A stretch of DNA of 29,265 nt from IMG/VR virus record IMGVR_UViG_3300030012_001496, positions 1 to 29,265 of that record; one strand, 5' to 3'. Position numbers and translations under genes: made by a program. The first letter of the stretch is position 1, and each line of letters opens with the position of its first letter. The DNA is from a virus. The notes below the pieces were generated by a model. It searched no databases, was not told the origin of the DNA, and saw only the letters and a program-made list of their open reading frames with translations. Positions 1-29,265 of the stretch are shown piece after piece.

Positions 1-165
1 GTGCTCTTGAAACGTGCAGTTGTTTACAATTATATGTGCCAAAGGAAATATACTTTGTTTAGCTAAATCTACTTCAAATATATCTCCACTTGTAACTGTG
101 TTAATGTTTGAATTACCTTGAAGATATGTTTTAAGTGTATCTAATATGTCGTAATATGTTGTCAT
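1..165 (-). CDS. Tail completion-like protein, N-terminal part (cut by window start)
   Basis: The gene starts at the ATG at 165 and is still open at base 1, giving 55 codons. The N-terminus begins MTTYYDILDTLKTYL and continues with GDIFEVDLAKQ and FPLAHIIVNN. I recognise this as a type of small virion protein common in flavobacterial phages that is probably involved in tail completion. This assignment rests on recollection of the family, not on a motif with known function. The ATG overlaps the stop codon of the -1 frame of the upstream chaperone gene (ATGA, 162-165), which implies translational coupling. The C-terminal part lies outside the window. Confidence 0.7.
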   Translation of the reverse strand, partial: MTTYYDILDTLKTYLQGNSNINTVTSGDIFEVDLAKQSIFPLAHIIVNNCTFQEH

Positions 166-425
166 GTTTTATATGCTTTTTTTATTTCTTGTTGCTCTAT
201 TTCTATTTTATCTTTTTCAAACGCTAAATAATTTAAACATTGGAATAATGGTAGCTTTGTAACCTTTTTAAAGTTCGAGACATCCCCTTTAGCGAGAGCA
301 TAGATTGATTGATACCATCCCCATTTTTTTCCAAATATTGCTCTAGCTGTTGCATATTCTCTTTCGTTAGATTCTTCTCCAAATATCTCGGTATAGCTAG
401 AAGTAATTCCGTCCCTAAACTGTAA
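162..425 (-). CDS. -1 frame extension of the tail assembly chaperone (frameshift product)
   Basis: This reading frame is open from upstream of the T9 run and ends at TGA 164-162. It has no ATG, GTG or TTG between the preceding in-frame stop and the well-formed coding part, so it is unlikely to start on its own. Its sequence looks like a folded protein: EIFGEESNEREYATA, then KKWGWYQSIYALAKGD, KLPLFQCLNYLAFEKDK and a charged helical tail. Entry by a -1 slip on U UUU UUU (codons TTT TTT at 430-425) would join 173 upstream codons to 87 codons here and give a protein of about 260 aa. The stop overlaps the next ATG as ATGA, the junction used throughout this genome. The layout matches lambda gpG/gpGT. 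A homopolymer sequencing error is the main alternative. Confidence 0.72.
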   Translation of the reverse strand, partial: LQFRDGITSSYTEIFGEESNEREYATARAIFGKKWGWYQSIYALAKGDVSNFKKVTKLPLFQCLNYLAFEKDKIEIEQQEIKKAYKT

Positions 426-943
426 AAAAAAACCATTGAACTTAAAACTACATTCATTGGCATTTCTTTCATTACTTCTTGTATTTCTTCATTTATTTCA
501 TAAGGAGCAATATCGTATTTATTTCCTAGTTTAAAATTAACTGGTCTGTATAATACAGCCATCGCTTTATGTATTTTTTGCCAATCAGATAAATTATTTT
601 CAATATCAATATACTCACCTAAACTTATATCATCTAGTTTTGGTATAAAACCCATATCTACTCCTTCCAAATCAAACCTTTGAACTAACTTAGGTTTCTC
701 TTCAAACGCTTTGTTTAATATATCTAATATTCTTTTATACCCTCTTACAGATATTTTAGAAACATCTTTTAAACTTACGTTACAAAATATTTCAACGAGC
801 TTCATATTTAAAAAGTCTATAAGCTCTTCTGTTTGTTCAGCGTCTTTGTGAGCTTCTACAACTTTCATATATTTTTGATATTGCCATAATTTAATATCTT
901 CAAGAGTTGTAGGTACTTCTAACTCAATAGTTTTTCTTGCCAT
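233..943 (-). CDS. Tail assembly chaperone-like protein (0-frame, gpG-like)
   Basis: The 0-frame product has 236 aa from the ATG at 943. The N-terminus (MARKTIELEVPTTLEDIKLWQYQKYM) and the helical middle resemble the large tail-chaperone or baseplate-hub-like proteins of flavobacterial phages. The segment around residues 160-175 (MPMNVVLSSMVFF) is a conserved-looking helix that ends at the T9 run. After the run, the 0-frame gives a Lys/Asn-rich tail that is less convincing as protein than the -1 frame. In long-tailed phages such proteins coat the tape measure during tail assembly and are often made in two lengths by frameshifting. The leader contains a 19-nt ACCTGA/TCAGGT dyad and a repeat cluster. 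The exact family is uncertain. Confidence 0.72.
   Translation of the reverse strand: MARKTIELEVPTTLEDIKLWQYQKYMKVVEAHKDAEQTEELIDFLNMKLVEIFCNVSLKDVSKISVRGYKRILDILNKAFEEKPKLVQRFDLEGVDMGFIPKLDDISLGEYIDIENNLSDWQKIHKAMAVLYRPVNFKLGNKYDIAPYEINEEIQEVMKEMPMNVVLSSMVFFYSLGTELLLAIPRYLEKNLTKENMQQLEQYLEKNGDGINQSMLSLKGMSRTLKRLQSYHYSNV
424..432 (-). promoter_or_regulatory. T9 slippery run for -1 frameshifting
   Basis: The coding strand reads ATG GTT TTT TTT TAC, with nine consecutive T. The heptamer T TTT TTT fits the X XXY YYZ rule for -1 slippage, and after slipping the next codon is TTA at 425-423. No obvious strong stem-loop was found by eye just downstream. Transcriptional slippage on T9 is also possible. 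Confidence 0.6.
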
Positions 944-982
944 ATAATAATTAATAATTTAGTTAATCTTTGTATCTCAATC

Positions 983-1012
983 TATTCACCTGAATATATG
1001 TCAGGTAGAATA
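983..1012. repeat. Inverted repeat (operator or leader hairpin) before the tail chaperone gene
   Basis: TATTC-ACCTGA (983-993) and TCAGGT-A-GAATA (1001-1012) are complementary around a 7-nt AT loop, with one bulged base. On the minus strand the arms are TATTC-T-ACCTGA and TCAGGT-GAATA. No T-run follows on the minus strand, so it is not a typical terminator. It lies 40 nt upstream of the ATG at 943, where an operator or 5'-UTR hairpin would act. Confidence 0.55.
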
Positions 1013-1042
1013 TGTTATTATTTATGTATGTTACATATATGT

Positions 1043-1105
1043 TATACACTAAGTATATCTATACACTATGTATATCTAAACATAGTGTTATATATACACT
1101 ATGTA
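1043..1105. repeat. Control region A: four copies of TATACACTATGTA
   Basis: Copies are at 1043-1055 (one mismatch, CTAAG), 1060-1072, 1079-1090 (inverted) and 1093-1105. The same repeat occurs three times at 13336-13401, and the 20-mer TAATACATAGTGTATATATA (minus strand) is identical in both regions. TTATACACT also resembles a DnaA box (TTATNCACA) with one mismatch. The surrounding 188-bp gap between the stop at 1132 and the ATG at 943 contains no ORF. It probably carries promoter or operator functions for the tail unit. Confidence 0.65.
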
Positions 1106-1131
1106 TTATATATATAATATATATATTCTGA

Positions 1132-1377
1132 CTATTTGACATTTGGAGATAATTTCTTGTAATAGTGAACATATATTTCACATACTTTCTCACTCCATTC
1201 TTTTGCTCCATAAGTCTTAGGGCTTCTTGTTATATTTCCATTATTATCAACTTCAATGTAAAACTCCGTCTGTGTCTTTGGCACAGGATACACTTTGATT
1301 CCATTATTAATACAAAACCCTGCGGCATTTAAAGTATGATTCAAAACAGTATAAAACATTTTACCCATTAGATTCAT
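1132..1377 (-). CDS. Small conserved-looking phage protein, unknown function
   Basis: This is an 81-aa protein if the ATG at 1377 is used; the ATG at 1368 (MGKMFYTVL) is an equally good start. Residues NAAGFCINNGIKVYP and FYIEVDNNGNITRSPKTYGAKEW look like a compact alpha/beta protein. There is no membrane segment or known motif. It stands alone, with a gene-free stretch upstream and control region A downstream. Its last codons (ATCTCCAAATGTCA on the coding strand) match the last codons of the winged-helix gene at 13402, so the two control-region duplications reach into both gene ends. The function is unknown. Confidence 0.65.
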   Translation of the reverse strand: MNLMGKMFYTVLNHTLNAAGFCINNGIKVYPVPKTQTEFYIEVDNNGNITRSPKTYGAKEWSEKVCEIYVHYYKKLSPNVK

Positions 1378-1796
1378 AAAGGTATTAAATTCACATTGGA
1401 CTTACAAATGTCAGATGGAAACCTTAGTTTGTAGAGAGAGTGGAGTAATAAAGCAGAGAGGCACACAAACAGGCATACTCAATTAATATTTACTTTTTTA
1501 ACACCCATACAAACAAAAATAAATCGTTTCTAAGCGATTTTAGGCGCAAAATGGGGTGTATATATAGAATTAAATTAAAATGCTCTTAAATAGCTTGTAA
1601 TATAGCTTAAATTGTGTCTTTTGCGTAGGATTTAGAGGAATAATAAAAAAATTTAGTTTAATTAATCTTTTTTTCTTGATTATCAGCAAGTTAGATTTTT
1701 ACAGCTATGATTTAATAATTAATAAACAGGTCCAAATAATTAATAAAAATTAAATGAATCATAACATATATTATGTTAAATAGTTTGAACAAGAGC
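1378..1796. other. Gene-free AT-rich stretch
   Basis: I see no coding sequence on either strand. The stretch holds a TATTAAATTCACA element (1383-1395). It also holds a nested inverted structure at 1501-1559: an outer ACACCC...GGGTGT pair and an inner AAATCG/CGATTT hairpin at 1521-1540. At its low-numbered side is the leader of the gene at 1377. At its high-numbered side is a post-terminator repeat shared with 3674-3731. No tRNA-like cloverleaf was found. A small structured RNA is possible but unproven. Confidence 0.4.
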
Positions 1797-1809
1797 AAAA
1801 AAAAAGGGA
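1752..1809. repeat. Post-terminator repeat, copy 1
   Basis: This is roughly 58 nt that match 3674-3731 at about 70% by eye. The core is AAATGAA..ATAAC..A.ATTATGTTAAAT, followed by CAAGA/G.C and the A-run of a terminator. The part AACATAATATATGTTAT (minus strand) is nearly palindromic. In both copies it sits immediately 3' of a terminator, where a promoter or operator for the next unit could lie. Confidence 0.45.
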
Positions 1810-1822
1810 GCTAATTGCTCCC
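1797..1822 (-). terminator. Rho-independent terminator
   Basis: On the minus strand GGGAGC-AATTA-GCTCCC is followed by nine T. The stem has six perfect pairs. The TAG stop of the 93-aa gene (1813-1811) runs into the stem, so translation and termination are tightly abutted. Confidence 0.88.
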
Positions 1823-2092
1823 CTCAATGTTCTTAGGTTTTCGTTTTCTAAATTCTTTGGTCTTATTATTAAACCAACTTTGCTTTATTATTTTGTCATC
1901 AATCAAGACACAAAAGGAGGACCAATCTCCAAAAGTTTTTTTAGTCTGTTTGATTGTACAGAAATGGTTGGAATAACTAGAACTTGAACCAACTAACATT
2001 TTTATTTCTGAATGTTCACGAACTCCATAAGATTTATTTGAGCTCTTGTAAGCACAGGAATTGATTTGATTCCAAATAGGATATTGTTTCAT
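1811..2092 (-). CDS. Small phage protein, unknown function
   Basis: This 93-aa protein starts MKQYPIWNQINSCAYKSS and has a central LVGSSSSYSNHF stretch and a basic C-terminus. I recall similar short proteins (MKQYPIWN...VLVGTSASNS) in marine phages and plasmids, none with a known function. The ATG at 2092 lies four bases after the stop of a 50-aa membrane ORF, in a three-gene unit (2520 to 1811). The unit starts at a promoter candidate near 2606 and ends in a strong terminator that begins inside this gene's stop. Confidence 0.7.
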   Translation of the reverse strand: MKQYPIWNQINSCAYKSSNKSYGVREHSEIKMLVGSSSSYSNHFCTIKQTKKTFGDWSSFCVLIDDKIIKQSWFNNKTKEFRKRKPKNIEGSN

Positions 2093-2096
2093 TGTT

Positions 2097-2249
2097 TTAT
2101 AGTTTAAAGATTAATAATAAAAATTGATAGAATAAAGGCATAATTACCTCAAATAGTAGTAAACCGCCCAACACTATCAAAAAGAGTGTAAAAAGCCCAA
2201 AAGAATAAATCTCAAGGGCTTTAATAATTAAGTTTTTAATTGTTTTCAT
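2097..2249 (-). CDS. Small hydrophobic membrane protein (50 aa)
   Basis: ATG 2249 to TAA 2097 encodes 50 aa: MKTIKNLIIKALEIYSFG followed by long runs of Leu/Ile/Phe/Val (about residues 17-49). The whole chain from residue 17 could form one or two membrane helices, interrupted by GG at 28-29 and EV..MP at 34-38. It overlaps the end of the preceding gene by 14 bp and stops four bases before the next ATG, so it fits tightly into the operon. It could be a holin-like or membrane-acting early protein. No family is recognised. Confidence 0.6.
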   Translation of the reverse strand: MKTIKNLIIKALEIYSFGLFTLFLIVLGGLLLFEVIMPLFYQFLLLIFKL

Positions 2250-2520
2250 AATATTCTGTGTAAGATAATGAACGAGGGAGAAAACATTTCTCCTCTCTTA
2301 AAATTCCTCCGATGTCGTGAGCTAGACAGATTCTCATGTCTATATCTTCGATTCGGTCTGGGTTAGCTTTTTTATAATTCTCTAATCCAATTATTGATTT
2401 TCCGAGTTCTTCATCCATTTCAAAATAAATAAATTGAAACATTGCGAGGTCGTTAAGATGTCCTTCACTTACTAAATATTTAGTAACAATTTTTTTCACT
2501 TGTTTTCTAATTGTATCCAT
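2236..2520 (-). CDS. Small phage protein, unknown function
   Basis: This 94-aa protein begins MDTIRKQVKKIVTKYLVSEG. It is mostly helical and mixed-charge, with no Cys pairs or membrane segment. It is the first gene of a unit read from the promoter candidate at 2606-2575, which would leave a leader of roughly 50 nt. The C-terminus overlaps the 50-aa membrane ORF by 14 bp. I do not recognise a family. The position among early-type small genes suggests host interaction, which is inference. Confidence 0.65.
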   Translation of the reverse strand: MDTIRKQVKKIVTKYLVSEGHLNDLAMFQFIYFEMDEELGKSIIGLENYKKANPDRIEDIDMRICLAHDIGGILREEKCFLPRSLSYTEYYENN

Positions 2521-2574
2521 GTTTTTAAATTTTAGATTTTACTTTGTTTTCCGAGATGTCAATGAACTTAGAAA

Positions 2575-2606
2575 CAATATTACAAAACGCAACTGACATA
2601 TACAAG
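2575..2606 (-). promoter_or_regulatory. Promoter candidate, TTG-N20-TAATATTG
   Basis: On the minus strand CTTG (2606-2603) and TAATATTG (2582-2575) are 20 nt apart, close to the Bacteroidetes pattern of -33 TTG and -7 TAnnTTTG. A 21-nt block containing TGTCAGTTGCGTTTTG is identical at 3461-3492, also before a small gene. It drives the 2520-1811 unit. Confidence 0.65.
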
Positions 2607-2674
2607 AACTTTTTTAATTATTTTTTTATTAGCTTTATAAATTAGGTTTGTTGTATCTTGCCAAAATTAAGCAC

Positions 2675-2703
2675 AAAAAAACCCCATTGAATTAACAAAG
2701 GGG
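2675..2703 (-). terminator. Rho-independent terminator
   Basis: On the minus strand CCCC-T-TTG-TTAATT-CAA-T-GGGG is followed by seven T. The apical part contains the recurring CTTTGTnAATTnAAT element. It closes the 141-aa gene that ends at 2729. Confidence 0.82.
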
Positions 2704-2728
2704 TATTAAATTTAAGTATTGAATTTAT

Positions 2729-3154
2729 TTATTCTCTTAATTTTTTAAGTTTATTCTTTAGTTTTTTTATCTTCATTTTTGAATCATCTATTTCTCTAAG
2801 TGTTAAATTTATAACCTCTTTCAACCTCTCTGGACTACTTAAATAATCCTTAATTTCGTTACATTTAGCTAAAACCCATTTCTCATTGTGGCTTTCATTA
2901 TTGTAACTATGTAGGGTGTCAAAACCAATTACTATTCCATCTTCAAATTCACGATGATAAGTTATATCTTCATTACACAAACTCCCATTAAAACCCCAAT
3001 CGTCAATATAGCAGATTAAATAATCATAGGCAAAATGTTCTTTCGGGATTTCTAAATATCCATTTCCCCAACTTCCAACACCTTCAGACATATGAGGTTT
3101 ATGTTGAATTGTTTTAATTATTATTTCTGTTTTATTTTTTATATCTGTTTTCAT
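2729..3154 (-). CDS. Unknown protein with C-terminal basic coiled coil
   Basis: This 141-aa protein starts at ATG 3154 after an A-rich leader. The central part (about residues 24-80) reads GVGSWGNGYLEIPKEHF ... CYIDDWGFNGSL ... IVIGFDTLHS. It vaguely resembles small proteins with the pattern GYxxxPxxH...IGFDTxH seen in phages and plasmids. The last 40 residues are a Lys/Glu-rich helix (LREIDDSKMKIKKLKNKLK) likely to form a coiled coil. It lies downstream of a weak terminator after the gene at 3218 and before a strong one, so it may be expressed by read-through. The function is unknown. Confidence 0.65.
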   Translation of the reverse strand: MKTDIKNKTEIIIKTIQHKPHMSEGVGSWGNGYLEIPKEHFAYDYLICYIDDWGFNGSLCNEDITYHREFEDGIVIGFDTLHSYNNESHNEKWVLAKCNEIKDYLSSPERLKEVINLTLREIDDSKMKIKKLKNKLKKLRE

Positions 3155-3182
3155 ATTTATTGTTTTTATTGTTTTAGTGTTT

Positions 3183-3210
3183 TAAATTAAAGGGGGTTTT
3201 TACACCCCCC
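3183..3210 (-). terminator. Terminator with a short T tract (possible attenuator)
   Basis: On the minus strand GGGGG-TGTAAAAA-CCCCC is followed by TTTAATTT. The stem is strong but the T tract is interrupted, so partial read-through into the gene at 3154 is likely. No promoter was found between it and that gene. Confidence 0.7.
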
Positions 3211-3217
3211 AGGTTGA

Positions 3218-3433
3218 TTATAATCTGTCTAAAAAGTCATTTACTAAATCTTCAAATACATATCTATCTTCACCAACCATGTCAAGATATTTACTTGCTT
3301 CTTCGTTCAGTTCTGCTCTTAAATCAGAATCGTTTAAATTGTCGTTGATACCTTTTTGATAAACAGGTTCTAAGACATAGTTAAAAATGATGTCACTTGT
3401 CATGGCATCAACTTTTGAAAGTGTGTAATTCAT
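3218..3433 (-). CDS. Small acidic phage protein, unknown function
   Basis: I chose the ATG at 3433 (MNYTLSKVDAMTSDIIF), which gives 71 aa. The longer frame from the TTG at 3478 would begin inside the promoter. The protein is acidic and helical (NDNLNDSDLRAELNEEASKYLD) and has no known motif. It is read from the promoter candidate at 3492-3461 and followed within 8 nt by a GGGGG/CCCCC hairpin. It is probably an early protein. No family is recognised. Confidence 0.6.
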   Translation of the reverse strand: MNYTLSKVDAMTSDIIFNYVLEPVYQKGINDNLNDSDLRAELNEEASKYLDMVGEDRYVFEDLVNDFLDRL

Positions 3434-3460
3434 ATTATATAGTTTTAAAATTAATATTTT

Positions 3461-3492
3461 CAATACTACAAAACGCAACTGACATATGCAAG
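3461..3492 (-). promoter_or_regulatory. Promoter candidate, TTG-N20-TAGTATTG
   Basis: CTTG (3492-3489) and TAGTATTG (3468-3461) are 20 nt apart on the minus strand. The region matches the promoter at 2606-2575 in 30 of 32 positions, including TGTCAGTTGCGTTTTG. It lies about 28 nt before the ATG at 3433. Confidence 0.65.
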
Positions 3493-3673
3493 TGTTTTGT
3501 CAAATATTTTTTTTATGGTCATTTTTCTACCTCAGGAAAATTGTCGCTATTGGCATAACTTTTTTTTTGAAGGGTAATATATTACAGAACATAGATGATT
3601 CATTAAATCGCTTAAAAAGTGCCTTAAATGGCATATGGAGATTTAATACAATATCCAACTTTTAGTATTTATA

Positions 3674-3731
3674 AAATGAACTATAACTTACATTATGTTA
3701 AATTATTAAAATCAAGACAAAAAAAAGAGGG
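3674..3731. repeat. Post-terminator repeat, copy 2
   Basis: This matches 1752-1809 (AAATGAA, ATAAC, ATTATGTTAAAT, then CAAGACAAAAAAA). The rest of the 3493-3718 gap contains no ORF. It holds short GCTTAAA / GCCTTAAATGGC sequences and T8 or T9 runs. Confidence 0.45.
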
Positions 3732-3748
3732 TTAAAATTAACCCCCTC
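3719..3748 (-). terminator. Rho-independent terminator
   Basis: On the minus strand GAGGG-GG-TTAATTTTAA-CCCTC is followed by eight T. It lies about 22 nt after the stop of the 92-aa gene. Confidence 0.82.
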
Positions 3749-3769
3749 AAAAACATGAACATATAATTT

Positions 3770-4048
3770 TTAATTATTAAAATCCTCCAACAAAGTTTCA
3801 GGTTCTTGCCAATCTACCATAGAAAATAATGTATATGCTAAGTCTTCATCGCCTTTAGCTATATTCATAAAATCTTTATAGCTGTATTTTGTGTCTGATA
3901 ATTCAGGGATGTAACATATGCCCTTTTTGTTTTCAAAAGCTTTGTCATCTTTAAAACAGTACCCATTTTCTGTCGCTGTTTTTAAATACTTTCTTAGCTC
4001 TCTATTTTGTTTTGCATGGTGCAAAATGTTTCGTTCTATTCTGTGCAT
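3770..4048 (-). CDS. Small phage protein, unknown function
   Basis: This 92-aa protein starts MHRIERNILHHAKQNREL with a basic helical N-terminus and continues into an acidic C-terminal half (KYSYKDFMNIAKGDEDLAYTLF). It is a single-gene unit with its own sigma-70-like promoter (TTGACA/TATACT, 4111-4082) and its own terminator (3748-3719). Its isolation suggests independent, strong expression. No family is recognised. Confidence 0.65.
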   Translation of the reverse strand: MHRIERNILHHAKQNRELRKYLKTATENGYCFKDDKAFENKKGICYIPELSDTKYSYKDFMNIAKGDEDLAYTLFSMVDWQEPETLLEDFNN

Positions 4049-4081
4049 ATTATATATTTTTAGTTAAACATTGGCAAGTTA

Positions 4082-4111
4082 AGTATAATATTCCACATGA
4101 CCAAATGTCAA
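4082..4111 (-). promoter_or_regulatory. Promoter candidate, TTGACA-N18-TATACT
   Basis: On the minus strand TTGACA (4111-4106) and TATACT (4087-4082) have an 18-nt spacer. This is a near-consensus sigma-70 promoter and also fits the Bacteroidetes TTG/TA layout. The ATG at 4048 is about 34 nt downstream. Confidence 0.65.
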
Positions 4112-4145
4112 GTGTAAATAATTTTTATTTATATTTATAGGTTAT

Positions 4146-4183
4146 AAAAAACCCCCCATAGAATTTATTAAATTCACAGAGGG
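4146..4183 (-). terminator. Rho-independent terminator with an extended stem
   Basis: On the minus strand an outer CCCTC/GGGGGG arm encloses GAATTT-AAT-AAATTC, followed by six T. It closes the small-gene operon 5855-4217. The apical part contains the recurring GTGAATTTAATA element. Confidence 0.8.
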
Positions 4184-4216
4184 TAAAAACATGGATTGAA
4201 TTTATATCTATTAAAT

Positions 4217-4480
4217 TTATTCCTCTATTAAATTTATTTGTATTGAATTGCCATTACGACAAACAGGAACTTCATCATCTAAATAATAACAAGTGTTGTC
4301 ATTAGGATTCCACACAAATATTCTACCTCTTGCCATACTTATTAAATTTATAATATCATCATCTGATAATAAACTATAAAATTCACAAAGGGCTTGATGT
4401 CTTGTTTTTGTTTCTTTTTTTGTTTTCATGTCTTCTAAGTCTTTGTTATATTCTTTTAATTCTTCTAAAGTTGTTTTCAT
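4217..4480 (-). CDS. Small phage protein, unknown function
   Basis: This 87-aa protein starts MKTTLEELKEYNKDLEDM with a charged helix and has a second half (GRIFVWNPNDNTCYYLDDEVPV) likely to be beta-stranded. It is the last gene of the 5855-4217 operon and begins at an ATGA overlap with the preceding stop. Downstream, the 3' end carries several ATTAAATTTA repeats that lead into a terminator. No family is recognised. Confidence 0.65.
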   Translation of the reverse strand: MKTTLEELKEYNKDLEDMKTKKETKTRHQALCEFYSLLSDDDIINLISMARGRIFVWNPNDNTCYYLDDEVPVCRNGNSIQINLIEE

Positions 4481-4674
4481 TGTTTTAAATCTTTGTAATA
4501 TGTTTTATATTCTTCTTCGGATAATAGATTCATATATTCTATTCTCCTATTTCTACAATATTCTGATTTAGTCCATTCGGCACTTCTATCAGTATTAAAT
4601 TGTTTTAAGTATATGTTTTCGCCTAATTCTTTTATGGCAAATATATATTTATACTTTTTGCTTTCTGTACTCAT
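4477..4674 (-). CDS. Small phage protein, unknown function
   Basis: This 65-aa protein starts MSTESKKYKYIFAIKELG and ends LLSEEEYKTYYKDLKQ. It is basic and acidic mixed, without known motifs. It overlaps the upstream 56-aa gene by 26 bp and the downstream gene by ATGA, which supports real translation. No family is recognised. Confidence 0.6.
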   Translation of the reverse strand: MSTESKKYKYIFAIKELGENIYLKQFNTDRSAEWTKSEYCRNRRIEYMNLLSEEEYKTYYKDLKQ

Positions 4675-4819
4675 GCTCTAGGTTTTTATGATATACATCA
4701 AGTTTAGCTTCTAACTCTGCAATTTTATCTTCATATTCCTTATTCTTTTCTGTTGCATTGTTTAATAATTGTCTTAAGTGGTTTATTTCCACTCTAACTA
4801 TGTCTGGTGTTCTAGTCAT
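4649..4819 (-). CDS. Small coiled-coil protein (56 aa)
   Basis: ATG 4819 to TAA 4649. The sequence MTRTPDIVRVEINHLRQLL is followed by Lys/Glu-rich heptads (KNKEYEDKIAELEAKLDVY) and predicts one long coiled-coil helix. It overlaps its upstream neighbour by 8 bp and its downstream neighbour by 26 bp in a close-packed operon. The function is unknown. Confidence 0.6.
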   Translation of the reverse strand: MTRTPDIVRVEINHLRQLLNNATEKNKEYEDKIAELEAKLDVYHKNLEHEYRKQKV

Positions 4820-4970
4820 CTGTTCTTATTTTACTTGTTAAAAATTCTATTGTGTCCATAATGAACAAGTCCTTAGCTTTCTTGCTATCCATGTATTTTG
4901 GGATACATAACCAATATTGCTCTTTGTTTGCGCCAAAGAACCTTTTTAATATTCTTCCTAATGTTTTCAT
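4812..4970 (-). CDS. Small phage protein (52 aa), unknown function
   Basis: ATG 4970 to TAG 4812. The N-terminus is basic (MKTLGRILKRFFGANKEQYW) and the rest helical (PKYMDSKKAKDLFIMDTIEF). The N-terminal 15 residues could be amphipathic and membrane-associated. It begins at an ATGA junction with the upstream gene. No family is recognised. Confidence 0.6.
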   Translation of the reverse strand: MKTLGRILKRFFGANKEQYWLCIPKYMDSKKAKDLFIMDTIEFLTSKIRTDD

Positions 4971-5119
4971 ATTCTATTATTAAATTCGTTTTGTAGTTTT
5001 CTAAAGTATTTTAAATCTTTACTATTTGAATAATCATATTGAATTTTGTCTGATAATTCAGTAAGCTCATCTTTTAAATCTTCAATATCCATTTCTCTTA
5101 TTTGCCAAATTGTTTTCAT
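4967..5119 (-). CDS. Small helical protein (50 aa), unknown function
   Basis: ATG 5119 to TGA 4967. MKTIWQIREMDIEDLKDELT is followed by a charged helix that ends KYFRKLQNEFNNRI. It is joined to both neighbours by ATGA overlaps. It is probably one helical hairpin. No family is recognised. Confidence 0.6.
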   Translation of the reverse strand: MKTIWQIREMDIEDLKDELTELSDKIQYDYSNSKDLKYFRKLQNEFNNRI

Positions 5120-5295
5120 AAGTTATCTGCATTTTTATTAAAGTTATCTTTATACTCATCATCTCCATCAGCATATCCAGAAGCTTCAGCATCTATGTTT
5201 CTATAAACTCGTGAAACATATTCTCCGTATGTTCTCCACCAATCAACCTCACTTTCAAGTTTATTCATTTTTTGTCTTAATTCTTTTATGCTCAT
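5116..5295 (-). CDS. Small acidic protein (59 aa), unknown function
   Basis: ATG 5295 to TGA 5116. The protein starts MSIKELRQKMNKLESEVDWW as a coiled-coil-like helix and ends in an Asp/Asn-rich tail (YADGDDEYKDNFNKNADN). The WW and acidic tail are its most distinctive features. It overlaps the downstream gene by ATGA and lies 1 nt after the upstream stop. No family is recognised. Confidence 0.6.
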   Translation of the reverse strand: MSIKELRQKMNKLESEVDWWRTYGEYVSRVYRNIDAEASGYADGDDEYKDNFNKNADNL

Positions 5296-5296
5296 T

Positions 5297-5467
5297 TTAT
5301 ATAATTATTATTTCTGATTCTGAACAAAAGTTACCACTATCCATTATATAATATCCATCCTCATCGTAACCTTTTATTGTTACTTCACTACCCTCAATAT
5401 AATTTGGGTGTTCATGTAGGTTATCTACAATCATTACTTTAGTTCCAACAGGTATTAAATTATTCAT
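5297..5467 (-). CDS. Small beta-barrel-like protein (56 aa)
   Basis: ATG 5467 to TAA 5297. The alternation of strands and turns (LIPVGTKVMIVDNLHEHP, GSEVTIKGYDEDGYYIM) resembles an SH3-like or KOW-like five-strand barrel. No catalytic motif is seen. The ATG overlaps the stop of the preceding gene as TAATG. The fold is inferred from the pattern only. Confidence 0.6.
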   Translation of the reverse strand: MNNLIPVGTKVMIVDNLHEHPNYIEGSEVTIKGYDEDGYYIMDSGNFCSESEIIII

Positions 5468-5724
5468 TACATTCTTAATTTAATTTGATTATAGACTTTG
5501 TTTGCTATGTCTGTATACTTGTCAAGTATTTTAAGATTCTTGTCAAAACTATCTACATTATTAAGGTTTTGTTTTAAATGTTCCATATCTGAATCATCAG
5601 CAAAATCTTCAATTACTCTTGGCATAATCATTTGTTCTGTTATATAATCTACAATGCCATCTGCACAATCAATTATCTTGTCTCTTTCCTCCATCTCTAA
5701 TTGGTCTTTTTCTCTTTGTTTCAT
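5467..5724 (-). CDS. Small helical acidic protein, unknown function
   Basis: This 85-aa protein starts MKQREKDQLEMEERDKIIDC. It is highly charged and helical throughout, with a central acidic patch (EDFADDSDMEHL). It begins at an ATGA overlap with the 44-aa gene and ends at a TAATG overlap. No family is recognised. Confidence 0.62.
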   Translation of the reverse strand: MKQREKDQLEMEERDKIIDCADGIVDYITEQMIMPRVIEDFADDSDMEHLKQNLNNVDSFDKNLKILDKYTDIANKVYNQIKLRM

Positions 5725-5855
5725 TTCTTTTTCTTTTTAATTGATTCATCTAATATCTTAATATTATTTTTCATAATAATATCAAAGTCTGCACGATGAA
5801 AATATCTTTCTTCATCGTATCTTTTTAAGGTTGCTTTAATGTTTGCTTTTTTCAT
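5721..5855 (-). CDS. Small basic protein (44 aa), first gene of the small-gene operon
   Basis: ATG 5855 to TGA 5721. MKKANIKATLKRYDEERYFH is followed by a helix that ends in five Lys. The gene follows the promoter candidate at 5903-5876 by about 20 nt and overlaps the next gene by ATGA. The basic character would suit nucleic-acid binding, which is inference only. Confidence 0.6.
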   Translation of the reverse strand: MKKANIKATLKRYDEERYFHRADFDIIMKNNIKILDESIKKKKK

Positions 5856-5875
5856 TGTATTGTAATTAGATTACT

Positions 5876-5903
5876 ATATTACTAAATATTTTGCAACTGA
5901 CAA
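5876..5903 (-). promoter_or_regulatory. Promoter candidate, TTGTCA-N16-TAATAT
   Basis: On the minus strand TTGTCA (5903-5898) and TAATAT (5881-5876) are 16 nt apart. The TGTCAGTTGC stretch is also present in the promoters at 2575 and 3461. It drives the operon 5855-4217. Confidence 0.6.
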
Positions 5904-5939
5904 AATAAATTAAAAAAAAATTAAATATACCCCTGTAAA

Positions 5940-7154
5940 TTATTTTACAAAATAGCTACCATGTGGCACAGAACGAGTTAATAAGTATTGACAGCTATAT
6001 CTTGCGCCATCAATAGCATGATTAAATTTATCTTGGGGAATTGAATTTGTTAATTTCCAGGCATAGTTATTAAATTCACGAATTAGATTTATACTTGAAT
6101 TGTCAATTATAATATTATAATCTTGCATCAAAGTAATTCCTGTTAATATACTTCCCTTCTTTTTTATTGTTGGCACAATATTTAATCCTTTTACTTTTAA
6201 TTCAGTTAAAAGTCTTGGCTCTGAATTATCTGCTACAATTAAATTCTTACCACAATATCGAATTGCCAAATCAAATATCTGACTTGTTGTTAATCCTGTT
6301 TTATAAAAATGTTCCTTTAACCAAATAATTTTCCTAGATTTGTCTATTGCCACTTCAACTAAAGCTGAGGGGTCAACACTAAATCCAAAGTCCAAACCAA
6401 ATATTGAATCTATATCCTTATTGAATTTACCTATATTCCAATGAGTAAATATAACACCCTCTGCTCTTTGTAACCACCCACCCATTATCTGATGCTTATA
6501 CTTCTCTGGTCTCCTTACTTTCATATCTTCTATTTGTTCAACAAACGATTTAGATAAGTGTTCAAGATTATCTAAGTATGTAGTATGAATATAAGTTATA
6601 TCATTCTTATTGCCATTAAATCCATCAGGAACTCCCCTGTTCTGAAAGAATCGTTGATATATCCAATTCTCTTTTGTAGTAGGGTTTAGAATTAATATAC
6701 ATCTGTTTGGCACTTCTCTAGCTCTAATACTAAAATCTATTTTATCAAAACTTTCTTCATCTGTTAATTCTTCTGCTTCATCTAATACAAATGTAGATAC
6801 CCCTTGAATTGATTTTAACTTTGCAGTTTGGTCTCCACTACTTGTTCTAATACCAGAAAAGTATATTGAACTGCCTGTTAAATTATTTATTATTTCTGTT
6901 TTAGTTATGGTAAATTGTTCAGCGATACCCATTAACTCTAGCTTTTCTATAAACTCAGGTATAATTGACATACCTGCCGAAGTCATCGTAAAACGAGTAA
7001 ATAATATTCTATGTCCTTTTTCAAAGGTTAGTAACACTAGAAAGGTATTGACTGCAAATGATTTTCCACTTCCACGACCACCAGTAATTACAAAATATCT
7101 ATTCTTTGAATTAAATAGAGCTTGATACTTTTTATTTAGATTTAAGTTTTTCAT
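5940..7154 (-). CDS. terL: Terminase large subunit (ATPase-nuclease)
   Basis: This is the packaging motor that translocates and cuts DNA. I chose the ATG at 7154 (404 aa) because it makes an ATGA overlap with the upstream stop; a start five codons earlier at 7169 is possible. Numbered from 7154, Walker A is GGRGSGKS at 25-32 and Walker B is FVLDEAEE near 122-129. A coupling-like ILNPTT lies near 156. The RNase H-like nuclease carries acidic residues at GLDFG (D255), IVADNSEP (D309) and HAIDGARY (D382). The layout fits the PBSX/SPP1-like terminase branch. It is the last gene of the replication-packaging block. No clear terminator follows before the 5903 promoter. Confidence 0.95.
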   Translation of the reverse strand: MKNLNLNKKYQALFNSKNRYFVITGGRGSGKSFAVNTFLVLLTFEKGHRILFTRFTMTSAGMSIIPEFIEKLELMGIAEQFTITKTEIINNLTGSSIYFSGIRTSSGDQTAKLKSIQGVSTFVLDEAEELTDEESFDKIDFSIRAREVPNRCILILNPTTKENWIYQRFFQNRGVPDGFNGNKNDITYIHTTYLDNLEHLSKSFVEQIEDMKVRRPEKYKHQIMGGWLQRAEGVIFTHWNIGKFNKDIDSIFGLDFGFSVDPSALVEVAIDKSRKIIWLKEHFYKTGLTTSQIFDLAIRYCGKNLIVADNSEPRLLTELKVKGLNIVPTIKKKGSILTGITLMQDYNIIIDNSSINLIREFNNYAWKLTNSIPQDKFNHAIDGARYSCQYLLTRSVPHGSYFVK

Positions 7155-7768
7155 AAATCTTTTGACCACTGATTTACAATAGCTTTAGCAACACCTACAA
7201 AAGTTTTACTACTATCAATTTTACTTCTATAAACAAAAGTATAAGATTGACCTCTTTTTTTACCACCTGTATTTGATGGTAAATAAGGTTTATAATTATC
7301 AATAATATTTGTATGTTTTAATAAAGGCAGATTCTTTAACCATAGTAAAGTTTTTTTACTATAAGGTTCTCCAAATTGATAAGGTTGTATTGTTTGAGTG
7401 TGTTTTGGTAAATCAAATATCTTACTTGGTAATGGATTTTCAACACAAATTTTATCTATTGGTGCATTTAATAATTTCATAAAAAACTCTTTTGCTTTTA
7501 ACCCTTTTGTATATCTGTTTTTATTTAATATTCCTTTTGGATATAACCACCTTGCACCCGCATTACTTAAATAAGTACAAGGAGGGTGTGCTATCATTAA
7601 ATCATATTTTCCACTATACGCTTCTTTTATTGCATCTCCTTTAATATGCCATTCAGGATGCCCTCCAGAACAATCTTGTATATCACAACTAAACGCTTTA
7701 AATCCTAATAATCTAAATTCTTTAGTTACTCTTTGACTTTCTTCACACGCTATTAGAATCTTTTTCAT
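7151..7768 (-). CDS. C5-cytosine methyltransferase-like protein
   Basis: This 205-aa protein is shorter than classical Dcm enzymes (about 330 aa or more). A motif I-like region CEESQRVTKEF (8-18) with FSCDIQDCSGGHPEW leads to the catalytic-loop-like HPPCTYLSNAGARW near 60-73, the PC motif of C5 methyltransferases. ENPLPS near 110-115 corresponds to the ENV/ENP motif. A full target-recognition domain seems to be missing. Such short proteins in phages are usually annotated as DNA cytosine methyltransferases. Activity here is unproven, and a related base-modifying role is possible. It sits between the TerS candidate (26-bp overlap) and TerL (ATGA overlap), so it may mark phage DNA around packaging. 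Confidence 0.72.
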   Translation of the reverse strand: MKKILIACEESQRVTKEFRLLGFKAFSCDIQDCSGGHPEWHIKGDAIKEAYSGKYDLMIAHPPCTYLSNAGARWLYPKGILNKNRYTKGLKAKEFFMKLLNAPIDKICVENPLPSKIFDLPKHTQTIQPYQFGEPYSKKTLLWLKNLPLLKHTNIIDNYKPYLPSNTGGKKRGQSYTFVYRSKIDSSKTFVGVAKAIVNQWSKDL

Positions 7769-8108
7769 CTACATCTTTAGATTCAATATCAATAGTTTTC
7801 TCTTTTTCTAAAAAGTTTATTACAGGAATATTAACCTCAGTTTTCACATCTAACTCTTTACTTTCTTTTGGTTTACCATACTTATATTCCCAAAGTAATC
7901 TCATATGAGGAAAGCTCTCCTTTGACATCTTGGCAAGTTCTAACCATGCTTTTTCCTCACTACCAAATACTTTTTTCATACTCTGTAAAGCAAAGCTACT
8001 TAGTTTCTTTTCGGTTGCTTTTGGTTTTCTTCCTTGACCTCTTGAGATGCCTTTTACTGCACCATTGTTTTTTCTACCATCAGGTTTCTTTTTATCTAAT
8101 TCTTCCAT
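7743..8108 (-). CDS. terS: Terminase small subunit candidate
   Basis: This 121-aa protein has a basic, Gly-rich N-terminus (KKPDGRKNNGAVKGISRGQGRKPKATEKK) like those of many phage DNA-binding TerS proteins. A helical middle follows (AWLELAKMSKESFPHMRLLWEYKYGKPKES); xxLLxEYxYGKPKE is often seen in such proteins. The C-terminus is acidic. Position one gene before TerL supports the role of recognising the packaging site. No textbook HTH is obvious, so the assignment rests on context and general pattern. Confidence 0.62.
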   Translation of the reverse strand: MEELDKKKPDGRKNNGAVKGISRGQGRKPKATEKKLSSFALQSMKKVFGSEEKAWLELAKMSKESFPHMRLLWEYKYGKPKESKELDVKTEVNIPVINFLEKEKTIDIESKDVDEKDSNSV

Positions 8109-8434
8109 TGTTCTTTACTAATTAATTGTGATATAATTGCATAATTACCTAAGTCTTGAAAAGTATCTACTAAAGATTCATTATTAGCTTTTCGATTCTT
8201 AATGATTAGGTTTTTCCAACGACTTATTTTATCGTTCATTCTAAACCACAAACCACTCAAAGCAAATTGCTTTCCTTCTTCTGTGGTTAAGTCTGCTCCT
8301 GTACTAATATTGCCAATACCATAATCTAATTGTTTTTTGGCAAACAACTCAAATTGTTCTAGCATAATAGCTTCATAGTTATTGTAAAGATTAGGAGATT
8401 CCTTCTTCAATAGCTTTCTGTATTTGTCTTTCAT
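8096..8434 (-). CDS. Nmad1/DUF1599-type protein
   Basis: This 112-aa all-alpha protein contains AKKQLDYGIGNIST, LSGLWFRMNDKISRWKNL and NESLVDTFQDLGNYAII. These are the conserved blocks of the DUF1599 or 'nucleotide modification associated domain 1' family. The family has been linked by comparative genomics to phage DNA base modification and resembles MazG-type NTP-binding helices. Its exact reaction is not established. Proximity to the methyltransferase-like gene fits a nucleotide or base-modification role. It overlaps its neighbours by 13 bp and 44 bp. Confidence 0.8.
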   Translation of the reverse strand: MKDKYRKLLKKESPNLYNNYEAIMLEQFELFAKKQLDYGIGNISTGADLTTEEGKQFALSGLWFRMNDKISRWKNLIIKNRKANNESLVDTFQDLGNYAIISQLISKEQWKN

Positions 8435-8633
8435 ATTTTAATTTATATATCTTTGTGTTTACTTCAAGTAACTCTTTTAAGATTCTTAACATCTGTTGCG
8501 AATCAAATCTAGTCCTACAACGAAAACAAGACCTTCTAATTATGTATTGAATTAAATTTCGCTTATAAGATTCATAATAGTCTATGTCCTCTTGCAAGTC
8601 CTTTATTAACTTTAATAGATTCTCTGTATTCAT
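8391..8633 (-). CDS. Small helical protein with a CxxC, unknown function
   Basis: This 80-aa protein starts MNTENLLKLIKDLQEDIDYY. It is strongly helical and basic, with RRSCFRCRTRF (residues 33-43) giving a single CxxC that could bind a metal as a dimer. It overlaps the next gene by 44 bp and the previous one by 62 bp, which is unusually long but both frames look coding. It is probably a small regulator or nuclease partner. No family is recognised. Confidence 0.55.
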   Translation of the reverse strand: MNTENLLKLIKDLQEDIDYYESYKRNLIQYIIRRSCFRCRTRFDSQQMLRILKELLEVNTKIYKLKYERQIQKAIEEGIS

Positions 8634-8793
8634 TTATTGCTTTTAATATTCCACTACAACACTCATATTCTTCAGTATCTTCATAATGCTTTAATATCAT
8701 TATGGCATCTGTAAGAGTAGTTACATTTGTTTGCAAACATAATAAAGTGTCTAAGTAGCATTCTTCTTTATCTAGGTATAAAATATTATTCAT
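8572..8793 (-). CDS. Small protein, unknown function
   Basis: This 73-aa protein starts MNNILYLDKEECYLDTLLCL. It has four Cys (12, 19, 45, 46), an acidic middle and a basic tail (VNKGLARGHRLL). The ATG at 8793 overlaps the stop of the RecE-like gene as TAATG, which supports translation. The last 62 bp overlap the next gene in another frame. No family is recognised. Confidence 0.55.
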   Translation of the reverse strand: MNNILYLDKEECYLDTLLCLQTNVTTLTDAIMILKHYEDTEEYECCSGILKAINEYRESIKVNKGLARGHRLL

Positions 8794-9566
8794 TACAAAG
8801 TATCTATAACTAAGTAATCATTTAGGTTAAATTCATTTTTAATAAATCTTTCATAGACATTCAATGCCATCTCTACTTTTTGTTCGCCACTATAATAAAA
8901 ATCCTCGCTTACATCAAATATTCCTATTTCATTTGTTTGTGTTTTATCAATAACAACGAATCTAAAGTCCTTATAAGATTTGCCAAACATATTACAATAG
9001 ATATAACATTGACTATCGTAATTATATATTTTGGCACTATACTTAAATTTATTCAAGTCGCTTGTACTTTTTAAATCTACAAGCAAACTACCAAGTGCAT
9101 CAGCTTTTGCCCTAAAAGGATAATCTAATAAATAATCTACTTGTGGTACTTCAAACTCACAATCAGATATTAAATCACTAGCTTCTTTGCAACTATAAAA
9201 TCTATCTCGCATTCTCAATGCTTTGTCTCTATCTTTCATTGTAAAGACATCCCATCTTTCAGCTTTGGCAAGTTTGTATTGCTTATTGGCTTTAGTTGCC
9301 ACATCTAAGAATAAACATTCATTAAATTTATCCTGTTCTAAAATACTTGCATGAAATAAATATCCCTGTGCAAGTGCATCAGATTCAGTTGGCAAGTCTT
9401 CTACCTTTTTATATTCTCTAGGAGATTTTAATAATTTGCTAACAGCACTACTTGAAAAACAAGCAGTTGATAAATAACCATAGTAGAATTTATCTTGTAT
9501 GGCTTTTTCGACAAGTTCGTTTCTATCCCAAACTTCGCCATCTAATGTTGTAAATAAGTCTTTCAT
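8793..9566 (-). CDS. RecE-like PD-(D/E)XK exonuclease
   Basis: A 5'-3' exonuclease of the RecE/exodeoxyribonuclease VIII or Cas4-RecB type is likely. I chose the ATG at 9566 (MKDLFTTLDG, 257 aa), which forms ATGA with the upstream stop; a TTG at 9572 is the alternative. Motifs numbered from 9566: a LFH near 72, YPFRAKADALG with D156, LLVDLKST with D164 and K166, and YDSQCYIY with the RecB-type Gln near 186. With the ERF annealing protein it would form a recombination pair that makes and joins single-stranded ends. Confidence 0.85.
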   Translation of the reverse strand: MKDLFTTLDGEVWDRNELVEKAIQDKFYYGYLSTACFSSSAVSKLLKSPREYKKVEDLPTESDALAQGYLFHASILEQDKFNECLFLDVATKANKQYKLAKAERWDVFTMKDRDKALRMRDRFYSCKEASDLISDCEFEVPQVDYLLDYPFRAKADALGSLLVDLKSTSDLNKFKYSAKIYNYDSQCYIYCNMFGKSYKDFRFVVIDKTQTNEIGIFDVSEDFYYSGEQKVEMALNVYERFIKNEFNLNDYLVIDTL

Positions 9567-9802
9567 TGACAATCGTAATTATAATTTTGTGAATAATTTA
9601 GTTCCCAACAATCACCTGAGACATAATAGTTATACACTTCATTATAACCATTTATACATATATAAACATATTTGACATTGTAATCTCCATACTCGACATG
9701 GTGTGGTCCAAGTCTAGGAGGCGAAGGATAATATTCTAAATCACAATTCTCCTTAGTACAACTTTGTATAAACATAATTAATAGTAGTAATATTATTCTC
9801 AT
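9563..9802 (-). CDS. Small lipoprotein
   Basis: This 79-aa protein has a short signal peptide, MRIILLLLIMFIQSC, whose lipobox-like IQSC predicts cleavage before C15 and lipid attachment. The mature part is small, Tyr-rich (GYNEVYNYY, NYSQNYNYD) and has four more Cys, which could form disulphides outside the cytoplasm. Surface lipoproteins in phages can act in superinfection exclusion, but that is inference here. It lies just before the RecE-like gene (ATGA overlap), an odd place for a secreted protein. Confidence 0.7.
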   Translation of the reverse strand: MRIILLLLIMFIQSCTKENCDLEYYPSPPRLGPHHVEYGDYNVKYVYICINGYNEVYNYYVSGDCWELNYSQNYNYDCQ

Positions 9803-9852
9803 TGTTTCATTGTTAGAAACAAATTAAATAATAATTAATTAATTATGCAAGT

Positions 9853-9999
9853 CTAATTGAATTTCTTTTTCCAAATATCCATAGCAACTGCATATCGTTG
9901 CTTGAGGTCAGGATATTCTAAAATCATTTTGGCATTATTCATAAACCTCTGTAAGAAGTTTTCTCTTTGTTCGTATCTCTTTGGTTTTATTAGTGGCAT
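9853..9999 (-). CDS. Small conserved phage protein (48 aa)
   Basis: ATG 9999 to TAG 9853. The sequence MPLIKPKRYEQRENFLQRFM ... EYPDLKQRYAVAMDIWKKK fits a short motif that I know from phage head regions: MPxPxPxxGExxxxFxxRxM...EYPDxxQRxAVxxxxW. In many phages it precedes or is fused to protease and scaffold genes. Here it sits alone in the replication block. Its function is not known. It is separated from neighbours by about 30-50 nt of AT-rich sequence. Confidence 0.72.
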   Translation of the reverse strand: MPLIKPKRYEQRENFLQRFMNNAKMILEYPDLKQRYAVAMDIWKKKFN

Positions 10000-10028
10000 A
10001 TATAAATAATAAATACTATTAGATTTGT

Positions 10029-10427
10029 TTAAAAGCTACATTTTTTACATTCCCATTTCTCGCCTAGCTTATTTATATATCGCTTAAATTCATAACCCTC
10101 AGTATAATAAACCCATTTCTTATCAAAATATATTGCAGTTACTTTACAATTTTCTAATGGTATGTTTTGCTCATCACTTTCGTAATCGTGCTCAACTTTT
10201 AATACAATAGATTTTTTAGTGTGCCAAGAATTACATAGTCGTTCTAACAATAGTCTTTGACCAGTAGGTATCTTTTTGAATTTATATTTAACTTCAATGA
10301 GTATAAGTATCTCATTATCAAACTCTAACACAGCATCAATATCGCTAGGGTGCATTTTACCATTTTGCACTCCTGTAAAGTCAATGACTTGTCTAACCTT
10401 TTTTCTATTTCTGATTAAACTACTCAT
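10029..10427 (-). CDS. PD-(D/E)XK nuclease-like protein
   Basis: This 132-aa protein shows MHPSDIDAVLEFD (acidic D29/D31), ILILIEVKYK (E45-V-K47) and a Gln-containing helix (TGQRLLLERL). This is the order of a PD-(D/E)XK nuclease core, close to restriction-endonuclease-like and Holliday-junction-resolvase folds. The C-terminus ends EKWECKKCSF with one CxxC. It lies next to primase, sigma and recombination genes, which suggests a DNA-repair or host-DNA-degrading nuclease. It overlaps the upstream gene by 8 bp. Confidence 0.75.
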   Translation of the reverse strand: MSSLIRNRKKVRQVIDFTGVQNGKMHPSDIDAVLEFDNEILILIEVKYKFKKIPTGQRLLLERLCNSWHTKKSIVLKVEHDYESDEQNIPLENCKVTAIYFDKKWVYYTEGYEFKRYINKLGEKWECKKCSF

Positions 10428-10824
10428 CTAAATATTCGACATATACTCTATGTAATTTATTGTGTAATTCAGTTTTGAAACACGAACTACAACTTGTCAT
10501 CTTTTTATTTTGATGAAACACTCTGTTAAATATCTTTAACAACTTCTGTTGAGTTTGTGGATGTATTGTTTGTTTATCTTCTTTAAAATATTTATCTAAA
10601 TACTTAAATTCATCTTCTGTTAAACACTCTGGTTTATAATATGGAAATAAATAATTGAGCTTTTCTTTTCTATCGTCACAACCACAATCTTCACCTAGCA
10701 CCCATTTAGCTACTTTATCTATTCCTGTTTTCTTAAATACTTTTTCTAAAGTATCTCCTAAACCTTTACTCTTTGTACTTTTTGTAATGCTCTTTTGCTT
10801 TTTTTCTGATTTTTTCTTTGGCAT
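10420..10824 (-). CDS. Conserved phage protein with CGCD and CSSC motifs
   Basis: This 134-aa protein has a Lys-rich N-terminus (MPKKKSEKKQKSITKSTKSKGLGDTLE). It continues with TGIDKVAKWVLGEDCGCDDRKEKLN (CxC), KPECLTEDEF and KMTSCSSCFKTELHNKLHRVY (CxxC). Four or more conserved-looking Cys suggest zinc binding. I recall homologs widely in Bacteroidetes phages without an assigned function. The N-terminus overlaps the sigma-like gene by 59 bp. It is possibly nucleic-acid binding, which is inference from the basic start and the Cys pairs. Confidence 0.65.
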   Translation of the reverse strand: MPKKKSEKKQKSITKSTKSKGLGDTLEKVFKKTGIDKVAKWVLGEDCGCDDRKEKLNYLFPYYKPECLTEDEFKYLDKYFKEDKQTIHPQTQQKLLKIFNRVFHQNKKMTSCSSCFKTELHNKLHRVYVEYLDE

Positions 10825-11341
10825 TTGTTAATGTATTAAATATTGAACTTAAACTTATTTTTGTTTCTTTACTTATATCTCTCATGCTCATTTTAGTATT
10901 GAAATACAACCTAGTTAATTTCTTGTCGTACCAATACCAGTCATCAATCTCTTTATCAATGACATCAAACAATTCTTCTAATTTAACCTTTTTTTCATAA
11001 TTATCTATAAAATCATTATAGTCTTCTACAACATCCTCATATAATTTATATATATCATCTCTGTTAAACTCACTAAATAAAAATATCTTTTTGTTTTTTA
11101 CAGACTTGCCAAACTGCAAGAATTTACTATAATATATGTTTCGCATTGTAATATATATATAAAAAGTATTTATTTCTTTTTCATTATACATAATCCTTTC
11201 AATGTCTTTTGTATAATCGTGCATCCTTATATACATTTCTTGAACAATCTCATTAGCATCTTCATTGTTAATTTTAAAACTACTAGCCATTCTCAACCAC
11301 TCAGTATGTCTTCTTGCCAATATATTAAGAATCTTACTCAA
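10766..11341 (-). CDS. Sigma-70-family-like transcription factor
   Basis: The protein is probably 191 aa, from a TTG start at 11341 that overlaps the previous stop (TTGAGTAA). The next ATG is at 11290 (MASSFKINNEDA). N-terminal residues HTEWLRMASSF and DANEIVQEMYIRMHDY resemble region 2 of ECF-type sigma factors. The C-terminal KKLTRLYFNTKMSMRDISKETKISLSSIFNTL is a clear region-4 HTH. The centre is Asp/Tyr-rich and divergent. Such proteins in Bacteroidetes phages probably direct host RNA polymerase to phage promoters. Which promoters it reads cannot be told from sequence. Confidence 0.75.
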   Translation of the reverse strand: MSKILNILARRHTEWLRMASSFKINNEDANEIVQEMYIRMHDYTKDIERIMYNEKEINTFYIYITMRNIYYSKFLQFGKSVKNKKIFLFSEFNRDDIYKLYEDVVEDYNDFIDNYEKKVKLEELFDVIDKEIDDWYWYDKKLTRLYFNTKMSMRDISKETKISLSSIFNTLTNAKEKIRKKAKEHYKKYKE

Positions 11342-11615
11342 CCAATATAGATTTAACTTGTTCAAAACTATTGCATACATGATAGTTCCCCTTCCATTCA
11401 TTCTGGAACTCAACCTCATCTGGTGTAAGTTTCTGTTGATATTTTGTTTTACTACCATCTTTTAATTCTACTAAATAGTTTCGATTATTAAATCCAATTA
11501 TAATATCTGGTGCGCCTTTTCCTAATTGATGTGTGTGTAAAATAGAACAACCAATCTCTCTTAGCTTGGCAACTATCTCTTTTTGGTTAGCATCTACTCT
11601 TGCTCTTCTTCGCAT
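11334..11615 (-). CDS. VRR-NUC / Holliday-junction-resolvase-like nuclease
   Basis: This 93-aa protein starts with a basic MRRRARVDANQKEIVAKLRE helix. HQLGKGAPDIIIGF (D37) and NYLVELKDGSK (E50-L-K52) follow, giving the PD-(D/E)XK core typical of minimal VRR-NUC or HJC-type enzymes. Length matches the single-domain family (90-110 aa). It probably resolves branched recombination or replication intermediates made by the ERF/RecE pair. It overlaps the primase-helicase by 22 bp and the sigma-like gene by 8 bp. Confidence 0.85.
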   Translation of the reverse strand: MRRRARVDANQKEIVAKLREIGCSILHTHQLGKGAPDIIIGFNNRNYLVELKDGSKTKYQQKLTPDEVEFQNEWKGNYHVCNSFEQVKSILVE

Positions 11616-13324
11616 CGAAACTTATCTATATCTTCAAATGGTGTTTCACTATGAAAATAATACCTCGATGATTTTCTATCGAAAGTTATGCCGTGTATCT
11701 CTTGAGGATAACCTACGAGTTTTTGCTTCTTAATCTTTTGACTGCCAAATATTACTGAAGTATCAGAAAAATCTACTGCTCTATTTGGTCTCCATACAAA
11801 CAATACATTGTCTGCTTTATCCGAAAATGTCCCCCCACCTTTAATCCTGTTCAAATCAGGTTTAAAATATTTATTGTTGTCATCTTTCTGAGGTGTTACT
11901 TGGTGTGCTACTAAATGAATTGATATTTTATTCTCAATGGCAAACCTTTTTAACTCACTCATAAACCTACTTATATACAAATCTTCTCTCTCTCCATGTT
12001 GCATTCTATGTTGAATTGTATTGTAAGGGTCAATAATCAAAGAACGAATACCTTTTGTCTTCACTAAAAACTTAGCTCTGTCAAATATATCTTCTAATTT
12101 ATAACTTTTTTTTGGATATATTATAAAAAAATGTTTCTTCATAAATGCCATACCCTCTCTAAACTCATCTTCACTCATGTAATTATTAGTAAAAAATGGG
12201 TCAGCACTTTTGCCAATATAAGTTTCAATCAAATCATTAAAGAAGTCATTTATTGGCATATTCTCAGGTGAAAACACTCCAAACTTCCAACCATCAAAAA
12301 ATGCTTTTAATAGTGCCAACTGATTTAAAAACATACTCTTTCCCTCATTTTGATAACCAGTCCAAATATTTAACTCTCCGTTTCGCCAAGTCCATGCAGA
12401 ATCTACACTTGGTATGTAAGTTGTTGTACCTCTTTCTTGACCATTTCTATAATTGTCAAGCATTGAATCGAATATATCATCAATGCCAAATATACCCTCA
12501 ACTTTAGGGTCAATAGCATTTCTAACCCTATCTTTTAAAGATTCTACACCTTCATTAAGTAAAACTTCGTTAGCATCTTTGTATGGTTTAAAACTTACTA
12601 TCTTACATTTTTCTGCCCCAAATCTTCTAACTAATTCCTCAGCTAAATATCTTCCGTTGTCATCTTCATCAGTTGCTACATAAATTCGTTCAGATTGTTC
12701 AAACACTTCATAACTATTTGATATACATTCTAATTTTTTATCTATGTTTTTGTCGTGTACATTAGGAGCTCCCATATTTACTGATGTATGCCAAGTTATA
12801 CCAGCCACCTCCCAACTCAATGAATCTATTTCCCCCTCACAAATAATTATTAATTTTTCATTGGCAACCCTATCATAGTTGTATATAATTGGCAAACCAT
12901 TTCTGCTTTGTGTAAATATTTTGTTAGTTATGCCACGAGTTTTATAATTTATAAGCTCATTGTTCTTAAAATATGGAAACACAATACTATTGCCATCTTT
13001 TGTAGATATAATTTTGTTTGCTTCAATAACCTCATCAGTAATCCCTCTTTTAGTAAGAAACTTTCTGCATTTTGCATTTAACTTCTTTAGATTATTCTTT
13101 ACAGGTTTTTGATATACTTTTTTTTCAGGCATATAATATTCTGATTTAACTTTACCATGCCAAGAACATTTATGGCAATTAAAAACCCCAGAATCAAGAT
13201 TTATACTTAAACAGGGGTCGTTATAATGCTCTTTGCCTATCTTATAACAATTTGGGCACTTTACTTTTTGCTGAGTATTATTACCCTTTGGCAATATACC
13301 AATTTTTTCAAATTCTGTTTTCAT
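11594..13324 (-). CDS. Bifunctional primase-helicase (T7 gp4-like)
   Basis: This 576-aa protein has a zinc-finger at CPNC (23-26) and CHKC (50-53). A TOPRIM primase core follows, with ICEGEIDSLS (E163) and ATDEDDNGR (D219, D221). The C-terminus is a DnaB/RecA-type helicase with Walker A GYQNEGKS (323-330), Walker B SLIIDPYN (428-435) and an IHLVAHQVTP motif near 469-478. It would prime and unwind at the replication fork. The gene starts right after the ACATAGTGTATA repeat cluster at 13336-13401. Its end overlaps the resolvase gene by 22 bp. Confidence 0.95.
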   Translation of the reverse strand: MKTEFEKIGILPKGNNTQQKVKCPNCYKIGKEHYNDPCLSINLDSGVFNCHKCSWHGKVKSEYYMPEKKVYQKPVKNNLKKLNAKCRKFLTKRGITDEVIEANKIISTKDGNSIVFPYFKNNELINYKTRGITNKIFTQSRNGLPIIYNYDRVANEKLIIICEGEIDSLSWEVAGITWHTSVNMGAPNVHDKNIDKKLECISNSYEVFEQSERIYVATDEDDNGRYLAEELVRRFGAEKCKIVSFKPYKDANEVLLNEGVESLKDRVRNAIDPKVEGIFGIDDIFDSMLDNYRNGQERGTTTYIPSVDSAWTWRNGELNIWTGYQNEGKSMFLNQLALLKAFFDGWKFGVFSPENMPINDFFNDLIETYIGKSADPFFTNNYMSEDEFREGMAFMKKHFFIIYPKKSYKLEDIFDRAKFLVKTKGIRSLIIDPYNTIQHRMQHGEREDLYISRFMSELKRFAIENKISIHLVAHQVTPQKDDNNKYFKPDLNRIKGGGTFSDKADNVLFVWRPNRAVDFSDTSVIFGSQKIKKQKLVGYPQEIHGITFDRKSSRYYFHSETPFEDIDKFRCEEEQE

Positions 13325-13335
13325 TGTTGCTTTGT

Positions 13336-13401
13336 ATTACACTATGTTATATATTATGTTATACACTATGTTATATATTTATTATATATATACACTATGT
13401 A
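13336..13401. repeat. Control region B: three copies of TATACACTATGT
   Basis: Copies are at 13336-13348, 13360-13372 and 13389-13401. They are close to the four in control region A (1043-1105). The whole gap (13325-13401) between the winged-helix gene and the primase is made of these repeats and AT-rich spacers. TTATACACT is one mismatch from a DnaA box. Replication origin, promoter and operator are all possible roles. Confidence 0.65.
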
Positions 13402-13692
13402 TTACAAGGAACTGACAAGTCTGGCATTTGGAGATATAAATATTTTTCTTTGTTTTCCGTAATTGCCAATACTTTTTGTTTCTCTTTTAATATATTCTTT
13501 GTCTTCTAATTTTTTCAATACTCTATATAAGGTTCTATCGTTGAGTTTCAGGTTGTTACATATAGCTTCGTTTGAAGCATAACAATAATTCTTTTTTATT
13601 GCCAAAGATGACAAATAAGATAAAACTACTGCTTCTTGTATAGATAAATTTGTATTCATAAATGCTAGGTTAATATTAATATAATTTTTCAT
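13402..13692 (-). CDS. Winged-helix DNA-binding protein
   Basis: I chose the ATG at 13692 (MKNYININLAFM, 96 aa) over the TTG at 13713. The middle part (LSIQEAVVLSYLSSL ... SNEAICNNLKLNDRTLYRVLKKLEDKEYIKRE) is a classic winged helix-turn-helix: the recognition helix is NDRTLYRVLKKLE and the wing follows at IKRETKS. Proteins of this type start replication (DnaD/RepA-like) or repress promoters. It lies between the SSB-like and primase genes and immediately upstream of control region B, which it may bind. The C-terminal SPN-codons repeat those of the gene at 1132. Confidence 0.8.
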   Translation of the reverse strand: MKNYININLAFMNTNLSIQEAVVLSYLSSLAIKKNYCYASNEAICNNLKLNDRTLYRVLKKLEDKEYIKRETKSIGNYGKQRKIFISPNARLVSSL

Positions 13693-13713
13693 TGTTTGAT
13701 AATTTAACCTCAA

Positions 13714-13770
13714 AGTGCCTAGCTGTAAATAAACAACTAAAAAAATATAAAATGAAACTAACTAGGCACT
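13714..13770. repeat. Nine-bp inverted repeat with a 39-nt AT-rich loop
   Basis: AGTGCCTAG (13714-13722) and CTAGGCACT (13762-13770) are perfect complements. The spacer is almost pure A/T with a T7/A7 run. The element fills the gap between the SSB-like gene (stop 13787) and the winged-helix gene (start 13692). It could be an origin cruciform, a regulator-binding site or an RNA hairpin that controls the next gene. Confidence 0.65.
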
Positions 13771-13786
13771 CTAAGATTATGTTAAA

Positions 13787-14035
13787 CTAAAATGGTAAAT
13801 CAGTTTCAGTTTTTTGTGGCTCTGCTTTTTCATCAGGTTTCCACTCATCTAACCAAATACTATGTGTTTTACCATATTGGTCAGTTTCTTTCTTTTTTCC
13901 AATAGTCAGCTTTACATATTTTTGACCATTGTACTCAAATGTAGAATCTTTAATCTTCTCTAAAGATATAGAAAAGTTAACTAAATCGTAGTTTCCAACT
14001 TTTTTTCCACTACCGACATACTTTTTTTCATTCAT
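13787..14035 (-). CDS. Single-stranded-DNA-binding protein candidate
   Basis: This 82-aa protein has a beta-rich body (NYDLVNFSISLEKI, FEYNGQKYVKLTIGKKK) compatible with a small OB-fold. It ends in an acidic tail whose last residues are DLPF, like the DIPF tip by which bacterial SSB recruits partners. It lies between ERF and the winged-helix protein in the replication block. The length is short for SSB (usually 110-180 aa), so the call rests on the tail, fold pattern and context. I recall similar small proteins in marine phages. Confidence 0.65.
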   Translation of the reverse strand: MNEKKYVGSGKKVGNYDLVNFSISLEKIKDSTFEYNGQKYVKLTIGKKKETDQYGKTHSIWLDEWKPDEKAEPQKTETDLPF

Positions 14036-14046
14036 AATAATTAAAT

Positions 14047-14610
14047 TTAATTTGTTAATAGACTTTCGACTTCTTTACTTACTTTGTATTTTTGTCTAAC
14101 ATCAGCCATTGTAAAACCCTTTTCTTTAATTGCTTTCAAAACATTGTTAAATTGAACAGAATCTTTTTGTAGCCATTGTTTAGTATCGGTTAATGTGCCT
14201 TTAGAAGCCATTTTAGGCACTTTTCCGTGCATATTAGTCGCATCAGCATCCTTAGTGTCATCTATTAAAAATAAGCCGTTTAAAGCGTATTTTCTTGCAT
14301 AACTGCTAGATGCACCAAAACTCTGTGCGACATCCATACCCTTTTTATTAGGGTCAATACCTGCCTGAGCAGATACACTAATACTATCTGTACCATCAGA
14401 AATAGTAGCAGTAGCAATAACATATAATGGTTCATTGTTTATAGTGTCGGACAACATAAGAGTTAAACCTTCTTTTTTAAGTTTAGGTTTGACTGCTTCT
14501 AAAATGTCCTCACAACTTCTATAATTATAATTACCAAAATTGTTTCGTTGATTTTTAGGTGCTTTCAAGGTCGCTTGAACATTCACCAATTTACTTTGCA
14601 AATTTTTCAT
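14047..14610 (-). CDS. ERF-family single-strand annealing protein
   Basis: I chose the ATG at 14610 (187 aa); an in-frame extension to 14694 would run through the terminator. N-terminal KLVNVQATLKAPKNQRNNFGNYNYRSCEDILEAVKP is the typical ERF opening. AQSFGASSSYARKYALNGLFLIDDTKDAD (95-123) is the ERF signature (GxxxSYxRKYxLxxLFxIDD). ERF proteins anneal complementary single strands during recombination and genome circularisation. It is the first gene of the replication block, directly after the terminator of the virion block, and would work with the RecE-like exonuclease (9566). Confidence 0.93.
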   Translation of the reverse strand: MKNLQSKLVNVQATLKAPKNQRNNFGNYNYRSCEDILEAVKPKLKKEGLTLMLSDTINNEPLYVIATATISDGTDSISVSAQAGIDPNKKGMDVAQSFGASSSYARKYALNGLFLIDDTKDADATNMHGKVPKMASKGTLTDTKQWLQKDSVQFNNVLKAIKEKGFTMADVRQKYKVSKEVESLLTN

Positions 14611-14617
14611 TGTGCTA

Positions 14618-14648
14618 ATATATACAAAAATTGTCATATGCAAAACAA
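14618..14648 (-). promoter_or_regulatory. Weak promoter candidate before ERF
   Basis: On the minus strand TTG (14648-14646) and TATATAT (14624-14618) are 21 nt apart. A second TTG at 14643 gives 16 nt. The -7-like box lies only 7-13 nt before the ATG, so the transcript would be nearly leaderless. The position just after a terminator is the main support. Confidence 0.35.
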
Positions 14649-14679
14649 AAAAGAGCAACTTTTTATAGCCACTCTTTTT
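14647..14679 (-). terminator. Rho-independent terminator of the virion/lysis block
   Basis: On the minus strand AAAAAGAGTGGC and GTTGCTCTTTTT form 12 pairs (three G-U) around TATAAAAA, followed by T6. The G-U pairs work only in the minus-strand RNA, which fixes the direction. It separates the lysis genes from ERF. Confidence 0.75.
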
Positions 14680-14722
14680 CAACAATGAAAACAAAGAAAA
14701 TCAATGAGAGTTAATAAAACAC

Positions 14723-14801
14723 CCTATTGAATTGACAAAGATAATAAAAAATACCTATTAAATTCACAAAGGAGGAAAAATATACCTATTGAATTTATTT
14801 T
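14723..14801. repeat. Three tandem copies of CCTATTgAATTnACAAAG
   Basis: Copies are at 14723-14740, 14754-14771 and 14785-14801 (partial). Read on the minus strand the core is CTTTGTnAATTnAATAGG. The same core is found at 2684-2701, 4166-4182 and 23236-23251, all at terminators, and in part at 1383-1399. Here it fills the space between the last lysis-side gene and the terminator at 14647-14679. The rest of the gap has no ORF. Confidence 0.6.
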
Positions 14802-14929
14802 CCTTGTCCTTTATATCGTTTAAGATAGTTCTTACTTGATTTTACTTTACTTGATTTTGTTTTAGCGTGTACGCCTTTTCTTTTGCGACTATTAGATTTA
14901 TAGATATGTACAGCCGCTCTTTTTGCCAT
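14795..14929 (-). CDS. Small basic conserved protein (44 aa)
   Basis: ATG 14929 to TAA 14795. MAKRAAVHIYKSNSRKRKGV is followed by HAKTKSSKVKSSKNYLKRYK and ends GQGK. The pattern GVHAKTKxSKxKxSKNYxKxYKGQG is one I know from many marine and flavobacterial phages, where it lies beside lysis or structural genes. It is strongly basic and presumably nucleic-acid binding or disordered, with an unknown role. The ATG overlaps the stop of the holin gene (TAATG). It is too short for most gene callers. Confidence 0.8.
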   Translation of the reverse strand: MAKRAAVHIYKSNSRKRKGVHAKTKSSKVKSSKNYLKRYKGQGK

Positions 14930-15390
14930 TATTTACCTTTGATAATGCTACTTGCTTTTTCTGTTGTTCTACCACCAAAATATGCTAATACAACAGCCAT
15001 CATAACCTTTTCAAATGTATCGTTCCATGTAGTGCCTATGTTAAAAGGTATTGAATCAACTGAATCCAATATACCAGCAAAACTAAACACCACAATACAC
15101 CAAACAAGAACAAGAGGACGAACATTCTTACTAAGCCAACTATCACTAGCTGCATCAGCTTTCCATCTTGTACTAATTTCTTCCATTTCTTTATTTTGTT
15201 GCTCATAAATTAATGTTTGTAGTTTTATTTTATCATCTGTAGGTATTTTAGCTTTTGTTATTTCTGCTAAAGCTTCTTTTGGATTTGTAACACCTTGTAA
15301 CACATTTCCAAGTGCAGGATTAATAACTGTTGCAGCACCAAATAATAATTTACCTACAGTAGTATCTTTAAATTTCTTTTTATCAGCCAT
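14929..15390 (-). CDS. Holin, GTA_holin_3TM-like
   Basis: This 153-aa protein has an N-terminal half with short hydrophobic parts (LLFGAATVINPALGNVLQG, 15-33). The conserved STRWKADAASDSWLSKNVRPLVLVW block leads into TM segments at about 92-109 and 128-140, with a short basic tail. The 'RWxADxxSDSWLSKNxRPL' signature belongs to the GTA-type three-TM holins. It would form membrane lesions that let the neighbouring M15 endolysin reach peptidoglycan. It overlaps the endolysin by 8 bp and the 44-aa gene by 1 bp. Confidence 0.85.
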   Translation of the reverse strand: MADKKKFKDTTVGKLLFGAATVINPALGNVLQGVTNPKEALAEITKAKIPTDDKIKLQTLIYEQQNKEMEEISTRWKADAASDSWLSKNVRPLVLVWCIVVFSFAGILDSVDSIPFNIGTTWNDTFEKVMMAVVLAYFGGRTTEKASSIIKGK

Positions 15391-15847
15391 TTGTTATATC
15401 TATATATTTAGTTTTACCATCATCTCTTACTGCTTTGAGTATTTTATTTCTATTCTTTTCTTCACTTACATAAGAAACATGAACCCAATCAGGATTATCT
15501 TCATTGCCAAATTCCCAAATCATTTGGTCAAAGTCAAGATTATCCTTTATATATGCAAACATTTCTGCATTTGTTTTATAACCATATATATCATCTAGGT
15601 CAAGCGCACGTCCCTGACAATGCTGAGACCGACCACTTCCTCCAATAGCTTCATTCAAAGCTGTACTGCGATAAAATGAATTTATTTTGATTGGACCGCC
15701 TACCCAATCTCTTAATGGTTCAAATACTTTTTCGGCAACTAATTTCATATTACTTAGAGAATCTCCATTAGGTGTATTGTCTATACCTAATCTTAGAGCT
15801 GTAACACTTTTAGTTGCTTCTTTTTCAGATATATGTTCGCTTATCAT
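15383..15847 (-). CDS. Endolysin, peptidase M15 (VanY-like)
   Basis: This 154-aa protein is a zinc peptidase. INSFYRSTALNEAIGGSGRSQHCQGRALDLD contains the SxHxxGxAxD motif, with Zn ligands H76 and D83. WEFGN and PDWVHVSY supply E112 and the third ligand H123. This is the M15_3/D-Ala-D-Ala carboxypeptidase or L,D-type endopeptidase fold. It has no signal peptide, so it needs the holin encoded directly downstream. The N-terminus (ISEKEATKSVTALRLGIDN) is typical of phage M15 lysins in Bacteroidetes and marine phages. Confidence 0.93.
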   Translation of the reverse strand: MISEHISEKEATKSVTALRLGIDNTPNGDSLSNMKLVAEKVFEPLRDWVGGPIKINSFYRSTALNEAIGGSGRSQHCQGRALDLDDIYGYKTNAEMFAYIKDNLDFDQMIWEFGNEDNPDWVHVSYVSEEKNRNKILKAVRDDGKTKYIDITNG

Positions 15848-15853
15848 AATTTA

Positions 15854-16189
15854 TTAGTTAGTTGCTACTCTTGTATATTTACTTTTATCTATTACAGCTT
15901 GTATTTCTTCAACAGATGCTTTTATAGTCAATGAAATATCTGCATCCCATCTACCAATTAAACTTCTGTCTTTGTATATAAATATTACAGGTACAGCTTT
16001 TATCTGACTTTTTATACTAGAGCTTTGTTCTTCTAGTAACGCTTTAACTACTCTTACACCATCAATTTTATCTAGGTGTTTATAATCGTTTTTCCAATTC
16101 CAAGAACTATTAATATGTAATATAGTATATTCTTGACTACTGGATATTGCAAATACAAAAAATGCAATCAGGGCAAGTATTTTTTTCAT
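15854..16189 (-). CDS. Secreted thioredoxin-fold protein without CxxC
   Basis: This 111-aa protein has the signal peptide MKKILALIAFFVFAISSSQ, probably cleaved around residue 19. The rest looks like a thioredoxin fold: a first strand with HINSSWNWKND where WCxxC would stand, a helix, then AVPVIFIYKDRSLIGRWDADIS with the usual cis-Pro (P67) and strand-turn-strand, and a last helix (SVEEIQAVID). No Cys is present at the active site, so it cannot do dithiol exchange. Related thioredoxin-like proteins are common in marine phages. It lies between the one-TM coiled-coil gene (ATGA) and the endolysin, so it may have a lysis or envelope role. Confidence 0.7.
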   Translation of the reverse strand: MKKILALIAFFVFAISSSQEYTILHINSSWNWKNDYKHLDKIDGVRVVKALLEEQSSSIKSQIKAVPVIFIYKDRSLIGRWDADISLTIKASVEEIQAVIDKSKYTRVATN

Positions 16190-16473
16190 CTCTGTATAAT
16201 TTCATATAGTTTCTCATCTATTTTATCTAGTTTCTCTGAGTTTTCTTGCACTTGCTCTGCTGTATTTTCAATAGTCTCCCTGATTAATTGGTCTTTCAAG
16301 TCATACTCTGTTCTTGTTAATTCAGGTTTAGGTAATTCTTTGGCAACATCAATTTCTTTATTGAGGTCTGTGTACATTAAAGCAAGTGAAACTGCTCCTG
16401 CTATTACTATTCCTATTGTTTTTAAATCTAGCGTTAGCTTAGTGTCTTCTCCTATTTCACTTGGTTTGCTCAT
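16186..16473 (-). CDS. One-TM coiled-coil protein (spanin- or holin-like)
   Basis: This 95-aa protein has an N-terminal cytoplasmic part, a membrane helix at about 18-35 (KTIGIVIAGAVSLALMYTDL) and a long charged C-terminal coiled coil (about 55-95, with NTAEQVQENSEKLDKIDEKL). This resembles i-spanins or small phage membrane anchors. Position in the lysis cluster fits a spanin or accessory holin. It has no lipobox partner here; the only lipoprotein is far away at 9563. It starts 5 nt after the upstream gene and overlaps the thioredoxin-like gene by ATGA. Confidence 0.65.
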   Translation of the reverse strand: MSKPSEIGEDTKLTLDLKTIGIVIAGAVSLALMYTDLNKEIDVAKELPKPELTRTEYDLKDQLIRETIENTAEQVQENSEKLDKIDEKLYEIIQR

Positions 16474-16478
16474 TTTAA

Positions 16479-16724
16479 TTAATTTTTATCTTGTTCTTCT
16501 TCTTTTATTTCTTCGTAAGAACCATCTTCTAAGTTGATATTTATCTTACCATACTTATCTTCTAGTTCCTTTTTGAATTTATTATCTTCTTCTTGAACAG
16601 AAGCCCAGATATGTAATAGTCCGTGTTTCTGTACTTCAAGTTGTCCTAAGTCGTGCTTTATTGCAGCATACTTCTTTTGTGATTCTGATAAAGTTTCTAA
16701 TTCTTCTTTTGTAATTTTTGACAT
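16479..16724 (-). CDS. Small coiled-coil protein, unknown function
   Basis: This 81-aa protein starts MSKITKEELETLSESQKKYA. It has a long helix with KHDLGQLEVQKHGLLHIWASVQEED and an acidic C-terminus (GSYEEIKEEEQDKN). Such short helical proteins (LGxLExxKHxLLH) are frequent near tail fibres and lysis genes of marine phages, with unknown role. The layout suggests a helical hairpin or a small assembly factor. Confidence 0.7.
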   Translation of the reverse strand: MSKITKEELETLSESQKKYAAIKHDLGQLEVQKHGLLHIWASVQEEDNKFKKELEDKYGKININLEDGSYEEIKEEEQDKN

Positions 16725-16760
16725 TATATTAAATTTTAAGTTATATTCAAATATAATAAA

Positions 16761-17081
16761 TTAATCCCAGTCTGGTCTTAGTGTTTCGTCAACTGGATTT
16801 ATCTTTGACTCTATTTGATTATCTAAACTTTCTTTTAAAGAATCTACATTTAATCCTGCTTCTAACCATCCAACTACGTCAGATTTTACTAGGTCAGCAT
16901 AAGGAATAAAATTATCAGGGTCATATTCAACTCCCATAGTACCGATACTACTTGCTGAATACTCGCCTGTCTCATCAGTAGCCGTAAAGCTCCAATGCAC
17001 TGTGTAGATAACATTGTCGTTATCCCCTTCGTGGATTTTTGCATCTAATGCGTTAATTTTCCAATTATAAATATTTGCCAT
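16761..17081 (-). CDS. Small fibre-side protein (DUF7936-like)
   Basis: This 106-aa protein starts MANIYNWKINALDAKIHEGD and continues NVIYTVHWSFTATDETGEYSAS, YDPDNFIPYADL and VVGWLEAGLNVDSLKESLDNQI. The pattern NIYNWKINALD..VIYTVHWxFTATD is a family common next to tail fibres of marine phages, which I believe is DUF7936. It is probably a virion or fibre-assembly protein. Two short beta-rich halves and a C-terminal helix can be seen. It is placed 1 nt after the tail fibre gene. Confidence 0.78.
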   Translation of the reverse strand: MANIYNWKINALDAKIHEGDNDNVIYTVHWSFTATDETGEYSASSIGTMGVEYDPDNFIPYADLVKSDVVGWLEAGLNVDSLKESLDNQIESKINPVDETLRPDWD

Positions 17082-17082
17082 A

Positions 17083-20000
17083 TTAATTTATTTGTGCTTT
17101 TAAAGTTTCTATTTCTGCTTTTAATTCTTGTATAGCACCAACTAATAATGGTACTAATTTACTTTGGTCTATTCCTTGATAAACTGGCAGTTCTCTTGTA
17201 GCCATAACTGCTTCTTCTGTTACATTTCCTTCTTTATCAAAAACAGCAGGAGTTACTTCATATTCTTCTGTACGCATACCATCTTTTTCTCCTGTAATTG
17301 CTTCTGGCACTACATCTTGTACTTCGTGTGCTAAAAACCCATCTAATGTTTTATCTGCATCTGCAATAAAGTTAAATCTACTTGGTTTTAATTGACTTAC
17401 TCTATTTAAAGCATCTGTCATTTCTACTACATTTTCTTTTAATCTATAGTCGGAAGATGTATTATAACTTGTTGAACTTGATGTTATGCTTATTGAGCCA
17501 GGAGTTGTTGCTCCATTATGTCTAAATAAAATTGCTGTATGAGTTCCACTATGACCACCAATAGTAACTGATGCTCCACTTATAGCATCTGCAATAAAGA
17601 AATTTTTGTTTGTTGGTTCACTAGTATAAGTAGTTAAATTAAATAATAAATGTCCATCGTTCTGAATACGCATTCTTTCTGAACCACCTGTTTTAAAGGC
17701 GATATGAGAACTATTTTGTGCTATTAATTCATTTGCATTAAAAGGCGCAGTGCCAACATAAGAAGCTCCCTTTATAATAAACATATCTGCATCAGTAGTT
17801 GAGTTTGTTTGAAAATATAGTTGAGGGTTAGCTGAACCTTTTAATACAGTAAGCCCTGAGCTTTCTACACGCAATCTTTCTGTTAAAGTATTACCTCCAG
17901 TTGCTATTGCAAACGCCCCTAGTCCACTTGAATTATTTTCGTTAATGAATCTTATTTCAGATGAACAGAACGCATTAGTTTCACCTCTTTGTGCGCCTAT
18001 ACCTGCAAAATCTCCATCTGTACCTCCTAAATATAAAGACATTTTTCTGCCACTTGAATTTCCCTCTGTACCAACACTTAATAAATGGCTAGGGGCTGTT
18101 GTTCCGATTCCTACATTACTTTGGTCAACTGTTATTGTAGGTGTAAATCCGCTATAAGCATCAGTTAATCTTCTAATATGTAATTTACCTGTATCAGTGA
18201 AAATACCATAATTTTTTACATTAGAACCTGCATTAGTGTCACTCAATAATAATTCAGTAGGTCCCGTTGAGGATAGTTGTAATATAGAATTAGGGTCAGT
18301 AGTTCCAATACCTACTTCTCCATTATCTCCAATAAACATTAAACTTGTGCCATCTCCATCTTTGAATTGAAAGTTCCTTGAAGATTGGTCATTGTCAGAA
18401 TCTATTGTAATTGCACCTGATTCTCTAAACTTAATTTGTGCAAAATCAGCTACTTGAAAATCTAAAGATGTTGCAGTTGCAAGAGATAAATTACCACTAG
18501 CTGTTATACGCATTCTTTCTGTATTGTTAGTACCAAATATCATAAGTGTATTTGACCTATTATATACATATGCGCCTGAAGAATTTTGTATTAAGTCAAA
18601 ACTTGTAGAACCATAAGTAGTTCCGTGTCCTGATATCATCACAACACCAGCCCCATCTGTTCCACCCCTTACACCTATTTCTGCAATACCATTAGCGCCA
18701 TCATTACGAACATCAAGTTCCATTGAAGGTTGTGTTGTTCCAATTCCTACGTTTCCTTGCATTAATAAAATATTAGATGCAGAACTTGTCCTTGGTATTA
18801 AAACTAAATCTCCATTTTGACCTGAATATGCACTTGTGCTTAATCCTATATATCCTGCTGTTTGACTTGATATTGCAGCACTAATATCTGCAAATCTCAA
18901 ATCTATACCATTTCCTGTGCCTTTAAATATAACCTGACCAGAACTGTCTATACGCATTCTTTCTGTTGTGGTTGTAGTAGCATCTCCTGAAGTACCTCTT
19001 GTACCAAATAATAAATCACCTTGACTATTACCACCTGTTCTAGTAAACCCAATAGTTCCACCAGCAAAAGCTTGAGCATCACCTGATTCAGAAAACAGTA
19101 TTTGTGGACCTTGTCCAATTGTTGCACTATCACCTATCAAAGCAATATGTGAATTTACAGTTCCAGTTGTACTTGCAGTTTTTACTACAAGACTATGAGC
19201 ACCAGTTGCAGCTGATTGTGTACCAATATTTACAGTATTATTAACGTGCAAGTCTCCATCTACATATACTTCATAAGTACTAGGGTTTGTAGTAAACAAA
19301 TAAGCACCATCTACCTCACTTGCCTTAAGCTCATTACCTGCTAAAACATCTGATGCGCTTATGTCTCCAGCAAAAGTTGCATTACCATTTGCTGCAAAAT
19401 TTAACGCAGTTACTGTTGATGAAGCAGCACCAACTTGAAAAAGTAAAGTTCCATCTGACCTCATAAAACTGTTGTTATCGTCAGCAGCCATAAACAAATA
19501 ATGATTATTTGTTGTATCTTGTACTTTTAAAATAGGAGTACTTGCATTTGATAAGGTAACATTACCTGAAAAAGTTGCACTTCCACCATTTGTTGTATCT
19601 AATGTTATATTGTTTGTAGCGTTACTTTCGCTACCTATAATTAAAGTATTGCTGTTTGTCGCTTTTGCAAACCAGTTTCCTGAGCTGTGTCCTAAATTTA
19701 ATTCATTGTCTGTACTGCTTGAATTTATTATAGTTTTACCTGCTACGTTAAATACTATATTATTTGTACCATTATCAATTACTGCGTTTGTACCATTATG
19801 ATATATTTCTAAATCATCATCTGTTCCAAAAATAGCCTTAACATTATCTGAGAATTTACCATTTTTACCAAATTGTACTATTTCATTTGTAGCATCTAGA
19901 GTTATGTAAGTATGCGCACCACCTGCACCAAGACAGTTAAATGTTATATTTTCGCCAGATGCGTTTTGTTGAATTTGTAATAGTCCAGTAAAGTTTGATA

Positions 20001-20991
20001 TTTGAGTTTCTGCTCCATTGTGCATAATACTAAAATCAGTTCCAGCACCAAAAATAGCTTTACTACTATCAGCAAAAGTAATATCATCTCCTGTACTTAC
20101 CGCTATGTCCGTTCCTCCTGTAGTATTTCCGCCTGATAAAACTTCTGCTAATGTATCGTGACCTTGTATAGCTGTATCGACATAAGCAGTTGTAGCCACT
20201 TTAGTAGAATTATCTCCATCACTTTGAGTTGTAGCTGTAGTTGCAGAACTTATTGTTCCATCTAATTGACCACTAAAAGTAGTTGCTGTAAAAGTACCTC
20301 CACCAGAAATATTATTACCACCCATAGCGATATTACCTGACATAGTACCTCCTGCTAATGGTAAATAATTACCTGCTGAAGTATCTACATAGGCCGTAGT
20401 TGCTATTTTTGTACTATTATCATTTGCACTTTGAGTTGTTGCTGTTGTAGTAGATGCAATTATACCTGTTAATGTTCCTTCTACATTACCAACTAAAGTA
20501 GCTACTGTATATCCTGTTCCACTTGTATTAACTGTAGTTGTTGGTTCATCTTCTAGGTCTCTAAATATTTTAAATTTATTGTCTCCTGTATCTCTAAATA
20601 GACCTGCGTATAAAGTAGTTCCACTAGGTGCGTACTTACCATAAAATCCTATATCTACTGAATCTGCACTTGTGTTATTATTAGCTAATACTATTAATGG
20701 GTCTTTTACAGATAGTGTATCTGTTCCTACAGTTGTTGTTGTTCCGTTTACTGTTAAATCTCCTGTTATTGTTAAATTACCTCCTACTTTGGCATTTTGG
20801 TAAACGTGCAAGTCAAAAGTAGCTTCTGGAGTTACTCCTATACCTATTTGAGTTGTAGATATATATAAAGGAGAATTATTGCCAAAACCATCAGTAAGTT
20901 GTTTAGCTCCTGTGGTTAAATTGCCATTATCTGTTAATTTGATTAATGACTGATAAGTATCTTTTATTTTATTTCCTGATAATGAAGCCAT
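17083..20991 (-). CDS. Tail fibre with C-terminal S74 intramolecular chaperone
   Basis: This is a 1302-aa protein. The N-terminus (MASLSGNKIKDTYQSLIKLTDNGNLTTG) is a common virion-attachment start. Two copies of DxNSTKxATTAYVDT (about 190-275) are followed by a long beta-rich body with repeats of GIGTTxP (NVGIGTTQPS, EVGIGTTDPN, NVGIGTTAPS) and many AIFG..D...HNG units. The C-terminus (about 1179-1302) is a Peptidase_S74 chaperone: SSDYRLKENV gives the Ser1180/Lys1185 dyad, followed by LDGFLAHEVQDVVPEAI and a final trimeric coiled coil. The chaperone drives trimerisation and then cleaves itself off. The fibre recognises the host surface. Confidence 0.93.
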   Translation of the reverse strand: MASLSGNKIKDTYQSLIKLTDNGNLTTGAKQLTDGFGNNSPLYISTTQIGIGVTPEATFDLHVYQNAKVGGNLTITGDLTVNGTTTTVGTDTLSVKDPLIVLANNNTSADSVDIGFYGKYAPSGTTLYAGLFRDTGDNKFKIFRDLEDEPTTTVNTSGTGYTVATLVGNVEGTLTGIIASTTTATTQSANDNSTKIATTAYVDTSAGNYLPLAGGTMSGNIAMGGNNISGGGTFTATTFSGQLDGTISSATTATTQSDGDNSTKVATTAYVDTAIQGHDTLAEVLSGGNTTGGTDIAVSTGDDITFADSSKAIFGAGTDFSIMHNGAETQISNFTGLLQIQQNASGENITFNCLGAGGAHTYITLDATNEIVQFGKNGKFSDNVKAIFGTDDDLEIYHNGTNAVIDNGTNNIVFNVAGKTIINSSSTDNELNLGHSSGNWFAKATNSNTLIIGSESNATNNITLDTTNGGSATFSGNVTLSNASTPILKVQDTTNNHYLFMAADDNNSFMRSDGTLLFQVGAASSTVTALNFAANGNATFAGDISASDVLAGNELKASEVDGAYLFTTNPSTYEVYVDGDLHVNNTVNIGTQSAATGAHSLVVKTASTTGTVNSHIALIGDSATIGQGPQILFSESGDAQAFAGGTIGFTRTGGNSQGDLLFGTRGTSGDATTTTTERMRIDSSGQVIFKGTGNGIDLRFADISAAISSQTAGYIGLSTSAYSGQNGDLVLIPRTSSASNILLMQGNVGIGTTQPSMELDVRNDGANGIAEIGVRGGTDGAGVVMISGHGTTYGSTSFDLIQNSSGAYVYNRSNTLMIFGTNNTERMRITASGNLSLATATSLDFQVADFAQIKFRESGAITIDSDNDQSSRNFQFKDGDGTSLMFIGDNGEVGIGTTDPNSILQLSSTGPTELLLSDTNAGSNVKNYGIFTDTGKLHIRRLTDAYSGFTPTITVDQSNVGIGTTAPSHLLSVGTEGNSSGRKMSLYLGGTDGDFAGIGAQRGETNAFCSSEIRFINENNSSGLGAFAIATGGNTLTERLRVESSGLTVLKGSANPQLYFQTNSTTDADMFIIKGASYVGTAPFNANELIAQNSSHIAFKTGGSERMRIQNDGHLLFNLTTYTSEPTNKNFFIADAISGASVTIGGHSGTHTAILFRHNGATTPGSISITSSSTSYNTSSDYRLKENVVEMTDALNRVSQLKPSRFNFIADADKTLDGFLAHEVQDVVPEAITGEKDGMRTEEYEVTPAVFDKEGNVTEEAVMATRELPVYQGIDQSKLVPLLVGAIQELKAEIETLKAQIN

Positions 20992-21086
20992 TATTTATTT
21001 GTTTTATTATTTATCTTATTCAGATAAGTTAATAGTTTTTTTTGGTTAACCTGTTTAGGTTTATATGTCTTTTTTATAGTTGCCAT
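20991..21086 (-). CDS. Very small basic protein (31 aa)
   Basis: ATG 21086 to TAA 20991. MATIKKTYKPKQVNQKKLLT and YLNKINNKTNK are Lys/Asn-rich. The stop overlaps the tail-fibre ATG (TAATG) and the start lies 13 bp inside the preceding gene, so it is placed like every other gene here. It may serve mainly to couple translation. It is too short for a family match. Confidence 0.5.
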   Translation of the reverse strand: MATIKKTYKPKQVNQKKLLTYLNKINNKTNK

Positions 21087-21577
21087 CCATGAAACCCTGT
21101 GTCTTTATCAGGGTATATATCTTCATTGTTGTTACTATAATATTCACTAAACTTACTTGATGCGTGAAAACTCATATAATCTATAAATCTCTGTGCATAA
21201 TATTCAGCATAATCTCTCTCCTTTTGAATTAAGAAGTCAATCTCATCTTTACTGGCAAGAGAACTATTTTCTGAATTATGTTTAAACACACCTCCATTTG
21301 ATATAGAATATGCCGCAAATGGTAAATATTCAATCATAGCAAAATGAATTAACATAGGTTGTATGTAATCATTTACTAAACTTAAATAATCACCGCTTAA
21401 TGTACCAGCAATTATATCAGAACTAATTTTGTTATATAAATCAGTACCTAAATAATTCTGAACATGAATCTCTTGTGCCAGAGCAATAAATTGTATAAAT
21501 TTATCTGTATCAACATTAGCATTTAATGCTGTGTTTTTTACAATATCTGACCTTTTTATAAATAGTGCTGTTGCCAT
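21074..21577 (-). CDS. Head-tail connector-like protein (DUF6712-like)
   Basis: This 167-aa, mainly helical protein reads MATALFIKRSDIVKNTALNANVDTDKFIQFI, QEIHVQNYLGTDLYNKI and DYIQPMLIHFAMIEYLPF. This is the pattern of a family found directly after the portal in Bacteroidetes phages (DUF6712, gp6-like adaptors). It would sit under the portal ring. The ATG overlaps the portal stop (TAATG). The C-terminus ends GFHGWQL. Confidence 0.75.
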   Translation of the reverse strand: MATALFIKRSDIVKNTALNANVDTDKFIQFIALAQEIHVQNYLGTDLYNKISSDIIAGTLSGDYLSLVNDYIQPMLIHFAMIEYLPFAAYSISNGGVFKHNSENSSLASKDEIDFLIQKERDYAEYYAQRFIDYMSFHASSKFSEYYSNNNEDIYPDKDTGFHGWQL

Positions 21578-22839
21578 TATTCTTCAATATTTTCAGGTTG
21601 TTCGACTTCTTGTTCTGGTTCTTGGTCCTCTTTTTTTATACCTGTTTCTTTTTCAATTTCTGCATCAGTAATTGCATTTGTTAAATCAGTAAATTCAAGA
21701 GGTTGTAATGTTTTAAAGTATATATCTAATTCAATTCCATTATACATTAATATCTTTTCTAACTCATCAAGTATAGTAACTTGCATAGGTCTTATAACTG
21801 TATTATCCATTAGAATTGATGCTGTTTGTAATTCTTCAGCATTATTGCCAAGACCAGTAGTATCTTTTATACCTACTAACATAGGAGATACAATTCTGTG
21901 TGATATCATTACCTTTCTCATAGATTCATCAGATAAAAATCTGTATTGCTCATGTGCATCAGAAAGTATGACAGGTTCTATAGAAGCTGCAAGGTCTTTG
22001 CTATCATTAAATGCCAATATAAATCTACCAGCATTAGACGAACCACTAAACTTTTCATGTATGCTTCTTTCAATCATCTCTCTTTGTTCTTCCGTAGGTA
22101 CACCATTATTAAAGTTGATAAGCATACTAGGCGCAAGACCATTCTGTATATTATTAATATGGTAATTCGCTATCTCTTCTTCAAGCTCTGCATATTGTAA
22201 ACCTCCTTGATAATCTACAGGAGAATAATAATAAAATCCTGCTCTATAGGGTTTGATATAAAGTATTTCTAATCCTGCATTACTTGTTCCAAAAGCAGGT
22301 ATTTTTTTTGGCACTTTACTGCCTTTTATTTCTGACCAGTCTTTTGCATAATAATAATGTCTTATTACACCTTGTTTATCTACTTTCTCTGCCCTTAACG
22401 TCTCTACAGGTATATGTTCTACTTGAACAATCTTAGAACGGTCCTTAGAATAGATTATTTGAAGTGCAGATTGACCCATCATTTTATAGTCATAACATAT
22501 CTTCTTCATGCAATCTTTTGTAAATAGTTCTTTCATCTCTTTGTAATCTTTTTCATTCTCTTTACTATCTACAGCTTCTAGTCCTTTACCATAAATCATT
22601 TCTGCAATACCATTTATTGCCGCATTATTAGTTGGACTTCCATTATATCTATCTATTAAATATTTAAAATAATTGTTGTCATCTCCATATTCAATCCAGT
22701 CTTGATTATATCTTTCATTAATCTCAGGTCTTGTATAGGAGGAAAGATTTACAACATGGATTTTACCTTGTTGTATTTCTAATTTTGGTTGTGGAGCACT
22801 AAGTTTTCTTCTCATAGCTCTGTTTGTCTTTTTTGTCAT
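21577..22839 (-). CDS. Portal protein
   Basis: This 420-aa protein forms the dodecameric DNA-entry ring of the head. Key stretches are IEYGDDNNYFKYLIDRYNGSPTNNAAINGIAEMIYGKGLE, MMGQSALQIIYS and VEHIPVETLRAEK. The C-terminal HRIVSPMLVGIKDTTGLGNNAEELQTAS with a long following helix is the stem/clip-type region found in portal proteins of this phage group. The tail is Glu-rich (EDQEPEQEVEQPENIEE). It is linked to its neighbours by ATGA and TAATG. Confidence 0.88.
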   Translation of the reverse strand: MTKKTNRAMRRKLSAPQPKLEIQQGKIHVVNLSSYTRPEINERYNQDWIEYGDDNNYFKYLIDRYNGSPTNNAAINGIAEMIYGKGLEAVDSKENEKDYKEMKELFTKDCMKKICYDYKMMGQSALQIIYSKDRSKIVQVEHIPVETLRAEKVDKQGVIRHYYYAKDWSEIKGSKVPKKIPAFGTSNAGLEILYIKPYRAGFYYYSPVDYQGGLQYAELEEEIANYHINNIQNGLAPSMLINFNNGVPTEEQREMIERSIHEKFSGSSNAGRFILAFNDSKDLAASIEPVILSDAHEQYRFLSDESMRKVMISHRIVSPMLVGIKDTTGLGNNAEELQTASILMDNTVIRPMQVTILDELEKILMYNGIELDIYFKTLQPLEFTDLTNAITDAEIEKETGIKKEDQEPEQEVEQPENIEE

Positions 22840-23171
22840 ATTATTACAAAATCATTATCGTATGAGTTTTCTGTAGTATAATCTCCAGAGTGAACATCAA
22901 ATACGTTATAGTCAGTTTGGTCAGTACAAAATATACTTCCTCTATATATAATTGTATTACCATCTTTTACTACAAAAGAATAAAATCTATTGGCAATTAA
23001 ACTAAAACTACCGCTAATAGACATATACCCGTTTGAATTGCTTACTGAAACTGAAACAGCACTTGTAGTACGTTTAGATTTGTCAGTAAGATTAAATGTA
23101 ACAGAGCTCGGTGCACTTCTAGGAATTATCTTAAAAGTTTGCGAACTTGTTGATGTTGTTAATATTATCAT
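22836..23171 (-). CDS. Small beta-rich virion protein, unknown function
   Basis: I chose the ATG at 23171 (MIILTTSTSSQTF, 111 aa) over an upstream in-frame ATG at 23207, whose extra 12 residues are AT-rich leader. The protein is beta-rich: SQTFKIIPRSAPSSVTFNLTDKS, YMSISGSFSLIANRFYSFVV, NTIIYRGSIFCTDQTDYN. I recall homologs in many Bacteroidetes phages next to the portal. Its role (head fibre, decoration or stopper) is not settled. It begins downstream of a strong terminator. Confidence 0.72.
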   Translation of the reverse strand: MIILTTSTSSQTFKIIPRSAPSSVTFNLTDKSKRTTSAVSVSVSNSNGYMSISGSFSLIANRFYSFVVKDGNTIIYRGSIFCTDQTDYNVFDVHSGDYTTENSYDNDFVII

Positions 23172-23207
23172 ATTATAAATAATAAATATATAATAAATTG
23201 TTTGCAT

Positions 23208-23233
23208 AAAAAAAGGGATACATAAAGTACCCC
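23208..23233 (-). terminator. Rho-independent terminator after the tail-tube gene
   Basis: On the minus strand GGGGTAC-TTTAT-GTATCCC (one G-U) is followed by seven T. The recurring CTTTGTGAATTTAAAA element is directly upstream (23251-23236). Confidence 0.85.
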
Positions 23234-23263
23234 TCTTTTAAATTCACAAAGTATATCTAATTA

Positions 23264-23812
23264 TTAAGAATTAGTTCCTACTGTTACTGTTACAGTCGCA
23301 GCGCTCATTCCAGCATAAGGGTCAGCAGCAGTTGGACTAGCAACAAAGTTAGCAGGTAAAGTTTCCATAGCAGATAAAGTAAGTGTATAACCACTTAAAT
23401 CTCCCATAGCAGCACCAGTTACTATTGTACCACCAGATACATCAGCTCCATGCTCTCTACCCATTAAAAATACATTTCCATTATAATCTTCAACAGCTAC
23501 ATGAGGTCTTCCAAAAGCAATAAGTTTTAATTCTTTATTGTCTTCTTTAGTTAGTTTATGTAATGTTAAGTTTAATGTTTGTTCGAAGAAAGTAGTACCA
23601 TTTTCTCTTGACGAGGTGATGTTTTGTTCAAATGATGAATTTCCTTTTACTTCATATTTAAATGCAGTAAATGTTCCACTCATATCTGTAATCTCATCAT
23701 TAGTCAATGTTATTGTGCCTAATTCACCAAAATCTGTGAAATAAACAGCTCTAATACCACCAACTACGTCTTTACATGGTTCTTTTCTTCCTATAGTTAA
23801 ATCACAAGCCAT
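23264..23812 (-). CDS. Probable major tail tube protein
   Basis: This 182-aa beta-rich protein reads MACDLTIGRKEPCKDVVGGIRAVYFTDFG, SSRENGTTFFEQTLNLTLHKLTKEDNKELKL, FGRPHVAVEDYNGNVFLMGREHGADVSGG and AMGDLSGYTLTLSAMETLPANF. This matches a family abundant in flavobacterial siphoviruses that I believe is the tail tube. A monomer of about 180 aa fits. It is bracketed by terminators (23861-23831 upstream and 23233-23208 downstream), which suggests a separate, abundant mRNA. The alternative is a major tail protein-like head decoration. Confidence 0.7.
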   Translation of the reverse strand: MACDLTIGRKEPCKDVVGGIRAVYFTDFGELGTITLTNDEITDMSGTFTAFKYEVKGNSSFEQNITSSRENGTTFFEQTLNLTLHKLTKEDNKELKLIAFGRPHVAVEDYNGNVFLMGREHGADVSGGTIVTGAAMGDLSGYTLTLSAMETLPANFVASPTAADPYAGMSAATVTVTVGTNS

Positions 23813-23830
23813 AATATTTATTTTTTAATA

Positions 23831-23861
23831 AAAAAGGGCAGGTAGTCCATACCACCTACCC
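23831..23861 (-). terminator. Rho-independent terminator after the major capsid gene
   Basis: On the minus strand GGGTAGGTGGT-ATGG-ACTACCTGCCC gives 11 pairs (two G-U) followed by TTTTT. It is the strongest hairpin in the window and lies 28 nt after the capsid stop. Confidence 0.9.
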
Positions 23862-23888
23862 TTCTTATGTTATACAATTATTTAATTA

Positions 23889-24836
23889 TTAAGCTAATGT
23901 TAATAATACTAAATCTGAACCGATTCCATACTGAATACCAGATGTAAATCTCATAACAACTCTTACGTTTTGAGAACCATCTAGGTCAGCCATATCTAAT
24001 ACTTTAACTTCATTATGGTCAGCAATTAATCCTGTACCAAAGAATAAGTTAGATTTTTGTCCTGCAACAATGTGGTCAGATGGCATACCTGGAGTATATA
24101 CAACCTCAATACCTTCAAAAGATAATGCAGCGTTGTTATTATACCATTGGTTACCTTTATTATCATAACCTTGTGCACCTAATCCATTAGCACCATATCC
24201 TCCTAAGTGTCTGATATACGCTTGAAATGCAACTGGTGGAGCATAAATTTTTAAGTCTTCTTTTCCGTAAACTGCATTTGGAATTGCATCAACAACATTG
24301 CTTAACAAAGTAACAATGTTAGATGAAGTAAATGAAGTTTCAGAACCATTAGAAGCATCGTTTACGTCAGAATCAGCAGCCATTAAAACTGTAAATCCGT
24401 CAAACTCACCAGCGTTTCCGTTAACACCTCCCCAGATATTAGATTCAGTTTTCTCAGCAACTAATCCAGCAACGTGCCCGATTAAGAAGTCAGAGAATTT
24501 TGGAGGTAGGTTGTCATATACTGAGTAGCCCATTTGAACTGCTTCCCAGTCGCTTCTAAAGTCTTTTTTACATAACTCAAGGTTCACTTGGAACTCTTCA
24601 GGTTGTAAAACTCTTTCAGTCAATGTAACAGTTGCAGTATCAGTAAAATCACAAGTAGCATCTTTGATTACGTTAGAATCAGTTGCAACTTTTTTGATTA
24701 CCTCTTTGAACTTTACATTTGGTTTAATCTCGATGTTACCTCTATTTAAAGTATCACCAGACATTAATGCAGCAGAAATATACTTACCAGCAAATTCCCC
24801 AGCATAAGTAGTAGTAATTGAAGTGGTTGTAGCCAT
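23889..24836 (-). CDS. Major capsid protein
   Basis: This 315-aa protein starts MATTTSITTTYAGEFAGKYISAAL and continues with NRGNIEIKPNVKFKEVIKKVAT, LQPEEFQVNLELCKKDFRSDWEA, VAEKTESNIWGGV, YAPPVAFQAYIRHLGG and GTGLIADHNEVKVLDMADLDGSQNVRVVMRF. The late strand with NxVRVxxRF and the overall order fit HK97-fold capsid proteins of Bacteroidetes phages. It follows the protease and scaffold-like genes and precedes a strong terminator, as expected for the most abundant virion protein. No cleaved delta domain can be defined by eye. Confidence 0.88.
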   Translation of the reverse strand: MATTTSITTTYAGEFAGKYISAALMSGDTLNRGNIEIKPNVKFKEVIKKVATDSNVIKDATCDFTDTATVTLTERVLQPEEFQVNLELCKKDFRSDWEAVQMGYSVYDNLPPKFSDFLIGHVAGLVAEKTESNIWGGVNGNAGEFDGFTVLMAADSDVNDASNGSETSFTSSNIVTLLSNVVDAIPNAVYGKEDLKIYAPPVAFQAYIRHLGGYGANGLGAQGYDNKGNQWYNNNAALSFEGIEVVYTPGMPSDHIVAGQKSNLFFGTGLIADHNEVKVLDMADLDGSQNVRVVMRFTSGIQYGIGSDLVLLTLA

Positions 24837-24848
24837 TTTTTAATCTAT

Positions 24849-25382
24849 TTAATTATTAATGTTATAAATTGAGTTTAATACTCTATCTTTAGTAGTATAT
24901 GCTCTATTCTGTGCATATAATATTTTCTTTAGTGGTTCATTCTCTGAACCTTGATTGATTGGTTCTGCAGCAGGTTCTTTAGAAAGCTCTTCTATTTGTT
25001 TACTCATAGAAACTTTTTCCTTATCGTAACCTAGCTTCATCTCGTCAATCTTATCCATAATTGATTTGATTTTCATATCAAATTCTTCTCTTGAAACGTA
25101 CTTTTCTTCGTCCATTTCAATTTCTTTAGAAACTTCCTCTACAGGAACTTCTTCTTCTAATTTTTCAGCTTCAACCTCATCAGAAGAAAGTTCTTCTGCA
25201 ACTACTTCTTCTTGACAAGCAAGTTCTGTAAGTTCCTTAGACATTTCTTCTACTTCAGTAAGCTGCTCAGAAAGCTGAACTTCTTCTTCTTTAAGCTCAA
25301 CTTCTTTAACGTCATCTTTTTTAATTAGAGATAGTCTCTCCATGATGTCGTTTAGAATTGATGTAGCTTTTTGTTTTTCCAT
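24849..25382 (-). CDS. Scaffold-like acidic coiled-coil protein
   Basis: This 177-aa protein is extremely Glu-rich (residues 25-95, e.g. VKEVELKEEEVQLSEQL, LEEEVPVEEVSKEIEM), then coiled coil (KIKSIMDKIDEMKLGYDKEKV), then a short basic C-terminus (PLKKILYAQNRAYTTKDRVL). An acidic rod with a basic capsid-binding helix is typical of phage scaffold proteins. Position immediately before the capsid gene and after the protease gene supports it. The low complexity means the sequence alone cannot prove it. Confidence 0.75.
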   Translation of the reverse strand: MEKQKATSILNDIMERLSLIKKDDVKEVELKEEEVQLSEQLTEVEEMSKELTELACQEEVVAEELSSDEVEAEKLEEEVPVEEVSKEIEMDEEKYVSREEFDMKIKSIMDKIDEMKLGYDKEKVSMSKQIEELSKEPAAEPINQGSENEPLKKILYAQNRAYTTKDRVLNSIYNINN

Positions 25383-25447
25383 AAATTAAGTATTATAAAA
25401 TTAATTTTACTATTAAAGTAATTAAATGAAAAAGTGTTGTTAGATTT

Positions 25448-25816
25448 TTAGTTTGCAGCTATACAGGCAGAACAGTTGTCGTACAGGGTTGCTGTGTTTA
25501 TTTCTAAACCAACTTCTGTTGTTGTTCTTAGAACAGTATAACAACCTGTATGATGTGAGTTTTTTAATTGTAAATAATATACATTACCTACAACTAAACT
25601 TATAGTATCAGACCAAACATTATGTTTATGTCCGTCAGCACAAAACTCAACTCTATACATATTTTGTTTTGGTGCTTCAGCGTGTATTCTTCCTATACCT
25701 TGTGCCTGTAAAGAGCCATCACAACATTTTATAGAATATGTTCCGTCTGGGCATAAACAAGCTCTTCTTGAAGACTTAGGGCTTGTTCTACTTGGTGTTT
25801 TAAATGGTTTTCTCAT
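25448..25816 (-). CDS. Cys-rich virion-associated protein (CCDGS..AQGIG type)
   Basis: This 122-aa protein has a basic N-terminus (MRKPFKTPSRTSPKSSRRA) followed by CLCPDGTYSIKCCDGSLQAQGIGRI, a central EFCADGHKHNV, LKNSHHTGCYTVL and a final DNCSACIA. I count nine Cys and three His in 122 residues, a density that suggests structural zinc or disulphides. The motif C-C-DGSLxAQGIG is recurrent in Bacteroidetes phages beside the head protease. The role is unknown. It starts at an ATGA overlap with the protease gene. Confidence 0.75.
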   Translation of the reverse strand: MRKPFKTPSRTSPKSSRRACLCPDGTYSIKCCDGSLQAQGIGRIHAEAPKQNMYRVEFCADGHKHNVWSDTISLVVGNVYYLQLKNSHHTGCYTVLRTTTEVGLEINTATLYDNCSACIAAN

Positions 25817-27375
25817 TTTTTACTTTTAGGATGTTTAGCTGGTAATAAATCGTAGTCTGTTGTATATTTAGCATTTTGTGGTCTTCCATTTCTTACCAAA
25901 TACATAAAAGCGTTAACTCTCGCATGTGCCCATTGTGAGGGTGATTTTACATTAGGTGAGTGGCTTGTATTGAAAGCACCAAGTCCCCTTTGAAATACAG
26001 ATGCTAACATTCCTACAGTTATACCATAACCTAATTTTTCTTTATATCTTTTATTAAAATCGTCTGCTTTTTTTTGTAAAGATGCTCTATCTTTTGCAGA
26101 AACCTTAGCTCCTCTTTTACCTGAAGCATCTCCTTTTGCTGTTCCTTTACCTTTTGGATTTTTATTGGGTGTGCCAGATTTAGGTGCTTTAGGGCTTTTT
26201 CTTACTCCCCCTCTTGGTCCAACCTCTGCATAATTATCTGTTGATTTCACACACTTGCCATCCTTTCTAACAAAACCTTTAGGACAAGGGTCATCTAATG
26301 AATGTTTTTCACAAGGCATATACCAAGTTTTACCTTCAAACTCGTGTTCGTGTATTCCTTTACAACCTAAATCTCCTGCCATTTTCTCAGCCATTTCTTT
26401 TGATGAATATGCCAATCTATCGTTTATAATTGCATGGTCTTTATCAACAACCATTGATGCCATTTTTAATTCACCAAGTTCTCTTAGTTTACCCCTTGAC
26501 CAATTTAATCCTGCTTTACCACCCCATAATAAATATGATATAGTTCCACAAGCTTTACTGTCGCTAGGGTCATAATATGTTTCTGCTCTACTTAAATATG
26601 AGTACATTCTTTTTATAGTGCCAACAGATAACTTCTCCCCTCTAGCTAATTGTTGAGCTCTAACTTTACCTACAGAAGTAGCGCATTTATTATTTACTTT
26701 TTTATTAAGTTCAATACCTCTTTTAGCATTATTTCTTACACCACTTCCATAATCGCTGTACGTTTGCAATTCATATTTATTATCTAGTATTGAATTGGCA
26801 ATCTCTAATAATATTTCTCTTGCTTCTTCTTCATCTTCTATATCATTTATAGCAGACATTTGTAATTTATCTGTAAAATATCCTTCAATAGAAAATCCTT
26901 TTACTAATCCAGTTTTTACATAATTATTCCAAACCTCATCATTATTTACTTTCATAGAAACCATCCAAGTTCCTACAGGTAAATCCATATCATACTTTCT
27001 TGACTTATCGTGTACTTCATCTTCTATAATCCAAGATTCAACTACAGATAATCCATGTAATTCAGCTTGATGCTCTAATGTAGATTTATTTTGATTACCT
27101 CTCATTAAAAATAATTGAGATGCTTTTCTTACAGTATCTTTTGAGAAATATATATAATATTCATCTTCACCATCTTTTCTATATATGTTTTTGTCTGGCA
27201 CTAATGCAGCACCCATTAATATTCTTTTCTCTTCATCTACTTGTGCAAGTTTAACTTCATGTTGTTTTGATAAAGCGATAAAGTTTTCTTCTATTGCAGG
27301 TTGGTCAACAATAGATATGGCTTCTATGCCAGATAATAATTGTTCTTCATCTATTAATAATTCTACTATTTTCAT
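25813..27375 (-). CDS. XkdF-like head protease with Cys-rich and DUF5824-like C-terminus
   Basis: This 520-aa multidomain protein begins at 1-175 with an XkdF-type prohead protease (S78_2-like): IVELLIDEEQLLSGIEAISIVDQPAIEENF, KSTLEHQAEL with H102, and KGFSIEGYF with S162. At 210-305 is AKRGIELNKKVNNKCATSVGKVRAQQLARGE..IKRMYSYLSRA..YYDP..KACGTISYLLWGG, a helical domain often seen in this phage group. At 315-380 is a Cys/His-rich part with CPKGFVRKDGKC. After a Pro/Lys/Gly linker (383-425), residues 430-505 match the DUF5824 pattern (YKEKLGYGITVGMLASVFQRGLGAF, WAHARVNAFMYLVRNGRP). The protease would mature the prohead. Confidence 0.85.
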   Translation of the reverse strand: MKIVELLIDEEQLLSGIEAISIVDQPAIEENFIALSKQHEVKLAQVDEEKRILMGAALVPDKNIYRKDGEDEYYIYFSKDTVRKASQLFLMRGNQNKSTLEHQAELHGLSVVESWIIEDEVHDKSRKYDMDLPVGTWMVSMKVNNDEVWNNYVKTGLVKGFSIEGYFTDKLQMSAINDIEDEEEAREILLEIANSILDNKYELQTYSDYGSGVRNNAKRGIELNKKVNNKCATSVGKVRAQQLARGEKLSVGTIKRMYSYLSRAETYYDPSDSKACGTISYLLWGGKAGLNWSRGKLRELGELKMASMVVDKDHAIINDRLAYSSKEMAEKMAGDLGCKGIHEHEFEGKTWYMPCEKHSLDDPCPKGFVRKDGKCVKSTDNYAEVGPRGGVRKSPKAPKSGTPNKNPKGKGTAKGDASGKRGAKVSAKDRASLQKKADDFNKRYKEKLGYGITVGMLASVFQRGLGAFNTSHSPNVKSPSQWAHARVNAFMYLVRNGRPQNAKYTTDYDLLPAKHPKSKK

Positions 27376-27394
27376 ATTGAATCTATTTTTATAA

Positions 27395-29029
27395 TTAATC
27401 TATTTGTGCATTATTTGTAATATTTCTGTCAAGCTCTTGAGCTGATGATATTTCTTTACTAACAACAAATGCTTTTATTGGTCTTCCTGTTACTGCTGCT
27501 AATCCAGCAGCTAATTGTGATGCTCCTCCTGTTCCTACAACATTAAAGTCTGGTGCTTCTACTATACCTCCTTCTCCTCCTTCACCACCACCTCCAATAG
27601 ATGTTGGCACATTACCTTTTGCTCTAATAGCTCTAATTCCTGTTGCAGCCGATGCAACTATTGCTGCTATATTTACTGCTGAAGATATATTGTTTGATAG
27701 TTTTAATCTTCTAGCATTAGCTTTTATAGGTACTGACAAAGCAGGATTTAAAGCAGCAGCAGCGTTTGAAGTTGCAGTAATAACTGCGTTAGATGCTTTT
27801 GTAGTTATAATAACCTTAGCTATTTCTGATGCTTTTTCTGCTATAATTGCTGCAATTTTCATATCATCAGTTAAGAATCCTAAATTCTTAAAACTATTTG
27901 ATAATTCTCTCAAGCTATTTGCATATGTTTGTTGTATTTTAATTCTTGTTTTAGTTTCTAACGCTTCAACTTTAGTCATTTGCTTCATAAACTTAGTAAA
28001 GTTGTCACCAAACTCGTCTAAAGAATCTTTAGATTTATCAGTCATGTCTTTTATTTGGTCTGCTAAAGTTATGCTTCTACCTATTCTACCAAAAGTTCTA
28101 ACAATCTTTTGTTCATTCATTTCAAATCCAGTTGTATCAAGACCATTTAACATATCTGTAAGTTCTGCTATATCTGATTTTATGTCATCCATAGCTTTTT
28201 GTCTTCTTTCTTGAGCTTTAATTATTACATCAGCCATAGTATTATCAACACCAACTGCATCTAACATTTTTGCTTTAAAAATATCAATCATACTTATATT
28301 ATCTCCAAGACTAGAAGTTTCTAAATCTAATAATTGCACATATTTAGATTGTATTAAAGATATTATAGCTTGTGCTTTTGCTTTTTGTTTAAGCATTGGA
28401 ATATATTCCTTGATTTTTTTTCTTGACTTTTCTGTTAAATTTCCTTCTTTATCTAATTCTAAATTTAATTTTTTATGACTTCTGTTTAATTCATCAACAG
28501 CTTGTTGTTTTTCAAATGTAGAACTTCTTGCATCATCTAATACAGAAACTAATGTTTGTAATTTACCAATTTGCTCTCCAGCAACTTTATTAGCTTCCTC
28601 TTGCATTTTCTTTAGCTCTTTAGTTTTTTCAGTTACGCCTGTAAGCATTTCCATTAGTTTTGGTCCAAATGAAATTAATAACTGAACTAATATTAAAAAC
28701 CCACCAGTACCTATTAGAGACTTACCTAATTCTTTAAATGATGCAATTACTCCTTTATTTGTTTCAACAAAACTTGCAAATAATGTAACAACTTGAGATA
28801 AGTTGTTTGCTATAGCAGTAAATCCAAAAGAAGCATCTGAAGCTAAACGACCTGTTTCTAATAATATAGCATTATTTAATCCAGACTGAGCTCTACCTTT
28901 TTCAGTAGCTTTTGTTACTCTCGTAGTAGCTCCTTCTAATTGATTTAATTTATTTACTACCTTATCTACATTTACTTCTGCTGATTTAGTAGTAATATCA
29001 ACCTGTATAAGTATTTTTTTACTTGCCAT
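27395..29029 (-). CDS. Tail tape measure protein
   Basis: This 544-aa protein is largely helical. The N-terminal part (ITTKSAEVNVDKVVNKLNQLEG) is followed by NAILLETGRLASDASFGFTAIANNLSQVVTLF, a hydrophobic stretch near 85-120 (SLIGTGGFLILVQLLISFGP), long coiled coils (125-360) and an Ala-rich hydrophobic region (410-465). The tail is Gly-rich (SIGGGGEGGEGGIVEAPDFNVVGTGGASQLAAGL). These features match tape measures of flavobacterial siphoviruses. At about 0.15 nm per residue the tail would be near 80 nm. It follows a 48-aa gene with an 11-bp overlap. Confidence 0.9.
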   Translation of the reverse strand: MASKKILIQVDITTKSAEVNVDKVVNKLNQLEGATTRVTKATEKGRAQSGLNNAILLETGRLASDASFGFTAIANNLSQVVTLFASFVETNKGVIASFKELGKSLIGTGGFLILVQLLISFGPKLMEMLTGVTEKTKELKKMQEEANKVAGEQIGKLQTLVSVLDDARSSTFEKQQAVDELNRSHKKLNLELDKEGNLTEKSRKKIKEYIPMLKQKAKAQAIISLIQSKYVQLLDLETSSLGDNISMIDIFKAKMLDAVGVDNTMADVIIKAQERRQKAMDDIKSDIAELTDMLNGLDTTGFEMNEQKIVRTFGRIGRSITLADQIKDMTDKSKDSLDEFGDNFTKFMKQMTKVEALETKTRIKIQQTYANSLRELSNSFKNLGFLTDDMKIAAIIAEKASEIAKVIITTKASNAVITATSNAAAALNPALSVPIKANARRLKLSNNISSAVNIAAIVASAATGIRAIRAKGNVPTSIGGGGEGGEGGIVEAPDFNVVGTGGASQLAAGLAAVTGRPIKAFVVSKEISSAQELDRNITNNAQID

Positions 29030-29165
29030 ATCTCACTCGTTTTAATTGTTCTTTCATTTCTTTATAATTACCAACAGCAGAATATTTACCTTTAGCAATT
29101 TCAATTAGTTCATCTTCTCCGTACCAATCAGAAGCATTTAACAGGTCTATTATATTTCTAATCAT
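29019..29165 (-). CDS. Small protein before the tape measure (48 aa)
   Basis: ATG 29165 to TAA 29019. MIRNIIDLLNASDWYGEDEL is followed by a basic helical C-terminus (KYSAVGNYKEMKEQLKRVRY). It overlaps the preceding tail-protein stop by 8 bp and the tape measure start by 11 bp. Small proteins in this position often act as tail-assembly factors. No family is recognised. Confidence 0.7.
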   Translation of the reverse strand: MIRNIIDLLNASDWYGEDELIEIAKGKYSAVGNYKEMKEQLKRVRYGK

Positions 29166-29265
29166 CTGTTAATTTATTTAAAAGTTCTAAATTACTAACC
29201 TCAGTATTAAAGTTTGTCTCTATAGAATTAATACGAAAGGTCTTATCTTGTATCACAAGCTCATC
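29158..29265 (-). CDS. Tail protein, C-terminal end (cut by window end)
   Basis: This is open from base 29265 to TAG 29158, giving 35 residues: DELVIQDKTFRINSIETN, then FNTEVSNLELLNKLTDD. The pattern VIxxKxFRINxIxTNxxTxxxxLELLN is a common C-terminal ending of phage tail proteins whose exact role (tail tip or upper tail) I cannot fix from this fragment. The N-terminal part is outside the window. Confidence 0.6.
   Translation of the reverse strand, partial: DELVIQDKTFRINSIETNFNTEVSNLELLNKLTDD

Follow-up and report, generated by a model that had tools for sequence, protein, structure and literature searches.

We found that programmed −1 recoding at a run of nine U residues probably lets one gene in the window (the whole stretch of DNA analysed, a viral record of 29,265 bases) encode two proteins. 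We put the probability of this reading, which comes from comparing the gene with its relatives, at about 80%. The products would be a short form of 236 amino acids and a long form of 260 amino acids, with residues 1–173 in common (Table 1). In the mechanism that we propose, most copies would be read through the run in the 0 frame to give the short form, and a minority would move back by one base within the run and be read in the −1 frame to give the long form, which we infer to be the minority product.

Table 1. Positions of the recoded gene, its parts and related genes in the window.
Feature	Position	Strand	Remarks
Short-product ORF (0 frame, 236 aa), phrog_32199 family	233..943	-	ORF reading; family function not annotated
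T9 slip run	424..432	-	0-frame heptamer U_UUU_UUU at 431-425
−1 frame extension, 87 aa, KKWGWYQS motif, stop included	162..425	-	would yield the 260-aa long product
Codons read in both frames (63)	236..424	-	dual-coding constraint strongest in first ~27 codons
Next gene, 5′ part, exits window; phrog_30964 family in relatives	1..165	-	ATGA overlap with the −1 stop
Probable tape measure protein	27395..29029	-	phrog_30292 in common with annotated tape measure of Flavobacterium phage 6H

The original prediction described a T9 run followed by two open frames, with the 0 frame ending at 233 and the −1 frame at 162, and these coordinates were right on re-reading. The ATGA overlap between the −1 stop and the next gene was also confirmed, as were the predicted product sizes of about 236 and 260 aa (an ORF of 236 aa and a fusion of 260 aa). 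Across the run, the 0-frame codons are GTT (433–431), TTT, TTT and TAC (424–422). The −1 frame is free of stops from position 488 down to a TGA at 164–162, and the earlier claim that its coding part has no start codon held true: ATG, GTG and TTG are all absent from the −1 frame of the window, both 5′ and 3′ of the T9 run. The 87-aa extension is therefore reachable only by a change of frame. In simulations in which the −1 protein was kept fixed and synonymous codons were drawn at random, the 0 frame remained open over 62 codons in 1.65% of trials.

The arrangement is shared by a large family. Using the short product as a query we found 63 relatives in IMG/VR, all of which have the T9 run, and we searched for further relatives with the extension, the N-domain of phage P12024L, and three divergent members as queries. 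The family in IMG/VR has at least 569 matches to the N-domain and at least 594 to the extension. Among the matches listed, the 0/−1 relation is kept in 327 of the 328 loci that have both parts, and the T run in these 327 loci is 9 (255 loci), 10 (63 loci) or 12 (9 loci) bases long, but never shorter than 9. They represent 246 distinct sequences, every one of which contains U_UUU_UUU in the 0-frame register and a −1 extension of 80–92 codons. The 0-frame tail had been described as almost as long as the extension. The length of this tail differs between lineages, from 7 to 85 codons in relatives and mostly 53–69, whereas the extension is universal. Sequences that are 96–98% identical in the N-domain include T10 and T12 forms, which suggests that the exact length of the run is not critical. 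All 54 relatives that we aligned match phrog_32199. Two isolated phages of Nonlabens, P12024L and P12024S, share the T9 run and the −1 extension, and the T10 form is present in a contig assigned by binning to a Flavobacteriaceae MAG, so flavobacterial hosts are indicated. A tblastn search of GenBank phages with the window's extension found no match; P12024L surfaced weakly when a divergent family member was the query, and we then read its record directly.

Could the frame change be a sequencing or assembly error in a gene that is really one continuous frame? A single locus of the 328 listed, L273, is in keeping with this explanation, because it has a T10 run with both parts in one frame. Its sister contigs have T9, and the in-frame T10 of L273 is either an error or a natural variant. 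Against this explanation, the −1 relation is present in 327 independent contigs and in two isolate genomes, and the slip codons and both reading frames are under constraint, as described below. The original prediction had held that homologs with a single continuous frame would mean an error; such a frame was found in L273 and in distant homologs alone, and not in the other 327 loci. We consider sequencing error to be ruled out by these loci and the two isolates, and for practical purposes give the explanation no weight. Alternatively, the T run might be a phase-variation tract, with slippage during DNA replication toggling the gene between a fused form and the short form only. The tract is a homopolymer with known lengths of 9, 10 and 12, and L273 is in frame, but the T10 and T12 forms come from codon changes or from whole codons that preserve the frame relation, and a single phase is common to 327 of the 328 contigs, which makes phase variation very improbable.

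Both reading frames near the T9 run look as if they have been under selection. The V-F-F slip codons have undergone no synonymous change, compared to approximately 630 pairwise differences expected. Over the first 27 codons of the overlap, the −1 frame has undergone 0.18–0.27 of the synonymous change expected, a fraction that rises to 0.7 over codons 45–62 (these figures are pairwise counts, uncorrected for relatedness). Among 40 relatives with equal overlap length, variability in the N-domain is 0.364 at third positions of the 0 frame versus 0.096 at second positions, and in the overlap region of the same relatives no codon position dominates the variation. A 0-frame motif just 3′ of the run, Y-x-L-G-x-E-L, is conserved against the codon choice of the −1 frame–for example, the Arg after the run is encoded by AGG in 212 cases and AGA in 1, versus 180 and 478 in the N-domain, and the Phe after the run is encoded by TTT in 240 cases and TTC in none, versus 1369 and 469 in the N-domain. 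The preference for AGG retains a Gly in the 0 frame, and a codon bias that preserves the motif indicates that the residues with which the short form continues past the site are important as well. This motif contradicts the earlier view that convincing protein is read in the −1 frame alone. The comparison of homologs that had been proposed as a check bears out the conservation of the T run and its 0/−1 relation (327 of 328 loci listed), and the synonymous constraint in the −1 frame.

The T9 run is not an accident of base composition. Outside the recoded gene, a non-redundant set of 305 genes (240 kb) from these phages lacks any T run of 8 or more, where synonymous shuffles gave an expectation of about 14 overlapping T8 words. 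In a set of 293 genes that partly overlaps the 305, all 44 of the T runs of 9 or more sit at the recoding site. T7 occurs in the 305 other genes at 0.28, 0.25 and 0.32 of expectation in the three registers. More generally, T7, A7 and A8 are all well under expectation in these genes irrespective of register, a general avoidance of homopolymers. We considered a register-dependent avoidance of T7 as a sign of ribosomal slippage, but dropped it because there is no effect of register.

These sequence comparisons strongly support programmed −1 recoding at the T run. The slippage on U_UUU_UUU that was originally predicted is one of two mechanisms that could bring it about, since a T run of 9 or more also suits RNA polymerase, and ribosomal and polymerase slippage lead to an identical protein. 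We rank the ribosome slightly first, at even odds: two tRNA-Phe molecules would slip in tandem on U_UUU_UUU. Slippage by RNA polymerase, in which a share of the mRNAs would have U10 and yield the long form by normal translation, we regard as somewhat short of an even chance. The two could also act together.

Transcriptional slippage in bacteria is reported at T runs above 8 (PMC3711429), and bacterial RNA polymerase slips on runs of 9 A or T (PMC5009743), a condition that is matched by the 246 distinct sequences, none of which has a run shorter than 9. However, a minimum of 9 is forced by U_UUU_UUU together with the flanking coded residues, with a free choice in one sequence (L168) alone, and every T9 holds the heptamer in register, so neither fact separates the mechanisms. 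We therefore rejected the lower limit of 9 as proof of polymerase slippage. Stimulators, a frequent though dispensable element of ribosomal frameshifting, were sought on both sides of the run. Downstream, there is no excess folding of the RNA (mean z of −0.08 for 25 sequences, considering nested structures only), which agrees with the original prediction that no obvious structure lies there. Upstream, Shine-Dalgarno-like tetramers are present in just 12 of the 246 distinct sequences. The lack of downstream structure and the scarcity of upstream tetramers favor polymerase, as do reports that, for E. coli ribosomes, U_UUU_UUU is a far less effective slip site than A_AAA_AAG (PMC5009743) and that Shine-Dalgarno sequences are not recognized by ribosomes of Bacteroidia (PMC9976891), and the independence of T7 avoidance from register in other genes. 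Counting against polymerase, T10 and T12 forms exist among the near-identical sequences described above, though slippage should increase with length, and the frameshifts of lambda-type chaperones are ribosomal (PMC5009743).

A more specific proposal is that, throughout a lineage of flavobacterial siphophages, polymerase slippage on T9 determines how much of each tail chaperone form is made, with both overlapping frames selected. We think this unlikely, but if true it would mean that polymerase slippage replaces ribosomal frameshifting in hosts without Shine-Dalgarno pairing. With T9, T10 and T12 all available as natural variants, a direct test could decide between ribosome and polymerase, in a non-Shine-Dalgarno group of bacteria.

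From the recoding and the position of the gene in the tail module, we suggest that the short and long products probably act as a tail assembly chaperone. As in lambda gpG/gpGT, the shared domain would bind the tape measure protein and the extra domain of the long form would recruit the tail tube protein; the probable tape measure protein of the window (Table 1) is the likely partner. The gene order in relatives is TerL, the recoded gene, a phrog_30964 gene, a weakly HK97-gp10-like gene, a gene for a protein of 333–452 aa, another for a protein of 745–839 aa, the tape measure gene and a protease gene. The recoded gene is the first of the tail module in relatives, and it has in common with gpG/gpGT-type genes a −1 recoding with a short and an extended product, in a tail module. 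It is not directly 5′ of the tape measure gene, with four genes intervening in L078 and L241. The phrog_30964 gene that follows it is perhaps the tail terminator. In the window, approximately 5 kb consisting mostly of small ORFs (1000–5900) separates TerL from the recoded gene; the two are adjacent in P12024L. An AT-rich element of 56 bases at 1018–1073 in the window recurs at 13347–13402 with 82% identity, and there is a short inverted match at 1100–1123.

Structure prediction has good confidence for the shared domain; the short product as a whole has a mean pLDDT of 80, with values below 50 in the last 30 residues of the 0-frame tail. A predicted long helix (residues 163–191) spans the frameshift point at 172–173, and prediction for the extension by itself returned a modest, helical model. 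There was no clear match when the short product was used in a fold search of the PDB. In BFVD its matches are mainly uncharacterised phage proteins, among them the P12024S gene product, with a weak match to a model named tail assembly chaperone (probability 0.66, E-value 0.35). Among 54 members there was a weak match to Phage_TAC_7 in one (E-value 0.058) and weak matches to phrog_166, annotated 'tail protein', in six (best E-value 0.0025). Overall, neither these 54 members nor the PDB and BFVD searches yielded a convincing sequence or fold match to known chaperone families. The chaperone identity that was originally assigned is therefore plausible for a gene that opens the tail module, but it is inferred and not backed by a convincing family match. 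This lack of a match, the terminator-like and HK97-gp10-like genes that come next, and the position of a single-frame homolog in Duneviridae after the portal and adaptor genes are all consistent with a different function for a gene whose recoding is real, namely a structural protein of the neck or tail, or an assembly factor of another kind, whose extended form is a minor one. We regard that function as rather unlikely, because tail assembly chaperones are typified by a minor product that is extended in the −1 frame and encoded in the tail module, and because we noticed no second recoded gene up to the tape measure gene in an unsystematic look.

That this is a known kind of recoding in a previously unannotated gene family is strongly supported. 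Within our partial coverage of the literature, we found nothing on recoding in this family, or on a form of recoding that is homopolymer-only, stimulator-free and doubly coding. Our results unite two PHROG families of unannotated function, and two GenBank genes annotated as hypothetical, as one recoded gene with a large family. Its resemblance to lambda gpG/gpGT is in gene arrangement, without a convincing match in sequence or fold: in both, one gene in the tail module encodes two products with a common N-terminal part, one short and one extended in the −1 frame. They differ in that the slip site is a homopolymer of T9 to T12 here and G_GGA_AAG in lambda, the frames overlap for 63 codons here, and the gene here precedes a terminator-like gene instead of lying immediately before the tape measure gene. 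In the transcriptional slippage of Thermus dnaX and Shigella mxiE there are likewise nine or more identical A or T bases at the frame change (PMC5009743, PMC3711429), but slippage in those genes is backed by RNA evidence, whereas the recoded gene is known from its sequence. We found no report, in the literature searched, of transcriptional slippage at T9 or A9 in a phage tail gene.

There are also parallels in isolated phages. P12024L gp40+gp41 and P12024S gp38+gp39 (phrog_32199 and phrog_38404) are a homologous gene with the same T9 run and a −1 extension, though with only ~30% identity to the gene in the window and a much shorter 0-frame tail. They are annotated as two separate hypothetical genes with no frameshift; in P12024L, what is annotated as gp41 (L067:24473-24640, 55 aa, phrog_38404) very likely represents the last part of gp40's −1 extension and not a gene of its own. 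We considered gp10 of Flavobacterium phage 6H as a second case of frameshifting but dropped it, as it looks like a disrupted single-frame gene. This gene (L242:10352-10927, minus strand) encodes 191 aa and has its C-terminal part in another frame, while relatives such as that of FPSV-F7 (293 aa) are continuous; either the 6H gene is broken or its record contains an error. Distant homologs in Duneviridae and Leef phages (phrog_25418; in FPSV-F7, laban6-1, Ingeline_1 and Leef_1) are similarly located in the tail or neck module of siphophages, and give a profile match over the whole long product (hhalign probability 94.5, E-value 7.7e-8, 234 columns including the extension, in a one-template comparison). 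Unlike the recoded gene, they have no slip site and encode 258–301 aa in a single continuous frame. The long form is therefore a real protein architecture, and these continuous-frame homologs reveal the form that the long protein takes without recoding.
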